In this document: positions 1 to 64,000 of the stretch, piece after piece | Position numbering within the stretch: the first letter of the stretch is position 1 | Layout of the letters: the number at the start of each line of letters is the position of its first letter | Source: Psychromonas algarum | GTDB taxonomy: Bacteria; Pseudomonadota; Gammaproteobacteria; Enterobacterales; Psychromonadaceae | NCBI RefSeq assembly: GCF_004376845.1 | Contig: NZ_SNUW01000011.1 | Span: forward strand, 1-64,000 | Reading direction: 5' to 3' | Length of the DNA: 64,000 nucleotides | Position numbers and translations under genes: made by a program | Notes under the pieces: generated by a model | Databases searched by the model: none | What the model was told of the DNA's origin: nothing | What the model saw: the letters and a program-made list of their open reading frames with translations, nothing else

Positions 1-1
1 G

Positions 2-391
2 ACGGCTGATTTAAAAGGTATCTATCGAGCAGTGACTGAAGATGAAGCCTTAAAGGCATTGGATGACTTTAGTGATAAATGGGATGAGAAGTACCCTCAA
101 ATCAGCCGTTCATGGCGTGTCCATTGGCATAACCTCAATACGTTGTTTAGTTATCCTGAGGACATCAGGAAAGCGATATATACGACCAATGCGATTGAGT
201 CATTGAACAGTGTAATACGTAAAGCCATCAAGAAACGTAAGGTGCTCCCAACGGATGATTCGGCTAAAAAGGTGGTTTATCTTGCTATCATGGATGCATC
301 AAAGAAATGGACGATGCCAATAAGAAATTGGAAAACGGCCTTGAATCGTTTTATGATAACGTTCGAAGACCGTCTTAAAGACTACGTTTAA
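2..391 (+). CDS. IS256-family transposase, C-terminal part (5' end outside window)
   Basis: This is the C-terminal third of a mutator/IS256-type DDE transposase. The reading frame is open from base 2, so the gene starts before the window. The most diagnostic stretch is TTNAIESLNS at about 181-210; in this family it surrounds the catalytic Glu. The WRVHWHNLN stretch before it and the closing Arg-Asn-Trp-rich part (KKWTMPIRNW) are also typical. The stop at 389-391 is followed within 35 bp by what looks like the right terminal repeat, as expected for an intact 3' end. Whether the whole element is complete cannot be judged. Its neighbours are ordinary chromosomal genes. Confidence 0.9.
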   Translation, partial: TADLKGIYRAVTEDEALKALDDFSDKWDEKYPQISRSWRVHWHNLNTLFSYPEDIRKAIYTTNAIESLNSVIRKAIKKRKVLPTDDSAKKVVYLAIMDASKKWTMPIRNWKTALNRFMITFEDRLKDYV

Positions 392-401
392 AAACCGCAG
401 T

Positions 402-425
402 TACACAGAATTATTTACAGGGTCT
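402..425 (+). repeat. Probable right terminal inverted repeat of the IS256-type element
   Basis: Eleven bases after the transposase stop lies ACACAGAATTATTTACAGGG, followed by TC. Read on the other strand, this is the GACCCTGTAAATAATTCTGTGTA-like end common to many IS256-family elements. The left end lies outside the window, so neither the matching repeat nor the target duplication can be checked. Confidence 0.6.
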
Positions 426-437
426 TTTTTAATTTTA

Positions 438-674
438 TTAGCTATCCAGATAATCTAAATCGTCATAATCATCACCTAGTAACTCTTTTAAACGTTTTCT
501 TTCCTTAATTTCTTCAATACTACGGCGAACCTTGCCTCTTTTTCTATCGTTTAATAACGCCTGCTTCTTTTTCATTGATGAATTATCTTCATCCCATTCA
601 TCTTCTGAAAAAAAATCAGTTATATCTTGAGTCTCGTCTTCAGTTTGTAGAGAGTTTCTATTAGTATTTGCCAT
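438..674 (-). CDS. Small acidic PA3496-like protein
   Basis: A 78-residue, highly charged soluble protein with no signal peptide or membrane segment. The first half is acidic (ITDFFSEDEWDED). The second half has a basic patch followed by RRSIEEIKERKRLKELLGDD, which resembles the R-R-x-I-E-x-x-x-E-x-K-R-L core of the small PA3496-type family. Its role is not established. It is monocistronic and faces the IS256 end across about 12 bp, so the element inserted just behind its stop codon. The family assignment is by eye and could be wrong. Confidence 0.55.
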   Translation of the reverse strand: MANTNRNSLQTEDETQDITDFFSEDEWDEDNSSMKKKQALLNDRKRGKVRRSIEEIKERKRLKELLGDDYDDLDYLDS

Positions 675-1043
675 TTTAATTCTCCAATTATGACGGCATT
701 GATGTACCGCTTACAGGCTATTTATAACTACAAAAAACTTATTATTAAATCATTTACTTTAAAAATACTAAGTATGAAAAAATTATTTATTATTAAATAA
801 AACCATACTTTGTTCTTTTTAACTCATTATTTGAAAAAATTCGATAAAAAAATACAATTTAAATCACTTTAAAAATTATTAGCTATAAAATATGACTTTT
901 CAAGATTATTTAGATGACAATTTAGTTTAATAATCATTCATTATTGAGAATAAGCATTTAACGTTTCCATCATACAAGCAATATACATATTGCTCATAAG
1001 CAGTTACATTAATGGCTTATTTAAAATCAACAAAAAGGTGAGT
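675..1043. other. AT-rich intergenic region with no recognised gene
   Basis: About 370 bp between two divergent genes (small acidic protein on minus, aldo/keto reductase on plus). It is very AT-rich and presumably holds both promoters. I see no convincing small ORF, RNA or repeat in it. Confidence 0.6.
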
Positions 1044-2096
1044 ATGCAATTTTCAACTTTAGGTAGTAGTAATCTATCAATTTCTCGAGTTTGTTTAGGC
1101 AGCATGACTTGGGGGTTACAAAATACTCAGCAAGATGCAAATCAGCAGATAAACTATGCATTAGAGCAAGGTATAAATTTTATTGATACAGCTGAAATGT
1201 ATGCAGTCCCACCCTCTGCTGATACCTACGGTAAAACAGAATCTATTATTGGAAACTATTTAGCGAATAATCGTCACCAACGCAAAGATATTATATTAGC
1301 TTCTAAAATAGCAGGGCCAGGTATTGCTTGGGTTCGTAATGGTGGAATAATCACAGGTCAGGCAGTAATTGATTCAGTAGAAGCCTCTTTAAAACGTTTA
1401 CAAACAGATTACCTAGATCTTTACCAACTACATTGGCCAAACCGTCAATCACCTCATTTTGGGCAGCATGCTCTAAATCATTATAAATTTTCAGATAGTG
1501 ATGCAACTCAACAAACAGAATCGATGTTAGATGTATTAACAGGATTAGATGCATGCGTTAAAGCAGGTAAAATCCGTCATTGTGGTCTATCAGATGATAC
1601 TCCATGGGGCATTAATACTTTCTTGAAATTAAGTGAACAGCACAACCTGCCACGTATGGTTTCTATTCAAAATGAGTTTAACTTATTACATACAAAAGAT
1701 TGGCCATATCTGATTGAAAATTGTGTCCATGAAAATATTGCTTATTTACCATGGTCTCCATTAGCAGGGGGTATGTTAAGCGGTAAATACCTTAATGGAC
1801 AACGCCCAACAGGAAGCCGATGGACATTACAACAACGTAATGGGTTATTTAGAAACACGGAAGCAAGTGAAGCAGCAATTAAAGCTTATCAAGAAATTGC
1901 TATTGCTAATAATATGACAACTGCTCAACTGGCATTAAAATGGTGCGACCAAGTTGATGGGGTGAGTTCAACTATCATAGGTGCGACCAATTTATCACAA
2001 TTAAAAGAAGATTTAGATGCATTTAAAGAGCCTTTGTCTGAACAAGCATTAACTGATATCAGTAGCGTATTAAGTAACTACACAACCCCATTCTAA
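1044..2096 (+). CDS. tas: Tas-like aldo/keto reductase
   Basis: A 350-residue NADP-dependent aldo/keto reductase, close in length and pattern to E. coli Tas (346). The expected features are present: NFIDTAEMYAVP, carrying the catalytic Asp and Tyr (about 45-56); ILASKIAGPG, carrying the Lys; and YQLHWPNR, carrying the His. The C-terminal part (SSTIIGATNLSQLKEDL) forms the cofactor-binding end. The frame is open from 990, but the ATG at 1044 is preferred because AGGTGAG lies just before it and the protein then begins MQFSTLGSSNLSISRV like its relatives. The physiological substrate is unknown; Tas in E. coli was named for suppressing tyrosine auxotrophy under starvation. It stands alone and ends at a bidirectional terminator shared with polB. 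Confidence 0.85.
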   Translation: MQFSTLGSSNLSISRVCLGSMTWGLQNTQQDANQQINYALEQGINFIDTAEMYAVPPSADTYGKTESIIGNYLANNRHQRKDIILASKIAGPGIAWVRNGGIITGQAVIDSVEASLKRLQTDYLDLYQLHWPNRQSPHFGQHALNHYKFSDSDATQQTESMLDVLTGLDACVKAGKIRHCGLSDDTPWGINTFLKLSEQHNLPRMVSIQNEFNLLHTKDWPYLIENCVHENIAYLPWSPLAGGMLSGKYLNGQRPTGSRWTLQQRNGLFRNTEASEAAIKAYQEIAIANNMTTAQLALKWCDQVDGVSSTIIGATNLSQLKEDLDAFKEPLSEQALTDISSVLSNYTTPF

Positions 2097-2111
2097 ACTC
2101 ATTAATTGTTC

Positions 2112-2156
2112 AGACTCTAATGATGCAACTGACATAAAGCTGCATTTTTAGAGTCT
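2112..2156. terminator. Bidirectional terminator between the reductase and polB
   Basis: A long hairpin with outer arms AGACTCTAA and TTAGAGTCT and a second inner pairing TGCA/TGCA. It lies exactly between the converging stops of the reductase and polB, and T/A runs are present on both sides. Confidence 0.6.
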
Positions 2157-4571
2157 TTAAAATAAAGACATTTGATCTGATGTTATAAGGTTAAAATCTA
2201 TACCTAAAATAGGCAGAATAGCTTCTGCTATGGGTTTTAACTGCTTATCAATATATTGTTGATAATCAATTTCAGAATGGCAATATTCCTGCGGCTCAGG
2301 ACCATTCACCGTCAACAAATAACCTATTCGCCCACGTTGTTGATAACGCAAGGGTAAACCCAACTCCGCATTTTGTTGGTCAGCTAAACGTGCAGCTCTT
2401 ACTTGAGGTGGAATATTTTTAATGTAATCTGCTAATGGTCGACGTAAACGTTTGTGATACACCAATTTATCATCTAACAGGCCTTGTTTTAATTGAGCGA
2501 TTGTTTCTGTTATATATTCTTCAACGGGCATTTCTGCAAATATTTTTTGATATAGAGTTTGTTGAAAAGTTTGTGCCAGTTCAGTCCAATCGGAGCGAAC
2601 TGTTTCTAATCCTTTAAAGACTATTTTTTCACCTTCATCCGTCGCAGTTAAACCTGCATAACGCTTTTTAGATCCTGTATCTTGACCACGTAACGTTGGC
2701 ATAAAAAATTTTGAAAAAGCGGTTTCAAACTCAATTTCTAAGTAACAATCAAGATCGTATTCTTGCCGTAAAAGTTCAGCCCAATATTGATTAATATCGA
2801 GAGCAAGTTGCTGCCCAATTTGATTCGCTTGTTGTAAATTTTGACATTCTTTTAAATACACAAAAGTAGAGTCTGTATCTCCATAAATAACCTGCTGACC
2901 TTTTGCTTCAATAAAAGCAGCTGTTTGTTGCATTATTTGATGCCCACGCAGCGTAATAGAACTTGCTAAGCGAGTATCATGGAAACGGCAACCAGCGGAT
3001 CCTAAAACACCATACATGCTATTCATAATAATTTTAATCGCATGTTGAAAAGCATTATTTTTTTCTTTTTTAGCCTGCTCACGGGCATTAGTGAGTGTAT
3101 CTAGAATACCCGGAAGGTGATGTTGTTGCCGGCTAAACCTTGCCCCTCTAAAACCAGGAATAGTTTCTCTTTTAGTCTCTAATAGACCTTCTATCATTCC
3201 CATAGGATCAATTTTAAAAGTTCGAATAATATTGGGATATAATGATTTGAAATCGAGTACTAACACCCATTCGTATAACCCTGGCTTTGAGTCCATGACA
3301 AAGCCACCAGGAGAATGCTGGGCTTGAATATCACCTAAATTTGGGGCGATGTAACCACTACGATGTAATAAGGGTAAATATAAATTAGTGAAAGCGGCAA
3401 CAGAAGCTCCACGGCGATCAAGTGCCAGCCCAGTTAATCGAGCTCGTTGAATGGTATATTCCGCTAATTGCTTCGCAGCAAAAATACGTTCAACCAATAA
3501 ACAATCCTGTAAATTGTAACGTGCGAGGGTTACGGGTTCTTGTTCAAATTGTCGCTTTATCTCCAAACCTTTATCATAATTATTAGCAATCAACTTGCCT
3601 TCTGAAAACAAACTTTGACTAACAAATTCCAAACTATAACTTTCAAAATGTAAACTAGCATTTCTTAATGCATCGATACCATCTAAAACAACGCGGCCAT
3701 TTAAAATAACTGAGCCGGCATTAGCATCATCTCTGTGTGCTAACCATTTTAAGGCACTACCATCACGCCCAATAGTTAAAGGAACATTTAAAATATGAGC
3801 GCGTTTTGCTAATAAACGCATATCAAAGTTAGCAACGGCCCATCCGATAATCGCATCGGGATCATGAATTTCAAACCAACGGGTTAACTGTATTAATAAC
3901 TCCCGTTCATCTTTAACCCAAACAATATTAATATTTTCTGCAGCTTGAGTTTGTCCAATCATCAACACAGTATGGTGTGCTTGTTTTGACTGTTCAGTAT
4001 TATTCATACTTAACGCGATACTATACAACTCGCTTTGAGGACTGCATTCAACATCTAATGACACCATGTTTAAACAACTATTACGTTTAATCACCCCCTC
4101 ATCGCTTTCAGCAGAAAGTGTTGCGTGCTGACAAGACCAGTAACTTCCAAGCCAATCAATTTGACCGGACACTCTCACTAACCCGTAAATAAATCGCTCC
4201 ATTAAATAACGATCACTTAACTTAATATCGCCTTCATAAGTTGCAATATTTTGTTTCATTAAAGCCAGTTGACACCATTTATGATGTTGTTGTTTGAAGG
4301 TGTAAATCGCGCAGACTTTTTTACCATTGAAGGTTTTTATATCAATTGAACGAATATAATCAGGTTGGCAGTTTTCTTGTTTCCAAATATCTTTTGCTTG
4401 TTCAACTTGTTCCTGTTCAATTAAAAAAACATAGCGTTGTTGAGGCACTACAACTCGACAGGGACCGCGGTCGGTACTTAACCAAAAAATAAGATCAACA
4501 CCATTCACGTTCTCAACTTGCTGACGCGATAATATTAAACCAGAGATAAAGGTAAGAGATCTTTCTTTCAT
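2157..4571 (-). CDS. polB: DNA polymerase II (family B, proofreading)
   Basis: An 804-residue family B DNA polymerase (E. coli PolB is 783). The 3'-5' exonuclease motifs are intact: DVECS (about 172), GWAVANFDMRLL, and YNLQDC. The polymerase motifs follow: A, LDFKSLYPNIIR (about 440); B, KIIMNSMYG (about 517); and C, YGDTDS with the two metal-binding Asp (about 563). In enterobacteria this enzyme belongs to the SOS response and performs translesion synthesis and restart. I searched the region before the start for a CTGT-N8-ACAG LexA box and did not see one, so SOS control is unproven here. The gene is monocistronic. A copy of the dispersed intergenic repeat sits directly upstream (4582-4746), within the expected promoter region. 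Confidence 0.97.
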   Translation of the reverse strand: MKERSLTFISGLILSRQQVENVNGVDLIFWLSTDRGPCRVVVPQQRYVFLIEQEQVEQAKDIWKQENCQPDYIRSIDIKTFNGKKVCAIYTFKQQHHKWCQLALMKQNIATYEGDIKLSDRYLMERFIYGLVRVSGQIDWLGSYWSCQHATLSAESDEGVIKRNSCLNMVSLDVECSPQSELYSIALSMNNTEQSKQAHHTVLMIGQTQAAENINIVWVKDERELLIQLTRWFEIHDPDAIIGWAVANFDMRLLAKRAHILNVPLTIGRDGSALKWLAHRDDANAGSVILNGRVVLDGIDALRNASLHFESYSLEFVSQSLFSEGKLIANNYDKGLEIKRQFEQEPVTLARYNLQDCLLVERIFAAKQLAEYTIQRARLTGLALDRRGASVAAFTNLYLPLLHRSGYIAPNLGDIQAQHSPGGFVMDSKPGLYEWVLVLDFKSLYPNIIRTFKIDPMGMIEGLLETKRETIPGFRGARFSRQQHHLPGILDTLTNAREQAKKEKNNAFQHAIKIIMNSMYGVLGSAGCRFHDTRLASSITLRGHQIMQQTAAFIEAKGQQVIYGDTDSTFVYLKECQNLQQANQIGQQLALDINQYWAELLRQEYDLDCYLEIEFETAFSKFFMPTLRGQDTGSKKRYAGLTATDEGEKIVFKGLETVRSDWTELAQTFQQTLYQKIFAEMPVEEYITETIAQLKQGLLDDKLVYHKRLRRPLADYIKNIPPQVRAARLADQQNAELGLPLRYQQRGRIGYLLTVNGPEPQEYCHSEIDYQQYIDKQLKPIAEAILPILGIDFNLITSDQMSLF

Positions 4572-4581
4572 AAGAATATTT

Positions 4582-4746
4582 TATACCAAGCACAATAAAT
4601 AGCTTATCTATTTTACAGGTTAAAACAGTCTACTTCCTCGTTGTAAACTTCGTAAAGAGCACAACTATTTACGTCAATTTACACCTTAAATTAAACTGCT
4701 TTTTCAACGTAAAATTTAGATAACGTATTTAATGTCATCGGTATTA
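4582..4746 (-). repeat. Dispersed intergenic repeat, copy A (full length, about 165 bp)
   Basis: Read on the minus strand, it begins AATACCGATGACATTAAATA and ends TTATTGTGCTTGGTATA. It aligns end to end with copy B at 35122-35277 and partly with copies at 21276, 24354 and 42862. The outer ends form a short inverted repeat (TAATACC.../...GGTAT). It occupies most of the gap between uraA and polB. Confidence 0.75.
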
Positions 4747-4875
4747 AAGCAATTTGCAGACAAATGTCAGTATTTAATAAATTAGATAAGAGGGTACAGA
4801 GGAAATGATAAGAATAATAAGGGTAATAAATAAGTAGAGAAAGTAAGAGGCTACTAGCCTCTTACTTTAACAAGT

Positions 4876-6150
4876 TTAAAAACGTTGACGTGGTAAAAAT
4901 AGATTAAGCAATATAGCAACAATACCGCAAAGACTAACACCTTGTAGACTGAATGAACCTACACCTAGCGCCATGCCTCCAATACCAAAAATCAATACAA
5001 CTGATACGATACATAAATTACGCGCTTGTGATAAATCCACTTGATGACGGATCAAAGTATTCAAACCAACAGAGGCAATCGTACCAAATAATAAAATCAT
5101 GATCCCGCCCATCACTGTAGTAGGGATCGTTTGTAATATAGCTCCAAACTTACCAACAAAGGCTAACACAATCGCAATAATCGCAGCCCAAATCATCACT
5201 TTAGGATTGAAATTTCGCGTTAACATTACTGCACCAGTTACCTCAGAATAAGTGGTATTAGGTGGACCACCAAATAATGACGCTAAACTTGTCGCTGCTC
5301 CATCACCAAATAGCGTTCGATGTAAACCAGGTTTTTTAATGTAATCTTTCCCTGTTACGTTACTAATTGCCAATATATCACCAACATGTTCAACAGCAGG
5401 AGCAATAGCAACTGGGATCATAAATAAGACTGCATGCCAATTCCACTCAGGCGCAACAAACTGTGGGATACTTAACCATGTTGCATTGCTAATCGCACTA
5501 AAATCAAGCACACCAAAAAAGAAAGATAAAATATAACCAACTAAAACACCGCAGAAAATAGGCACTAATTTAAAAATGCCTTTAGCCAAAGTAGAAACAA
5601 GTAATGTGGTTATCAATGCAGAAAATGAAATAATCATAGCGGTATTTTGCTCAATCAAGACCGTACTTCCGTCACCTGTTTTACCCAATGCCATATTAAC
5701 CGCTAATGGAGCGAGCCCTAAGCCGATAACCATAATCACAGGACCAACAACAACGGGAGGCAATAGTCGATGAATAAAGTCGACTCCTTTGAGTTTTACT
5801 GCATAGGACATCAGCATATACACTACACCTGCAGCAAATAAACCAGACATAGTCCCCGGAATTCCCCAAGTTTGGATCCCGTAAGCAATAGGAGCAATGA
5901 AAGCAAATGAAGAGGCAAGGAAAATTGGTACCTGCCCTTTAGTAATAAATTGGAATAATAATGTACCAGCACCCGCAGTAAATAATGCCACATTAGGATC
6001 TAATCCAGTAATCAACGGCATTAATACTAAAGCACCAAAAGCAACAAATAACATTTGAGAACCTGCTAATGCTTGCTGAAATACATTAATATTTTGTGTT
6101 TTATCTTCTACAGACGTTTTAGATTGTTCACTTGAGGGGGCATCCTGCAT
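4876..6150 (-). CDS. uraA: Uracil permease, UraA-type nucleobase:cation symporter
   Basis: An inner-membrane uracil/H+ symporter of the NCS2 (UraA/xanthine permease) family, 424 residues with about 14 hydrophobic segments. Recognisable family stretches are VAIAPAVEHVGDILAI, which carries the substrate/proton Glu of the family, and FGGPPNTTYSEVTGAV. The frame opens four codons earlier, but the ATG at 6150 is chosen because GGAG lies 8 bases before it inside the upstream alternative. It follows upp by about 100 bp in the same direction, so imported uracil is trapped as UMP by its neighbour, as in the E. coli upp-uraA operon. The gap holds a GTCAG/CTGAC hairpin (about 6194-6217) without a T run. 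Confidence 0.95.
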   Translation of the reverse strand: MQDAPSSEQSKTSVEDKTQNINVFQQALAGSQMLFVAFGALVLMPLITGLDPNVALFTAGAGTLLFQFITKGQVPIFLASSFAFIAPIAYGIQTWGIPGTMSGLFAAGVVYMLMSYAVKLKGVDFIHRLLPPVVVGPVIMVIGLGLAPLAVNMALGKTGDGSTVLIEQNTAMIISFSALITTLLVSTLAKGIFKLVPIFCGVLVGYILSFFFGVLDFSAISNATWLSIPQFVAPEWNWHAVLFMIPVAIAPAVEHVGDILAISNVTGKDYIKKPGLHRTLFGDGAATSLASLFGGPPNTTYSEVTGAVMLTRNFNPKVMIWAAIIAIVLAFVGKFGAILQTIPTTVMGGIMILLFGTIASVGLNTLIRHQVDLSQARNLCIVSVVLIFGIGGMALGVGSFSLQGVSLCGIVAILLNLFLPRQRF

Positions 6151-6249
6151 GCAGAACTCCATTTAAAAATTAAAATTTAAAGGAAAATATATAGTCAGTT
6201 TAATTATTAAGCTGACCATTTAAATATGTAATTAAGAGTATTCTTAAAG

Positions 6250-6876
6250 TTATTTAGTACCGAATATTTTATCACCCGCATCACCTAAACCAGGCACTAT
6301 ATATCCTCGCTCATTTAAGTGTGAGTCGATTGACGCAGTATAAACCTCAATATCAGGATGCGACTCTTCTAGTGCTTTTAAGCCTTCAGGAGCAGCAACT
6401 AAAATCAATACTTTAATATTTTTACAGCCACTTTCCTTAATAAGATCTAATGTTGAGATCATTGAACCACCTGTCGCTAGCATAGGATCAACAACTAAAG
6501 CTAAACGTTGGTCGATTTGGCTCACTAATTTCTGAAAATAAGGAACTGGCTCTAATGTTTCTTCATCACGATAGATACCAACAACACTTACTTTTGCACT
6601 TGGAATATAATCTAAAACACCATCCATCATACCTAGGCCAGCACGTAAAATAGGTACTACAGTTACTTTTTTACCTGCAATTTGTTGAACCTCTAACTCA
6701 CCTTCCCAACCTTGGATTGTGACCGATTCTAGTGCTAGATCTTTAGTTGCTTCATAAGTTAATAAACTGGCAACTTCACGAGCTAATTCACGAAAACGTT
6801 TAGTACTAATATCTGCTTCGCGCAATAAACCTAATTTATGTTGAATAAGAGGATGCTTTACTTCTACTACTTTCAT
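6250..6876 (-). CDS. upp: Uracil phosphoribosyltransferase
   Basis: A cytosolic salvage enzyme that converts uracil and PRPP to UMP. It has 208 residues, the same as E. coli Upp. The PRPP-binding loop is seen as [12 protein letters not shown] (about 130-141), the uracil-binding region as [12 protein letters not shown] near the C-terminus, and the N-terminus has the family pattern [16 protein letters not shown]. The start at 6876 has a clear GGAGAAATACC before it. It is first in a upp-uraA unit. Upstream lies the terminator of amtB, so it has its own promoter. Confidence 0.98.
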
Positions 6877-6985
6877 GGTATTTCTCCAAAATGATAAATT
6901 AATAATTATTTAATCATAACAGCACATAATACTAAAATGAGCCCATCTACTTTTTAATTAATAACTTTATTTATTAATATTTTAA

Positions 6986-7018
6986 ACAAAAAAGGTTGAG
7001 AATTTCTTCTCAACCTTT
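6986..7018 (-). terminator. amtB terminator
   Basis: A perfect 12-bp stem, AAAGGTTGAGAA/TTCTCAACCTTT, with a 4-base loop, followed on the minus strand by a T run. It sits about 48 bp after the amtB stop. Confidence 0.85.
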
Positions 7019-7065
7019 AATAGATACAAACTATTTTATAAAACTTTTCAAAATATAAAACATAA

Positions 7066-8283
7066 TTAGTTATTATTCAGGTTCGTAGCACCAATTCTAT
7101 GAATGGTGACATCTGCACCATTGAATTCTTCTTCTTCGCTTAAACGAATAGGAGCAAATTTATTAACTGATTTGTAGACTATAAAACCACCAATAACCGC
7201 AACAGTAATACCTAATAAAGAACCAATTAGTTGGCTCATAAAGCTAACACCACCAAGGCCACCAAAGCTTTCTAAACCAAAGATTCCTGCAGCAAGGCCG
7301 CCCCATAAACCACAAACACCATGTAAAGGCCAAACACCTAATACATCATCAAAGCTAGTAAATTTATTTTGCACATAAGTAAATAACCAAACAAATAAAC
7401 CACCTGCGATTAAACCAGTCACTAATGCTCCGATAGGATGCATCACATCAGATCCGGCACAAACAGCAACTAAGCCAGCCAAAGGACCATTATGAATGAA
7501 GCCTGGATCTTTTTTCCCAATAATAAGTGAGCTAATAATACCACCAACCATTGCCATTAAAGAGTTCATTGCAACTAAGCCACTAATCCCTTCAATCGCT
7601 TGTGCTGACATAACATTAAAACCAAACCAACCGATAGATAGGATCCAAGCACCTAATGCTAATAAAGGAATATTTGAAGGAGCAAAAGCAACTAATTTAT
7701 CACCACGGTAACGTCCATTACGACTACCTAAAACGATAATAGCCGCAAAAGCAATCCAACCGCCAACTGCATGTACTACAATCGAACCCGCAAAATCATG
7801 GAAGCTAGCACCAAAAGAGTTTTCTAACCACCCTTGGAAACCATAATTACCATTCCAAATTAAACCTTCAAAAAATGGGTAGACGATGCCAACACATAAA
7901 GCAGCAGCTATAAGCATTGGATTAAATCGAGCTCTTTCTGCAACACCACCAGAAATAATGGCAGGAATAGCAGCTGCAAATGTCATTAAGAAGAAAAACT
8001 TAACTAATTCGTAACCATTATTTTGTGCTAATACAGCAGCACTATCAAAGAATGTAACCCCATACGCTAACCAATAACCAAAAAAGAAATAAACTAATGC
8101 TGACACGCCAAAGTCAGACATAATTTTCACTAAGGCATTGACTTGGTTTTTATGACGAACTGTTCCTACTTCTAAAAAGGCAAAACCGGCATGCATAGCA
8201 AAAACCATGATTGCACCTAATAATATAAATAATGTATCTGCACCGCTTAATAATGCAGTCACATGATTTTGTACTGACTCCAT
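7066..8283 (-). CDS. amtB: Ammonium transporter (Amt family)
   Basis: A 405-residue inner-membrane ammonium channel with 11 hydrophobic segments. Family markers include FAFLEVGTVRHKN in TM2, the GGVAERARF stretch, and two pore-lining His regions (FAGSIVVHAVGG near 165-176 and LHGVCGLWGG near 310-320). The C-terminal tail (about 30 residues, SEEEEFNGADVTIHR) is cytosolic, the part that PII proteins bind in this family. No glnK lies next to it, unlike the usual glnK-amtB pair. I found no clear sigma-54 -24/-12 element in the upstream DNA, so nitrogen control is not visible here. It is monocistronic, with a strong terminator after it. Confidence 0.96.
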   Translation of the reverse strand: MESVQNHVTALLSGADTLFILLGAIMVFAMHAGFAFLEVGTVRHKNQVNALVKIMSDFGVSALVYFFFGYWLAYGVTFFDSAAVLAQNNGYELVKFFFLMTFAAAIPAIISGGVAERARFNPMLIAAALCVGIVYPFFEGLIWNGNYGFQGWLENSFGASFHDFAGSIVVHAVGGWIAFAAIIVLGSRNGRYRGDKLVAFAPSNIPLLALGAWILSIGWFGFNVMSAQAIEGISGLVAMNSLMAMVGGIISSLIIGKKDPGFIHNGPLAGLVAVCAGSDVMHPIGALVTGLIAGGLFVWLFTYVQNKFTSFDDVLGVWPLHGVCGLWGGLAAGIFGLESFGGLGGVSFMSQLIGSLLGITVAVIGGFIVYKSVNKFAPIRLSEEEEFNGADVTIHRIGATNLNNN

Positions 8284-8499
8284 GAAGACCCCTTTGCAAG
8301 TCTCTAAAAAAATTTACAGAACAATAACTGATCAGCATCTCAGTTAACATATTTTTATGCTGTTTTTGTCTATTTTTTAATATAAATCAATATTAGAAAT
8401 AAAAAGTAGTCTACAAAAATAAATAATTAGAGACAAAAAGAAGGAAAAACAACTCTCATTTGTATGAGGATAACTACCTGAATATATTGTAGGTATATT
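8284..8499. other. Upstream region of amtB, no other feature seen
   Basis: About 215 bp of AT-rich DNA between amtB and the IS630 remnant. It should contain the amtB promoter. I see no ORF, RNA or repeat. Confidence 0.5.
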
Positions 8500-8760
8500 C
8501 TGCTGTCCGAACCGTGCTTCATCCTGTAACCAAATATCAACCTTGTCTACGGCAATATGACCAGGGATTTTAAGGATCGTTTCTATTTGGAACTTTTTAA
8601 AATCTTCTTGGGCTTCGATGGATTGTTTAGGATGCTTAGAGCGTGAGGTTATCCATGAAAATCCTAACCGATGAAGTAATTTATAGACGCTAGATAAGTG
8701 ATATTGATAGCCGAAATGTTCAAGGATAAATGATTGAATATCAGAGCCTATTAAGCGGAA
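8500..8760 (-). pseudogene. Remnant of an IS630-family transposase
   Basis: Read on the minus strand from about 8759, an open stretch without a start codon encodes RLIGSDIQSFILEHFGYQYH and, further on, LLHRLGFSW, PGHIAVDKV and DIWLQDEARFGQQN. This is the end of the winged-helix part and the beginning of the DDE domain of an IS630-type transposase, including its first catalytic Asp (VDIWLQDE). Both the N-terminal part and everything after the first Asp are missing, and the frame continues only into unrelated sequence near 8500. It is a decayed fragment next to the tRNA-Asn cluster. No terminal repeats or TA duplication could be identified. Confidence 0.75.
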
Positions 8761-8803
8761 TGGTATAAATTAGTCGAATGACGATTAACTATAAATTATA
8801 GAC

Positions 8804-8838
8804 AAAAAAAAGCCTGAACAATTTGCTCAGGCTTTTTT
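8804..8838 (-). terminator. Terminator of the tRNA-Asn operon
   Basis: AAGCCTGA and TCAGGCTT form the stem around a short loop (8810-8834). T/A runs lie on both sides, so it could work in both directions. It sits 5 bp after the last tRNA on the minus strand. Confidence 0.85.
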
Positions 8839-8842
8839 AATG

Positions 8843-8918
8843 TGGCTCCTCTTGCTGGGCTTGAACCAGCGACACACGGATTAACAGTCCGTTGCTCTAC
8901 CAACTGAGCTAAAGAGGA
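8843..8918 (-). tRNA. tRNA-Asn (anticodon GTT), copy 3 of the operon
   Basis: A 76-nt tRNA with encoded CCA. The acceptor stem TCCTCTT/AAGAGGA is perfect. The D arm is AGCTCAGTTGGTAGAGC, the anticodon loop CTGTTAA gives GTT, and the T arm is CTGGTTCAAGCCCAG. It is identical in sequence to the two upstream copies and lies last before the terminator. Confidence 0.98.
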
Positions 8919-8984
8919 ATTGTTCTTTTAAGTCTTCAAATTATTAGACTCGTTATGCTTGACATCATCAAGCTTAACTAAATG

Positions 8985-9060
8985 TGGCTCCTCTTGCTGG
9001 GCTTGAACCAGCGACACACGGATTAACAGTCCGTTGCTCTACCAACTGAGCTAAAGAGGA
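8985..9060 (-). tRNA. tRNA-Asn (anticodon GTT), copy 2 of the operon
   Basis: Identical 76-nt tRNA-Asn with encoded CCA. The spacers that separate the copies (about 66 bp each) are also nearly identical (GACTCGTTATGC..GACATCATCAAGC), so the array arose by tandem duplication of a gene-plus-spacer unit. Confidence 0.98.
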
Positions 9061-9126
9061 ATTGTTATTTTAAGTCTTCAAATTATCAGACTCGTTATGC
9101 TCGACATCATCAAGCTTAACTAAATA

Positions 9127-9202
9127 TGGCTCCTCTTGCTGGGCTTGAACCAGCGACACACGGATTAACAGTCCGTTGCTCTACCAACTGAGCTAAAGAG
9201 GA
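9127..9202 (-). tRNA. tRNA-Asn (anticodon GTT), copy 1 of the operon
   Basis: Identical 76-nt tRNA-Asn with encoded CCA. It is the first intact copy behind the promoter at 9338-9366, preceded only by a degenerate tRNA-like copy at 9221-9279. Confidence 0.98.
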
Positions 9203-9220
9203 ATTGTTTTTATTACTATT

Positions 9221-9279
9221 AATCCTAATAGCGAATTAACAGTGTATCTATCGCTCTACCAACTGAGCTAAATAGGATT
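9221..9279 (-). pseudogene. Degenerate tRNA-Asn-like element, T arm missing
   Basis: On the minus strand the 5' half closely copies the neighbouring tRNA-Asn genes: TCCTATTTAGCTCAGTTGGT, AGAGC, then an anticodon-loop-like CTGTTAA. The T arm is absent. The 3' end is TAGGATT, which pairs perfectly with AATCCTA at the 5' end, so a closed 59-nt foldable unit remains. It lies first in the tRNA transcript, between the promoter and the first intact copy. It is most simply a decayed or deleted fourth tRNA-Asn copy; it cannot be a normal elongator tRNA. Confidence 0.7.
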
Positions 9280-9337
9280 CTGTATAACGTAGCTATTAAA
9301 GATAAAAATTTAATACAGTCACGTTAAAGACGGGCGC

Positions 9338-9366
9338 AGTATATTTTTTGAGTTTAGTCATGTCAA
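9338..9366 (-). promoter_or_regulatory. Strong sigma-70 promoter of the tRNA-Asn operon
   Basis: On the minus strand there is a perfect TTGACA (9366-9361), a 17-bp spacer and TATACT (9343-9338). A GC-rich discriminator, GCGCCCG, follows, as is typical of growth-rate and stringently controlled stable RNA promoters. Confidence 0.9.
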
Positions 9367-9379
9367 CCAAAAAGGGTGA

Positions 9380-9415
9380 TAAAAAAATTGGTTGCTGATA
9401 ATTCAAGCAACCAAT
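9380..9415 (-). terminator. Terminator after the DUF3379 gene
   Basis: A perfect 10-bp stem ATTGGTTGCT/AGCAACCAAT with a 9-base loop, followed on the minus strand by seven T. It ends the sigma factor-DUF3379 operon just before the tRNA promoter. Confidence 0.88.
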
Positions 9416-9452
9416 CACAATTATTTACTTTATTGTTTAATAATAAAACAAA

Positions 9453-10217
9453 TTAGATATCCCACTTAATCGTTTTAGCTAATTTTTCTTTCATCTTATT
9501 AAGCGGTTCATCTTGTTCACCAACAATGACAACATTAGCCTTACCAACATGTTCTGATATCCCTTTGAAATGTTGGTTACTAAACTCTGCAGAAGGCTCA
9601 AAACCTGCATCATCAGGCACAACAAAAACTGTTACACGGCCTTTTTCTCCCTCTAATATCATATGCAAAGCTGAACTACCTTCAAAACTACAATAGTTAA
9701 CAAAATAGATGTTACCTAATCCAGGTTTAGCTGTACCACCATATCGAGCTAACTTAACATTTACATTTTGAATACTCGCCTGCTCATTAACTTTAGCGGT
9801 TAAAAAATATTCTTTTTGTACATGTTGTAGCGCAACACTACCTATATCAGCATGCGGTGCAGGTGTACTAACAATTGCATTTTCAGTAGCATCAAAACTT
9901 TCATTAGGTGCTATCCCACTTTTTAACATAGGTAAACTCAACCCAATAATAAAAGCGATTGAAGCAGCAATCGCAATATGCCAGCGATTACTCATTGTTT
10001 TATCATGTTCGATAGCAAAGCTTTGCTCTAACAATATTTTACCCGCTAAATCATTTGGAACTTTAACGTCTAAGCTATCTTTTAATAGTTGATCAAATTC
10101 TTTTGCTTCACTTACTAATTTTTGCGCACATTCAGAATTAGCAGCTCGCTTTAAAAACTCTTCATTTTTGTCATTGGGCGTAGCAATCGCGGTATGACGA
10201 AATAAAATATCATCCAT
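9453..10217 (-). CDS. DUF3379-type membrane protein, probable partner of the sigma factor
   Basis: A 254-residue protein. The first 80 residues (MDDILFRHTAIATPND onward) form a soluble, presumably cytosolic domain with a conserved-looking Cys. One transmembrane helix follows (about HIAIAASIAFIIGLSLPML), and then a roughly 150-residue domain outside the membrane with a strand-rich end (GRVTVFVVPDD). This matches the DUF3379 family, which often follows an ECF-type sigma gene. The ATG at 10217 overlaps the sigma stop (ATGGATGA), so the two are translationally coupled, which is the reason for preferring it to the longer frame from 10244. The arrangement suggests an anti-sigma role, but no zinc-binding ZAS motif (HxxxCxxC) is visible, so that is inference. 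Confidence 0.75.
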   Translation of the reverse strand: MDDILFRHTAIATPNDKNEEFLKRAANSECAQKLVSEAKEFDQLLKDSLDVKVPNDLAGKILLEQSFAIEHDKTMSNRWHIAIAASIAFIIGLSLPMLKSGIAPNESFDATENAIVSTPAPHADIGSVALQHVQKEYFLTAKVNEQASIQNVNVKLARYGGTAKPGLGNIYFVNYCSFEGSSALHMILEGEKGRVTVFVVPDDAGFEPSAEFSNQHFKGISEHVGKANVVIVGEQDEPLNKMKEKLAKTIKWDI

Positions 10218-10773
10218 GTGCTTCTCCGTTATTATCAATTTCAACTTTTAAATTACTTTTAAGCAAATTCTTCGCTCTAAATAAACGCGTTAAAACTGTG
10301 TTTTTATTTAAATCTAGCTGTTCTGCAATTTCTTCTGCAGTAAAACCTGCGATAAGTTGTAGCAACAGCGGTTCTTTATAATCAATTGGTAAAGTATCTA
10401 TTTTTTGTCTTATTAGCTCTTTATCGTATGGACTTGTATCTTCTTCAGCTGCAATTTCATAATCATCGATATCAACTAATGACAATTGTTTACGCTCAAA
10501 ACGTCTTGCATTTTCACGTCTTAATATGGTGAATAACCAAGCCTTGGCAGATTTATCATCTAATAAATTGTCAATGCTTTTCCAAGCACGTAAACAAGTT
10601 TCTTGTACTAAGTCTTGAGCAACTTCTGAGTCACGACAAACCCAGAATGCGTAACGATATAAATCGGCACTATAGACATTGACTAACGACTCATATCGCT
10701 TTTGTTTTCTATTCATATCCTTAATGACCGAGGATGATGAAGTTTTATTTCGTTTGAATGCAAAAAAACTCAT
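10210..10773 (-). CDS. ECF-type sigma-70 family RNA polymerase sigma factor
   Basis: A 187-residue alternative sigma factor with region 2 (LYRYAFWVCRDSEVAQDLVQ and ETCLRAWKSID, about 55-88) and region 4 (LLLQLIAGFTAEEIAEQLD, then NKNTVLTRLFRAKNLLK, about 135-175). There is no region 1 or 3, which is the ECF layout. It is not the rpoE-rseABC locus: only one gene follows, the DUF3379 protein, which starts within the sigma stop codon. The start at 10773 has AAGGAAG five bases upstream; an internal Met at residue 20 is a weaker alternative. GGAACC at 10818-10813 on the minus strand could be a self-recognised -35 element. Its signal and regulon are unknown. Confidence 0.9.
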   Translation of the reverse strand: MSFFAFKRNKTSSSSVIKDMNRKQKRYESLVNVYSADLYRYAFWVCRDSEVAQDLVQETCLRAWKSIDNLLDDKSAKAWLFTILRRENARRFERKQLSLVDIDDYEIAAEEDTSPYDKELIRQKIDTLPIDYKEPLLLQLIAGFTAEEIAEQLDLNKNTVLTRLFRAKNLLKSNLKVEIDNNGEAHG

Positions 10774-10930
10774 TAACTTCCTTAATTATTCATAAACCCT
10801 ATGATGAGTCCGGGTTCCTTTATTGATTGCAGTTTTATATGTTCTATCAGTGTCTTTTTAAAATATTAAAACAGTAATTGATTATTTGAAAAGCGAGAAA
10901 ACTCTTTTAATAAACACATTAATAAAAAGA

Positions 10931-11419
10931 CTAACGTGATATTAAAAAGTCATAAGCTAAGTTAACTGTTTGGCCATCAAGATCAACTACGACTTCAAGT
11001 TGCCATAACATTTTATCTTCAGTACAAGATCCAACCATTGTTTTTGCATGCGATTGTTGTATTCCTTTTTCATTTACAGGGCTAAAAATAACTGGGATGT
11101 GTCCCATAAACATACTTTTACCTATTATCTTAGCGCTAATCACTTGCCAATTATTCAGTTCACTTTTTAGCGTTAAATGAAACCACTCTTCAGGTATAAT
11201 TTCACCTTCATCAACAGATAAATAAAATGTTCCTAAAACTGATTTAAATGCACAAGGTTTTGTAAAATCACAAACATTATCCACAATATTTAATGCTAAT
11301 TTATTGTCAGAATTATCTACTTTTTCAGTAATTGAAGAATCTATTGTTCGCCAAACAAATAATCCAATTAATAAACTAAGCATAATTAGTAATTGAATCA
11401 ATCTACTTTTTGTTAACAT
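10931..11419 (-). CDS. Uncharacterised membrane-anchored protein divergent from ccoN
   Basis: A 162-residue protein with one N-terminal membrane helix (LIQLLIMLSLLIGLFVW, about 8-24) and no lipobox, so the remaining 135 residues should face the periplasm. Three Cys are present (VCDFTKPC and VGSC). The stretch SMFMGHIPVIFSP followed by a C-terminal strand-rich part recalls the small immunoglobulin-like FixH/YtkA domains, but the resemblance is weak. It shares the roughly 220-bp upstream region with ccoN, and FixH lies in the same island, so a role in cbb3 oxidase assembly or metal handling is plausible. I do not recognise the family. Confidence 0.6.
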   Translation of the reverse strand: MLTKSRLIQLLIMLSLLIGLFVWRTIDSSITEKVDNSDNKLALNIVDNVCDFTKPCAFKSVLGTFYLSVDEGEIIPEEWFHLTLKSELNNWQVISAKIIGKSMFMGHIPVIFSPVNEKGIQQSHAKTMVGSCTEDKMLWQLEVVVDLDGQTVNLAYDFLISR

Positions 11420-11474
11420 TGCAATTCCTTGTAAAAATAATGGTTACCGCGCATTTTTTAACACAAATACTAAT

Positions 11475-11488
11475 TTAATTAACATTAA
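11475..11488. promoter_or_regulatory. Possible FNR box in the ccoN upstream region
   Basis: TTAATTAACATTAA matches the FNR consensus TTGAT-N4-ATCAA at 8 of 10 positions. It lies about 150 bp before ccoN and could also serve the divergent gene. A weaker site (TCGATGCAAATCTG, 7 of 10) overlaps the next turn at 11490-11503. In DNA this AT-rich, chance matches are likely. Confidence 0.3.
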
Positions 11489-11639
11489 ATCGATGCAAAT
11501 CTGTTTATTTTTTTAATTGTCGCGTAAACTTCTGCTCGAATATAGATGTTTTAAACTTATCTTTAAAAGATCTATATAGAATACATTTTATTACGTCATA
11601 ATAAACGTACATTGTAAATACATGCATGGAATCAAAACA

Positions 11640-13070
11640 ATGACAACCGCAACCAATATACAACCTGATTACAACATGAAAGTTGTTCGTCAGTTTACAC
11701 TTACCACCATCCTTTGGGGTATCGTGGGAATGAGTGTCGGAGTACTTATTGCAGCCCAACTTATTTGGCCAGCTTTAAACTTTGATACACCTTGGCTTAC
11801 ATACAGTCGCTTACGCCCTTTACATACTAATGCAGTTATTTTTGCCTTTGGTACATCGGCATTAATGGCAACTTCATTTTATGTGGTGCAACGTACCTGC
11901 CAAACAAAGTTATTTGGTGGACCATTAGCCTCTATTGTTTTCTGGGGATGGCAATTAATTATTTTATCTGCCGTTATTACCCTTCCTCTAGGTTACACAA
12001 CATCTAAAGAATACGCTGAATTAGAGTGGCCAATTGATTTATTAATTACAGCGGTTTGGGTTGTGTATGCCATTGTCTTTTTTGGCACATTAACGATAAG
12101 AAAAACATCTCATATTTATGTAGCCAACTGGTTCTTTGGTGCATTTATTCTTACCGTTGCGGTATTACACATTGTTAATAGCTTAGCTATCCCATTATCA
12201 ATGTCCTCAATGAAGTCATACTCTATTTACTCTGGTGCTGTTGATGCAATGGTACAATGGTGGTATGGACATAATGCCGTTGGTTTCTTATTAACAGCTG
12301 GTTTCTTAGGCATGATGTATTACTTCGTACCTAAACAAGCTAACCGCCCTGTTTATTCTTATCGTTTATCAATCATCCATTTCTGGGCTCTGATTGCTGT
12401 TTATATTTGGGCAGGTCCACATCATCTTCATTACACAGCTTTACCTGATTGGGCTCAGTCATTAGGTATGGTGATGTCTATTATCCTATTTGTGCCATCT
12501 TGGGGCGGCATGATCAATGGTATTATGACCTTATCTGGAGCATGGCATAAGCTACGCACAGACCCTATTTTACGTTTCTTAGTTGTTTCATTATCTTTCT
12601 ACGGTATGTCTACGTTTGAAGGACCAATGATGGCGATTAAAACAGTAAACGCATTATCTCACTACACAGACTGGACGGTAGGTCATGTTCATTCAGGTGC
12701 GCTTGGTTGGGTTGCAATGGTAACAATTGGTTCTCTTTACCATTTGGTTCCACGTTTATTTGGCCAAAAAGGCATGTACAGTGTTGCATTAATTAATTTA
12801 CATTTTTGGCTAGCAACAATTGGTACTGTTTTATACATAGTTGCAATGTGGATTTCAGGTGTAATGCAAGGATTAATGTGGAGAGCTGTCAATGCAGACG
12901 GTACATTAACTTATACCTTCGTTGAGTCATTAGAGAAATCTTACCCGTTCTACACAATACGTTTGGTCGGTGGCATTATTTTCTTAAGTGGTATGTTTGT
13001 AATGGCTTACAACACATACAAAACAATCGCTGCTAAAGAAGGCTCTATCAAGCCTCAAGAACTAGGTTAG
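11640..13070 (+). CDS. ccoN: Cytochrome c oxidase cbb3-type, catalytic subunit I
   Basis: The membrane-embedded heme-copper catalytic subunit that reduces O2 to water with high affinity. It has 476 residues and about 12 transmembrane segments. Landmarks are [15 protein letters not shown] near the N-terminus (low-spin heme His), [18 protein letters not shown] in the CuB/active-site helix, and [15 protein letters not shown] and [15 protein letters not shown], which supply further metal and heme ligands. The frame opens at 11622, but the ATG at 11640 gives the family-like N-terminus ([12 protein letters not shown]). It is the first gene of ccoNOQP. FNR regulation is expected because fnr sits in the same island, and possible boxes lie upstream. 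Confidence 0.96.
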
Positions 13071-13083
13071 ACGGGAGTTAATA

Positions 13084-13686
13084 ATGAAACATGAATTTAT
13101 TGAAAAGAATGCAGGCTTATTAGCTGTTTTTATTATCATTGCGATTAGCTTTGGTGGTTTAGCACAAATAACGCCTCTGATATTCCAAAAAGAAATGAAT
13201 GAACCTGTAGATACATTACGTCCTTACACTGCATTAGAAATGGAAGGCCGTGACATTTATATTAAAGAAGGATGTCATGTTTGTCATAGTCAAATGATCC
13301 GCCCTTTCCGAGCTGAAACTGAACGTTACGGTCACTACAGCATGGCAGGTGAGCATGTTTGGGAACATCCATTCTTATGGGGGTCAAAACGTACTGGACC
13401 AGATCTAGCACGTGTTGGTGGTCGTTATTCTGATGCGTGGCATGAAGTACATCTACTGAATCCTCGAGATGTAGTACCACAATCAAATATGCCTAATTTT
13501 CCTTGGTTAGCAACAAATCTGTTAACTGGAGAGGAAACAGCAGCTAAATTAACTATCTTCAGAGATAACTTTGGTGTGCCATACACTGATGAAGATATTG
13601 CAGGTGCTAAAGCTGCCGTTGAAGGTAAGACTGAAATGCAAGCAATTATTGCATACTTACAATCACTTGGTCATGCATTCAAATAA
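13084..13686 (+). CDS. ccoO: cbb3 oxidase monoheme cytochrome c subunit II
   Basis: A 200-residue membrane-anchored cytochrome c that passes electrons from CcoP to CcoN. An N-terminal membrane helix ([18 protein letters not shown]) is followed by the single heme site CHVCH at about residue 63 and then [15 protein letters not shown], typical of CcoO. The later [14 protein letters not shown] region carries the Met ligand. It starts 13 bp after ccoN, with GGGAG in front, so the two genes are translated from one message. Confidence 0.97.
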
Positions 13687-13733
13687 ATAATTATCGTGCC
13701 TAGCAATAGGCACTTTCAGTAGCTGGAGGCTCT

Positions 13734-13925
13734 ATGGATTTTGCAACATTTAACGGACTATATACCTTATTCTTAATTATTATTTTTGTTGCGTTGATTT
13801 TCTGGGCTTATAGTAAAAAACAAAAACAGTCCTTTGAAGAAATGGGTAACTCCATTTTAGATGATGATCTGGACTCAACAGAGTATGAAAGCAATTCAAG
13901 CGAACATACAGGAGCTAAAAAATAA
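13734..13925 (+). CDS. ccoQ: cbb3 oxidase small subunit CcoQ
   Basis: A 63-residue protein with one membrane helix (GLYTLFLIIIFVALIFWAYS, about 8-27) and an acidic soluble tail (ILDDDLDS). CcoQ stabilises or modulates the oxidase complex. It has GGAGG in front of its start, and its stop overlaps the ccoP start by one base. Position, length and topology support the call; CcoQ sequences are little conserved. Confidence 0.88.
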   Translation: MDFATFNGLYTLFLIIIFVALIFWAYSKKQKQSFEEMGNSILDDDLDSTEYESNSSEHTGAKK

Positions 13926-14884
13926 TGAGCATTTTTTGGACAATATGGATCACTACTATCTCACTAATCGTTATTATCGGTTGTGCGGTACTCCTAAAAC
14001 TAGCAAGTAAGAACTCAACTAACGTCAAAGAAGGCGATCCAATGCCTCATACTTTTGACGGGATTCAAGAATTAAATAATCCATTACCTAAATGGTGGGT
14101 TGGTTTATTCTGGTTTTCAATTTTTACAGCATTAATTTATTCAGTTGCTTTTCCTGCTTATACTGCAAATTGGAATGGTTTTTTAAACTGGTCAAGTTCA
14201 GAGCAGAGTGTCAAATCACAAGCTGAATCTGATGAAGTAGCAAAAACGTCTAACTCGCAATATCAACGAGAAATGAATGCCGCTGAAGAAAAGTATGGTG
14301 CTGTATTTAAAAAATTAGCTTATACAGAATCTGGTGACTACAAAGATATCGAGGTTATTGCTAAAGACACAGAAGCAGTAAAAGTAGGACAACGTTTATT
14401 CTTACAAAACTGCGCTCAATGTCATGGCTCAGATGCTCGTGGTGGTAATGGTTTTCCTAATCTTTCAGACAATGATTGGTTATATGGTGGTGAGGCTCTT
14501 ACTATTAAAGAAACCATTATGAAAGGTCGTCATGGTGTAATGCCTGCTTGGAAAGACATCCTAGGTGAACAAGGTGTTAAAGAAGTATCAACTTATGTAT
14601 TACAACTAAGTGGACGCCGCGTAAACTCTATCGAAGCACAAGCAGGTAAAGATCGTTTCGTGATGTGTGCGGCTTGTCATGGTCCAGAAGGTAAAGGTAT
14701 GCATGAATTTGGAGCACCTAATTTAACTGATAAAGTTTGGTTATACGGTGGCTCACGTAAAGCTGTAGAAGATACTGTTCGCAATGGTCGAAATGGTGTG
14801 ATGCCAGCTTGGGGTGATATTTTAGGTGAAGATAAAGTGCAATTATTAGCTGCATTTGTTTATTCTTTATCACAAGAAAAATAA
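13925..14884 (+). CDS. ccoP: cbb3 oxidase diheme cytochrome c subunit III
   Basis: A 319-residue electron-entry subunit. The N-terminus has two membrane helices (about 5-25 and 60-80) around the PHTFDGIQELNNPLPKWW stretch that is typical of CcoP. Two cytochrome c domains follow, with heme sites CAQCH (about 162) and CAACH (about 247). Each domain has an SDNDWLYGG or TDKVWLYGG stretch and a G-V-M-P-A-W Met ligand, so they are internal duplicates. The ATG overlaps the ccoQ stop (TAATG). A terminator follows at 14925. Confidence 0.97.
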   Translation: MSIFWTIWITTISLIVIIGCAVLLKLASKNSTNVKEGDPMPHTFDGIQELNNPLPKWWVGLFWFSIFTALIYSVAFPAYTANWNGFLNWSSSEQSVKSQAESDEVAKTSNSQYQREMNAAEEKYGAVFKKLAYTESGDYKDIEVIAKDTEAVKVGQRLFLQNCAQCHGSDARGGNGFPNLSDNDWLYGGEALTIKETIMKGRHGVMPAWKDILGEQGVKEVSTYVLQLSGRRVNSIEAQAGKDRFVMCAACHGPEGKGMHEFGAPNLTDKVWLYGGSRKAVEDTVRNGRNGVMPAWGDILGEDKVQLLAAFVYSLSQEK

Positions 14885-14924
14885 ACTCAAACAAGCGTAA
14901 CAAAATTAACAAATTAAGACATAA

Positions 14925-14950
14925 AAAGCCTCGTTTATCGGGGCTTTTTT
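14925..14950 (+). terminator. Terminator after ccoP
   Basis: AAAGCCTCG, a short loop and CGGGGCTTT form a stem with one mismatch, followed by TTTT. It separates ccoNOQP from the fixH-ccoIS unit. Confidence 0.85.
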
Positions 14951-15019
14951 ATAGCTAAAATTCACTGTAAATGATAAATTGACGGCCCTAATTACCTTTC
15001 TCTAATAACAGGAACTGTT

Positions 15020-15496
15020 ATGCAAGCAAATACAAAGAAAACCTGGTTTAAACAATTTTGGCCGTGGTTTTTAATTATTTTACCAATGGCTGCTGTTGTT
15101 GCGGGTATCACCACTGTTTTTATCGCCGTTGATAATAAACCTGATATGGTGGTTGATGATTATTATAAAACAGGTAAAGCAATTAATGCCGATTTGAGTT
15201 TGATAAAAAAAGCGAAAGAGTTAGGAATTTCAGCTGTTGTTCAACAGCAAAAAGGTGAACTTTTAATTACACTTGATGGATTAAAAGACCATGCTTCTAT
15301 TAGCTTGTCATTATATCACTCAACACAATCTAAACGAGATAAGATCTTAATGTTAACTGCTGATGGAGAAGGTAAATATCATTTTGAGACAGAAAAATCG
15401 TTAACAGGTAAATGGACACTTCGCATAGAACCTTTTGATAAGCAATGGCGCTTACAAAAACATGTTCAATTTCCAACCAAAGAGATCCTGTTATAG
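15020..15496 (+). CDS. fixH: FixH-like cbb3 oxidase assembly protein
   Basis: A 158-residue membrane-anchored protein of the FixH family (also called CcoH). It has one N-terminal helix (WPWFLIILPMAAVVAGITTVFIAV), then DMVVDDYYKTGKAINADL, the hallmark of the family, then a strand-rich domain ending in LTGKWTLRIEP. It is needed for maturation of the cbb3 complex; its exact job is not settled. Its stop abuts the ATG of the copper ATPase gene, so the two are translated together. AGGAAC precedes its start. Confidence 0.88.
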   Translation: MQANTKKTWFKQFWPWFLIILPMAAVVAGITTVFIAVDNKPDMVVDDYYKTGKAINADLSLIKKAKELGISAVVQQQKGELLITLDGLKDHASISLSLYHSTQSKRDKILMLTADGEGKYHFETEKSLTGKWTLRIEPFDKQWRLQKHVQFPTKEILL

Positions 15497-17917
15497 ATGA
15501 AAGAAGTAAGTCTTTGCTTTCATTGTGGAGAGCCTAATCCAACAAATACCATCTTTAAAGTAGTTATTAACGATGTACAACAAAATATGTGCTGCCCTGG
15601 CTGTGAGGCCATTGCTCAAACCATCGTTGATAGTGGGTTAAGCTCTTATTATGAACATCGAACAGAAGTGGCGAATAAAGGTGAAGATTTAATTCCTGAA
15701 GAGTTACAACAACTTAAACATTATGATCTTGAACAAATACAGTCAGATTTTATAAAAAAATCTGGCGAGATAACTGAAATAACACTCACCATCGAAGGCA
15801 TTAGTTGTGCCGCTTGTGCTTGGCTAATCGAAAAACAGTTACGTTTTTTACCCGGCATTATGTTTGTTAACGTTAATACAACCTTAAACCGAGCTTTAAT
15901 CCGTTGGGATAATAAACAAGTTGCGTTAAGTAAAATATTACAACAAATCCAACGCATTGGTTATAAAGGCTACCCTTTCCAAGTTAATCAACAAGAAGTT
16001 TTTTATACCGCACAAGTGAAATCTTATTTACGACGTTTAGGACTAGCTGGCCTAGCAACCATGCAGGTTATGATGTTTGCAATTGCTCTTTATGCTGATT
16101 TCTTTTCAGGTATGGAAGAAGAGTTTATACACTACTTTAGATGGGTCAGTTTTATTATTGCTACACCTGTATTACTGTATAGTGCACAACCCTTTTATGC
16201 TAATGCGTGGCGTAATATTCGAAATAAAACACTGGGAATGGATATCCCTATTTCAATTGCTTTATTAGGAGCTTATACAGCGTCAGGTTATGCAACAATT
16301 GTTGGGCGAGGTGAAGTTTATTTCGAGTCTGTCGCTATGTTTACCTTTCTATTACTATTAGGAAGATTATTAGAACTACGTGCCCGACGCAAAGCATCTG
16401 AAACAAGTAGTAACTTATTACGTTTACTGCCTTCAATGGCGACTTTAATAGACGTTACTAATGATGTATCAACTCATCAACTCATACCAGCAAAAACATT
16501 AGTGGCAGGGCAGAAAATATTAGTTAAACCAGGTGAAACAATTGCTGTTGATGGCAAAATAATTGATGGTCAAAGTAATATTGAAGAATCTATGCTAACC
16601 GGTGAGCATTTACCTGTTTTCAAGCAAGCTCAAGATAGTGTTTATGCCGGCACAGTTAATATTAGTAGTGTATTAACTATTGAAGTGGTAAATGTGGGTA
16701 ATAACACATTAATAGCTGACATTATTCAATTACAAAATAATGCTCAACAAAATAAACCACGTATTGAAGTGATGGCAGATACGGTTTCCCGCTATTTTGT
16801 CGCTGCGTTATTAGTCATCGCGACTTTGACTTACATTGGTTGGAGTATTATCGATGCAGATCAAGCTTTTTGGATAACTTTATCTGTGTTAGTTGCAACC
16901 TGTCCATGTGCATTATCTCTTGCGACCCCAACAGCACTTACTTGTGCGACGGCACAACTAAACAAGCAAGGCATATTGATTAAACAACACCATGTTTTAG
17001 AAACACTGAATAAGATTCAACACATTGTATTTGATAAAACGGGAACATTAACAGAAGGTAATTTTAAGCTCTTAAAAACACATTTGTACCCAAAAAATTC
17101 CAATCAAAGTTATACTGAGCAACAATGTATTGATATTGCAGCTAACCTCGAAATAAATTCAGAGCACCCTATTGCAGTTGCTTTCTCTCAGTTACAAAAC
17201 CAAGTATTGCAACTGAGTAATATCGAAAATATACCAAGCCAAGGATTACAAGCTTCTTGGAGAAATAACGATACAATACAACAAATAAAATTGGGCCATG
17301 CTAAATTTTGTCAAGTTGAGCAAGAGCTAGAAAGTAAAGAGTTAGCAATCTACTTAACCGTTGATGAGCAATTAATTGCAATCTTTGAATTAGGTGATGA
17401 AATACGGAGTACTGCAGCAGCATTAACTGACTTCTGCCAGCTTAAAAAATTAAAAACAACCATGTTAACAGGTGATATTTCAAATAAAAGTGAAGAAGTC
17501 GCCAAACAATTAAATATTGAGACAGTGATTAAAGGTGTCAACCCACAACAAAAACTCACCTATATTCAGGAATTACAACAAACACAGCAAGTGATGATGA
17601 TTGGGGATGGTATTAATGATGCACCGGTTTTAGCAGGAGCTCATGTTTCTGTAGCTTTAGCTAGTGGGACTGATATAGCAAAAAATTGTGCAGATGTTAT
17701 TTTACTTGGTTCACATTTACAAAAAATTAGTTTATTAATGAATAATGCTAAAAAGACAACCCGTATCATTAGGGAGAATCTAGCTTGGTCATTGGGTTAT
17801 AACCTTATCATTATGCCACTAGCAGTGATGGGCTTAGTTCCGCCTTACATTGCAGTACTAGGCATGTCTTTCAGTTCACTTATCGTTGTCAGTAACTCTT
17901 TAAGGTTATTAAAATGA
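15497..17917 (+). CDS. ccoI: Copper-exporting P1B-type ATPase for cbb3 assembly
   Basis: An 806-residue inner-membrane ATPase (FixI/CcoI) that moves Cu(I) across the membrane for the CuB centre of CcoN. In order: an N-terminal Cys-rich segment (CFHCGEPNP, CCPGCEA), a heavy-metal-binding domain with CAAC at about 104, eight predicted helices, the metal-transport CPC motif (TCPCALSLATPTA, about 469), the phosphorylation site DKTGTLT (about 512) and the hinge GDGINDAP (about 703). The N-terminal CxxC cluster marks the CcoI subgroup rather than CopA. Its ATG directly follows the fixH stop, and its stop overlaps the ccoS start (ATGA). Confidence 0.95.
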   Translation: MKEVSLCFHCGEPNPTNTIFKVVINDVQQNMCCPGCEAIAQTIVDSGLSSYYEHRTEVANKGEDLIPEELQQLKHYDLEQIQSDFIKKSGEITEITLTIEGISCAACAWLIEKQLRFLPGIMFVNVNTTLNRALIRWDNKQVALSKILQQIQRIGYKGYPFQVNQQEVFYTAQVKSYLRRLGLAGLATMQVMMFAIALYADFFSGMEEEFIHYFRWVSFIIATPVLLYSAQPFYANAWRNIRNKTLGMDIPISIALLGAYTASGYATIVGRGEVYFESVAMFTFLLLLGRLLELRARRKASETSSNLLRLLPSMATLIDVTNDVSTHQLIPAKTLVAGQKILVKPGETIAVDGKIIDGQSNIEESMLTGEHLPVFKQAQDSVYAGTVNISSVLTIEVVNVGNNTLIADIIQLQNNAQQNKPRIEVMADTVSRYFVAALLVIATLTYIGWSIIDADQAFWITLSVLVATCPCALSLATPTALTCATAQLNKQGILIKQHHVLETLNKIQHIVFDKTGTLTEGNFKLLKTHLYPKNSNQSYTEQQCIDIAANLEINSEHPIAVAFSQLQNQVLQLSNIENIPSQGLQASWRNNDTIQQIKLGHAKFCQVEQELESKELAIYLTVDEQLIAIFELGDEIRSTAAALTDFCQLKKLKTTMLTGDISNKSEEVAKQLNIETVIKGVNPQQKLTYIQELQQTQQVMMIGDGINDAPVLAGAHVSVALASGTDIAKNCADVILLGSHLQKISLLMNNAKKTTRIIRENLAWSLGYNLIIMPLAVMGLVPPYIAVLGMSFSSLIVVSNSLRLLK

Positions 17918-18111
17918 GTATTATTTATGTATTGATTCCAATTGCAATGATCTTTGTATCAATTGCAGTGTTAGTTTTCTTTTGGGCTGTTAAATCTAAT
18001 CAATATGAAGACTTAGATAGAGAAGGTGTCAATATTTTATTTGATGAAGATATGCCAACAAACACACCATCAGAAAACATTAAAGATGATATAAAAACAG
18101 ATGCTCATTAA
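17914..18111 (+). CDS. ccoS: cbb3 oxidase maturation protein CcoS
   Basis: A 65-residue protein with one N-terminal helix (IYVLIPIAMIFVSIAVLVFFWAV), then SNQYEDLDREGVNILFDED, the diagnostic CcoS/FixS sequence. In other bacteria loss of CcoS leaves the oxidase without heme and copper. It overlaps ccoI by 4 bp and the next gene by 11 bp, so it sits in the middle of a tightly coupled operon. Confidence 0.93.
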   Translation: MSIIYVLIPIAMIFVSIAVLVFFWAVKSNQYEDLDREGVNILFDEDMPTNTPSENIKDDIKTDAH

Positions 18112-18778
18112 TGATTTTTTTAGTGCATTTTTAATTGGTTTGTTAGGCGCAGGCCATTGCATTGGCATGTGTTCAGGTATAGCGAGTGCTTTAAGTTTTT
18201 CAATAAACCCTCGGCAAAAAAATGCCCTATTAGCTCTATTTTTGTATAACTTAGGTCGTATTAGTAGTTATTCTGTTGCTGGTTTTATATTTGCAGCAAG
18301 TAGCGGTATCTTGATTATATGGATGGGTGGTAAAGAGTCACTTATTTACTTACGTATTATTGCCGCCATCATGATGCTTTTATTAGCATGTTATATTGCT
18401 AGAATATGGAATGGTTTATTATTTGTAGAACGTACAGGCCAACTTCTATGGAAGTTTATTAAACCATTAGCACAATATTTTTTACCCTTAAAACACCCTC
18501 TTTTAGCATTTCCTTTAGGATTTTTCTGGGGGTGGTTGCCATGCGGTTTAGTGTATTCAACCTTAGTATGGGCTATTAGCACTGCAGACGCAGTTAATGG
18601 TCTTATTATTATGTTGGGATTTGGACTAGGCACCTTGCCAGCGATGATGTTAGTGGGTTCGCTAAGCCATAAATTAAAACATATTCTTAATAAAAAATGG
18701 TTCAGATATGGTAGTGGTATCATTCTTTGTTTATTTGCTTTTCAAACTCTCTTTGTCGCAATAAAGCAACTTTATTAA
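18101..18778 (+). CDS. TauE/UreH-like membrane protein of the cbb3 cluster
   Basis: A 225-residue protein with about six membrane helices. The opening GLLGAGHCIGMCSGI carries the H-C-x-G-M-C motif of the UreH-like/DsbD-like transmembrane family, often annotated as a sulfite exporter. A second matching half begins at FPLGFFWGWLPCGLVYS, which again has a membrane Cys. It overlaps ccoS by 11 bp. Genes of this kind are regular neighbours of ccoS, so a role in copper delivery or thiol redox during oxidase assembly is likelier than sulfite export. That role is inferred from context. Confidence 0.8.
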   Translation: MLINDFFSAFLIGLLGAGHCIGMCSGIASALSFSINPRQKNALLALFLYNLGRISSYSVAGFIFAASSGILIIWMGGKESLIYLRIIAAIMMLLLACYIARIWNGLLFVERTGQLLWKFIKPLAQYFLPLKHPLLAFPLGFFWGWLPCGLVYSTLVWAISTADAVNGLIIMLGFGLGTLPAMMLVGSLSHKLKHILNKKWFRYGSGIILCLFAFQTLFVAIKQLY

Positions 18779-18887
18779 AAAAATATTTATAAAAGTCAGG
18801 TTTACTTCAAATTCATAATAACTCGGTAATGGACGACTTGTTTTATATCAATTTGTGTATTCAAAGGCTCTTTATAAAATGCTACAA

Positions 18888-18901
18888 TTGACTTAAATCA
18901 A
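18888..18901. promoter_or_regulatory. FNR box upstream of fnr
   Basis: TTGACTTAAATCAA matches TTGAT-N4-ATCAA at 9 of 10 positions. It lies 12 bp before the annotated fnr start, where bound FNR would block the promoter. Negative autoregulation of this kind is known for E. coli fnr. Confidence 0.7.
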
Positions 18902-18913
18902 CAAACTTTAAGA

Positions 18914-19663
18914 ATGTATATGGATAAAAATAATTCAAGTCGACTACAAACAGGTGGCTGTGCAATTCATTGCCAAGATTGCAGCATTAGCCAATTATGT
19001 ATCCCTTATTCATTAAATGAGACTGAATTAGATCGTTTAGATACTATTATTGAGCGTAAAAAACCTATACAAAAAGGCCAAGAAATCTTTAAAGCCGGTG
19101 AAGAAATGAAATGCTTATATGCAATTCGTTCTGGTACCTTAAAGTCTTACACTATTACAGAGCAAGGTGACGAACAAATAACAGCTTTTCACTTAGCAGG
19201 TGATTTAGTTGGATTTGATGGCATCAGCTCAGGTACACATCCAAGTTTTTCACAAGCACTTGAAACAGCAATGATTTGTGAAATTCCCTACGAAACACTA
19301 GATCACTTATCAACAACAATGCCGAAATTAAGACAACAAATATTACGTCTAATGAGTGCAGAGATTGTAGGTGATCAAAACATGATTTTGTTACTTTCGA
19401 AGAAAAATGCAGAAGAAAGATTAGCTTCTTTTATTCACAATCTTTCAGTTCGTTATGCGGCACGAGGTTTCTCTCCAAGAGAGTTTAGATTATCAATGAC
19501 TCGAGGAGATATTGGCAACTACCTTGGTTTAACCGTTGAAACTATCAGCCGATTATTAGGTCGTTTCCAAAAAAGTGGCATGATTGCAGTGAAAGGCAAA
19601 TACATCACAATATTAGATGAAGATCAATTAGCAGAGTTAGCAGGTGCCGTAGATAAAATATAA
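18914..19663 (+). CDS. fnr: Anaerobic transcription regulator FNR/EtrA
   Basis: A 249-residue global O2-sensing regulator of the CRP/FNR family. The N-terminal [16 protein letters not shown] supplies Cys20, 23 and 29, and AMICEIP supplies Cys122; these are the four [4Fe-4S] ligands at the same numbers as in E. coli. A cyclic-nucleotide-type beta-roll follows, and then the winged helix with the recognition sequence [16 protein letters not shown] (about 208-223; E209, S212 and R213 in E. coli numbering). A Met at codon 3 (18920) has better ribosome-site spacing and could be the true start. Placement directly after the cbb3 genes and before uspE links regulator and target. A 9/10 FNR box lies upstream. 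Confidence 0.97.
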
Positions 19664-19784
19664 TTAAAAAACCTTTATTATCGTCAGAATTTTTTTTACT
19701 TTTTCTGGCGTATATCACTACCTATTTAATGCTATCTGATCTAAATTGTATATATGTGGTTTATTATAAAATTTAGAGGTTAAC

Positions 19785-20723
19785 ATGCTTAAATATCGTA
19801 ACATTTTAGTCTATATAGATCCCACACAAGAACAGCAACCTGCTTTACAGCGCGCTATTGAAATAGCCGAAAAAGAGCAAAAAGCCAAGATCACTTTGTT
19901 CCTATGCTGTTATGATTTAACCTACGAGATGACCTCATTAAGCTCTATGGAAGAACGCCATGCTATGCGCTCTATCGTATTGCGAGAGAATCAAGAATGG
20001 TTAGATTCACTAGCTGCTCCACACAGAGAAAAAGGTCAAAAAATAAATTGCCAAGTACAATGGCACAATCGTCCATTTCAAGCAGCAATACAATTGATCC
20101 TGCAGGAAGGCTATGATTTATTAATAAAATCAACGCATCCACACTCTCGTCTCAGTGCTATTCTGTTTACACCTACCGATTGGAACTTATTAAGAAAATG
20201 TCCAATTCCTTTATTATTAGTAAAATCAGATTCATGGCCAGAAGAAGGTAATATTTTATGTGCTATCGATTGTAAAAGTAGTGAGGATTCTGAGCATCAC
20301 CAATTAAACTCATCTATCCTAACTGAAGCTATTGATATAGCTGCAATGATAAAATCGAATGTTCATATTGTAAATGCGTGCCCTAGTCCTCCGATGAATA
20401 TAATGATGGAATTACCTGAATTTGATCCTATCGACTATGAAGATGGTTTGAAAAAATTCCATCAAAAAATATTAAATGACTATGCAAGTGAATATCACGT
20501 TGCTCCAGAAAATACACATTTACATCAAGGCTTACCAGAAGATGTAATAAGCCAAGTAGCAGAAGATATAAAAACAGAACTGGTCATTTTAGGTACTGTT
20601 GGACATTCTGGATTAGGCGCTGCTTTATTAGGTAGTACTGCAGAACAAGTTATTGATAAATTAGACTGTGACTTGCTTGCACTTAAACCTAAAGGTTTTG
20701 TCAGTCCAATTAAATTAGATTAA
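19785..20723 (+). CDS. uspE: Universal stress protein E
   Basis: A 312-residue cytosolic protein made of two tandem Usp domains (E. coli UspE, 316). The first covers about residues 1-145 and the second about 150-305. The C-terminal copy has the nucleotide-binding-like GTVGHSGLGAALLGSTAEQV, while the first copy has lost this pattern, as in other UspE proteins. fnr-uspE neighbourhood is conserved in enterobacteria. AGAGG precedes the ATG. A 120-bp gap separates it from fnr, so separate transcription is possible; bcp follows after 10 bp. Confidence 0.93.
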   Translation: MLKYRNILVYIDPTQEQQPALQRAIEIAEKEQKAKITLFLCCYDLTYEMTSLSSMEERHAMRSIVLRENQEWLDSLAAPHREKGQKINCQVQWHNRPFQAAIQLILQEGYDLLIKSTHPHSRLSAILFTPTDWNLLRKCPIPLLLVKSDSWPEEGNILCAIDCKSSEDSEHHQLNSSILTEAIDIAAMIKSNVHIVNACPSPPMNIMMELPEFDPIDYEDGLKKFHQKILNDYASEYHVAPENTHLHQGLPEDVISQVAEDIKTELVILGTVGHSGLGAALLGSTAEQVIDKLDCDLLALKPKGFVSPIKLD

Positions 20724-20733
20724 TAGAGGTAAA

Positions 20734-21198
20734 ATGAAGCGATTAGTTAAAGGTGATAAAGCCCCACAATTCACATTAGAAGATGATCAAGGTAATAACG
20801 TATCATTGGTAGACTTAGCAGGAAAAAAAGTACTAGTGTACTTTTACCCTAAAGCAATGACTCCAGGATGCATAACTCAAGCTTGTGGATTAAGAGATGT
20901 AAATGCTCAGCTTGCAGACTTAAATACTATTGTTTTGGGAGTTAGTCCAGATCCAGTTAAAAAGCTGCAAAACTTTGTCACTAAAAAAGAGCTTAACTTC
21001 CCTCTATTATCCGATACGGATCATGCAGTAGCTGATGCTTTTGGTGTTTGGGGTGAGAAAAAATTTATGGGGAAAACTTATGATGGTATCCATCGTATTA
21101 GCTTCCTCGTAGATGAACAAGGTACTATCGAACACATTTTTGATAAGTTTAAAACAAAAGATCATCATCAAGTTGTTATTGATTATTTAACACAATAA
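20734..21198 (+). CDS. bcp: Thiol peroxidase Bcp (atypical peroxiredoxin Q)
   Basis: A 154-residue thioredoxin-fold peroxidase that reduces hydroperoxides. The active site reads PKAMTPGCITQACGLRD, with the peroxidatic Cys and the resolving Cys five residues later, both present as in E. coli Bcp (156 residues). The end matches closely too (FGVWGEKKFMGKTYDGIHRI). It begins 10 bp after uspE, with AGAGGTAAA in front, so the two stress genes are likely cotranscribed. A terminator follows. Confidence 0.96.
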   Translation: MKRLVKGDKAPQFTLEDDQGNNVSLVDLAGKKVLVYFYPKAMTPGCITQACGLRDVNAQLADLNTIVLGVSPDPVKKLQNFVTKKELNFPLLSDTDHAVADAFGVWGEKKFMGKTYDGIHRISFLVDEQGTIEHIFDKFKTKDHHQVVIDYLTQ

Positions 21199-21232
21199 CT
21201 AACAAAAACAGAATAGAAAGAGTGAATATTTA

Positions 21233-21254
21233 AGGGCGATTAATCGCCCTTTTA
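21233..21254 (+). terminator. Terminator after bcp
   Basis: A perfect palindromic stem, AGGGCGAT-TA-ATCGCCCT, followed by TTT. It is the simplest terminator for the uspE-bcp unit. Confidence 0.85.
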
Positions 21255-21275
21255 ATGCCTATAATTTATATCCTA

Positions 21276-21355
21276 AGTGACACTCCCTTTACGAAATTTA
21301 CAACAAGGAAGTAGACTTTTTAACAAATAAAAGAGATAAACTATTGATTGTAATT
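21276..21355 (+). repeat. Dispersed intergenic repeat, copy D (right half)
   Basis: About 80 bp matching the second half of copies A and B: CTTTACGAAATTTACAACAA, GGAAGTAGAC and AGATAAACTATTGATTGT are readily aligned. It sits between the converging bcp and perM genes. Confidence 0.6.
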
Positions 21356-21377
21356 GCAATTTTCTTTCAAGCATCAG

Positions 21378-22466
21378 TTACTTATGTTCAGTAGTCATTG
21401 CAGCCAATCTATCAACCTCTTCAGGCGTAGGCCATGCATGTAATACGGCCTTTACAAGTGTTGCTAAAGGTATTGCAAAAAAGACTCCCCAAAAGCCCCA
21501 CAGGCCCCCAAAAACTAGAACTGAAATAATAATGACAATCGGGTGCAGATTTACAGCTTCCGAAAACAGTATTGGAACAATAACATTACCATCAACTGCT
21601 TGAATAATACCGTAGGCTATCATGAGGTATACAAATTCAGGTGAAATCCCCCATTGAAATAATGCAGCAACGGCTACAGGTACTGTCACAGCAGCAGCAC
21701 CAATATAAGGAATGAGTACCGACAAACCAACTAATACAGCCAATAACGCAGAATAACGTAAATCCATAATAAAAAAAGTTAAATAAGTGACAACACCAAC
21801 GATCAGGATTTCAATAACTTTACCACGGATATAATTCATAATTTGGCCATTCATTTCAGACCAAACTTGCACTGCTAATTTACGGTTTCTAGGTAAAAAT
21901 CTTGCCATACTGGTAATTAATCTATCTTTGTCTTTTAGCATAAAAATCATCATCAAAGGCACTAAAATCGTATAAACCAGTAAAGCAGCAATATTCAATA
22001 AAGAGGCAAAAGATTGTGATAGCAGAAAGCCTCCACTACTCAGTAAATAGTTTTTAATTGTCTCAATTAGGTTTTTAATTGTCACCGGATCAATTGCATC
22101 GGGATACTGGGTAGGTAGTGTTAATATATAAGCCTGCCCTTGATTCAACATCATAGGAAGTTCTCGAATAAAAGAAGCTGCTTGCTTAAATACAGTAGGT
22201 AGAATTCCCAAGAAAGTAACAATAGAAATAGAAATGAATAATGTCATGATAATTAAAGTTGAAATTGTTCTATTTAACTTAAAGCGCATTAAGTAAGTGA
22301 TAGGCCAATCTAACAAATAAGCTAAAACAACAGCAACAAATACTGGTGTGAGAATGCCACCAAAATAATAAACAATTGCAAAAGAGAAGATTAATAACAG
22401 GAATAAAACACTCAGATCAGGATCTGAAAAACGCGTTTTATACCATTGATAAATCTGTTTAAACAT
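21378..22466 (-). CDS. perM: PerM-like AI-2E family transporter
   Basis: A 362-residue inner-membrane protein with about eight helices and the long internal loop (about 75-150) typical of the AI-2E/PerM family. Family stretches are IIGIIQAVDGNVIVPILFSEAVNLHP-like (here YGIIQAVDGNVIVPILFSE) and GALWGFWGVFFAIPLAT near the end. The substrate of this subgroup is unknown; related proteins export signals or act as Na+/H+ antiporters. Next to it, in the same direction, is a TusA-like gene, and divergent from that is bepA; the perM-bepA neighbourhood recurs in gammaproteobacteria. Confidence 0.9.
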   Translation of the reverse strand: MFKQIYQWYKTRFSDPDLSVLFLLLIFSFAIVYYFGGILTPVFVAVVLAYLLDWPITYLMRFKLNRTISTLIIMTLFISISIVTFLGILPTVFKQAASFIRELPMMLNQGQAYILTLPTQYPDAIDPVTIKNLIETIKNYLLSSGGFLLSQSFASLLNIAALLVYTILVPLMMIFMLKDKDRLITSMARFLPRNRKLAVQVWSEMNGQIMNYIRGKVIEILIVGVVTYLTFFIMDLRYSALLAVLVGLSVLIPYIGAAAVTVPVAVAALFQWGISPEFVYLMIAYGIIQAVDGNVIVPILFSEAVNLHPIVIIISVLVFGGLWGFWGVFFAIPLATLVKAVLHAWPTPEEVDRLAAMTTEHK

Positions 22467-22566
22467 TCAAAATATTCCTTTTTAAGAAGCGACTTCCATT
22501 GTATACATGTAGAACTATCTTTATTCTTTACCGTAAAGTTTATTAACTAGGTAAGTTATTTTTGCA

Positions 22567-22788
22567 CTAAAAACGATTATATAATTTAATCAATAATGTA
22601 TTTTGCTCACAAAGATAGCAATAGTTTTTTTTATCTAAATATAAGCATATATCTTGCATTGCTTGTTGGTTAGAAAACTTAATATTAATGCATTCGTTGA
22701 TCTTCATTTTAATCAATTGTTGCTTTAATAAAACTAATGCCATAGGGCAGCGAACCTCCCTTAGATCTAAATCAACCATAGCCCTCAT
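22567..22788 (-). CDS. TusA/SirA-like sulfur-carrier-type protein with altered motif
   Basis: A 73-residue protein with the compact alpha/beta shape of TusA family proteins: MVDLDLREVRCPMALVLLKQ near the N-terminus, then a short strand and a C-terminal strand. The reactive Cys-Pro is present, but the usual C-P-x-P reads CPMA, so the second Pro is missing. It lacks the G of the D-x-x-G-x-x-C-P motif as well. It could still carry sulfur as a persulfide, or it may be a diverged paralogue. Two starts are possible (residues 1 or 4). It lies between perM and bepA. Confidence 0.7.
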   Translation of the reverse strand: MRAMVDLDLREVRCPMALVLLKQQLIKMKINECINIKFSNQQAMQDICLYLDKKNYCYLCEQNTLLIKLYNRF

Positions 22789-22903
22789 CTTGCCACATTT
22801 AAAAAGCTAATTATTACCTTTCAAAGCTCTTATCACAATCAACACTTGCAATAACTTGGGGCTTGTTTATGCTTTTAATCTATTTATTAAAAGAGTATTG
22901 AAT

Positions 22904-24349
22904 GTGCTTTACAAAACACAATTATTTGCTTTGTATTTATTACTACAGTGTATGCCTGCGCCTAGTTTCGCTAGTAACGATTTACCTGAAATCGGAACAG
23001 TTGGTGCAGGTGCATTAACCATTGAAAAAGAAAAAGAATATGGTTGGGCATTTAGCATGATGGCCAACCAAGCTTTACCTATCATCCATGATCCTGTACT
23101 TAATAATTATATATCTACTCTTGGGCAGAATATTGTGGCTCACGCCAGCTCTGTAAAGTTACCTTTTCAGTTTTTTTTAGTAAAAGATGATGAGATCAAT
23201 GCAGCCGCATTTTTAGGTGGCAACATAAAGATCCATACAGGATTATTTCTTTATGCACAAACAGAAAGTGAGCTAGCAAGTGTATTAGCGCATGAAGTTG
23301 CACATATCACTCAGCGACATTTAGCCCGGATGTTAGAACAACAGTCACTTAGAAATCCAGCTACAATGGCAGCGATGGCGGGTTCTATTCTATTAGCTTT
23401 AGTCTCACCTGCTGCTGGAATGGCAGCATTATCAACAACCATGGCTGTTAATGCGCAAACTCAAATAAACTACACTCGCTTACATGAATATGAAGCAGAT
23501 CGAATTGGTATACAAACCTTGGCTGATGCTGGTTATGATCCGTATGGTATGGCTAACTTTTTTGGAACATTGGCTGAAAAATATAAATATGCCAGTATGC
23601 CTCCACAAATGTTATTAACGCATCCACTACCAGAAACTCGATTAGCTGAAGCAAGACTACGTGCGAGTCAATTTAAAAAAATATCCGTTCATAGCAGTTT
23701 AAGTTACCAACTCAGTAAAGCACGCATTACAGTAAGATATTACAAGTTACCTGCGCCCGTTTTAATAAACAAATACCAAGCAGAACTTGATAACCATAAA
23801 TATAAACTAAAAGAAGCAGCAGAATACGGTCTAGCACTTTCTTATTTTAAAAATAAAGATTATAAAAAAGCCTATGATATTAACGAAAAACTATTAAAAG
23901 ATGATCCTTATAACTTGTTTTATATCGACTTTGCTACTGATGTAGCACTCGCTTTAAATAATGTTAAAGGAGCAATACAATCACTCACACTATATGAAAA
24001 ACGTTTCACTGAAAATGAGGTCATTATATTAAATTTAGTATTAGCTCTACAGGAAGATAAGCAATACCAACTTGCAGAAAAGAAACTAGAATATTTTATA
24101 CGCTCTCACCCTAAAAATATTCTTGCTCATTTAATTGCTATCGACTTATATAAAGCAATGAAGGAGAAAGCAAAAGAGCATGCAATAAGAGCTGAATATT
24201 TAGCTTTGTTAGGTCGCTTTAGGGAAGCATCACAAGAGATGGGCAGTGCCTTAATTTACACTGAAAATAGGCTAGACCAAGCTCGATATAGCGCTAAAAT
24301 TACAGAATTTAAACGGGATGATTTACGTTTACAAAGTTTGCAGCAATAA
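22904..24349 (+). CDS. bepA: Periplasmic metalloprotease/chaperone BepA (YfgC)
   Basis: A beta-barrel assembly-enhancing protease, about 481 residues (E. coli 487). It has a signal peptide (LYKTQLFALYLLLQCMPAPSFA), an M48 peptidase domain with HEVAH (zinc His and catalytic Glu) and EYEADRIG (third ligand), and a C-terminal TPR domain (about 310-480). It degrades or repairs stalled outer membrane proteins such as LptD. No ATG start fits; the frame is open from a TTG at 22856. The GTG at 22904 is chosen because it gives a normal signal peptide, with AAAAGAG upstream. A TTG at 22898 is also possible. Confidence 0.9.
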   Translation: MLYKTQLFALYLLLQCMPAPSFASNDLPEIGTVGAGALTIEKEKEYGWAFSMMANQALPIIHDPVLNNYISTLGQNIVAHASSVKLPFQFFLVKDDEINAAAFLGGNIKIHTGLFLYAQTESELASVLAHEVAHITQRHLARMLEQQSLRNPATMAAMAGSILLALVSPAAGMAALSTTMAVNAQTQINYTRLHEYEADRIGIQTLADAGYDPYGMANFFGTLAEKYKYASMPPQMLLTHPLPETRLAEARLRASQFKKISVHSSLSYQLSKARITVRYYKLPAPVLINKYQAELDNHKYKLKEAAEYGLALSYFKNKDYKKAYDINEKLLKDDPYNLFYIDFATDVALALNNVKGAIQSLTLYEKRFTENEVIILNLVLALQEDKQYQLAEKKLEYFIRSHPKNILAHLIAIDLYKAMKEKAKEHAIRAEYLALLGRFREASQEMGSALIYTENRLDQARYSAKITEFKRDDLRLQSLQQ

Positions 24350-24353
24350 TTTA

Positions 24354-24467
24354 TAGCAATTACGATAAATAGCAGCTCTATTTTACAGTTTAAAATAACT
24401 CACTTATTCGTACGAATTGCATTGATGGGACAACTATTTACATCAACTTACACGCGAATTGAATTGT
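24354..24467 (-). repeat. Dispersed intergenic repeat, copy E (partial)
   Basis: About 115 bp in the same orientation as copy A. ATAAATAGCAGCTCTATTTT, ACAACTATTTACATCAACTT and ACACGCGAATTGAATTG align with it. It lies just behind the bepA stop, between bepA and nhaB. Confidence 0.6.
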
Positions 24468-24593
24468 TTTCTATACAAAAAGTTAGAGCATATAGTTAAT
24501 GTAATAAACATGAATGACTAAATATACAAAACGATAGAAAAGACTTTATTCCTCCAACACCCTATCAAATAACTCAATATATAAAATACTAAT

Positions 24594-24631
24594 AAAAAGG
24601 CCTGATTTGAATAAATATCAAAATCAGGCCT
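24594..24631 (-). terminator. nhaB terminator
   Basis: An 11-bp perfect stem AGGCCTGATTT/AAATCAGGCCT with a 12-base loop, followed on the minus strand by TTTTTA. It lies about 30 bp after the nhaB stop. Confidence 0.88.
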
Positions 24632-24662
24632 AAGAAGAAATATTAAGTCGTTTTAATTAAAC

Positions 24663-26207
24663 TTAGCGCACATGTAACCACCCCATATTAATCATCAAAT
24701 CAGTCATTGGTACCAGGTTATATAACACTCCAAATAAACCAATTAATGACAAGACAATAGTGTAAGGCAATGCCATCCAAACCATTGTTCCGTAGCTTAA
24801 ACGTAATAATGGGGCTAACGCAGAAGTTAATAAGAATAAAAATGCAGCTTGGCCATTTGGTGTTGCTACAGAAGGTAAGTTAGTACCAGTATTAATTGCA
24901 ACCGCTAACAAATCAAATTGCTCACGAGAAATTAGACCATGTTGTAAAGCGGCTTTAACTTCATGGATGTAAACAGTCCCTACAAACACATTGTCACTCA
25001 CCATAGATAAGAAACCATTCGCGATATAGAACAACACTAATTGGGTATGCCCTTCTGCTTGTAAAACAACTTGAATAACAGGGCCAAATAAATTTTGGTC
25101 AATGATTACAGCAACAATTGTAAAGAAAACGACTAATAATGCGGTAAAAGGCAAGGCTTCTTCAAAAGCTTTACCTAAAGCATGTTCTTCTGTAACGCCA
25201 GTAAAAGCAGTTGCTAGTATAATAACTGATAAACCAATCAAACCAACAGCAGCTAAATGCATTGCTAAACCAACAATTAACCACACGCCAATGATCGCTT
25301 GAATAATTAATTTCGCTTTATCTTGGTTGCTCATATTCGCACTTTTTTCATTATTGAAATCAGTGAGAATTTTACGAATAGAATCAGGTAATTTTGCGCC
25401 GTATCCAAACTTGCTATATTTCTCAAGTAATATACAAGTTAAGAACCCTGTAATAAGCACAGGTAAAGTAACTGGCATCATTCTTAATACAAACTCTAAG
25501 AACTCCCAACCTGCTTGATCAGCAATAATTAAGTTTTGTGGCTCCCCAACCAAAGTACATACACCGCCTAAAGCTGAACCGACACCAGCATGCATGACTA
25601 AACTACGTAAAAATGCCCTAAATTGCTCTAAATCAACTCGATGGCTCTCTAATAGTCCATGGTCACTACTATGGTCATGATCCTGGTTATTACCATTACC
25701 TGATGCAACCTTGTGATACACAGAATAAAAACCAACTGCAACCGCAATAATTACAGCAATAACGGTTAACGCATCTAGGAAGGCAGATAGAAATGCAGAA
25801 ACGGCACAGAAAGTTAATGACAATAGAATTTTACTGCGCATGGTGACTACTAATTTAGTAAAACTAAATAGCAGTAAATCTTTCATAAAATAGATACCAG
25901 CAACCATAAAGACTAATAATAAAATTACTTCAAAATTACCAGTTACTTCAGCTTGAACATGTTTAGCTGAAGTCATACCTAAAATCACAGCCTCGATAGC
26001 TAATAAACCACCAGGTTGAAGAGGATAACATTTTAATGCCATTGCTAAGGTAAAGATAAATTCCACAACAAGAACCCATCCAGCAACAAATGGGTCGATA
26101 GCAAATAAAATTGGATTAATAATTAAAAAGCCAACAATAACTAATTTATACCATTTAGGTGATTTACCTAAAAAGTTTTGCGCCATTGCTTTTAAAATAT
26201 CTAACAC
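24663..26207 (-). CDS. nhaB: Na+/H+ antiporter NhaB
   Basis: A 514-residue inner-membrane antiporter (E. coli NhaB, 513) with about 12 helices. It follows E. coli NhaB closely: [20 protein letters not shown] near residue 42-60, [13 protein letters not shown], the family stretch [20 protein letters not shown], and [19 protein letters not shown] near residue 440. It expels Na+ in exchange for protons, which suits a marine cell. It is monocistronic with a strong terminator. The 230 bp upstream is AT-rich, without a recognisable operator. Confidence 0.97.
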
Positions 26208-26437
26208 AGTATCTCTCTCCTTGAACCATCAAAACAGTCTTTAAAGGTACTTATTTATGATTAATAATTAAAATTATTTAGGCATAAATAAGAGCAATAT
26301 AAATTTGATGAGAGACTACCATTTTTTTCACAAGAAACACCTTTAAAATGATATTTTTGTTGCTTTCGTTTAATTTACACGCAAATTAGTTATTTTATCT
26401 ATCAACCTTTTATAAAAATCACAGTAAAAATAAAAAA

Positions 26438-27439
26438 TTAACGGTTAAGAGCAAGCTCCCTTAATAATTTTTTATCAGAAGAAGATAAAAAAGAAATATC
26501 AACACCATTTATTTGAGCCTGCATAATTTGTTTTGCAGAGAGTCCAGCAGAAGGAGCGGCCATATTGTATTCGTGTGCTAATTCAATCCCTTCAACAGCA
26601 GGATCATCAGTATTTATAGTCGCTTTAACACCCTGCTCTAAAAACATTTTTAAAGGATGCTCTTTAATATCTGTAATGCTACTCGTTTGTATATTTGAAG
26701 TAATACAAGATTCGATACCAATCTCATGTTTTACTAAATATTCCATTAAATGAGGATCCTGTATCGCATTAACACCATGCCCAATACGAACAGCACCTAA
26801 CTCATTAATCGCTTGCCAAATGCTTTCTGCACCAGCGGCCTCTCCAGCATGAACGGTTACCTGTAAACCTGCATCACGTACTTTCTTAAAATGCTTAACG
26901 AATAAAGAACCAGGCTGACCTAATTCATCTCCCGCTAAATCAACAGCAACTAGATGTTCTTTTTGAGTAAGCAAAGCTTCTAATTCTTGATAACAACGCT
27001 CGACACCAAAAGTACGACTCATTATTCCAATCAAATTAGTTTTAAGATTAAAATCTCGATTACCTGCCTGGATCCCCTCAACGACAGCTTCAACAACTCC
27101 CTCCACAGGTAAGTTATGTTTCATGGCCATATAATAAGGAGAAAATCTTAATTCAGCATAATCAATACCTGCTAATTTTATATCTTCTACGTTTTCATAA
27201 GCCACTCGTCGACAAGCATCCAAGTCGCCGAGCACAGCAACCCCCCAATCTAATTTCTGTAAAAAAGACATTAAGTCAGGCTGCTTTTCAACAACTTGTA
27301 CAAAAGGTCTTAATTCATCAATATTAGTAGCAGGTAATGCCATGGAAAACTTTTGCCCTAACTCTAGTATTGATTGAATACGAATATTTCCATCTAAATG
27401 ACGATGTAAATCAGTCATAGGTAAAGAAGATATGATCAT
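26438..27439 (-). CDS. add: Adenosine deaminase
   Basis: A 333-residue cytosolic zinc enzyme that converts (deoxy)adenosine to (deoxy)inosine (E. coli Add, 333). Zinc and catalytic residues are visible: DLHRHLDGN (His-x-His, about 10-18), [14 protein letters not shown] (His and catalytic Glu, about 195-208), RIGHGVN, and STDDPAVEG-like NTDDPAVEG. It is the last gene of the nucleoside block. A hairpin separates it from ompK, so it probably has its own promoter. AGGA lies 8 bases before the start. Its product feeds DeoD, encoded upstream. Confidence 0.96.
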
Positions 27440-27476
27440 GAAGACAGTCCTAAATAGTTAAAACGTAAATAAAAAA

Positions 27477-27508
27477 ATGCACCGAAATTAATATTAATAA
27501 CGGTGCAT
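27477..27508 (-). terminator. Terminator between ompK and add
   Basis: A perfect stem ATGCACCG/CGGTGCAT with a 16-base AT loop, and a T run after it on the minus strand (TTTTTTTA). It lies 24 bp behind the ompK stop. Confidence 0.78.
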
Positions 27509-27531
27509 AAAATAATTAAGAAGAATAATAA

Positions 27532-28323
27532 TTAAAATTTATAAGTCGCACTAAAATAATGGCTGATGCCAGTTGACTTGAACGCGTCGGTATCTTCAAT
27601 ACCATACACATCTTTATACAATTTTAAACCATACCCTAAAGCAAACTGATCTGAATGCCAATACAAGCCATTAAACATTGCACCACCATTACTTGCCGTA
27701 GAATATTCACTTTTCATTCCAACTTGATAATCAATATAACCTTGGTAAGAAAAGAATGAGCCATTTGAAAAGAAGTAAAAAGGTTTAAACCAGTTAGTAG
27801 AAACTTGATAACCATTCCAATCTCGTTTATTTAGATCATAAAGACCATAAATATTAAACCCAACTTTTCCAAGCCATGCGACATCAATATCTGAACCAAC
27901 CCCCCAAAAAGAATTATTCACATTGTATGGAGTGCTATTAGAGCTACCATCCCAATTAAATAATGTTGCAAAATATAACTCTTTTACAGGCCCAATAGAA
28001 AAATCACTTTGAAACAGAGCATCTAAAGAAACGCGAGGTGCAAATTTCATGAACATTTTTGGAGAGTCGTATTTATCAGAATCTTTACTTGCAGATGGGT
28101 TAAAAACATCAACATAACCATACAAGTCAAAAATCCCAGAGCGTCCACCAAACTCCATTTCTAAATAGTCATGGTCTGATTCACCCGGTAATTCATTAAC
28201 CGCATACATGTAATTAAATTGTACAAATTTAAAGTCGTTTTTATGTATATCACCGTCAGTGTAATCTGCAGCCATCACTGAAGATGAAGCTAGTAATGCA
28301 CAAGAAAGTAAGCTTTTTTTCAT
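27532..28323 (-). CDS. ompK: OmpK-type outer membrane porin, Tsx-like nucleoside channel
   Basis: A 263-residue outer membrane beta-barrel with a clear signal peptide (MKKSLLSCALLASSSVMA). The mature start ADYTDGDIHKNDFKFVQFN and the stretch HDYLEMEFGGRSGIFDLYGY are hallmarks of Vibrio OmpK. That family belongs to the nucleoside-specific channel (Tsx) superfamily. The C-terminus ends in Phe (SATYKF), the BAM recognition signal. The frame extends upstream, but the ATG at 28323 begins the signal peptide. Its place behind deoD argues that it lets nucleosides cross the outer membrane. OmpK is also a known vibriophage receptor. Confidence 0.93.
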   Translation of the reverse strand: MKKSLLSCALLASSSVMAADYTDGDIHKNDFKFVQFNYMYAVNELPGESDHDYLEMEFGGRSGIFDLYGYVDVFNPSASKDSDKYDSPKMFMKFAPRVSLDALFQSDFSIGPVKELYFATLFNWDGSSNSTPYNVNNSFWGVGSDIDVAWLGKVGFNIYGLYDLNKRDWNGYQVSTNWFKPFYFFSNGSFFSYQGYIDYQVGMKSEYSTASNGGAMFNGLYWHSDQFALGYGLKLYKDVYGIEDTDAFKSTGISHYFSATYKF

Positions 28324-28397
28324 TTGTTCTATCCTTGATATAAATGTAAAGGCAACCACATGCATTGCCTAATTAAAAGTTAAAGCATAGCTATTAT

Positions 28398-29105
28398 CTA
28401 TAAAAGCACTGAGTCTAATGCAATCACTAGCATCTCATTAAAGCTATTTTGACGTTCATCTGACGATAATTTTTCACCTCGGCGAATATGATCAGATACG
28501 GTTAAAATACATAAAGCATTTGCACCTTCTTCAGCAGCTACGCCATATAACCCAGCTGCTTCCATTTCAACACCAAGAATATTATATTTTTCTAGCACAT
28601 CAAATACTTCTGGCTCAGGAGTATAAAAAGTATCCGCTGAAAATATATTACCTACTTTTACGTCAATATTATGTTGTTTCGCAGAACGAACAGCTTTTTC
28701 TAGTAATGTATAACTCGCAATAGCAGCAAAATCATGCCCAGAAAAGCGAATACGATTTACCTTTGAATCAGTTGAAGCACCTAAACCAATGATCACATCA
28801 CGTAATTTGATATCAGGATTAACTGCACCACAACTACCAACACGAATAATATTTTTAACGCCATAGTCACGAATAAGTTCTGTTGCATAAATAGAGCAAG
28901 AAGGGATCCCCATACCGCTGCCCATAACTGAAATACGTTTACCTTTATAAGTTCCAGTAAACCCTAGCATGTTTCGAACATCAGTGACTTGCACTGCATC
29001 GTCTAGAAAATTTTCTGCAATATATTTCGCTCGCAGAGGATCACCCGGCATTAAAACTGTTTCAGCAAATGCGCCATCAACGGCATTGATATGAGGTGTT
29101 GCCAT
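28398..29105 (-). CDS. deoD: Purine-nucleoside phosphorylase
   Basis: A 235-residue hexameric enzyme (E. coli DeoD, 239) that splits purine (deoxy)nucleosides with phosphate into base and (deoxy)ribose-1-phosphate. Landmarks: [21 protein letters not shown] at the N-terminus, [13 protein letters not shown] (phosphate site), [17 protein letters not shown] (ribose site) and TVSDHI with the catalytic Asp. It follows deoB by 22 bp, so they share a message. DeoB isomerises its sugar phosphate product. Confidence 0.98.
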
Positions 29106-29127
29106 AAAACTTTCTCCTAATTAATAA

Positions 29128-30372
29128 TTATAAAAATGATTTACCGTAATCTAATGCGGGTAATTGATGAAACGAAGCAATACTTTGGCCAATATCAGCA
29201 AAAGTATCACGTAAGCCAATTGACTTACCTTGTAAAGATTTACCATAAAATAATACGGGAATATGCTCTCGTGTATGGTCTGTCCCTAACCAAGTAGGAT
29301 CACAACCATGATCCGCAGTGATCACTAACAAATCATCATCACCTAATTCAGCTAATATTTCAGGTAAACGCAGATCAAAATATTCTAATGCTTTAGCATA
29401 ACCATCGACATTACGACGGTGTCCAAAATCAGCATCAAAATTAACAAAGTTAGTAAAAATAATACTGTCTTTTTGAGCCGTTTTAAATTCATTCAAACTG
29501 GCATCAAATAAACCATCAATTCCGAATGCTTTAACAGCTTTAGTAATACCATTTCCTGCAAATATATCTGAAATTTTACCGATGCTAACCACTTCTCCAC
29601 CACTGTCTTTCATTTTATCAAGCAGTGTCGGTGCAGGAGGTGAGACTGAATAATCATGACGATTAGAAGTACGCTGAAAATTATGGCTGTTTGTTCCGCT
29701 AAATGGACGTGCAATAACGCGACCAATCTGGTATTCATCCACTAACTCACGAGCTAACTCACAGAGTTTATATAAACGCTCTAATCCAAAACTTTCTTCA
29801 TGACAGGCAATTTGAAAAACACTATCCATAGAGGTATAAAAAATAGGTTTACCTGTAGCAATATGCTCTTCTCCAAGTTCCTCTAAAATGGTTGTTCCTG
29901 ATGCATGACAATTACCTAAATAACCAGGTAGATCAGCACGTTTCACCAATTCATCTAATAATTCACTAGGAAAACTATTGCTTTTATCTCGAAAATATCC
30001 CCAATCAAACAAAACAGGTACACCAGCTATTTCCCAATGACCACTTGAAGTATCTTTTGCTGTTGAAATTTCTTTAGCATGGCCGTAAAGAGCATTGCGA
30101 AGAATATTATCCGTTGCACCTAGGATTTTATATCCAGAACAATCAAAACCAACTTCAGCCAAGCCTAATTGGATCATATTAGGAACAAATAATGGCCCGC
30201 TACGTCCTTCATTCGCTTGTTCATTTGCACAAGTTTGCGCGATATGCCCTAAAGTATTTGATCCTGCATCGGTAAATGTTTGACCATCTTTTAATGATCC
30301 AACAAACGTATCTGCATCAGCAGCTGCACCAACACCAAAAGAGTCGAGTAGTAATATGATTGTTCTTTTCAT
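29128..30372 (-). CDS. deoB: Phosphopentomutase
   Basis: A 414-residue Mn-dependent mutase (E. coli DeoB, 407) interconverting (deoxy)ribose-1- and -5-phosphate. It belongs to the alkaline-phosphatase superfamily. Metal-binding parts are [14 protein letters not shown] at the start, [16 protein letters not shown] with the phosphorylated Thr, and [20 protein letters not shown] near 350-370. Its ATG directly follows the deoC stop (TAGATG), with its ribosome site (GGAGAA) inside the deoC end, so translation is coupled. Confidence 0.98.
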
Positions 30373-31146
30373 CTAATATTCTCCTGTATGCTCAGGGCGT
30401 TCCCCTAAATGTAGCTCAGCAAGTAGACTTGTTAACAAACTGGATGCACCAAAACGAAAGTGCTCTGTATTTACCCAATCCTCACCCATAACAATACGAG
30501 CAAGTTCTAAATAATCATTAGCAACGTGGACGTCTTTAACGCCACCAGCAGCTTTAAAACCAACGTTTTTTCCTGACGCTTTAATAGCTTCAAGCATTAA
30601 TTTAGTGGCTTCTAACGTTGCATTAACAGCCACCTTCCCGGTTGAGGTTTTAATAAAGTCAGCACCCGCTTTAATACTAATTTCACTCGCAAGTGTAATT
30701 AAAGCATCAGTTTTTAATTCACCTGTTTCGATAATGACTTTTAATAAAACATTATCTCCACAAATTTCCTTACAACCAGCCACAATATCAAAACCAATTT
30801 GCTGCTCGCCCTCTATCAATGCTTGGTATGGAAATACAACATCAACCTCATCCGCGCCATAAGCAACAGCGGCTCTGGTTTCTGCGAGTGCAATATTTAA
30901 GTCATCATGCCCATGTGGGAAATTAGTCACCGTTGCAATTTTGACGCTTGTAGCGCCAATCTTATCAAGTGTTTTACGGGCAATAGGAATAAAGCGAGGA
31001 TAAATACAGACAGCGGCAGTATTTCCAACAGGTGTTTTTGCGTTAAGACACAGCTGAATCACTTTTTGATCTGTATCGTCATCATTTAATGTTGTTAAAT
31101 CCATTAACGATATAGCCAGACAAGCCGCTTGTTCTAAATCACTCAT
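30373..31146 (-). CDS. deoC: Deoxyribose-phosphate aldolase
   Basis: A 257-residue class I aldolase (E. coli DeoC, 259) that cleaves deoxyribose-5-phosphate to acetaldehyde and glyceraldehyde-3-phosphate. The Schiff-base Lys lies in [19 protein letters not shown] (about 165-170). [10 protein letters not shown] supplies a second active-site Lys, and GFKAAGGVK the phosphate-loop Lys. It is the first deo gene after nupC, about 56 bp behind it. Unlike in E. coli, no deoA lies between deoC and deoB. Confidence 0.98.
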
Positions 31147-31202
31147 GTTATTTCCTCTAAAAATAAAATTATATCAAGGTAGCTAATACTACTAAATAAC
31201 CT

Positions 31203-32459
31203 TTACATTACACTCAAGGTAAAGAAAATCCCTACAAGGATAGCACTCATAAAGTTAGATAACGTACCGGCTAAAATTGCTTTTAATCCTAAACGAGCAA
31301 TATCCGCACGACGACTAGGTGCTAACACGCCTAAACCACCTAATAAAATAGCCATTGAAGATAAATTTGCAAAACCACATAACGCAACAGTCAAGATAAC
31401 CTGAGAATGTTCACTTAATGATTCCTTGATACTAATAAAATCGATATAAGCAACGAACTCGTTAACCACTAGTTTTTGACCTAACAAACTACCTGCTTGC
31501 GTTGCTTCAGACCAAGGAATACCTAATAAGAAAGCCACAGGAGAAAATACATAACCTAAAATAGTTTGTAAGGTTAATCCTTCAATTCCAACAACCCCAC
31601 CAGCAGAACCTAGTATTGAATTAATTAAGGCAATTAAAGCGATAAAAGCAATCAACATAGCACCAACATTAAGTGCTAATTTAAGGCCTGATGCAGCGCC
31701 ACTTGCTGCAGCGTCAATAACATTAACAGGCTTTTCATCTTCATCGTCATTCATCTCTTCAAGATCTAATTGTGTTCGTGGTGTTTCAGTTTCAGGCTCA
31801 ATTAATTTAGCCATTAACAAACCACCTGGTGCAGCCATAAATGAAGCGGCAATAAGATAATCTAAACTTACACCTAATGATGCATAACCTACCAACACTG
31901 AACCAGCTACTGATGCTAAACCACCACACATAACAGCAAATAATTCAGAACGAGTCATATGTTTAATATAAGGTTTAACAACTAAAGGCGCTTCAGTTTG
32001 ACCAACAAAAACATTAGCAGCAGCGGACATGGACTCTGTACGACTTGTTCCTAATAATTTTTGTAATGCACCACCAAATATTTTGATAATAAATTGCATG
32101 ATGCCCAAGTAATATAAAACAGCCATAAATGAGGCAAAGAAAATAATAATAGGTAAAACTTTGAAGGCAAAAACAAATCCACCACCACCAAAGACTTCAA
32201 ACATTTTCCCAGAAACCAGCCCACCAAACAAAAAGCTAACCCCCGCATTTGCACTATCAATAACACCTTGTACAGCAGAAGACATACCTTGTAAGAATTT
32301 CGCGCCCCAAGGGGTAAAAATAACTAATGCGGGAATCATTAATTGTAATAAAAATGCCCCCACAACCGTTCTATAATTGATTGCTTTGCGGTTACTTGAA
32401 ACAAGTACAGCAATTGCAACCAAAAATAGAATACCAATAAGCCCAATCAATATTTGCAT
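31203..32459 (-). CDS. nupC: NupC-type concentrative nucleoside transporter
   Basis: A 418-residue inner-membrane Na+- or H+-coupled nucleoside symporter of the CNT family. Family motifs are [23 protein letters not shown] (cut here: [16 protein letters not shown], about 150-165), [18 protein letters not shown], and the second repeat [17 protein letters not shown] with [12 protein letters not shown] hydrophilic acidic loop (EEMNDDEDE) lies near the middle. It has its own leader after the tal terminator and begins the nupC-deoCBD-ompK unit. Confidence 0.93.
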
Positions 32460-32520
32460 AAGTTTCTCCGTTATCCACTTAATTTTATTTATGTAAAAAA
32501 TAATTTAAAAATTGTACAAA

Positions 32521-32542
32521 AAAACACCTATAGAGGTGTTTT
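32521..32542 (-). terminator. tal terminator
   Basis: A 9-bp stem AAAACACCT/AGGTGTTTT with a 4-base loop, followed on the minus strand by a run of T. It lies 7 bp behind the tal stop and splits tal from nupC. Confidence 0.88.
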
Positions 32543-32548
32543 CTTGAA

Positions 32549-33499
32549 TTAAAGTCTCGTTGACATCATCATTTCTAATTTTTCTTGATCAATTGCGAAG
32601 CTACGGATCCCTTCTGCAAGTTTTTCAACTGCCATAGGATCTTGATTATGTGCCCATAAAAAATCAGATTCGGATAATACAGGAACTTTTGGCAATCTAG
32701 GCAAATCACTTATTAATTTTTTATCAAGTACACCATGACTTTTTTCAAGTTCTGCAAGTAATTGTGGACTAATCGTTAATTTATCACACCCCGCTAGTGC
32801 AAATATTTCGTCAACATTACGAAAGCTTGCTCCCATGACAATAGTATTATATTGGTGCGATTTATAATAATGATAGATTTTACTGACTGACAATACGCCG
32901 GGATCATCTTCAGCAGTAAACTCTTTCCCTTCTTTTGCTTTATACCAATCCATAATACGCCCTACAAAAGGGGAAATAAGAAATACCTTAGCTTCAGCGC
33001 AAGCCTGTGCTTGAGCAAATGAAAATAACAGGGTTAAATTACAATTGATCCCTTCAGTTTCTAATATTTCTGCGGCTCTAATACCTTGCCAAGTTGCAGC
33101 TAACTTAATCAAAATACGATCACGTTTAACGCCTGCTTGTTCATACATTGCAATCAGTTGACGAGCTTTATTAACACAAGCTTGTTGATCATAAGATAAA
33201 CGAGCATCCACTTCTGTTGAAATTCGACCCGGTATTGTTTTTAAAATTTCTTTACCAATATTAACAGCCAACATTTCACAAGCGGCAATAACTTGTTTAT
33301 TTTTGTCATCAGATTGGCTTTTAGCATACTTAATGGCGTCCTCTATTAAGCACTCATACTCAGGTAGCACCGCAGCTTTTAATATTAAAGAAGGATTAGT
33401 TGTTGCATCTTCTGGTTGATATTCTTTAATTGCTTTTAAATCACCAGTATCAGCGACAACTGTCGTCATTTTTCTTAATTGCGTTAATTTACTTTCCAT
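32549..33499 (-). CDS. tal: Transaldolase
   Basis: A 316-residue class I transaldolase of the TalA/TalB type (E. coli 316-317), which transfers a dihydroxyacetone unit between sedoheptulose-7-phosphate and glyceraldehyde-3-phosphate. The Schiff-base Lys is in [13 protein letters not shown] (about 132). [10 protein letters not shown] near the N-terminus and [13 protein letters not shown] (about 178-190) are family signatures. Its placement inside a nucleoside catabolic block fits a role in using the pentose phosphates released. A near-consensus Fur-like palindrome lies 42 bp before its start, and it has its own terminator. Confidence 0.97.
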
Positions 33500-33540
33500 G
33501 TAACACCTTTTAACAAATTATTCGTTTTATATTTATTTAA

Positions 33541-33559
33541 AATAATGAAAATCATTATG
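33541..33559. promoter_or_regulatory. Fur-box-like palindrome upstream of tal
   Basis: AATAATGAAAATCATTATG matches the 19-bp Fur consensus GATAATGATAATCATTATC at 16 of 19 positions and is a perfect ATAATGA-AAA-TCATTAT inverted repeat. It lies between cdd and tal, 42 bp before the tal start. The alternative reading is a weak stem-loop ending cdd, but the stem is entirely A/T except for one pair per arm. Confidence 0.6.
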
Positions 33560-33599
33560 AATCATAGAATTAAGTCTAAAAATTAAAAATACATCTGGG

Positions 33600-34007
33600 T
33601 TATAATTCATCGCCTAAAAATGCAAAAGGAAGTAACTCTACAATAGTATGCATTACAACGTCCCCATTTTCATTGTAACAATACACAATGGCATCATTAC
33701 TTGATTGTTCTGCAATCACTTGTCGACAAGAACCACATGGAAAAGCACGAATCAAACTACCCGTATCGTTGCGAGCAAGAATATGAACTTCCTGCACTCC
33801 ACCTTTTTTTACACCATTTGTCACGGCAGTATGAATCGCGTTTCTTTCCGCACAAATAGTCGTGGGATACGCCGCTGACTCGACATTAACACCTTTGTAA
33901 ACTCCGCCATCATTACAAACAATAATAGAGGCAACATTAAAACCTGAATAAGGCGCATATGATTGGTCTAATAATTGAATTAATTCTTTATAATATTGTT
34001 GAGACAT
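33600..34007 (-). CDS. cdd: Cytidine deaminase, short tetrameric type
   Basis: A 135-residue zinc enzyme deaminating (deoxy)cytidine to (deoxy)uridine. The catalytic CAERNAIH (Cys and Glu, about 53-60) and PCGSCRQ (two Cys, about 87-93) are present. Three Cys ligands and this length mark the tetrameric class found in Bacillus and eukaryotes. E. coli Cdd is instead a 294-residue dimer with a Cys2His site. AAAGGTGATAAATA precedes the ATG. The product uridine feeds Udp, encoded just upstream. Confidence 0.96.
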   Translation of the reverse strand: MSQQYYKELIQLLDQSYAPYSGFNVASIIVCNDGGVYKGVNVESAAYPTTICAERNAIHTAVTNGVKKGGVQEVHILARNDTGSLIRAFPCGSCRQVIAEQSSNDAIVYCYNENGDVVMHTIVELLPFAFLGDEL

Positions 34008-34065
34008 TATTTATCACCTTTAAAAAATAGCTGATTTGTAGAAACAATATGCAAGATACTTTAAA

Positions 34066-34096
34066 TATGAGTGTTTGATAAATACTCTAACACTCA
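34066..34096 (-). terminator. Hairpin between udp and cdd
   Basis: A perfect 9-bp stem ATGAGTGTT/AACACTCAT with a 13-base loop lies 12 bp after the udp stop. The T run after it is short (ATTTA), so it may only partly stop transcription. Confidence 0.5.
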
Positions 34097-34107
34097 TTTA
34101 ATTAAGA

Positions 34108-34869
34108 TTATTTTTTTAATAATAATTTAACCGCGTCAACAGCGATCATGATTGCATTGTTTTCAGTTTGTTCCATGGTCTTTTGTTCAGGAATTTCTTG
34201 TTGGGTACGATTCACAATAACACCAGCGACACAAGCAGCTTGCCAACCATTCGCTGAACACATGGTAAATAAAGTTGAAGCCTCCATTTCATAGTTTAAG
34301 ACACCAAGTTCTTGCCATTTTTGTAGTGAATTTTTGAAATGAGGGGTAACTCTACCAGCAACTGTATCGTAACGCTCTTGTCCTGGATAGAAAGTATCTG
34401 AAGAAGCAGTTATACCAATATGGGGAGTAATATTCTTTTGTAAGCAAGCCTCGTTTAAAGCACTTGTTGCATAAAAGTCAGATGCTGCGGGAAATTCCAT
34501 TGGAGCAAAATGTAAACTCGCGCCATCGAGTCTAACCGCTGCTTGAGTGATAATAATATCACCAACATTCACATGGGGTTGAATTGCTCCAGTTGTTCCT
34601 ACTCTTAAAAAACTACGAACGCCTAACTGTGCTAGCTCTTCTACCGCAATAGAAACCGATGGACCACCGATACCAGTAGAACAAATAACCACAGCCTGTT
34701 CACCGATAAAGGCTAAATAACTAGTAAATTCTCGATGCCTTGCTAAAAAAGTAGCATTTTCCATTAGCGCAGCTATCTTTTCTACTCTTTCAGGTGCTCC
34801 AGGGATAATTGCAATAGCAGCCCCCTGCAGAGCACTTTTAGTTAAACCTAAATGAAATACGTCCGACAT
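34108..34869 (-). CDS. udp: Uridine phosphorylase
   Basis: A 253-residue hexameric enzyme (E. coli Udp, 253) splitting uridine to uracil and ribose-1-phosphate. Family sequence: [20 protein letters not shown] at the N-terminus, [46 protein letters not shown] with the ribose-binding Met-Glu-Ala, and VIVNRTQQE. Because deoA is missing, this enzyme may also act on deoxyuridine and thymidine, a weak activity known in relatives. It is the first gene of the block. A poor CRP-like match lies upstream (34935-34950). Confidence 0.96.
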
Positions 34870-35121
34870 AAATACTCCTAATAAGAAATAATAAAACGAT
34901 GCTTTTGCAGTCTAAGCTGTGATTTAAAATAAAACGAGATAAAATTCACGTTAATTTTAGTCAATCACTCTTTTTAATATAAATAATAATTAAAAGATAA
35001 AATAAATCTTCCAATAGGATAAGACGGTAAACCTAATTTGGACAGAAAATCATTTACTTATTTGAATATAAAAGATAAAAATTACAATACATGGTATATA
35101 TCTCATTATAATGATGCTGTT

Positions 35122-35277
35122 ATATCGATGACATTAAACATTTTATCTAAATTTAGCACTGAAAAAACATTTCCATTCAAGGCGTAAATAGCTGTTCCTT
35201 TTATGTAATTTACAACGAGAAAGTGAAGCTATTTTAATAAGTAAAATAGATAAACTATTATATTGTGATTGGTATTA
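35122..35277 (+). repeat. Dispersed intergenic repeat, copy B (full length, about 156 bp)
   Basis: It begins ATATCGATGACATTAAACAT and ends TATTGTGATTGGTATT, matching the minus strand of copy A along its whole length, with central conserved words ATTTACAACGAGAAAGT and AAATAGATAAACTATT. It occupies much of the 440-bp gap between udp and the LysE gene; the rest of that gap is AT-rich with no gene seen. Confidence 0.75.
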
Positions 35278-35310
35278 AATATCGCCCCCTATTCTTGATA
35301 TGAGTAATTT

Positions 35311-35931
35311 ATGGATCAAAATTTATTATTATTATTTATCCCTACCTTTTTTGCAGTATCAATTACACCTGGAATGTGTATGACATTGGCAATGACATTA
35401 GGTATGACAATCGGCATTCGTCGCAGTTTATGGATGATGATCGGAGAGTTAACCGGTGTTGCTTTAGTTGCTTTATCTGCTCTCATAGGTGTGGCAACTT
35501 TATTACTTGCCAGACCACATTTATTTTTATTATTAAAATATGCAGGTGGCGCTTATCTATTATATTTAGGCATACAAATGTGGCGTTCACGAGGAAAAAT
35601 GGCAATCCCAACAACGCCAACAAACCAACAAGATATCAAGCGCACGGCATTAATTAGCCAAGGTTTTATTACTGCTATTGCCAACCCTAAAGGCTGGGCA
35701 TTTATGATATCACTTTTACCGCCCTTCATTAATCCTAATACACCTCTATTGCCACAAGCAGGACAATTAATTGCCGTCATATTGTGCTTTGAATTAATTT
35801 GCATGTTGCTTTATGCCACTGGAGGAAAGACTTTACGTCATTTATTACAACAGCAAAGTAGTGTGAAGATATTAAATCGGATTGCGGGATCAATGATGAT
35901 GTTTGTAGCTCTATGGTTGGTAGTTAGTTAA
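35311..35931 (+). CDS. LysE/RhtB-family amino acid exporter
   Basis: A 206-residue inner-membrane protein with six helices of the LysE/RhtB family. The N-terminal pattern reads FFAVSITPGMCMTLAMTLG (family: ...SPGPNxxx...), followed by KYAGGAYLLYLGIQMWRS at about 70-87 and AIANPKGWAFMISLLPPF, both characteristic. It exports an amino acid or similar metabolite; the substrate cannot be read from sequence. It is monocistronic, and a copy of the dispersed repeat lies immediately upstream. Confidence 0.9.
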   Translation: MDQNLLLLFIPTFFAVSITPGMCMTLAMTLGMTIGIRRSLWMMIGELTGVALVALSALIGVATLLLARPHLFLLLKYAGGAYLLYLGIQMWRSRGKMAIPTTPTNQQDIKRTALISQGFITAIANPKGWAFMISLLPPFINPNTPLLPQAGQLIAVILCFELICMLLYATGGKTLRHLLQQQSSVKILNRIAGSMMMFVALWLVVS

Positions 35932-36024
35932 TAGTTTCCTATTCAAAGAGAAATCAATCATGCTAAATTATTGATCTTAATAAATTAGCTAAACATATCA
36001 ATTATAATGACACAGGGATGTTTT

Positions 36025-37680
36025 ATGACCATCATGCAAAAAGTACTTTGGTTAATTGTTACTCTTGGCAATTTTTCTACAGCTTACTTTTATTTATATA
36101 GTCCAAGTTTTATTAGTGCTGCTTTATTAACGAGTACATTATTATTTAGCCTTATTGGTCTTTATGACCTTTTTTATAGTCGACATAGTTTAAATAGACT
36201 GTACCCAGTGGTTGCCTATTTACGTTATTTCCTCGAGTCATACCGTGTTGAAATCCAACAATATTTTATTGCGAACGATACTGAAGAGTTGCCTTTTAAT
36301 CGAGAACAACGCACCTTAGTTTATCGACGCGCTAAAAATGTGCGTGATACCATCGCTTTTGGTACACAACGAAATTTGGTTGAAGATAATTATTTAAGCT
36401 TATGGCATTCCTTGGCTCCCGTTCATGTCAAAGCAGACGCTAAACGAATTACCATTGGCGGAGATCGTTGTACACAACCCTACTCAGCCTCTTATCTTAA
36501 CATTTCAGCCATGAGCTTTGGTTCATTGAGTAATAATGCAATTGAAGCTCTAAATTTAGGTGCTAAAAAAGCAGGTTGTTATCATAATACAGGCGAAGGT
36601 GGTGCAAGCCCTTATCATTTAAAACATGGTGGAGATATTGTTTGGCAAATTGGTACTGGGTTATTTGGATGTCGTGATGAAAATGGGCGTTTTAACCCTA
36701 TTAGCTTTAGTAAAACAGCCAACCTTCCTCAAGTAAAAATGATTGAAATAAAGCTATCTCAGGGTGCAAAACCAGGTCATGGTGGCGTTTTACCCAAGGC
36801 AAAAATTACCGATGAAATAGCACGTATTAGACACATTTCAAAAGACCAAGATTGTATCTCTCCAGCTGTAAACCCTGAATGTACAACTCCCAAAGCCCTA
36901 CTTGCTTTTGTTGAACAATTACGCAGTTTAAGTGGTGGTAAACCAGTTGGTTTTAAATTATGTATTGGTAATCCAGCTGAATTTTTAAGTATTTGTAAAG
37001 CGATGCTAGAAACAGGTATTACTCCAGATTTTATTACGGTAGATGGGGCTGAAGGTGGAACTGGCGCTGCACCTATAGAATTTTCAAATCATCTAGGTTT
37101 AATTTGTTTAGAAGGTGTCAATATCGTCAATAATGCGTTGGTAGGTGTTGGTTTACGCGACAAGATAAAAATTATTGCCTCAGGCAAAACAGCCTCAAGT
37201 TTTGATTTACTAACCAAAATCGCCGTTGGCGCCGATGTTGTTAATGCAGCAAGAACCATGATGCTTGCGTTAGGTTGTATTCAATCTAGGCATTGTAATA
37301 CCAACCTATGCCCAACGGGCATCGCAACACAAGATCCTGCTCGAGCGAAAGCTATTGATATAACAGTAAAAAGTGAACGTATTAAAAACTTTCATAATAA
37401 TACATTAATTAATTTCTTTGAACTTGTTGGTACGATGGGATTAGACGACCCCGCTAAGTTAGTACCACAGATGATCAAAAAACGCTCTCCATATGGAGGA
37501 CAAATGTCTATCGGTAGTTTTGTAGAACCACTAACCAATAATGCTTTAGTTGATAATTTAAATGTAGATGAAGCATGGCAACAATGGTGGCAAGCGAGTA
37601 GTCCCGAGAAGTTTTATGTTGATGATCTATTTATTCTTAAATCACCAGAATTCCACCAAAGTAGATCAACGCACTTTTAA
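36025..37680 (+). CDS. FMN-binding glutamate-synthase-like protein, membrane-anchored
   Basis: About 551 residues. Two N-terminal membrane helices (about 5-45) precede a single FMN TIM-barrel domain like the central part of GltB. Markers are ISAMSFGSLSNNAIEALNLG (about 160), HNTGEGGASPYH, AKPGHGGVLPKAKI, TVDGAEGGTGAAPIEF and CNTNLCPTGIATQDP. There is no glutamine amidotransferase domain and no GltD beside it, so it is not a full glutamate synthase. The C-N-T-N-x-C-P part keeps two Cys of the Fe-S loop. The ATG at 36025 is preferred (AGGG upstream) to that at 36007. The substrate of such orphan proteins is not established. Confidence 0.85.
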   Translation: MTIMQKVLWLIVTLGNFSTAYFYLYSPSFISAALLTSTLLFSLIGLYDLFYSRHSLNRLYPVVAYLRYFLESYRVEIQQYFIANDTEELPFNREQRTLVYRRAKNVRDTIAFGTQRNLVEDNYLSLWHSLAPVHVKADAKRITIGGDRCTQPYSASYLNISAMSFGSLSNNAIEALNLGAKKAGCYHNTGEGGASPYHLKHGGDIVWQIGTGLFGCRDENGRFNPISFSKTANLPQVKMIEIKLSQGAKPGHGGVLPKAKITDEIARIRHISKDQDCISPAVNPECTTPKALLAFVEQLRSLSGGKPVGFKLCIGNPAEFLSICKAMLETGITPDFITVDGAEGGTGAAPIEFSNHLGLICLEGVNIVNNALVGVGLRDKIKIIASGKTASSFDLLTKIAVGADVVNAARTMMLALGCIQSRHCNTNLCPTGIATQDPARAKAIDITVKSERIKNFHNNTLINFFELVGTMGLDDPAKLVPQMIKKRSPYGGQMSIGSFVEPLTNNALVDNLNVDEAWQQWWQASSPEKFYVDDLFILKSPEFHQSRSTHF

Positions 37681-37715
37681 TGCCCATCACAGTACATACT
37701 TAATGTAATTGATAT

Positions 37716-37749
37716 AACCCCCAAAAGCGCCAAGGTGCTTTTGGGGGTT
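37716..37749. terminator. Bidirectional terminator between the FMN protein and cvfB
   Basis: A 13-base stem AACCCCCAAAAGC/GCTTTTGGGGGTT with a short loop between converging genes. It is very GC-rich for this genome. T runs are short on both sides. Confidence 0.75.
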
Positions 37750-37769
37750 ATCGGATCATGTGTTGAAAA

Positions 37770-38609
37770 TTATTTATTCGTTACCGTAATGCCATTATCG
37801 GCAATAACAATATGACCATTTTTATATAACTGTCCAATCGCCTTTTTAAAATTACCTTTACTCATTTTTAATATCTTAGCAATTTGCTCTGGACTGCTTT
37901 TATCTGATAGAGGTAAGAAACCATCATGTTGTCTAAGCGTTAATAGAATACGGTCTGATAAACCATCAACTTTTGCATAACCTGTCTGTGTTAAGCTTAA
38001 ATCGATTTTTCCATCTTCACGAATACGTCTAATGTAGCCTTTACATTTTTTACCAATACCTAAATCACCAAAGACGTCGTTATCAAAAATAACCCCCCAG
38101 TGTTTATGGTTAATAATTGCTTTAAAACCGATATCTGTACGATCTGCAATTAACAGATCAACTTTTTCACCGACTTTATATTCAGCAGGTACTTTATCTA
38201 AAAAACGATCTAACTTAGATGATGCTAATAAACGTTCACTAATATCATCTTGATAAACGTAAACAACATAACCAAGACCTGTTTTCATGGCTACTTTTTG
38301 TTGGTTAAACGGTACCAATAAATCTTTTGGTAATCCCCAATCTAAAAAAGCCCCAGCACGGTTAGTATCCACAACTTTTAATGATGCAAATTCACCAGCA
38401 ATTGCTTTTACATGTTGTGTTGTCGCAATTAAACGGTCTTCGGAATCAAAATATAGAAAGACTGTAATTGTTTGACCTATTTGCATTTCTTCTGTGATAT
38501 AACGTTTCGGTAATAAAATTTCACCGTGGTCAATTCCACCGTCTAAGTACATTCCAAAATCTACTTGCTTAACAATCTTAAGATCGTTGTAAGCACCTAC
38601 TTTAATCAT
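37770..38609 (-). CDS. cvfB: CvfB/YitL-type S1 RNA-binding protein
   Basis: A 279-residue cytosolic protein with three S1-like OB folds followed by a C-terminal winged helix (LRQHDGFLPLSDKSSPEQIA and KILKMSKGNFKKAIGQLY, about 230-270). The first fold includes FGMYLDGGIDHGEILLPKRY, typical of the CvfB family; the second, NRAGAFLDWGLPKDLLVPF. CvfB binds RNA and affects virulence gene expression in staphylococci; the role in gammaproteobacteria is unknown. It follows the thioesterase gene by 41 bp, with a short AACCTCT/AGAGGTT hairpin in between. Confidence 0.88.
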   Translation of the reverse strand: MIKVGAYNDLKIVKQVDFGMYLDGGIDHGEILLPKRYITEEMQIGQTITVFLYFDSEDRLIATTQHVKAIAGEFASLKVVDTNRAGAFLDWGLPKDLLVPFNQQKVAMKTGLGYVVYVYQDDISERLLASSKLDRFLDKVPAEYKVGEKVDLLIADRTDIGFKAIINHKHWGVIFDNDVFGDLGIGKKCKGYIRRIREDGKIDLSLTQTGYAKVDGLSDRILLTLRQHDGFLPLSDKSSPEQIAKILKMSKGNFKKAIGQLYKNGHIVIADNGITVTNK

Positions 38610-38650
38610 AATATTCTCTTTTTATATAACCTCTCTTGAAGAGGTTTGTA

Positions 38651-39079
38651 TTATTTTGGTTTATTGATAACAGCAACTGTTAAACGTGATGTACAAACTA
38701 ACTGTCCACGTTCATTACAAATCTCTATTTGCCAAATTTGTGTGCTGTAACCGATATGTACTGCCGTTGCTGTTCCAACCACAATACCTTTTTTTATACT
38801 TCTAACATGGTTTGCATTTACTTCTAAACCAACACAAACCTTATCATCTTCAACAACTAAGTTAGCGGCTACGCTACCTAATGTTTCAGCTAACACAACA
38901 GAAGCCCCGCCGTGTAATAGCCCATGTGGTTGATGAGTTCTTGAGTCTACAGGCATAGTTGCTTGTAGAAAATCATCACCTACTTTTGTATATTCAATCC
39001 CTAACAGTTCAATAATAGTGCCTTTACTGATTGCATTTAAACGGGATAATTCCGTGTTTTTTTTCCAAATACTCATCAT
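38651..39079 (-). CDS. menI: Hotdog-fold acyl-CoA thioesterase, MenI/YdiI-like
   Basis: A 142-residue hotdog thioesterase close to E. coli YdiI/MenI, which hydrolyses 1,4-dihydroxy-2-naphthoyl-CoA in menaquinone synthesis. ATMPVDSRTHQPHGLLHGGA (about 38-57) includes the catalytic region, and SVVLAETLGSVAA the Glu. LEVNANHVRSIKKG follows. ATGs at codons 1 and 2 are both possible. It lies 40 bp behind the ydiJ-like gene; ydiI and ydiJ are neighbours in E. coli too. Menaquinone would serve the anaerobic respiration suggested by fnr. YbgC/PaaI-type proteins are less similar. Confidence 0.85.
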   Translation of the reverse strand: MMSIWKKNTELSRLNAISKGTIIELLGIEYTKVGDDFLQATMPVDSRTHQPHGLLHGGASVVLAETLGSVAANLVVEDDKVCVGLEVNANHVRSIKKGIVVGTATAVHIGYSTQIWQIEICNERGQLVCTSRLTVAVINKPK

Positions 39080-39119
39080 TAATACTCACTTTATTGTAAG
39101 TTAGGGATTATATAATCGT

Positions 39120-42100
39120 TTACAGTAAGCTCAATAGCGCTTGCACTGGATGCTTCAGAGTTTCACCTTCAATGCGTTTTACTTGGCTACGACATGAATA
39201 ACCTGTTGCTAAACATTGTGAACGCTCATGTTGAGCGATAGCAGCTTCCCAACTTAAGCTATAAATAGCCTTTGATTCAGCTAACTTCCCTGCATCATGA
39301 CCATAAGTTCCCGCCATACCACAACAACCAACAGCAACTTCTGATAATGAACCTCCAAAGTGTTTGAAAATAACAGCCCAATCATTGCCAGAGGTTGGTT
39401 CTGCTGTTTTTTCAGTACAATGCCCAAGAAGATAAAAATCAGCACCAACGGATGGTTTTGCGTCACCTATTAATCGAGGTTTTAGCCATTCTTGAAATAG
39501 TTGAACATCAAACTCTCCACGTTTATTACCTAATGCTTGTTCATATTCGTCTCGGTAACAAAGCACCATTGCAGGATCAGTTCCTACCATAGCAATATTT
39601 AAGTCTGCCATTTGATTTAAAAAGTCAGCCGAGTCTTTTGCTGTTTTAGCAAATTTGCTCAAAAAACCTTTAATATGCTGAGGTTTACCATTAGGTTTAA
39701 ACGGTAACATAACTGGCTTGTAACCTAGCTTTTTAATCGTTAGTAATAAATCACGTACAACATCCGCATCATAATAGGTAGTAAACGGGTCTTGTACTAT
39801 TAACACATATTGTTCACGTTCAGCAGCACTTAAAGCCTGCAGTTTCTGTAAATCAAATTCTGTAATGTCATTTTTTTTCAAAGATGACTTTAATGTCGGT
39901 GATGAAAGCTGGGGAATATCAACCATTCCAACAATCTTTTCAGTTAAGATAGAGGTCACTTTTAAGCCGGTAAAGAAGTTAAAGAAACGCGGCATTTCCC
40001 CCATCAAAGGAGCATATTGTTCTACATAAGCAACAAAATAATCCTTCATAGGGCGCAAATAACGGTCGTGATATAAATGCATGAAGCGTGCTCTAAAAGT
40101 AGGTACATCAACTTGAATTGGACATTGACTGCTACACGCTTTACACGCCAAACAACCTTTCATCGCTTCCATCACTTCATGTGAAAAATCATATTCACCA
40201 CTACGTTTTGCTAAGGTATTTTTAAACCTAGTAAAGATACTCGCATTTTTACCTGCGTATAAGTCACTTTCCAGTTGCAATATATCAATATCGTTATTAG
40301 CTAATTGACGTAACCATTCTCGCATTAAACCCGCTCGGCCTTTAGGAGAATGAACTCGATCTTTAGATACTTTAACAGATGGACACATTGGTGAAGTTGT
40401 ATCGTAGTTAAAACATAAACCATTACCATTACAATCTATAGCCGGTGCATAACTTTCACGTACTTTAACTGGAATTTGTCGATCAAAAGCGCCGCGCTTA
40501 ACGGCATCAACACTGACTAATTGTTCCGTTGAGTCGATAGGGGTGCAAATTTTGCCAGGATTAACTCGATTGAGCGGATCAAAAACTGTTTTTATCTTTC
40601 TTAATTCATTGAATAAAACTTCACCAAAAAATGCAGGACCATATTCACTGCGAAAACCTTTGCCGTGCTCTCCCCACATCAAGCCTTTATACTTAGCCGT
40701 TAAAGCAACCACTTTATCAGATACTTCACGCATTAACTTTTCTTGTTCAGGATCACAAAGATCTAAAGCAGGACGTACATGTAAAACGCCCGCATCAACA
40801 TGCCCAAACATTCCGTAATGTAGGCCTTTATCATCTAATAACTGACGGAATTCGATAATATATTGCGCTAAATTTTCAGGTGGAACACAGGTGTCTTCCA
40901 CAAAAGCAATCGGCTTAGCTGTGCTATCAGCTTTACCTAATAACCCCACTGCTTTTTTACGCATGCCATAAACTTTATTAATATCAGCTAAATCATTACA
41001 AATTTGATAGCCAATCACTCCAGCTTCTTTATTACTAATTAGCGTGTCTAATTTAACAATCAACGCATCGATTTTTTGCTGTTGAATTGCTTCATCTGCT
41101 TCTGCAAATTCAACGATATTAATACCATCTAAAACTTGTCCTGGTACATCAGTAATCAGCTCTTTTACGCTATGCCAAACAATATCTTCTTTCGCTAAGT
41201 TAAGTACCGTAGAGTCTACGGTTTCTACTGAAAGTGCATTTGCTTCAACTAAAAATGGCGCATTTTGTAATGCAGATTGGAAACTATCGTATTTAATATT
41301 AAATAAAGTGCGGTAAGTAGGAATTGTTTGTACGTGTAAAGTCGCTTCTGTAATAAAAGCTAATGAACCTTCTGCTCCACATAAAATGCGTGTTAAATCA
41401 ACAGTTCCAGTGTCATGATCATAAACATGCTTTAAATCATACCCAGTTAAAAATCGATTTAACTTTGGAAATGACTGCTCAATATTTTCTTTCTGGCTTT
41501 CACATGTATCAATAACCTGACGGTAAATGGCGCCAATTGAATCTTGACGCTCAACTTGCTCCATCAGATCAATTGCTGTTAATGGTTTGGTTTCTAATAA
41601 ACTGCCATCAATTAATACTGACGTTAATGCTAGAACATGATCACTTGTCTTACCGTAGATTAAAGAGCCTTGTCCAGAAGCATCATTACTAATCATGCCA
41701 CCAATAGTCGCACGGTTACTGGTTGATAAATCAGGAGAAAAGAACAAACCATGGGCTCTAAGAGCATCATTTAATTGATCTTTTACCACACCCGTTTGTA
41801 CACGAACCCAACTTTCTTCGGCATTGATTTCTAGTATATTATTCATATACTTAGATAAATCTAAAACGATATCATTAGTTAATGATTGACCATTTGTACC
41901 AGTACCACCACCACGAGGAGAAAAGCGAATATCAACAAATTCAGGCTGTTGTGCAAGCTGACAAATAAGCACAATATCTTGTGTCGATTTTGGATAAATA
42001 ACCGCTTGTGGTAAACATTGATAAACACTGTTATCCGTTGCTACCGCTAAACGACTAGCATAACTTTTAGCAATCTCACCTGAATAATCACTTTCGTTTA

Positions 42101-42164
42101 ATGCCTTGATAAACGCAAAGGTATCCTGCTTGATGTTCTCTTGGTGGTTTAAATTTGGGATCAT
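39120..42164 (-). CDS. ydiJ: YdiJ-like FAD/4Fe-4S dehydrogenase
   Basis: A 1014-residue fused oxidoreductase (E. coli YdiJ, 1018). Its N-terminal half is a VAO-type FAD domain with the pyrophosphate loop RFSPRGGGTGTNGQSLTND (about 77-95) and a D-lactate-dehydrogenase-like cap (FGHVDAGVLHVRP; GEHGKGFRSE). The middle contains a ferredoxin-type cluster, CLACKACSSQCP (about 673), and the C-terminus a CCG domain (GCCGMAGTYG, about 951). E. coli YdiJ has been reported to oxidise D-2-hydroxyglutarate. The layout puts substrate oxidation and electron transfer in one chain. It precedes menI in the same direction. Confidence 0.93.
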   Translation of the reverse strand: MIPNLNHQENIKQDTFAFIKALNESDYSGEIAKSYASRLAVATDNSVYQCLPQAVIYPKSTQDIVLICQLAQQPEFVDIRFSPRGGGTGTNGQSLTNDIVLDLSKYMNNILEINAEESWVRVQTGVVKDQLNDALRAHGLFFSPDLSTSNRATIGGMISNDASGQGSLIYGKTSDHVLALTSVLIDGSLLETKPLTAIDLMEQVERQDSIGAIYRQVIDTCESQKENIEQSFPKLNRFLTGYDLKHVYDHDTGTVDLTRILCGAEGSLAFITEATLHVQTIPTYRTLFNIKYDSFQSALQNAPFLVEANALSVETVDSTVLNLAKEDIVWHSVKELITDVPGQVLDGINIVEFAEADEAIQQQKIDALIVKLDTLISNKEAGVIGYQICNDLADINKVYGMRKKAVGLLGKADSTAKPIAFVEDTCVPPENLAQYIIEFRQLLDDKGLHYGMFGHVDAGVLHVRPALDLCDPEQEKLMREVSDKVVALTAKYKGLMWGEHGKGFRSEYGPAFFGEVLFNELRKIKTVFDPLNRVNPGKICTPIDSTEQLVSVDAVKRGAFDRQIPVKVRESYAPAIDCNGNGLCFNYDTTSPMCPSVKVSKDRVHSPKGRAGLMREWLRQLANNDIDILQLESDLYAGKNASIFTRFKNTLAKRSGEYDFSHEVMEAMKGCLACKACSSQCPIQVDVPTFRARFMHLYHDRYLRPMKDYFVAYVEQYAPLMGEMPRFFNFFTGLKVTSILTEKIVGMVDIPQLSSPTLKSSLKKNDITEFDLQKLQALSAAEREQYVLIVQDPFTTYYDADVVRDLLLTIKKLGYKPVMLPFKPNGKPQHIKGFLSKFAKTAKDSADFLNQMADLNIAMVGTDPAMVLCYRDEYEQALGNKRGEFDVQLFQEWLKPRLIGDAKPSVGADFYLLGHCTEKTAEPTSGNDWAVIFKHFGGSLSEVAVGCCGMAGTYGHDAGKLAESKAIYSLSWEAAIAQHERSQCLATGYSCRSQVKRIEGETLKHPVQALLSLL

Positions 42165-42385
42165 GTGTCAAACGCTCTAGTTTATTAATGATATTTTGAA
42201 GACAAAAGAGGCGCTTATAATAGCATAATTAAGTTTAAAGCGATGATAAAATAAGATTTTTGAAATTAAATTTAAGACTTATTTAATCATTATTATTGAA
42301 CAAATATTCAACAACAACTGCTTAGTAATAAGAGGAATAGAAACGAAATAAGAGCACAATGAATTAATATGTAGCCTTAAAATGG

Positions 42386-42760
42386 TTAAAAAGCATAATT
42401 AGTTAATTTTTCCTTTTTAGGAAATATTTGTTTTTTGACAACTGGAGTAGGAGTTGGTTTATGTACTTTAGAACGCTGAGTTAGACACGAAAAATGTAAT
42501 GTGGTTTTGCTATCATTACCAATTAAACCAATATATTCATTAAGCGATTCAACTTTCATATAACGATTTTTATTTAAACAATATTCATTTGCTTGTGAGA
42601 AAACAGCCGTTAATAAATCTTCTTTTTTACTCGCAAAACTAGATAATTGTTTACTCACTACGTAACTATTTTTACCTGCAGATAGCGGTCCTACAGAGTG
42701 AGAAGAACAACCAGATAACAGCCATAAACTTGCAATAGATATTAATATTTTATTCATCAT
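42386..42760 (-). CDS. Small putative lipoprotein of unknown function
   Basis: A 124-residue protein with a lipoprotein signal (ILISIASLWLLSGCSSHS; lipobox L-S-G-C, Cys at about 18). The mature part is polar, with two further Cys (NEYCLNK, HFSCLTQ) and a basic, Pro-rich end (VHKPTPTPVVKKQIFPKKEK) that could approach peptidoglycan. It stands alone between ydiJ and the broken cytochrome gene. I do not recognise a family. Confidence 0.6.
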   Translation of the reverse strand: MMNKILISIASLWLLSGCSSHSVGPLSAGKNSYVVSKQLSSFASKKEDLLTAVFSQANEYCLNKNRYMKVESLNEYIGLIGNDSKTTLHFSCLTQRSKVHKPTPTPVVKKQIFPKKEKLTNYAF

Positions 42761-42861
42761 ATAATTTTAAAAATCCCTACCAATTACCAATTAAGTCTAT
42801 TCATCACCAACGAAAGGTCTACATTATACGCAGTTAGTAGGTAAATTCACCTTTTACACTT

Positions 42862-42943
42862 TAATACCGATTACATTAAATATGTTATCTAAATTTTGTG
42901 CTTAAAAAATTCAATTAAAAGCGTAAATTGACGTGACGGGTAT
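42862..42943 (+). repeat. Dispersed intergenic repeat, copy C (internally shortened)
   Basis: It begins TAATACCGATTACATTAAAT, then GTTATCTAAATTTTG and GCGTAAATTGACG, matching the left half of the family. It then ends GGTAT, resembling the outer right end, so the middle appears deleted. Confidence 0.6.
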
Positions 42944-43045
42944 AAAAATTTCAAAATTTCAAATCAGCAAGTTTTTTTAATTTAAAACAATTTACATATT
43001 CAACAGATAAGTATAATCAAAAAAACTTTAATATAAGGTGAGATA

Positions 43046-43371
43046 ATGAATTTCAGTAAGTTCCTACTACTTTCTGTACTAATGAGCAGTTCAAGCATTC
43101 ACGCAAATACATTAGTCGGAATGCACAACAAGGAAAAATAAAATCTCCTAGCTGCGGTTTTTGTCATGGGAAAAATGGTATAGCACCAAGTCCTATCTAC
43201 CCTAACCTACAAGGACAAAAGTCAGTTTATTTAATCAATAGTATAAGAGCTTACCAACAGGGTTTGAGGGAAGGTCCAATGGCGAAGATGATGCAACAAC
43301 AACTTAGTAAATTAAATGATCAAGATTTAGCTGATATTGCTGCTTATTATCAAAGCATGAAAAATCAATAG
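43046..43371 (+). pseudogene. Small c-type cytochrome (c4/c553-like) broken by a frameshift
   Basis: The ATG at 43046, behind AAGGTGAG, begins a good signal peptide (MNFSKFLLLSVLMSSSSIHA). That frame stops at 43141 after 31 codons. From about 43120 the third frame continues as NAQQGKIKSPSCGFCHGKNG, with the heme site CGFCH at 43153-43167, a Met-containing GPMAKMMQQQ and a normal end at 43371. One base missing near 43120 (GGAATG for GGAAATG) would explain everything and join Gly-Asn-Ala-Gln-Gln-Gly-Lys, the normal start of such cytochromes. It is either a recent mutation or a sequencing error. The intact protein would be a roughly 90-residue periplasmic electron carrier. Confidence 0.75.
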
Positions 43372-43443
43372 TACAAAGCCATCCCCTATTTTAGGTTATT
43401 GGCTTTGACATGTTTACTTGTAAATTCTAATGGTTAACAAAAA

Positions 43444-44739
43444 CTATTTAAGTAATAAATCACTGATTGTTTCAATACCGTGACCTTTACCACCAGCCGC
43501 CCATAAACCATTAGCAGATAATTGATAACTACCTGACAAATCAAAATGCAGCCAATTTTGTTCAGGCTGTAAAACAAACTTAGCTAAGAATGCAGCAGCT
43601 GTTGATGCCCCAGCCATACTTTCACCACCACTATGAATATTCGCAATATCAGCAAATGCGGAGTTTATTTGCTGTAGATGGAAAGACTCTAATGGTAAAC
43701 GCCAAAGTTTATCATTCACTTGATTAGCACTTTCTAATGCAGAAGCTGTAAACTCATCATCCATACTTAATATGCAATTATAATCGCGGCCTACAGCCAC
43801 TTTAGCTGCACCTGTTAATGTCGCTGCATCAATTATTTTTTTCGCACCATCTTCTTGCGCAGCGATTAATCCATCTGCAAGTACTAATCGGCCTTCAGCA
43901 TCTGTGTTTAAAACTTCAACACTGACACCATTTTTATAATTAATAACATCACCTAATTTAAATGCTTCTCCACTGATCATGTTTTCAGCACAACATAGGT
44001 ATAATTTAACACGCTTTTGTAAACCACCTGCAATTGCTAAAGCTAATGCACCAGTAACGGTTGCCGCACCTCCCATATCACTTTTCATCGCAGCCATTGA
44101 TGGGCTCGGTTTAAGGCTATAACCACCTGAATCAAAGGTAATACCTTTACCAACTAAAGCAAAATCAATAGCAGCATCAGGATCACCACTTGGGTTATAA
44201 TCAAGCTGCAGCATACATGGCATATTAATACTGCCTTTACCCACTGCATGAATACCAACGTAACCATCTGTAATTAATTGTTCTCCTAAAATAAGCTTAG
44301 ATTGCAGTTCTACTTTACCTGCACTCACTTGCTTTAATAGTGAACTAGCTTTTTCGCATAACACTTCAGGTGTAACAATAGTTGGACCAAGGTTGATCGT
44401 TTCTCTTACCCACTCACTAATTAACTTTTTATTTTTTAAAGTTTCAATTGCTTCATCATCTAATTCGGGAAATTGGATTTCAGCACCATTTTTAGGATTA
44501 TAAAAACCTTGGCTAAATGCCCAACATAAATCAGAATTCCATTGTTCGCCAACAAGCTTAACTTTTGCTAATGACATGGTATCTAATTTTCTAGCTGCAC
44601 TTTGTACTTGTGCAAGTACATCACTCATATAGTTAATATGGATAGTTGCCTGCTCTTGTTCAAAAGACAATAACGCATTATCACCCCAGACAACATTTGC
44701 TTTTTGATCGGATAAAGTAACTAAAAATGGTTGGCTCAT
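43444..44739 (-). CDS. pepB: Leucyl aminopeptidase family peptidase B
   Basis: A 431-residue cytosolic M17 metallo-aminopeptidase (E. coli PepB, 427). The two-metal site is seen in FALVGKGITFDSGGYSLKPS (about 195-214) and in VEVLNTDAEGRLVLADGL, the M17 signature. ACATLTGA-like DAATLTGAAKVAVG follows. It degrades peptides with acidic N-terminal residues. As in E. coli it ends the isc cluster, but a strong terminator (44757-44781) lies between iscX and pepB. AAGGAATATT precedes the start. Confidence 0.96.
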   Translation of the reverse strand: MSQPFLVTLSDQKANVVWGDNALLSFEQEQATIHINYMSDVLAQVQSAARKLDTMSLAKVKLVGEQWNSDLCWAFSQGFYNPKNGAEIQFPELDDEAIETLKNKKLISEWVRETINLGPTIVTPEVLCEKASSLLKQVSAGKVELQSKLILGEQLITDGYVGIHAVGKGSINMPCMLQLDYNPSGDPDAAIDFALVGKGITFDSGGYSLKPSPSMAAMKSDMGGAATVTGALALAIAGGLQKRVKLYLCCAENMISGEAFKLGDVINYKNGVSVEVLNTDAEGRLVLADGLIAAQEDGAKKIIDAATLTGAAKVAVGRDYNCILSMDDEFTASALESANQVNDKLWRLPLESFHLQQINSAFADIANIHSGGESMAGASTAAAFLAKFVLQPEQNWLHFDLSGSYQLSANGLWAAGGKGHGIETISDLLLK

Positions 44740-44756
44740 AATATTCCTTAATTGAC

Positions 44757-44781
44757 AAAAAACGCGAGCCTAAGCTCGCGT
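44757..44781 (-). terminator. Intrinsic terminator between iscX and pepB
   Basis: A perfect 8-bp GC-rich stem ACGCGAGC/GCTCGCGT with a 4-base loop, followed on the minus strand by six T. It should stop most isc transcripts before pepB. Confidence 0.9.
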
Positions 44782-44797
44782 CTATTATATTGATTTA

Positions 44798-44998
44798 TTA
44801 ATCATTTTCATCAATCCAGCAGAGCTGAATTGCTTCTAAAATACGTTCACTACAATGCTCAGGGTTATCATCAAAATCTTCTAATGCAAGCACCCAATCG
44901 CGCAAATCAGTAAAGCGAATTGCTAACGGATCTTGCTCTGGGTATTTATCTATTAATGCGAGAGCAATCTCTAAAGAGTCAGTCCATTTTAATATCAT
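44798..44998 (-). CDS. iscX: Fe-S cluster assembly accessory protein IscX
   Basis: A 66-residue acidic protein (E. coli IscX, 66). It has LKWTDSLEIALALIDKYPEQ and then IRFTDLRDWVLALEDFDD, the family core. It binds IscS and iron and tunes cluster synthesis. The frame extends 12 codons further, but the ATG at 44998 has AAGGAGAACC directly upstream and gives the family length. It lies 64 bp behind fdx. Confidence 0.95.
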   Translation of the reverse strand: MILKWTDSLEIALALIDKYPEQDPLAIRFTDLRDWVLALEDFDDNPEHCSERILEAIQLCWIDEND

Positions 44999-45062
44999 CA
45001 GGTTCTCCTTAAAATAAAAATTTACCTTTAACACTCAGTTTAGCGGTATTTCTCGATAAAGT

Positions 45063-45401
45063 TTAATGCCCTTCAGAAACAATATTAACCGTATACTTTG
45101 GTATTTCTACTACTAAATCTTCACCTTGCAGACACGCTTGGCAACCCAAGCGAGACTCAGGCTCAAGGCCCCAAGCTTTATCTAACATATCATCTTCTAG
45201 CTCATCACTTTCTTCTAATGAGTCAAAGCCTTCACGCACAACAACATGACAAGTTGTACAAGCACATGATTTTTCACAAGCATGTTCAATATGAATATGA
45301 TTTTTTAAAGCAACATCTAAAATAGTTTCACCATCTGTAGCTTCAACAACTAAACCATCGGGACATAATTCTTCATGCGGTAAAAATATAACTTTTGGCA
45401 T
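45063..45401 (-). CDS. fdx: [2Fe-2S] ferredoxin of the isc system
   Basis: A 112-residue adrenodoxin-type ferredoxin (E. coli Fdx, 111). Cluster ligands lie in HACEKSCACTTCHVV (three Cys) and LGCQACLQGEDLVVEIP (the fourth). It supplies electrons to IscS/IscU during cluster assembly. It starts 29 bp behind hscA in the same direction. Confidence 0.97.
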   Translation of the reverse strand: MPKVIFLPHEELCPDGLVVEATDGETILDVALKNHIHIEHACEKSCACTTCHVVVREGFDSLEESDELEDDMLDKAWGLEPESRLGCQACLQGEDLVVEIPKYTVNIVSEGH

Positions 45402-45430
45402 CTTAAGACCTTTCTCTTTATTAATTTAGC

Positions 45431-47299
45431 TTAAATCTCGTCAACTGTATGACCAGTTAAAGCTTCTTTTATTGATACATCCATGCGTCTTTCCGCATAA
45501 CTATCAGTTAATTTATCAATTGCTGTAATCGCACTTTTAATCGCATCAATATTATCAGCTGCAGCAAGTGCAGTTAGATCTTCAATAGCGAGAACAATTT
45601 GTTGATATTCTTGTTTATTAAGCAGTTGCTGTCCATCTTTTTGCAACGCAGCTTGTAAGTTTTCAATAACACGTTTAGCTTCAACTTGTTGCTCAACTAA
45701 CATGCGAGCTTGAATATCTTTTTCAGCAAAAGTCATAGAATCCGATAACATTGTCATCACCTGCTCATCACTTAATCCATAAGTTGGTTTTACTTCAATA
45801 TAAGCTTGCACACCAGATGATTTTTCCATCGCAGTCACACTTAATAAACCATCTGCATCAACTTGGAAAGTAACTCGAATATGAGCGGCACCCGCCGCCA
45901 TTGGAGGAATATCTGTTAATACAAATTTAGCAAGCGAACGACAATGCTCGACTAATTCACGTTCACCTTGTAATACGTGGATCATCATAGCCGTTTGGCC
46001 ATCTTTAAAAGTAGTAAACTCTTGCGCACGAGCAACTGGGATAGTGGTATTACGTGGGATCACTTTTTCAACAAGCCCCCCCATGGTTTCTAAACCTAGA
46101 GATAGCGGCAATACATCCAATAATAACATTTCAGAATCAGGTTTATTACCCACTAAAATATCAGCTTGAATTGCAGCGCCAATTGCAACAACTTTATCTG
46201 GGTCAATACTTGTCAATAATGGTTTATTAAAAAATTCAGATACCTGTGTACGCACTAAAGGAACTCGAGTCGAACCACCGACCATAACTACTTCAACAAT
46301 ATCGTCTATGTTCACATTTGCATCTTTTAACACACGCTTACAAGAACGTACTGTTTTCTTCACTAATTTTGCAATCAACTGTTCAAATAGACTTTTACTT
46401 AAAGTACCAGACCACTGAACTTGTTGTAGAGAAATAATGACTTCTTCATCATCAGTGAGTGATTGTTTAGCTGCACGTGAGGCTTTTAATAATTCTTGTT
46501 GTAATTCAGGTGTTATTTCACCAGTAATACCTGCCTCAGATTTGATCCATTCAACAATAGTTAAATCAAAATCATCTCCACCTAATGCAGAATCACCACC
46601 CGTCGCAAGTACTTCGAATACACCTTTATGTAGATGTAGTATTGAAATATCAAATGTACCACCACCTAAATCATAAACAGCAATAACACCTTCTTGCCCT
46701 GAATCTAAGCCATACGCAATCGCAGCTGCTGTCGGTTCATTTAATAAGCGTAAAACATGTAACCCAGCTAAACGAGCAGCATCTTTTGTGCCTTGACGCT
46801 GAGCATCATCAAAATAGGCAGGCACAGTTATAACAACACCACTTAGCTCACCTTGTAAACTATCAGTTGCGCGTTGTGCTAATACTTTAAGAATTTCAGA
46901 TGAAGCTTGTACTGCATTAATAGGACCACATACAGTTTCAATTTGCGCTAAACCACTTTCATGAGCAGAGAATTCATAAGGAAGATGAGTTTGGTCTAAA
47001 TCAGCAAGTGATTTACCCATTAAGCGTTTTGCCGACACCAAAGTATTAAGAGGATCGGTTACTGATTTTTCTAGTGCTTTTTTACCCACAAGAACCTGCG
47101 GTGTTTTTTCTGCTGATACAGCATAATTTACAACCGATGGCAGCATATCCTGTTGTTCAGTATCATTTAATGTTGTCGCTTCACCACTACGTACCGTTGC
47201 AACTAATGAATTCGTTGTACCTAAGTCGATACCAACAGCAAGTTTATGTTGGTGAGGAGCAGCTGATTGACCAGGTTCTGCAATTTGGAGTAATGCCAT
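45431..47299 (-). CDS. hscA: Hsp70-type chaperone HscA
   Basis: A 622-residue specialised DnaK paralogue (E. coli HscA, 616). The ATPase domain begins with [15 protein letters not shown] (about 23-37), continues with [26 protein letters not shown] and [14 protein letters not shown], and is followed by a substrate domain (about 390-520) that binds the LPPVK loop of IscU, and an alpha-helical lid. It releases clusters from IscU with its partner HscB, encoded 33 bp upstream. Confidence 0.98.
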
Positions 47300-47332
47300 G
47301 CGTTTATAATCCTATTATTTTTCAAATAAAGT

Positions 47333-47842
47333 TTAGTCGAACAATTTCTCTTCTAATAACTCAAGTTCAACTTGAAGCTTTAACATAAATTTTAATTTAC
47401 GAACAAGATCCGCTGTTACTTCTAATTGTTCATTTTGTAGAGCGACTTCAATTTCAGCCTCTAAATCTTTTACTAAACCTATTATTTCTTTATTAAAATG
47501 ATCTATTTCATCTTCATCATCTTCGGTGAATTCAGATATTTTTTCTCGCCATTGCATCTGCTGCATTAAAAAATCAGTATCCTGCAATGTACGCTGTTCT
47601 AGTTCAATATCTAAACCATTTAATTTAAGTAGGTATTGAGCGCGTAAACAACTGTCTTTTAACGTTACAAATGCGTCATTCACTTCAGTGCTCTTTTGCA
47701 TTGCTTGTAATTTAGCTTGCGCATCTTGCATTGCAAATTTATCAGGATGGTATTGTTTTTGTAAATCACGGTAAGTTTGAGATAACCGGTTTTGATCAAT
47801 AGAAAAAATGGCAGGCAGAGAAAATAACTCAAAGTAATTCAA
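47333..47842 (-). CDS. hscB: J-domain co-chaperone HscB
   Basis: A 169-residue cytosolic co-chaperone (E. coli HscB, 171). It has an N-terminal J domain with the essential HPD (KQYHPDKFAM, about 31-40) and a C-terminal helical domain (about 80-169) that binds IscU. It starts MNYFELFSLP like its relatives and sits 142 bp after iscA; the gap contains a hairpin (47927-47959). Confidence 0.96.
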   Translation of the reverse strand: MNYFELFSLPAIFSIDQNRLSQTYRDLQKQYHPDKFAMQDAQAKLQAMQKSTEVNDAFVTLKDSCLRAQYLLKLNGLDIELEQRTLQDTDFLMQQMQWREKISEFTEDDEDEIDHFNKEIIGLVKDLEAEIEVALQNEQLEVTADLVRKLKFMLKLQVELELLEEKLFD

Positions 47843-47926
47843 AACAATTTCCTAACTAGGTATTATTAATTCCAAACAATAAATGGGGTGCTTAACAATT
47901 AGAATTAATATAGCAATAAAATAATA

Positions 47927-47959
47927 AAGTCTGACTATACAATCGCATAAGCCAGACTT
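47927..47959 (-). other. Hairpin between iscA and hscB
   Basis: A 7-bp stem AAGTCTG/CAGACTT with a 19-base loop, followed on the minus strand by TATTATTTTATT. It could be a leaky terminator or an RNA-stabilising element within the isc message. Confidence 0.4.
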
Positions 47960-47984
47960 CAATAATATCGATTCTTACGTCACT

Positions 47985-48308
47985 TTATACGCTAAAGCTT
48001 TCACCACAACCACATTCACCATTAGTGTTTGGGTTGTTAAATTCGAATCCTTCATTTAGACCTTCTTTAACAAAATCTAATTCAGTTCCATCTAAATAAA
48101 GTAAGCTTTTTTTATCTACAATGATATTAACATCATGATCAGTAAACATCTCATCATCATCGTTAAGCACATCTACAAACTCAAGTACATAAGCCATTCC
48201 AGAACAGCCTGATGTTTTTACACCAAGACGTAAACCTAAGCCTTTGCCACGGTTTTTTAAAAAGTTTGATACATGCTTTGCAGCTGGTTCAGTTAGTGTG
48301 ATAGCCAA
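47985..48308 (-). CDS. iscA: A-type Fe-S carrier IscA
   Basis: A 107-residue A-type carrier (E. coli IscA, 107). The three ligand Cys are in [15 protein letters not shown] (about 35) and [11 protein letters not shown] at the end (two Cys). It receives clusters or iron and passes them on to apoproteins. It begins 69 bp after iscU; a short hairpin lies between. Confidence 0.97.
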
Positions 48309-48337
48309 ATTCGACTCCGTTTATCTAATTCTAAACA

Positions 48338-48370
48338 AGTAAGGTAATGCTTTATCAAGATCACCTTACT
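48338..48370 (-). other. Hairpin between iscU and iscA
   Basis: An 8-bp stem AGTAAGGT/ACCTTACT with a 17-base loop, without a T run. It resembles an RNA processing or stability element rather than a terminator. Confidence 0.35.
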
Positions 48371-48377
48371 ATGTTTT

Positions 48378-48758
48378 TTAAGCGTTTTTACTCTTGTAAT
48401 CTTCAATTGCAGCTTTAATCGCGTCTTCTGCAAGAATAGAGCAATGAATTTTCACTGGTGGTAATGCAAGTTCAGCTGAAATTTCAGTATTAGAAATTTT
48501 TGCAGCATCTTCTAACGATTTGCCTTTGACCCATTCAGTAACTAATGAACTTGATGCGATTGCACTGCCGCAACCATAAGTTTTGAACTTAGCATCTTCG
48601 ATAATACCGTTTGCATCAATCTTCAATTGTAACTTCATTACGTCACCACAAGCTGGTGCGCCAACCATACCTGTTGCAACGCTTTTATCATCTTTATCAA
48701 ATGAACCTACGTTACGTGGATTTTCATAATGATCGATTACTTTTTCGCTATAAGCCAT
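48378..48758 (-). CDS. iscU: Fe-S cluster scaffold IscU
   Basis: A 126-residue scaffold (E. coli IscU, 128) on which [2Fe-2S] clusters form. Conserved ligands: Cys37 (GAPACGDVM), Cys63 (TYGCGSAIASS) and Cys106 (HCSILAEDA). The HscA-binding LPPVK motif lies at 99-103. It follows iscS by 41 bp. Confidence 0.98.
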   Translation of the reverse strand: MAYSEKVIDHYENPRNVGSFDKDDKSVATGMVGAPACGDVMKLQLKIDANGIIEDAKFKTYGCGSAIASSSLVTEWVKGKSLEDAAKISNTEISAELALPPVKIHCSILAEDAIKAAIEDYKSKNA

Positions 48759-48799
48759 GAGTGTATTCCTTATATTCGTTTAATATTGTTTACTTGGTA

Positions 48800-50014
48800 T
48801 TAATGGTGAGACCATTCAATACTATTAATGTCGATACCTTCCTTGTACATATCCCATAATGGCGACATTTCACGTAAACGGCCGATGTTTTCACGGATAA
48901 TTTTAATTGCATAATCAATTTCAGCTTCTGTCGTGAAACGACCAATACTGAAACGAATTGAGCTATGTGCTAATTCGTCATCACGACCAATTGCACGTAA
49001 TACGTATGAAGGCTCTAAACTCGCAGATGTACATGCACTACCTGAAGAAACAGCTAAATCTTTTAATGCCATAACTAAAGACTCACCTTCAACATAGTTG
49101 AAACTAATATTAATATTGCCAGCGACACGATTCTCTAATGAACCATTAACATACACTTCTTCCATGTCGCTAACACCTTCAAGTAAACGAGTACGTAGAG
49201 CTAAAACACGTTCATTTTCACTTGCCATCTCTTCTTTAGCAATACGGAATGCTTCACCCATTGCAACAATTTGATGTGTTGCTAATGTGCCACTACGCAT
49301 ACCGCGTTCATGACCACCGCCATGCATTTGAGCTTCTAAGCGAATACGAGGTTTACGACTAACGTATAATGCGCCGATACCTTTAGGTCCATAGATTTTA
49401 TGTGCAGAAAATGAAATTAAATCTACTTTCATTTTTTGTACGTCGATTTCAATTTTCCCTGCGCTTTGCGCAGCATCAACGTGTAAAATAGTTTTATTCG
49501 CACGACATAATTCACCAAATTCAGCAATATCTTGAATAACACCAATTTCGTTATTAACATGCATTAAACTCACTAGCACTGTGTCGTCACGTAAAGCTTC
49601 TTTCAGTTGCTCTGGAGTGACAATACCATCTTCTTGAGGATCAAGATAAGTAACTTCAAATCCTTCACGCTCAAGTTGACGACAAGTATCTAAAACCGCT
49701 TTATGCTCAGTTTTAGAGGTAATAATATGTTTACCTTTTTTCTGATAAAAGTGCGCAGCACCTTTTATCGCAAGGTTATTTGATTCAGTTGCACCAGAAG
49801 TAAAAACAATTTCACGAGAGTCTGCATTTAATAAGTCTGCAATTTGCTCACGAGCAATATCAACAGCTTCTTCAGCTTGCCAACCAAAACGGTGCGAGCG
49901 AGATGCTGGGTTACCAAAGTCACCATCTGTAGATAAATATTGCACCATTTTTTCAACAACACGTGGATCAACGGGGGTTGTTGCTGAATAATCAAGATAA
50001 ATTGGTAATTTCAT
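48800..50014 (-). CDS. iscS: Cysteine desulfurase IscS
   Basis: A 404-residue PLP enzyme (E. coli IscS, 404) that turns cysteine into alanine and a protein persulfide for Fe-S clusters and tRNA thiolation. The PLP Lys is in [14 protein letters not shown] (about 206), and the active-site Cys in [13 protein letters not shown] (about 328). A GTG four codons upstream keeps the frame open, but the ATG at 50014 with GGAG in front gives the [19 protein letters not shown] start of the family. It begins about 15 bp after iscR. Confidence 0.98.
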
Positions 50015-50029
50015 TTTTTTCTCCACTAC

Positions 50030-50506
50030 TTATTTCGAGACGATATTAAGTAGTTCACTATTAGTAAATTTATTATTCTGTTGCTCTGAGATATTTTGTA
50101 CATGGTCACTAGCCATTAATTCATCTAATGTAATACCATCTAGAAATGAACTAATACGAGTGCTTAATTGTTCCCATAATGAATGTGTCAAACACTGCAC
50201 ACCATCTTCTTGGCAGCCACCAACACCTGAGCACTTACGTACATCAACATTTTCATTTACTGCATCAATGATCATTGATACAGAAATTTCAGATCTACTT
50301 TTGCCCAATTTGTAACCACCACCTGGACCACGCACGCTACTAACGAGATCTTTTTGTCTAAGTTTTGAGAATAATTGCTCTAAATATGAAAGCGATATTC
50401 CTTGACGCTCAGAGATCTCTGCAAGAGGGACCGGTCCATTGTGTTCTTTTATAGCGACATCTAGCATCGCTGTAACCGCATAACGGCCTTTTGAAGTTAA
50501 TTTCAT
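50030..50506 (-). CDS. iscR: Fe-S sensing transcription regulator IscR
   Basis: A 158-residue Rrf2-family regulator (E. coli IscR, 162). It has an N-terminal winged helix ([27 protein letters not shown]), then the cluster loop [18 protein letters not shown] with Cys92, Cys98 and Cys105 and His108. There is one residue more between the last ligands than in E. coli (Cys104, His107). With its [2Fe-2S] cluster it represses the isc operon; without it, it activates suf genes elsewhere. The first gene of the operon, it has an IscR-type palindrome on its promoter. Confidence 0.97.
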
Positions 50507-50573
50507 AGTAGAGTTCGCTATATAAGTGATATTTCGCTAATTACTTAAACAACTAGTAACTTAATATTCACTT

Positions 50574-50604
50574 AGTATAAATACCTGACAATTTTAGTCA
50601 AGTA
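50574..50604 (-). promoter_or_regulatory. iscRp: isc operon promoter with overlapping IscR type 1 site
   Basis: On the minus strand: TTGACT (50601-50596), 16-bp spacer, TATACT (50579-50574). The palindrome TACTTGAC-TAAAATT-GTCAGGTA (50604-50582) covers the -35 and spacer, the position and form of a type 1 IscR box. Binding there would repress the operon, as in E. coli. Confidence 0.78.
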
Positions 50605-50628
50605 AAAACCCCTACACTTTAGTCGGTT

Positions 50629-51387
50629 TTATTTGTCTTTATTTACTTCATCTTGTTTAACCGTTTCAGCAGTATTATCGAGAGACTTCTGCATGCTACT
50701 AAAGATCCCTCGCAACATTCTTAACTCATTGATTTCAGGTCTTGCTCTGTTAAATAAACGACGTAATTTATCCATGACCAAACCAGGATGCGCCGGTACA
50801 ATAAAACCAATTTGAAATAATGTTTTTTGCAGATGTTCAAGCATCCCTTCAAAATCAGAGGCTCTTGGATACTCTTCAACAACTTCAAGAAAGGCATCTG
50901 ATGCTAAAAAGGACATTCGAACTTCATAGCTTAATGTTTGTACCGCCATTGCTAAATTCAATGAGCTATAATCAGGATTTGCAGGAATAAACACATGAAA
51001 ATGACACTTTTGTAACTCATCATTAGTTAAACCGCTATTTTCACGACCAAAGACTAAAGCTACTTTATGTTTTTTACCTTCACTGGCTACTTTAACACCC
51101 ATCTCTCTTGGATCTAACATCGGCCAATCAAGTGTTCTAGGGCGAGCACTTGCTCCAACAACAAGACCACAATCAGCAATCCCTTCATCGAGTGTTTTAT
51201 AAACTTTATGGTTTTTTAACACATCGCTCGCACCAGCAGAAAGTGCTACAGACTTACCATCTATTTCACATTCAGGATCGATCAACACTAAATCAGTTAA
51301 GCCCATTGTTTTCATGGCTCTTGCAGCACTGCCAATGTTTCCAGGGTGAGAAGTACCAATTAATATAATGCGAACATTGTCTAGCAT
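50629..51387 (-). CDS. trmJ: tRNA (cytidine/uridine-32-2'-O)-methyltransferase TrmJ
   Basis: A 252-residue SPOUT-class methyltransferase (E. coli TrmJ, 246) acting on position 32 of tRNAs. The N-terminal domain has [20 protein letters not shown] (about 5-24) and the knot region [15 protein letters not shown] (about 117-131), followed by [17 protein letters not shown] charged C-terminal tail (about 160-252) helps with tRNA binding. The ATG at 51387 is chosen for its GAAGGAAAAACG leader over the longer frame from 51435. TrmJ next to iscR is a conserved arrangement, as is suhB divergent from it. Confidence 0.95.
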
Positions 51388-51645
51388 CGTTTTTCCTTCA
51401 TGATTTAGTGATTTTTTGAGGGCAAAGTCTAGCATTCTTTATATTATGATGTCACTGCAAAATGCTTATCTAGCACTCGTAGAATAAGGCGAAGCCATAT
51501 ATATAAGAAAGTGCTTCATTATTCTGTTTAATTAGATGGATATTCAAATAGCCAGTCTTTAAATAATGACCAATTAAATTACTATAGTAAGTGCCTTAAT
51601 ATCCAATAAAAAACATTTTCGTTGAATTTTCATACAATTAAAATA

Positions 51646-51673
51646 TTGCACAATTATGTGACCTGTGTATAAT
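51646..51673 (+). promoter_or_regulatory. suhB promoter
   Basis: TTGCAC (51646-51651), 16-bp spacer, TATAAT (51668-51673), followed by GC-rich TTCGCGCCGAAGG. The leader to the ATG at 51727 is about 45 nt. Confidence 0.7.
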
Positions 51674-51726
51674 TTCGCGCCGAAGGAATCTCCCTTCATG
51701 TTCTTTTAAAATCTAATGGTGATCCT

Positions 51727-52515
51727 ATGCATCCAATGTTAAATATTGCGATTCGTGCTGCGCGTAATGCGGGTAAAGTAATTGTTAAAGGTTATGAAAA
51801 TTTAGAGTCTGTTGAAGTTGAAGAAAAGTCACTTCACGATTATGTAAGCAGCGTTGATAAAGAAGCTGAATTAGCAATTATTGGGACATTACGTAAATCT
51901 TACCCTGACCACAGTATTGTTGCTGAAGAGTCTGGTATTGATAACGGTTCAGATACAGATCACCAATGGATTATCGACCCACTAGATGGGACAACAAACT
52001 TCATTCACGGCATTCCTCATTTTGCTGTTTCAATTGCATTAAAAATCAAAGGCCGTACAGAAGTTGGTATTGTATTTGATCCAATTCGTAATGAATTATT
52101 TTCTGCTGTTCGCGGTCAAAGCGCACAAATCAATGGTTACCGCACACGTACAAGTAACGTACCAAAATTACCAGGTACATTATTAGCGACAGGTTTCCCT
52201 TTTAAACAGAAAGCAGATTTAGAAACTTACCTAAATATTTTCCAAGAGTTCTTTACTGATGTTGCAGATATGCGTCGTAGTGGCAGTGCAGCATTAGATT
52301 TAGCTTATGTTGCAGCTGGCCGTATGGATGGTTTCTGGGAGTTTGGTCTAAAACCTTGGGATATCGCTGCGGGCGAATTATTATTAAAAGAATCAGGCGC
52401 AATGATGACTGACTTTAATGGCGGCAATGACTACTTTAAATCAGGAAATGTTGTTACTGCCAATCCAAAACTATTAAAAGAGATGTTAACGGTTATTCGT
52501 AAACACAACGCTTAA
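51727..52515 (+). CDS. suhB: Inositol-1-monophosphatase family protein SuhB
   Basis: A 262-residue Mg2+-dependent phosphatase (E. coli SuhB, 267). In E. coli it also works with NusA/NusG as an rRNA antitermination and maturation factor. Metal-binding motifs: VAEESG (about 66-71), IDPLDGTTNFIHG (about 83-95) and WDIAAGELLLKESG near 218. MHPMLNIAIRAARNAGK matches the E. coli N-terminus. It is monocistronic, divergent from trmJ, with a terminator after it. Confidence 0.96.
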   Translation: MHPMLNIAIRAARNAGKVIVKGYENLESVEVEEKSLHDYVSSVDKEAELAIIGTLRKSYPDHSIVAEESGIDNGSDTDHQWIIDPLDGTTNFIHGIPHFAVSIALKIKGRTEVGIVFDPIRNELFSAVRGQSAQINGYRTRTSNVPKLPGTLLATGFPFKQKADLETYLNIFQEFFTDVADMRRSGSAALDLAYVAAGRMDGFWEFGLKPWDIAAGELLLKESGAMMTDFNGGNDYFKSGNVVTANPKLLKEMLTVIRKHNA

Positions 52516-52540
52516 TTGTTGGGTTAAAACACATTAGATT

Positions 52541-52573
52541 AAAAAAACCAGTTCATTGTAACTGGTTTTTTTA
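52541..52573 (+). terminator. suhB terminator
   Basis: AAACCAGTT and AACTGGTTT form the stem around a 6-base loop, with seven T on the plus strand and seven A on the other, so it may act in both directions between converging genes. Confidence 0.88.
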
Positions 52574-52617
52574 TGTCTAAAATCTATAACCAATCAAGGT
52601 AATAACTAGCGAAAAAA

Positions 52618-53259
52618 TTAACGTTGTAACGCAATCAATAGACTAAAATAAATCATTACACTTCCTGATAAGCGTTGTATCCATCGATTTAACCATGTTC
52701 CCTTTTCTTTCTGTAAATTTTTCAATTTATCAACAAGAACAATTACTAGAATAAACCAACTAACAATCAAGAATGCATGTATAGCAACAAAACCAAAAGC
52801 GGTGGCAATATGCGATTGATCAAAACCTATAAACTGTGGAAATGCAGCTAAATAAAACATCGACACTTTAGGGTTTAATAGTTGTGTTAGAAAACCTTCA
52901 TTAAAACAGCTAATAAATGTCCTTTTTTCTAACTTTATTAATACTTCCTGCTCATTAATTATGGTTGTGGAAGTTTTATGAAATGAGCTACGAAGAGCTT
53001 TAAAACCGATATAAAAAAGGTATGCTGCTCCTAATAATTTAATTGTTATAAATAATTCAGCGGACTGTAAAACTAATGCAGATAACCCAAAAATAGATAA
53101 ACCACCATGTATAAAGGTCGCACATGCGATACCAAATAAATTAATCAAAGCAGAAGACTTTGGATTCTTTGCAATTGTTTTTAATATTAAGGCTCCATTT
53201 GGGCCCGGTGAAATAACTAACAATAATGCCACCAAAGTAAAGGCTAAAATATCATTCAC
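52618..53259 (-). CDS. LysE/RhtB-family exporter
   Basis: A 213-residue six-helix exporter. It begins with FTLVALLLVISPGPNGALIL, the true family pattern with S-P-G-P-N, followed by IKLLGAAYLFYIGFKALRSS (about 73-92) and FLTQLLNPKVSMFYLAAFPQF (about 125-145). A hydrophilic loop (INEQEVLIKLEKR) lies in the middle. The substrate is unknown; relatives export threonine, homoserine or leucine. It is only about 35% like the other LysE protein of the window by eye. It follows the nuclease-family gene by 19 bp, so they are probably cotranscribed. Confidence 0.92.
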   Translation of the reverse strand: MNDILAFTLVALLLVISPGPNGALILKTIAKNPKSSALINLFGIACATFIHGGLSIFGLSALVLQSAELFITIKLLGAAYLFYIGFKALRSSFHKTSTTIINEQEVLIKLEKRTFISCFNEGFLTQLLNPKVSMFYLAAFPQFIGFDQSHIATAFGFVAIHAFLIVSWFILVIVLVDKLKNLQKEKGTWLNRWIQRLSGSVMIYFSLLIALQR

Positions 53260-53278
53260 GTTCTCTGCTCCATTAAAC

Positions 53279-54328
53279 TTATTCTCTTAATGTTAAAACA
53301 ACACTCACAACAGCGTGATCTGTACTTTCACCATCAATGTCAAAACTAGGATTAATTAAATGTTTATCACTATTAATATAATCACTCACTTCAAAATAAT
53401 TTGATTGTGAAACCGTATCAAACTCACTAGACATTAAAATATAATCAAGCACTGAATTAGTTTGACCAAAATAATGTGTAGGAGCACGTGTTAATGGCTC
53501 GTTTTTATTGGCTTGGTATAAGTCCCAAGCATCTCGTAATACATAAAAATCAACTAATCGTTGCTGTGAGTGATCGTTATTAAATAACAAATTAGGGGTC
53601 AATAGATGCGCTAAAACACCATCTTTTAATGGATTATTAAAGTCTCCCATTAATAACATAGCATTTCCTGTTTTAGCTCTTCTTTCAATCATTTGCATCA
53701 TCAACAATGTGGCTTCGCTACCCCGCTGGATAGATGATGCCCAACCACCAGCAACTTGTGCTTTAAACTGTTCAATGACATTACCTTCTAATGAAGACAA
53801 TTTATCCACTTCGCCCTGCCATGCCGCTCGCTTAGATTTAAAATGCACAACATAACAATCACATAAACCTAAATGTGGTAATTCAACCGTTGCTCTTAAA
53901 ACTTGCCGACTAAAAGCAAAATCATCAGCAAGTCCCAATTGTGTCACTAGAGCATGATCAACGGGCACAACTGCAACTTCCACAATTGGAAATTTACTCG
54001 CTAACGCTACCACAGGGTCTCGATAAATAAAATCATCAATAACTGTTGGTAGATCGACCACTGCAAAGTATTCATAGCCTTCTTTTTTAACCAAGGATTC
54101 TAATGCATCGCTACTAAATACTTCTTGAAACCCGATAATATCTGGAGCATGTAATTGTAGATAAGATGCGATCCAATTTTCTTTTTTCTGCCATTGTTCA
54201 GCTGAATAAATACGATCAAAATCATAAAAGGCATTAGGTGGGGCAAGGTAATTAAATAAATTAAATGTCGCTATTTTAAATTGTGTTTCCACAACCTCAT
54301 TCAAGGAGATAGTTATATCATTAGCCAA
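53279..54328 (-). CDS. Endonuclease/exonuclease/phosphatase family protein
   Basis: A 349-residue DNase I-fold protein without a signal peptide. Catalytic pieces: KIATFNLFNYL (Asn, about 18-28), DIIGFQEVF (Glu, about 60-68), LLMGDFNNPL (Asp and Asn, about 219-228), SVLDYILMS (about 290) and STDHAVVSV (Asp-His, about 335). Members act on DNA, RNA cap-like ends, or phospholipid and inositol phosphates; nothing here identifies the substrate. The intact active site suggests activity. It is the first gene of a pair with the LysE exporter. Confidence 0.85.
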   Translation of the reverse strand: MANDITISLNEVVETQFKIATFNLFNYLAPPNAFYDFDRIYSAEQWQKKENWIASYLQLHAPDIIGFQEVFSSDALESLVKKEGYEYFAVVDLPTVIDDFIYRDPVVALASKFPIVEVAVVPVDHALVTQLGLADDFAFSRQVLRATVELPHLGLCDCYVVHFKSKRAAWQGEVDKLSSLEGNVIEQFKAQVAGGWASSIQRGSEATLLMMQMIERRAKTGNAMLLMGDFNNPLKDGVLAHLLTPNLLFNNDHSQQRLVDFYVLRDAWDLYQANKNEPLTRAPTHYFGQTNSVLDYILMSSEFDTVSQSNYFEVSDYINSDKHLINPSFDIDGESTDHAVVSVVLTLRE

Positions 54329-54590
54329 AATAATATTTACCTTATTAATATATACGATAATAGCGTGAAAACTATCAGGAACAGGAATGTTTAGCAGTAT
54401 CGCATATCAGAAAAAAAATTAGCGATTAATCTCATCATTATTGTTTAATAACCCATTAAACTATCCGTGAATACTTTTCATGAAAATTTACTTATTTATG
54501 TGGAGTACTTACATTTACAACCATTGTTTCTGAGTTATGCTATTTAAATCAGGTATCTACTCGTCATATCCAAGATAGGTGATAATAACG

Positions 54591-55997
54591 ATGCAAGCTA
54601 TACAACCACCTTCAAATAAACAATTTACTAAAGCGACAATTGCCATGCAACGATTTGCTTTAGGCGCTCGTCCTAATGATATAAAGCGCATAGAGAATAT
54701 TGCCCAACCGTGGTTATTAAACCAGTTAACGTTTAAACCCGCGGTAGAATTTGATAGCACATTACCAGATTCCAATGAAATTTTAATTATTCAAGAAAAA
54801 TATAAACAAGCTCAAAAAGCATTTAAAGAGTATGCAAAGCATCAGCCAATTACTGCAAATATGTCTGATAATAAAGATATGCAGCCCCCGAAAAACCCAA
54901 ATCAAGCTATTTATAAGCAACTAACTGCAGATGCACTACAGCAATCCATTAACTCATTTAATAGTTTTAATTGGCGCTGTTTAGACTTCTTTTCTAATCA
55001 CTTTAGTGTTTCAACACAAGGGTCAATAATGAGAGGGCTTGCCCCAACATTAGAAAGAGAAGCAATTGCTCCCCATTTATTTGGACGCTTCGAAGATTTA
55101 TTATTAGCCGTTTACCAACACCCTGCGATGCTAATTTATCTTAATAATGAAACGTCAATCGGACCTTCAACTAAATATGCTAAAATGAATAAAGGATTAA
55201 ATGAAAACCTAGCCCGTGAAATATTAGAGTTACATACATTAGGCGTGAATAGTGGCTATCAGCAAAAAGATGTAACAGAACTCGCTAAAGGTATTACTGG
55301 TTGGAGCGTTGCAAGACCGGGAAAGGAAGAGAAAGAAGGGTTTGTATATAGAGCGAATAAACACGAACCGGGTATAAGAACATTAATGGGGAAAAGTTTT
55401 CCAGAATCAGGGATGAAACAAGGCACAGCAATGATCAAGTACCTTGCAAATCATCCGATTACAGCAAGGTTTGTTTCCACTAAGATAATACAACACTTTA
55501 TTAGTGACCAAGCACCTGAAGAATTGATTAATCATTTAACAACACATTGGTATAACAGTAATGGACAATTAAGTTCTGTATTTCAAGCACTCATTCAACA
55601 CCCTCTTTCATGGCAGATTAAACAGCAAAAATATAAAACACCTCGAGAGTATGTCATCTCAACTTATCGAGCATTAAATATTAAAAATTTATCTATTAAA
55701 CAAGTACAAAGTGCTTTATCTGTATTAGGTGAAGAACCTTTTAAAGCAGGTTCGCCTGCAGGTTATAGTGACCAACAACAGGACTGGGATGGTGCAAATG
55801 CATTAATGGCCAGAATTAACTGGGCTTCACAACTTGCCGGTAGAAAAGCTTCAAAAAGAATCGATATTGAAACATTGATAAGTAATACTTTTGGTGACAC
55901 TCTGAGTACACATAGTTATCAAGTCATTACTCGAGCAGAAAGCCGCCAACAAGCACTGACATTATTATTGCTAAGCCCTGAATTTTTAAGGAGATAA
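54591..55997 (+). CDS. DUF1800 family protein
   Basis: A 468-residue protein of the DUF1800 family. Recognisable pieces: ATIAMQRFALGARPNDI (family: ..RxGFGxxP), FWSNHFSVS-like FFSNHFSVSTQGS (about 140-152), LNENLAREILELHTLGV (about 205-221) and TRFVSTKIIQHFISDQAP-like ARFVSTKIIQHF (about 298-310). The biochemical role is unknown; such proteins are nearly always encoded with a DUF1501 protein, as here, 2 bp downstream. No signal peptide is seen. A GTG at 54579 would lengthen it by four residues, but AGGTG is better spaced for the ATG at 54591. Confidence 0.88.
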   Translation: MQAIQPPSNKQFTKATIAMQRFALGARPNDIKRIENIAQPWLLNQLTFKPAVEFDSTLPDSNEILIIQEKYKQAQKAFKEYAKHQPITANMSDNKDMQPPKNPNQAIYKQLTADALQQSINSFNSFNWRCLDFFSNHFSVSTQGSIMRGLAPTLEREAIAPHLFGRFEDLLLAVYQHPAMLIYLNNETSIGPSTKYAKMNKGLNENLAREILELHTLGVNSGYQQKDVTELAKGITGWSVARPGKEEKEGFVYRANKHEPGIRTLMGKSFPESGMKQGTAMIKYLANHPITARFVSTKIIQHFISDQAPEELINHLTTHWYNSNGQLSSVFQALIQHPLSWQIKQQKYKTPREYVISTYRALNIKNLSIKQVQSALSVLGEEPFKAGSPAGYSDQQQDWDGANALMARINWASQLAGRKASKRIDIETLISNTFGDTLSTHSYQVITRAESRQQALTLLLLSPEFLRR

Positions 55998-55999
55998 TC

Positions 56000-57139
56000 A
56001 TGTTACGTCGTGATTTTTTAAAAGCATTAGCTGCAAGTTTAGTGATTTATCAAAGCCCTTTGTTAGCAACCACTAAAGCAACTCATCACCAACCCAAAGT
56101 AGTTTGGATTGTATTACGAGGCGCACTTGATTCTCTGCATACTGTGATCCCTACGTTTGAACCCAACTTAATAAATTTAAGACCCACTTTGTATCCAACT
56201 ATTCAAAATGAATTATTACCTCTAAGCAAAGGTTATGCTCTTCACCCTTCATTAATAAACCTACATCAATGGTATCAACAAAAACAATTATTGCCTGTTA
56301 TTGCTGTTTATTCAGGTTATAAGAAACGATCTCATTTTGATGGCCAAGATTATTTAGAAAGTGCCTTAAAGATCCCTGATTTAGATAACGGTTGGCTGTC
56401 TCGCTCAATCAAAGTCAAAAACAAACATGCCATTGCTATTTCTCAATCGACACCTATCAGTTTACGTGGAGCAAAACAGCTAAGTAACACATGGTACCCT
56501 TCTCGATTACCCAATGCAGAGCATGATACGTTCTCAGCATTACAAACTCTTTATCAAGGTTCCCCACAATTATTGGCGCGATTACAAGAAGGTTTGACAA
56601 TGGATTCAATGCTAGATACAAAAAATAAAAAAGCTAAGCAAAATGGCAACTTTATAAATCTTAGCCGTTCATGTGGACAACTTTTGAAACAAAAAAATAC
56701 AGACTGCGCGATGCTGACATTGGGAGGATGGGACACACATAAAAATCAAGCTGGACTATTAAAACGTCAACTTAGTGTGTTAGATAATGGTTTACAGGCA
56801 TTAAAAACAGAACTTGCCACACAATGGGATGATACCTTGGTTATTGTAGCAACAGAATTTGGACGTACAGCAAGAGAGAATGGCACCAGAGGGACAGATC
56901 ATGGTACGGCCAGTGCGCTATTTTTAGCAGGAGGAAAAATTAATGGAGGAGAAGTATTAGGGGACTGGCCTGGCTTAAATGAAACACAATTATACCAACA
57001 ACGAGATTTAAAACCGACCAGTAATAGTTTTGATTGGATAGCCGCATCAATACAACAACATTGGCACCTAAACAATCAACAAATACAACAGACTTTCCCA
57101 ACAAGTTCCCCTTACCAAGGAAAAATATTCAGAAGCTAA
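56000..57139 (+). CDS. DUF1501 family protein with Tat signal
   Basis: A 379-residue protein exported by the Tat pathway, with twin-Arg signal LRRDFLKALAASLVIYQS at the start. The rest resembles the sulfatase/alkaline-phosphatase-like DUF1501 family: VWIVLRGALDSLHTVIP (family: VxVxLxGGxDGLxxxxP), SHFDGQDYLES, LTLGGWDTHKNQ and VVATEFGRTARENGTRGTDH with the closing Asp-His. These residues are placed like metal ligands, but the activity is unknown. Its start lies 2 bp behind the DUF1800 stop, with AAGGAGA in front, so both form one operon and likely one complex. Confidence 0.9.
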   Translation: MLRRDFLKALAASLVIYQSPLLATTKATHHQPKVVWIVLRGALDSLHTVIPTFEPNLINLRPTLYPTIQNELLPLSKGYALHPSLINLHQWYQQKQLLPVIAVYSGYKKRSHFDGQDYLESALKIPDLDNGWLSRSIKVKNKHAIAISQSTPISLRGAKQLSNTWYPSRLPNAEHDTFSALQTLYQGSPQLLARLQEGLTMDSMLDTKNKKAKQNGNFINLSRSCGQLLKQKNTDCAMLTLGGWDTHKNQAGLLKRQLSVLDNGLQALKTELATQWDDTLVIVATEFGRTARENGTRGTDHGTASALFLAGGKINGGEVLGDWPGLNETQLYQQRDLKPTSNSFDWIAASIQQHWHLNNQQIQQTFPTSSPYQGKIFRS

Positions 57140-57158
57140 GCGAATACCAATCAATGAC

Positions 57159-58205
57159 CTAAATAGTCAGCAATATTTTTTGTTGCTGACTAATTTCACC
57201 AATGTTATCCATTACCCATTGTGCATCGTAATAACTGTTCGCATAGCGTTCTCCGCGGTCACACAACAAAGTAACGATAGAACCTTTTTGCCCCTTTTCA
57301 TGCATCTGCTTAGCGAGTTTTAATACTCCCACCATATTTGTTCCCGTACTAGCGCCTACTTTACGACCTAATAATTCAGCTAACCACTGCATAGCAGCAA
57401 TAGAATCTTTATTATCAACCTTCATCATATTATCAATAACTGATGCAATAAACGAAGGTTCAACACGAGGTCGACCAATACCTTCAATCAAACTACTTTT
57501 TTGACTAATTAAGTCTTTATTGTTGCTAAAAAAGTAATCATAGAAAACCGAGTTTTCAGGATCAACTACAGTCAACTCAGTTGTAAGTTGATGATAACGA
57601 ATATAACGCCCTATTGTTGCACTAGTGCCCCCAGTTCCCGCACTCATCACTATGTGAGTTGGAATTGGGTATGGTTCATTTAGCATCTGTTCAAAAATAG
57701 AATCTGCAATATTATTATTACCTCGCCAATCCGTTGCGCGTTCTGCATTAGTGAATTGATCCATATAATAACCATTTAATTCTTTTGTTAATCGTTCTGA
57801 TTCAGCATAAATTAAATCAGTCGAATCAACTAAAAAGCACTCTCCACCATAACGTTTTATTTCATTAATTTTTTGTATGCTGGTCGATTTTGCCATGACA
57901 GCAATAAAACGCAGACCTAATAATCTTGAAAAATACGCTTCAGAAATAGCAGTACTACCCGATGAGGCTTCAACAACAACTGTATTTTCTTTTATTTTTC
58001 CATTACATAATGCATATAAAAATAATGAACGGGCTAAGCGATGCTTTAAACTCCCCGTTGGATGGGTGCTTTCATCTTTTAAGTAAATATCAATGCCTGA
58101 TAACTGAGGCAAATCAAGCTTGATCAAATGTGTATCAGCACTGCGCTGAAAATCAGCCTGAATTTTAGCGATAGCAGAAACAACCCATTGACGTTGACTA
58201 CTCAT
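57159..58205 (-). CDS. PLP-dependent cysteine-synthase-family enzyme, probable cysteine desulfhydrase
   Basis: A 348-residue fold-type II PLP enzyme. The PLP Lys lies in HPTGSLKHRLARSL (about 48-61). The phosphate-binding loop is AGTGGTSATIGRYI (about 190-203), and the substrate-binding ASSGSTAISEA replaces the T-S-G-N-T/S loop of true CysK. It ends with a long extension (ERYANSYYDAQWVMDNIG) like the Cds1 type, which degrades cysteine to pyruvate, sulfide and ammonia. The divergent DecR-like regulator, a cysteine-responsive family, supports a cysteine detoxification role. Cystathionine beta-synthase-like or cysteine synthase activity remains possible. Confidence 0.75.
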   Translation of the reverse strand: MSSQRQWVVSAIAKIQADFQRSADTHLIKLDLPQLSGIDIYLKDESTHPTGSLKHRLARSLFLYALCNGKIKENTVVVEASSGSTAISEAYFSRLLGLRFIAVMAKSTSIQKINEIKRYGGECFLVDSTDLIYAESERLTKELNGYYMDQFTNAERATDWRGNNNIADSIFEQMLNEPYPIPTHIVMSAGTGGTSATIGRYIRYHQLTTELTVVDPENSVFYDYFFSNNKDLISQKSSLIEGIGRPRVEPSFIASVIDNMMKVDNKDSIAAMQWLAELLGRKVGASTGTNMVGVLKLAKQMHEKGQKGSIVTLLCDRGERYANSYYDAQWVMDNIGEISQQQKILLTI

Positions 58206-58370
58206 AATACGTTTCCCATGTTTAATTTATCTTTTAATTTTACACTTAAATATAAAGAATAAACGCCTCATATATCTTTAAATTTTTTAAAATAAAGAAA
58301 ATTATCCTTTTTTAGTTAAAATAAAAGAAAATAACACTAAAAGTTCAAATATTAAAATAAGGTAGATAGT

Positions 58371-58832
58371 ATGAATTTAGATAAAATCGACAAAAAAATT
58401 ATTAACCTACTACAACATGATGCTTCAATCTCATTACAACAATTAGCAGAAAAGTTAAATTTAACAAGTACTCCCTGTTGGAATAGAATTAAACGTTTAG
58501 AACAAAATAGAATCATTCAAAAACGAGTCGCTTTAATCGATCCAGAAAGTGTAGGCCTTGAACTAATTGCCTTTGTACAAATAAAAACACGTCAACATTC
58601 AGAGGCTTGGTTGAAGGATTGTGTGCAACAAGTAAAAGGATTTGCACAAGTACTAGAGTTTTATAGAATGGCTGGAGAATATGACTATCTTTTAAAAGTC
58701 ATTGTTAAGGATATGCGTAACTACGATCAGTTTTATCAACAACTAGTAAATAATGTCACAGGGTTAACCGATGTAAATTCTAGCTTTGCTATGCAACAAC
58801 TTAAGTTTACTACAGAGTTACCAATCTCTTGA
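58371..58832 (+). CDS. decR: Lrp/AsnC-family regulator, DecR-like
   Basis: A 153-residue regulator with an N-terminal helix-turn-helix (SLQQLAEKLNLTSTPCWNRI and KRLEQNRII, about 19-48) and a C-terminal RAM ligand domain (AFVQIKTRQHSEAW onward). The closest match I know is E. coli DecR (YbaO), also 152 residues, with the same T-P-C-W-x-R helix, RMAGEYDYLL and SSFAMQQLKFTTELPI. DecR senses cysteine and activates the cysteine desulfidase genes cyuPA. Here it is divergent, over 165 bp, from a probable cysteine desulfhydrase, its likely target. Confidence 0.85.
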   Translation: MNLDKIDKKIINLLQHDASISLQQLAEKLNLTSTPCWNRIKRLEQNRIIQKRVALIDPESVGLELIAFVQIKTRQHSEAWLKDCVQQVKGFAQVLEFYRMAGEYDYLLKVIVKDMRNYDQFYQQLVNNVTGLTDVNSSFAMQQLKFTTELPIS

Positions 58833-58915
58833 TGAAATAATGACCATCAAGCCTTAACGTATTACACTATGCACTGCATTATGCTCAAATATATTTCTCT
58901 TATAAGGATATTTTA

Positions 58916-61273
58916 ATGAAACTGTTTTTAAAATTGGCATCTATCTCAATTGTCCTTTTGTTATCCATCATTGTTGTTGTGATCTCGATTATTGATCCCA
59001 ATGATTATAAACAACAAATTCAAGACCAAGTTAAAAACAATATTAACCGAGAATTAACTATTACAGGCGATCTCGGCTGGAGTTTTTATCCCATTTTAGG
59101 ATTTAAAAGTGGAGAAATAACTTTACACAATAGCCCTGAATTTACTGAAAAAACATTATTAAAAGTTAACAATACAGCGATCTCAATTAATGTATTACCT
59201 TTACTTAAGGGAAAAATACAAATAGGAAAAATAATATTAGAGGGAGCTGAATTCAACCTAATTACTAATAAAGATGGTTTATCAAACCTTGATAATTTAC
59301 AACCTGCAGTATCTCAAGTTGAACAGGAAAAAGAAGTTACAACAAATATCACAGAAGAAAATAGCAAAACAGAAGTTGTTGACCTTTCTGAGTTTGTGTT
59401 ATCAGGAATAAGTATCAGCGATGTAAAATTACAAATCATTGATCACCAGAAAAAGGATCATCAAGAAATATCTATTAATAAGATGGAACTAGGCGAGTTT
59501 GCTTTTGATAAAACAGCACACTTTAGTTTAAGTAGTATTATTAAAAACAAACAATTAGCAGCGGATATTGCATTAGAAACAGATTTATTTATTGATTCCG
59601 CATTAACAACCTTCTCTCTTACAAATTTAAATGTAGAGAGTGAAATACTAACTCAAGCTTTACCTGGCACCACCATTAATACAACTTTGACCAGTGCTTT
59701 AAAATACCAAATAAATTCACAGCAATTAGAAGTATCCCCTATTACGATTAATAATGTTTTAACTGGTGCACCTTTAAGTGGGGACATTTATATTGAGACT
59801 AGTAATATTCAGGTTATGGATAACAATAAACTAAGTCTTGATAAGTTAGCAATGACTAGCAACTTGACTGGTGATAGTTTAGAAAAAAACCAATTAGAAA
59901 CTTATTTTGATAGTAATCTTGCACTAAACCTACAGAAGAAAACGGCAAGCATTAATAAATTTGAATTAACAAACACGCTCACAGGTACAGATTTGCAAGG
60001 GAGTATGAATATAACACTGAAACAACTTGAAGTGAGCAACTTTGAAAATATAGCTATTAAGCACCTAAAAATGCTCAGTGAGTTTAATGCACCTAACGTA
60101 CATAAAGAGAAGATAAATACCCTAGTTGAAAGTGATATTACATACGATCTGACTCAACAAAAAGTAAGTTTGACCGACTTAAAATCAAAATTAAACGACC
60201 TCCGCTTAGATGGTGATATCAGCTTCAAACAACAATCAATCCCTGTTATTCGATACAACTTGAAAGGTAATGTCTGGAATGTAAATCCATATTTAAATAA
60301 ACCAGCAATAAAAGAAGAAAAAAATACTCAAGTTACCGCTACGACAGTGACTGCTGAGCAGAAAGAACCTGATTTAAGCATTCTAAAATCATTTGATGTA
60401 AAAGGTAATTTAACGCTTGATGGTCTTTTATATGAAGAAATCGTTATAGGTAAAATCACAAACCATTTAATCGTTAAAAATGGTAAAGCAACCTTATCTC
60501 CTTTAACTGCAAAATTATATAATGGTACGTTAAATGTAAATGGCTGGACTGATGAAGCGAAAGGCAAAAATAAATATAAGGTAACCACTAAAATAAAAAA
60601 TATTACCTTAATGCCATTATTAAAAGCTGCTGCTCAAATAGATATGCTTAGCGGTAAAGCTAACATAAATGTAGTTGCATCAGGGCAAGGTTTAACATCA
60701 GAAAAAATCCACCAAGGTGCAAACGCTAAAGGTGACTTTAAAATAGTTGATGGGGAGCTATATGGTATTAATATCCCTCAAGAAATTAGAATCTTAAAAG
60801 CAAAAATAAAAGGTGATCCTTTACCTACAAATAAAGATGTTAAAAAAACTGACTTTGCTTCGTTAATTGGAGAGTTTACTTTACAAAAAGGCATCATAAA
60901 TAATCAAAAACTCATTATGCTCTCTCCTGTTATGCGTTTAGATGGAACGGGATTAGCAGATACGCTTAAAGAAAATATAAATTATAAGTTAGGTGTAACA
61001 CCTTTATCTAAAAGTCATGAAAAAACAGATTATCTAGATCTAAATGGCATTACCATACCTTTGTTAATTGAAGGAACTTTCACTGAGCCAACTTTTAAAC
61101 TTGATACGAGTGGTGCATTAAAAGAGCAACTCAAAGCGAATAAAAAAATACTACAAGAAAAAGCTAAAAAAGAACTTTTACGACAACAGCAAAAGCTACA
61201 AGGAAAATCAAAGGATGAATTAAAAGAAGAAGCTAAAAAATTAGAAAATAAATTTAAAAGCTTTTTTAGATAG
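58916..61273 (+). CDS. asmA: AsmA-family protein
   Basis: A 785-residue envelope protein anchored by one N-terminal helix (LASISIVLLLSIIVVVISI). It is otherwise periplasmic and rich in strands, with the AsmA start motif DPNDYKQQIQDQVKNNINRE and the C-terminal AsmA domain (VVASGQGLTSEKIHQGANAK, about 580-600; GELYGINIPQEIRILKAKI). The middle has repeated units containing LTG(A/D/T)xLxG at about 280, 320 and 355. It ends with a Lys-rich coiled helix (about 730-785). AsmA proteins belong to the bridge-like lipid-transfer group and affect outer membrane phospholipid content. It is longer than E. coli AsmA (617) because of the extra repeats. Confidence 0.87.
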   Translation: MKLFLKLASISIVLLLSIIVVVISIIDPNDYKQQIQDQVKNNINRELTITGDLGWSFYPILGFKSGEITLHNSPEFTEKTLLKVNNTAISINVLPLLKGKIQIGKIILEGAEFNLITNKDGLSNLDNLQPAVSQVEQEKEVTTNITEENSKTEVVDLSEFVLSGISISDVKLQIIDHQKKDHQEISINKMELGEFAFDKTAHFSLSSIIKNKQLAADIALETDLFIDSALTTFSLTNLNVESEILTQALPGTTINTTLTSALKYQINSQQLEVSPITINNVLTGAPLSGDIYIETSNIQVMDNNKLSLDKLAMTSNLTGDSLEKNQLETYFDSNLALNLQKKTASINKFELTNTLTGTDLQGSMNITLKQLEVSNFENIAIKHLKMLSEFNAPNVHKEKINTLVESDITYDLTQQKVSLTDLKSKLNDLRLDGDISFKQQSIPVIRYNLKGNVWNVNPYLNKPAIKEEKNTQVTATTVTAEQKEPDLSILKSFDVKGNLTLDGLLYEEIVIGKITNHLIVKNGKATLSPLTAKLYNGTLNVNGWTDEAKGKNKYKVTTKIKNITLMPLLKAAAQIDMLSGKANINVVASGQGLTSEKIHQGANAKGDFKIVDGELYGINIPQEIRILKAKIKGDPLPTNKDVKKTDFASLIGEFTLQKGIINNQKLIMLSPVMRLDGTGLADTLKENINYKLGVTPLSKSHEKTDYLDLNGITIPLLIEGTFTEPTFKLDTSGALKEQLKANKKILQEKAKKELLRQQQKLQGKSKDELKEEAKKLENKFKSFFR

Positions 61274-61287
61274 TCTCAAATAATAAA

Positions 61288-61322
61288 AAATAAGCAGTAC
61301 AAGTTTAACTGCTTATTTTACT
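61288..61322 (+). terminator. asmA terminator
   Basis: An 11-bp perfect stem AAATAAGCAGT/ACTGCTTATTT with a 9-base loop, followed by TTACTTTTTT. Confidence 0.75.
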
Positions 61323-61346
61323 TTTTTAGCATAGAATCATTAAGTC

Positions 61347-61571
61347 ATGTTTATTATGGATACACAAAGAAAAGAACAAGACCCAACCCTAGTATGTACC
61401 TGCAATGATCTCTATATTGAAGAGATCCGAGATGCTATTAACATCGGCATTTATGATTACCTTGAAATTATGCAATACAGCGATACATTGCTTAGATGTG
61501 GTGAATGCCAACCTCATGTGGAAATACTAGTAAAAGAAATCTTAGCAACAACCAATAAAACAACTGATTAA
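61347..61571 (+). CDS. bfd: Bfd-like [2Fe-2S] protein
   Basis: A 74-residue protein with the four Cys of the BFD-like [2Fe-2S] fold: VCTCND (C-x-C, about 17-19) and RCGECQPH (C-x-x-C, about 52-55). Bacterioferritin-associated ferredoxin reduces ferric iron in bacterioferritin so that it can be released. No bfr gene lies beside it, and I saw no Fur box upstream. The E. coli protein (64 residues) has the same spacing. A Met at codon 4 is an alternative start. The function is known for the family; the assignment to bacterioferritin here is inference. Confidence 0.82.
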   Translation: MFIMDTQRKEQDPTLVCTCNDLYIEEIRDAINIGIYDYLEIMQYSDTLLRCGECQPHVEILVKEILATTNKTTD

Positions 61572-61635
61572 TTACTATATAACTTGATTGCAGTCGCAGT
61601 AGATATTTAAGTTAAAAATAAATAACTTTTATCAA

Positions 61636-61669
61636 CAATCAAATATGACTTTAAACTCATGTTTGATTG
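61636..61669 (+). other. Hairpin between bfd and the TPP riboswitch
   Basis: The arms CAATCAAATATG and CATGTTTGATTG pair at 11 of 12 positions around a 10-base loop. No T run follows. It may mark the end of the bfd message. Confidence 0.45.
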
Positions 61670-61702
61670 CGCTTTCAACAGAACTTGTTATCATTCTCAG
61701 TT

Positions 61703-61816
61703 CTTATAGTCGGGGAGCCTAATTCAGTAATAAAGACTGAGAATATAGTGCTGAGATCGATATATCGATACCCGTTGAACCTGATACAGTTAATACTGAC
61801 GCAGGGAACTATTTAT
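61703..61816 (+). ncRNA. TPP riboswitch (THI element)
   Basis: The conserved parts of the thiamine pyrophosphate aptamer are all visible: CGGGGAGCC (61711-61719), the pyrimidine-sensor CTGAGATC (61751-61758), ACCCGTTGAACCTGATACAG (61770-61789), and TTAATACTGACGCAGGGA (61790-61807). The closing P1 helix is ATAGT/ACTAT. About 70 nt lie between it and the thiD start, with GGAG just before the ATG. I see no obvious intrinsic terminator there, so control of translation is likelier than of transcription. It should shut off thiD and the transporter genes when thiamine pyrophosphate is plentiful. Confidence 0.95.
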
Positions 61817-61886
61817 AAACCGTCCATCTGTAACTCACTTGGTTCTTTCTGGTTGATATAGTTTCGATAGCGCAGTATTCGGAGCA

Positions 61887-62729
61887 ATGATGACTCACTC
61901 AACAACAGCGAATACTCAACAACTCTCTACACCGATCGTATTAACTATTGCCGGCTCAGATAGTAGCGGCGGTGCAGGTATTCAAGCAGATATTAAAGCT
62001 ATTTCAGCAACAGGAAGTTATGCTTGTTCAGTGATAACAGCGATCACTGCACAAAATACGCTGGGGGTTTCTGCCATATTTCCAATCCCTCTTGAACACG
62101 TCGAAAAGCAACTTGATGCCGTTTTTAGTGATTTAAATATAGTTGCAGTCAAAGTGGGCATGCTTGCTGATTGTGACATTATTAGAGTTGTAGCCAAAAA
62201 ATTAAAACAATACTCACCTAAATTTTTAGTTATCGATCCCGTCATGATCACTAGTAATGGCGATCTATTGTTAGAACAAAAAGCAATTGAAACACTAAAG
62301 ACAGAATTATTAGCGATGGCTGATTTGATCACCCCTAATTTACCCGAAGCAGCTGCATTACTTGATAGTCAAATCCCAAAAAATGAACAGGATATGCAAG
62401 CGATGATTGGTGGTTTACGTCAACTAGGTGCAAAAGCAGTATTATTAAAAGGCGGATATTTAATACAATATAAAAATAGCAATGATTTATTAGTTTTAGA
62501 AAATACTACGCAACAATTTACAGCAAGACGTATTAATACAAAAAATACACACGGGACGGGTTGTACTTTATCATCAGCAATTGCATCTTATTTGGCACAA
62601 AATAATCAGTTGATAGACGCTGTTCAACTAGGTAAAAACTATATTACTCAAGCCCTTCAACATGCAGATCAACTTGTCATTGGTCAAGGCCATGGCCCTG
62701 TCCATCATTTTTATCAAATCAATCAATAA
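61887..62729 (+). CDS. thiD: Hydroxymethylpyrimidine/phosphomethylpyrimidine kinase
   Basis: A 280-residue ribokinase-fold enzyme (E. coli ThiD, 266) that phosphorylates HMP twice to HMP-pyrophosphate for thiamine synthesis. Landmarks: TIAGSDSSGGAGIQADIKAI (about 22-41), VITAITAQNTLGV, LITPNLPEAAALLD (about 148-161), and NTHGTGCTLSSAIASYLA with the catalytic Asp position replaced by the family Cys loop (about 222-240). Two ATGs adjoin (61887, 61890), with GGAG in front. It lies behind a TPP riboswitch and 9 bp ahead of an ABC transporter, which likely imports a thiamine pyrimidine precursor. Confidence 0.96.
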   Translation: MMTHSTTANTQQLSTPIVLTIAGSDSSGGAGIQADIKAISATGSYACSVITAITAQNTLGVSAIFPIPLEHVEKQLDAVFSDLNIVAVKVGMLADCDIIRVVAKKLKQYSPKFLVIDPVMITSNGDLLLEQKAIETLKTELLAMADLITPNLPEAAALLDSQIPKNEQDMQAMIGGLRQLGAKAVLLKGGYLIQYKNSNDLLVLENTTQQFTARRINTKNTHGTGCTLSSAIASYLAQNNQLIDAVQLGKNYITQALQHADQLVIGQGHGPVHHFYQINQ

Positions 62730-62738
62730 GTTATCTAC

Positions 62739-63494
62739 ATGTCAGAACTGCAACAGCCAAGCATAACTATACGCGATGCATCTCTACGTTATAACGAGAG
62801 TCAACTCAGTGTCTTACAATCATTAAATATGGACATCCCAGCTGCACAATGGACCTGTATTTTAGGTCGTAGTGGTTGTGGTAAAAGTTCTTTGTTACGC
62901 TATCTTGCTAATTTACTCGACAACAAAGTGCAATGGTCAGGTCAACTATCCATCAACTGTAATATCAAATTGCAGGAGCAAGTGGCTTATATGGCACAAC
63001 AGGATTTATTAATGCCATGGTTATCCGTATTAGATAACGTAATGCTCAGCGAGCAATTTGGTGTTATTAAAAAAGCATCACAACAAGAAAAAGCCCAACA
63101 ATTATTAGCACAAGTTGGCCTTGCAGACAAAGCACATTATCTGCCGCAACAATTATCAGGGGGAATGCGTCAACGTGTCGCTTTAGCGAGAACCTTGATG
63201 CAAAATAAACCTATTGTATTAATGGATGAACCTTTCTCTGCCTTAGATGCTGTCACACGTTATCGCTTACAAAACCTTGCACATCAGTTATTAAAAAATA
63301 AAACCGTAGTATTAATTACGCATGATCCACAAGAAGCTATTCGCTTAGCGGATCAACTTTACATTATGCAAGGTCAACCGGCTTTTGCTGAAGCATTAAC
63401 AGTACCAACCACCTCATCACCAAGAAAAATTGATGCTCAATGCGCACTATTGCAACAAACTATCATTGAACGATTAGAGCAAGATTATGAGTAA
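62739..63494 (+). CDS. thiZ: ABC transporter ATP-binding protein, probable thiamine precursor uptake
   Basis: A 251-residue ATPase of the nitrate/sulfonate/taurine-type group. Walker A is GRSGCGKSS (about 41-49), the signature LSGGMRQRVALAR (about 135-147), Walker B VLMDEPFSALD (about 155-165), and the switch His is in LITHDPQEA. By context behind the TPP riboswitch and thiD, it matches ThiZ, which with ThiX and the binding protein ThiY imports formylaminopyrimidine or HMP. The binding-protein gene must lie beyond the right edge or elsewhere. Its stop overlaps the permease start. Confidence 0.85.
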   Translation: MSELQQPSITIRDASLRYNESQLSVLQSLNMDIPAAQWTCILGRSGCGKSSLLRYLANLLDNKVQWSGQLSINCNIKLQEQVAYMAQQDLLMPWLSVLDNVMLSEQFGVIKKASQQEKAQQLLAQVGLADKAHYLPQQLSGGMRQRVALARTLMQNKPIVLMDEPFSALDAVTRYRLQNLAHQLLKNKTVVLITHDPQEAIRLADQLYIMQGQPAFAEALTVPTTSSPRKIDAQCALLQQTIIERLEQDYE

Positions 63495-64000
63495 TTTACC
63501 ACCGATTACCGGCTTAACTAAAACTATTACACACCAAGAAAAAACACTATATCCAGTATTACGTATGATAATTAGCTTATTCGTTATTATCGGAATATGG
63601 CAAGCCATCGTACTGATTTTTCAACTTCCTTCTTTTATTCTTCCCTCTCCAATATCTGTATTTGAGCGTCTTATTGAACGTCACGAGGTTTTATTTCGGC
63701 ATAGTTGGGTGACAGCACAAGAAATTATTTTAGGTTTGATATTAGGTTTATCAATGGGATTATGTTTTGCATTACAAATGCTCTTATTTAAACCTGTAAA
63801 ACGTTGGTTGTTGCCTATTTTAATCACAAGCCAAGCAATTCCAGTTTTTGCTATCGCCCCTATTTTAATGCTTTGGTTAGGTTATGGCATTTCATCAAAA
63901 GTAGTGATGGCCGCTATGATCATATTCTTTCCTGTTACAACATGTTGTTATGATGGATTAAAAAACACACCTACTGGTTATCTAGATTTAGCTAAAACAA
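63487..64000 (+). CDS. thiX: ABC transporter permease, probable thiamine precursor uptake (3' end outside window)
   Basis: The first 171 codons of a binding-protein-dependent permease. The ATG at 63487 overlaps the ATPase stop by 8 bases. After a short cytosolic start come helices (MIISLFVIIGIWQAIVLIF; ILGLILGLSMGLCFALQMLL; ITSQAIPVFAIAPILMLWLG). The PLPSF-like LPSFILPSPISVFERL and the EAA loop (DGLKNTPTGYLDLAKT) at the window end are typical of the taurine/HMP permease group. Together with thiZ and the riboswitch, thiamine-precursor transport is the best reading. Confidence 0.82.
   Translation, partial: MSNLPPITGLTKTITHQEKTLYPVLRMIISLFVIIGIWQAIVLIFQLPSFILPSPISVFERLIERHEVLFRHSWVTAQEIILGLILGLSMGLCFALQMLLFKPVKRWLLPILITSQAIPVFAIAPILMLWLGYGISSKVVMAAMIIFFPVTTCCYDGLKNTPTGYLDLAKT

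Follow-up and report, generated by a model that had tools for sequence, protein, structure and literature searches.

The window analysed here, a stretch of 64,000 nucleotides from a contig of Psychromonas algarum, contains five short repeats that lie in both orientations between genes, and it raises the question of what kind of repeat they are: a mobile element, a structured RNA or a chance likeness. A preliminary description had grouped the five as one family and had read them either as a MITE of the non-autonomous type or as a repeat acting at the level of RNA. We conclude, with a probability of roughly 0.9, that they are copies of a non-autonomous transposon of about 160 bp, moved by a transposase of a Psychromonas IS630 clade into TNA sites that become duplicated. 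The Psychromonas repeat is a mobile element (MITE), real but of a largely ordinary kind of genomic parasite; its membership in one family, its limits, the TNA duplications, the empty sites, the recent amplification and the match of its ends with IS630 elements were all computed directly.

To delimit the five copies, we ran a sequence-only model, derived from 21 copies of the MITE, over the window, and set the limits of each copy from the element ends and target duplications. The model matched all five places, confirming that they belong to a single MITE family. The strongest match (4584-4743, minus strand; 135.6 bits, E = 4.7e-41) is a full-length copy of 160 bp with TACC...GGTA termini, located in the gap between uraA and polB and flanked by a TTA target duplication (plus strand; 4581-4583 and 4744-4746). 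The second full-length copy (35123-35274, plus strand; 109 bits, E = 8.7e-33) is 152 bp long, with an internal deletion of approximately 10 bp; it is also flanked by TTA (35120-35122 and 35275-35277), and its neighbours are a gene of the nucleoside phosphorylase family and one of the lysE family. The third (24354 to approximately 24510, minus strand; 84.8 bits, E = 2.7e-25) is full-length with a decayed left end, and lies directly downstream of bepA, which encodes a peptidase of family M48. BepA as encoded in the window shares 66-73% identity with its counterparts in P. marina, P. ossibalaenae, P. hadalis, P. aquimarina, P. antarctica and others, which places the host in Psychromonas.

The two shorter copies had previously been described as half copies or internally deleted, and this description held in part. 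The copy at 42865-42942 (plus strand; 78 bp, 52.2 bits, E = 3.6e-15) still has its left arm and the GGTA at its terminus, and is flanked on both sides by TAA (42862-42864 and 42943-42945): it is therefore no half copy but an element that has lost internal sequence and kept its two termini. In contrast, the place at approximately 21281-21361 (plus strand; 41.6 bits, E = 7.2e-12), between bcp, of the AhpC/TSA family, and perM, of the AI-2E family, is indeed a right-half remnant. As originally observed, none of the window copies carries an open reading frame, here taken as one of at least 80 amino acids.

The family extends well beyond these five places. In the host genome (3.07 Mb, in a draft of 38 contigs), a BLAST query with a single copy gave at least 41 matches, and the model gave at least 136 at E ≤ 0.1, a number in which the two strands of the palindrome and split hits are each included. 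At E ≤ 1e-6, we found at least 71 distinct places in the host stretches examined, many more than the original five. Similarly, the terminal inverted repeat TACCRATYACANTAAATA occurred 154 times in the host with up to two mismatches, compared to 9 times for its reversed control. With a window of 35% G+C and copies that are AT-rich, one could ask whether the repeats are merely chance likenesses of AT-rich intergenic DNA. However, E values to 1e-41, identities of 92-99% among copies in relatives, the TNA duplications and empty sites described below, and an end pattern of the MITE in the relative G022 that yielded 59 matches versus 0 for its reversed control leave this reading with a negligible probability.

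The main class of the MITE is approximately 160 bp long with TACC...GGTA termini, and its size forms range from approximately 60 to 166 bp. Each element is an imperfect palindrome from end to end: the arms are diverged inverted copies that match each other over their full length, and the simplest explanation of this arrangement is that the element arose from two inverted ends. Internal deletions occur frequently, as would follow if nothing but the ends mattered. A minimal form of the MITE is represented by a 72-bp near-perfect palindrome (L211; G022:C1:2399099-2399172), in which two left ends stand back to back with TAA on each side.

Two lines of evidence bear directly on mobility, the first being the target duplications of young and old copies. 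The MITE has recently been amplified in the relatives G019, G022 and G008; young copies are 93-99% identical in G022 (14 copies) and 92-99% identical in G019 (6 copies). We found the same TNA triplet (TTA, TAA or TGA) on both sides of all 20 of these young copies. Among the old copies of the host, the flanking triplets were identical in 23 of 44 full-length copies, compared to a mean of 11.7 and a maximum of 21 when partners were shuffled (20,000 shuffles). These data reveal the target duplication that a MITE predicts, with triplets that are mostly TTA or TAA. The host family itself is old, with diverged copies and with target duplications and palindromes that are decaying. Together with the presence of broken transposase copies alone (see below), this divergence and decay suggest that the MITE is inactive in the host, where the family is probably a fossil that is no longer moved.

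The second line of evidence comes from empty sites, which we found in three settings. In G022, TAA stands on both sides of a MITE that is inserted in the end of another MITE remnant; removal of the insert and one TAA restores TACCAATCGGAATAAATAGCTGATCTATT, an ordinary MITE end of the right length. In the uraA-polB gap, the element is absent from eight related genomes that share this gene order: the gap reads CTTTAAAATAT in G006, and the host equivalent reads CTTTAA, the element and then TAAAATAT. Finally, the bcp-perM gap measures 32-73 bp in four named Psychromonas species, compared to 179 bp in the window. These empty sites confirm the boundaries of the MITE; by comparison, a model with a TA duplication leaves five surplus bases at them. 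We also identified, in Psychromonas hadalis (L043, 3206-3344), a MITE that sits exactly at the TAA stop codon of bepA, on a contig that stops within the element. Because this copy is opposite in orientation to the nearby host copy, it represents an independent insertion. With respect to the uraA-polB copy, its edge lies 12 bases upstream of the predicted start codon of polB (window 4571-4584). In relatives that lack the element, this position is occupied by an AT-rich, -10-like stretch, and the insertion may thus have replaced the polB promoter in its upstream part.

The palindrome could also be read at the level of RNA, as a transcribed hairpin under selection for mRNA stability, processing or the production of a small RNA. 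Young copies do fold into one long hairpin (approximately -60 kcal/mol, z approximately -9), and RNase III cuts transcripts that contain Correia elements (PMC10969869). However, the mean folding z weakens with age, at -9.4 for young copies and -3.2 for the old host copies, some of which are near 0, and the consensus fold of the old copies reaches just -4.3 kcal/mol. Covarying base pairs, which selection on a structure predicts, were nearly absent, with a double change in 2 of 19 pairs. Such loss of folding energy with age is what would be expected without selection on RNA. In addition, the copies matched no Rfam family at the gathering threshold, and they occur in both orientations and in every gene arrangement. 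We consider an RNA-level repeat very unlikely on these grounds. Of the two readings first proposed, then, the weak consensus fold and the decay of the hairpin speak against the RNA, and copy number, target duplication, empty sites and recent amplification support the MITE.

If the repeat is a MITE, its transposase must be supplied by another element. The similarity of the ends and the shared target rule indicate that the mobiliser is likely an IS630-family clade of the same genus. We identified Psychromonas elements of 1.09-1.11 kb that have TACC...GGTA ends, encode DDE_3 transposases and, in most cases, are flanked by equal TNA triplets. The transposase scored 223.6 bits against the NCBIfam model NF033545 (transpos_IS630; cut-off 100) and matched Pfam DDE_3, although its reading is split over two frames in most IS630 copies, G019 having a reading of 341 amino acids in one frame (L095); DDE_3 transposases were present in 19 of the 24 genomes searched. 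The ends of these IS630 elements agree with those of the G022-type MITE at up to 26 of 30 bases and with those of the host-type MITE at up to 23 of 30, no IS630 element with ends identical to the host type being found. As a control, 442 window sites that start with TACC gave a mean of approximately 11.5 and a maximum of 19 of 30. Both ends of the G022 MITE share the TTCCG motif with the IS630 ends. Counting against this pairing, along with the inexact match to the host-type ends, the interior of the MITE exhibited no similarity to the IS630 elements beyond approximately 30 bp.

From this anatomy, we infer that an IS630 transposase, acting in trans, would bind the paired ends of the MITE; the element would then be excised and joined to a TNA site via a three-base stagger, such that the target, mostly TTA or TAA, would end up duplicated on each side. 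In the host, we found the matching IS630 clade only as broken pieces, one a fragment of 111 residues (L079) that shares 77% identity with the protein of G019 and the other a copy with a frameshift (L189), and the remaining DDE_3 match (L071; 24% identical) belongs to a distant IS630 group. As the assembly is a draft of 38 contigs, an intact host transposase may sit in an assembly gap.

A different enzyme, for example one of the IS5/PIF-like type, could also be proposed as the mobiliser, in which case the similarity to IS630 ends would be convergent. Some IS5-group elements duplicate TNA, and IS5/PIF-like enzymes can give TNA or TWA. Furthermore, G022 contains at least 12 young copies of the MITE and yielded no match to DDE_3, indicating that its mobiliser was either lost or different; it is mainly these copies that leave room for another transposase. 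Against such an enzyme, none of 18 DDE_Tnp_1 (IS4/IS5-type) loci in four genomes had ends of this kind around the transposase, and this candidate partner was rejected; the IS630 lead was in fact an element with similar ends that neighbours one of these loci. Since elements of 1.1 kb that combine similar ends with TNA belong to IS630, we judge a non-IS630 mobiliser to be improbable. A search for the exact IS partner in G022 by end pattern gave MITE ends alone in the places that could be judged, and an odd site at 758355 in that genome proved to be a MITE with IS630-like ends.

The target rule is a further point against the assignment to an IS630 clade: the classical target duplication of IS630 is TA. 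The duplication described here is instead the three-base TNA, and the IS630 elements of Psychromonas likewise duplicate TNA. In eukaryotes, the Fot family of pogo elements, which belongs to the IS630-Tc1-mariner group, duplicates TAA instead of TA (PMC7386202). Fot elements thus share the transposase supergroup but are eukaryotic and autonomous and use TAA, whereas the Psychromonas elements use TNA (TTA, TAA, TGA, TCA). We see about an even chance that the Psychromonas IS630 clade and its MITEs, through a three-base stagger, represent a bacterial shift of the TA rule that parallels the TAA of Fot and is previously undescribed, as judged from a comparison made outside ISfinder. If the TNA duplication is confirmed, then the TA rule of the IS630/Tc1-mariner group is not fixed in bacteria.

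The preliminary description had placed all copies between genes, mostly right behind stop codons. The first part was borne out across the genome: by a simple ORF call, none of the 71 host copies lies inside an open reading frame. The second part was not: the 71 copies showed no visible preference for sites behind stop codons, and their mixed gene arrangements (48 tandem, 16 convergent, 5 divergent and 2 undetermined) led us to reject such an insertion bias. At some places (e.g., L012, L020, L153 and L156), insertion into TAAT generates a perfect extended -10 motif, TGGTATAAT, that reads outward. A perfect TGnTATAAT was present at the edges of 6 of the 71 host copies and at 7 of 40 young ends; given this rarity, outward promoters were rejected as a general feature of the MITE.

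We also assessed how widely the MITE is distributed. In a survey of 60 genomes, it was present in 22 of 24 genomes of the marine genus Psychromonas and in one other; most Psychromonas genomes hold it by the dozen. A survey of 295 genomes across the wider order, in which two candidates were scored per genome and G012 was not listed, found it in 21 Psychromonas genomes and in 5 of another genus (g2, family f2), with 5 weak matches elsewhere. The claim that the repeat is specific to this lineage is thus roughly correct for Psychromonas, but must be relaxed to admit the five genomes of the neighbouring genus and the few weak matches elsewhere. No match was found in phages, and two plasmid records contained one, from Pseudoalteromonas (80%) and Vibrio navarrensis (70%). 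Several contigs of G014 and G016 start or stop in or beside a copy of the MITE, indicating that draft assembly is limited in these species; the MITE therefore breaks draft assemblies in some Psychromonas species.

Our literature search found no description of a MITE in Psychromonas, and the searched passages of the paper on the P. ingrahamii genome contain no mention of one. The novel points are modest, namely an undescribed family and the TNA duplication in place of TA; similar arrangements are known from other bacteria. The pneumococcal RUP is an intergenic repeat of 107 bp, present in approximately 108 copies, that has ends in common with its proposed mobiliser, IS630-Spn1 (PMC2229807). This is the same arrangement as that of the Psychromonas MITE and IS630, with a short intergenic element and IS630-like ends; the comparison is one of described features, and RUP sites contain TA whereas the Psychromonas duplication is TNA. 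The Correia elements (NEMIS) of Neisseria are MITEs of approximately 105-155 bp; they too have inverted ends and fall into size classes, and both filled and empty sites are known for them (PMC2229807). They differ in having TA at their ends, rather than TNA, and 24-bp inverted ends, and promoters and an IHF site are present in some of them. Enterobacteriaceae and Vibrionaceae carry ERIC, an intergenic repeat with inverted ends, in tens to hundreds of copies (PMC10969869). ERIC resembles the Psychromonas MITE in its intergenic location, inverted ends and many copies, but the latter has a proposed mobilising IS. To our knowledge, no mobilising IS has been established for ERIC, and we recognise no sequence in common between it and the Psychromonas MITE.

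With these limits in place, a dispersed repeat of nearly all examined Psychromonas genomes, one that could be mistaken for a regulatory RNA, is now named and bounded. The young copies of G019 and G022 provide a natural set for probing which end sequences the transposase accepts, and the fossil copies of one species and the recent copies of others together form an age series along which the history of a bacterial MITE can be followed. Elsewhere in the window, we observed three tandem tRNA genes with equal scores and a period of 142 bases (8846-9202, minus strand), and a TPP riboswitch (61701-61824, plus strand).

Follow-up and report, generated by a model that had tools for sequence, protein, structure and literature searches.

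A single missing base splits a small c-type cytochrome gene of Psychromonas algarum, most likely as a very young null allele

A small cytochrome gene of Psychromonas algarum, located at positions 43046-43371 of the 64,000-nucleotide stretch of DNA analysed here (the window), has its signal peptide and its haem domain in two different reading frames. By every comparison made at the sequence level, the locus is one gene that is short of a base. Most likely, an accessory cytochrome gene lost one base just after the signal peptide and is now a very young null allele. We give this reading, jointly with the product class proposed below, a probability of roughly 0.55. The main rival is an error in the sequence, and bypass of the break by ribosomes is unlikely.

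The gene consists of two overlapping pieces that are each well formed (Table 1). The signal-peptide piece has a 9-residue Kyte-Doolittle peak of 2.5 and provides an export signal, but in another frame than the haem domain. The haem frame contains SCGFCHG, has no internal stop and offers no ATG, GTG or TTG from its upstream stop (43057-43059) to 43264. The haem piece matches the Pfam family Cytochrom_C (PF00034) at 35 bits (cut-off 21.3; E 3.8e-8), far above chance, and its closest solved structures are cytochromes c4, c552 and c554. Cytochrome c552 (PDB 1cno) and cytochrome c554 (PDB 2zzs) match nearly the whole piece with E values of 1e-22 and 5.3e-20, respectively; unlike in these proteins, the frame of the window gene is broken between the signal peptide and the mature part. 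M58 is a candidate for the axial ligand, which in this class is a methionine of the C-terminal half. The product would thus probably be a small, exported, single-haem class I cytochrome c that acts as a c552/c554-like periplasmic electron carrier. The first-pass annotation, made from the DNA letters, had already proposed a small c-type cytochrome gene with both parts intact in different frames; the PF00034 match and the CxxCH motif support the gene class, and direct reading, the open reading frames and the Pfam match support the split.

Table 1. Features of the split cytochrome locus and its surroundings, in window positions.
Feature	Position	Strand	Basis or remark
Small lipoprotein-like gene	42386..42760	-	Open reading frame; adjoins pepB without a cytochrome in 7/20 relatives' loci
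Shine-Dalgarno-like AAGGTGAG	43035..43042	+	Read directly, before the signal-peptide ATG
Signal-peptide piece, 31 codons from ATG 43046, MNFSKFLLLSVLMSSSSIHA then NTLVG	43046..43141	+	TAA end at 43139-43141
Frame break; spacing shorter than in relatives by one base	43119..43120	+	Interval between cleavage site and G-(D/N) in relatives
Haem-domain piece of class I cytochrome c, 83 codons	43120..43371	+	Open frame, Pfam match, solved relatives, trees
Slip-prone spot GAA AAA TAA	43133..43141	+	Sole site in the signal-peptide frame for near re-pairing of both tRNAs after a -1 shift
CGFCH haem-attachment motif (CxxCH)	43153..43167	+	Read directly
Candidate axial methionine, residue 58 of the haem piece (M58)	43291..43293	+	Alignment column common to relatives
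Intergenic hairpin; cytochrome and pepB genes converge on it	43374..43407	.	Folding z -2.6
Aminopeptidase PepB	43444..44739	-	NF003450

Homologous loci locate the missing base. Searches with the haem piece yielded 136 loci (L002-L033 and L064-L167) from genome collections and two plasmid records, drawn from the best 80 of 111 matches plus up to 30 of the best per genome search, with some genes counted twice (for example, L005/L065 and L003/L004). In 136/136 of these loci, among the matches listed, a hydrophobic leader and the haem domain share one open frame. Orthologues that start directly at the haem part without a leader, the pattern that the first-pass annotation had named as speaking against its reading, account for 0/136 loci among the matches listed. 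The distance between the cleavage site, which was placed by eye in the window and the relatives alike (slash), and the haem domain also agrees between genes. Psychromonas hadalis reads NA/QMPVGDANLG and Enterovibrio norvegicus reads SA/DMPVGNSDLG, and HA/NTLVG joined to NAQQG in the window reproduces the spacing of these two relatives if one base is missing at 43119/43120, in line with the earlier placement of the loss near 43120. As in a pseudogene, the frame of the window gene is disrupted relative to intact homologues.

Could the two pieces instead be unrelated short frames that resemble one gene by chance, or could the haem piece encode a leaderless cytoplasmic haem protein? Both pieces are short, as these ideas require, but the domain match, the family spacing and the leader that is in frame in 136/136 loci among the matches listed all argue against them, as does the lack of a usual start codon in the haem frame before 43264; we consider either idea far-fetched. 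In the order-wide comparison, a stop falls within the matched stretch in four rows, and it lies at the C-terminal end in L021 and L167 (both read). A separate frame break was observed in L033 (G022:C1:2352141-2352379) of another Psychromonas genome, which lies outside the window gene's clade; this locus is among the 136 with leader and haem domain in one frame and is broken further down, in its C-terminal half, where the search matched it in two pieces and its frame is truncated.

The haem piece bears no mark of decay other than the break, as the first-pass annotation had noted. It keeps 24/25 columns that are invariant among five clade members, including the residues directly after the break, and 18/18 columns that reach at least 90% conservation across 24 other rows. 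No in-frame stop is present, though 49/963 one-step changes would create one. The 16 residues that begin one codon past the break, AQQGKIKSPSCGFCHG, are identical in L147, which belongs to another family of the order. The end branch of the window gene measures 0.10, 0.21 and 0.26 in three trees, and P. hadalis has the longer branch each time (0.41, 0.48 and 0.52). Two of the window gene's values (0.21 and 0.26) exceed the median end branch, 0.11, so that branch length alone is a weak argument that excludes a long decay only loosely. A calculation by hand with about 2.2 replacement sites per conserved codon suggests, as a loose bound, that neutral drift since the break amounts to no more than roughly 0.1 changes per site. 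Given the preserved haem piece and a branch not longer than that of the nearest relative, the break is either of very recent origin or a fault in the sequence.

A sequencing or assembly error that dropped one base from a gene intact and functional in the organism is a serious possibility, which we hold to be somewhat less probable than a null allele. Everything else in the gene is preserved, down to the codons that immediately follow the break (NAQQG; cf. DAQQGKIKSPSCGFCHG in L147), and the absence of a second lesion, which fits a young null allele, is what a sequence error would also show. Furthermore, a passage in Antonov et al. 2013 (PMC3711429) expects singleton frameshifts confirmed by BLAST to stem from sequencing errors and not from genuine indels. 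What speaks against an error is that 48,319 bases of conserved coding sequence in the window showed no second frame break and that the break lies outside any run of at least four equal bases. The screen used 126 open reading frames from the pepB neighbourhoods of two relatives, of which 88 match the window over those 48,319 bases; 0/88 are split over two frames, and the screen would miss short terminal breaks such as the cytochrome's own. Of the three frames flagged as partial, one is CcoS, whose end is shorter, and the other two match weakly at less than 45% identity. The clean 48 kb would bound the error rate at roughly 6e-5 per base and no tighter.

Ribosomal bypass is a third way to account for an intact-looking gene with a broken frame. 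Ribosomes would slip by -1 at GAA AAA before the TAA and produce a full-length cytochrome in which five residues ahead of CxxCH are changed. The frame overlap contains no other tandem-slip-like site, the spot lies directly before the stop, re-pairing after the shift involves 2/3 and 3/3 bases, and the slipped product has the family's length. Compensatory frameshifting is also a recognised class, as set out in a section of Atkins et al. 2016 (PMC5009743). However, a break between leader and haem domain occurs in 0/136 of the relatives' loci among the matches listed, whereas a programmed frameshift would be conserved in relatives, and the slip spot is weak and has no stable downstream fold (z -0.84). 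The codons between the break and the slip spot still encode the family's N-A-x-x-G, and slipping would place MHNKE there instead; the retention of these codons indicates that selection did not act on a slipped product. Slippage during transcription is disfavoured by the length of the A-run, which is five, under the eight or nine A discussed in a part of Baranov et al. 2005 (PMC1088944). Regular bypass is therefore very unlikely, and nothing supports it. A fresh one-base loss for which -1 slippage at GAA AAA TAA partly compensates, yielding a little cytochrome with an altered N-terminus as nascent compensatory frameshifting, is if anything slightly more improbable. The first-pass annotation had listed a recent event, a sequence error and bypass; the list was right, with bypass its weakest member (0/136 loci, no downstream fold).

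The surroundings of pepB in relatives point to an accessory status of the gene. In the window, the cytochrome stands alone between pepB and the lipoprotein-like gene, which has no Pfam match. A haem match beside pepB was found in 0/20 congeneric pepB loci (E 0.01); in 3/24 Psychromonas genomes, the search for pepB turned up a match of about 40% in place of an orthologue. The gene order is pepB, lipoprotein and FAD oxidase in seven of the 20 loci and pepB and FAD oxidase in one. A tblastn search of the pepB-lipoprotein gaps of these seven relatives returned no cytochrome match, and a DNA comparison of the gap for remnants of an empty site gave short weak matches only (best E 0.005 over 49 bases). 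The cytochrome is thus an accessory gene that was gained at this site or lost elsewhere, given that it is not beside pepB in any of the 20 congeneric loci. A hairpin similar to that at 43374-43407, AAAGCCA...TGGCTTT, follows pepB in relatives (by eye). The locus has no terminator-like match and four promoter-like matches, compared with 4.1 in shuffles. Among the matches listed for literature on Psychromonas, genome and cytochrome c, none concerns this gene by its title or the start of its abstract.

Two kinds of mobile cargo were considered and rejected. Phage cargo finds no phage match and no relative in viral contigs. Plasmid cargo finds 66 matching plasmid records, all 66 below 60% identity and 49 of them typed as non-mobilizable; 19/20 records among the matches listed for the haem piece exceed 0.3 Mb. 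Elsewhere in the window, three tRNA-Asn genes with equal scores and a regular 142-base spacing occupy 8843-9202, an apparent decayed fourth copy lies around 9230-9275 (by eye), and a frame that resembles a transposase remnant (8377-8769, minus strand; by eye) adjoins the array. A TPP riboswitch at 61701-61824 scores above the Rfam gathering score.

The window gene belongs to a clade that is rare in its genus. The haem piece groups with the P. hadalis gene L005 and Vibrionaceae genes (L066, L067, L145 and L146); support for this grouping, which also takes in further genes of the order, is 100/99, 100/100 and 100/99 in three trees. One of these trees, which covers the top haem relatives from each of the 23 other Psychromonas genomes, gives support of 100/99 with a bootstrap that had not settled, and P. 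hadalis is the only one of the 23 in which the clade is represented. In a sample of 394 genomes of the order, protein identity to the haem piece reaches 63% at best. The orphan cytochrome of P. hadalis (L005/L065) is 57-59% identical and has the same leader-to-haem spacing; its frame is intact, and it lies near a multicopper-oxidase-like gene (by eye) rather than adjoining pepB. Vibrionaceae L066, L067 and L145 and L147 from another family of the order are 54-64% identical and likewise have intact frames, and neighbours differ in the three Vibrionaceae loci read. A conserved neighbour as a functional partner was rejected on the P. hadalis, Photobacterium, Enterovibrio and Vibrio loci read; neighbours vary between relatives, so no partner can be named.

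What would the loss of this gene mean to the cell? The usual small cytochrome of the genus is a different gene, and it is intact in the same genome. This paralogue (L002, G000:C6:36569-36799) encodes, like the window gene, a small exported monohaem cytochrome; it is 51% identical, falls outside the window gene's clade and lies beside carbonic-anhydrase-like and peroxiredoxin-like genes (named by eye). Retention of the intact paralogue indicates that the window gene is probably dispensable. A two-haem cytochrome gene (L003/L004) is also present, and with both of these genes in the genome, the loss of the window gene is plausibly tolerated. The cytochrome c assembly family PF01578 is represented in the genome by three matches. 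A set of cbb3 cytochrome oxidase genes lies in the window at 11622-19663, together with CcoS, a copper-type ATPase and a Crp-family regulator; COX1, FixO, FixP, copper-type ATPase and FixS families are found at 11622-18111, and the regulator is at 18914-19663. A small periplasmic cytochrome could feed a cbb3 oxidase, and nothing here links the window gene's clade to a partner.

We propose that this accessory cytochrome gene lost one base right after its signal peptide. Ribosomes would initiate normally, produce a 31-residue stub that contains the signal peptide and terminate at 43139. The haem domain, with no start of its own before 43264, would be leaderless and unable to reach the periplasm, the site of haem attachment. 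A stub and a leaderless haem domain would together render the gene null. The break would then be present in the cell rather than introduced by assembly, would be recent and would be tolerated owing to the accessory nature of the gene.

For annotation, the haem domain is to be treated as part of a disrupted cytochrome gene and not as a short leaderless protein. If the break is an error, 43119/43120 marks a position of the assembly to check. If it is real, P. algarum carries one more very young pseudogene, belonging to an accessory electron carrier for which a redundant paralogue exists, and this would be an ordinary finding.
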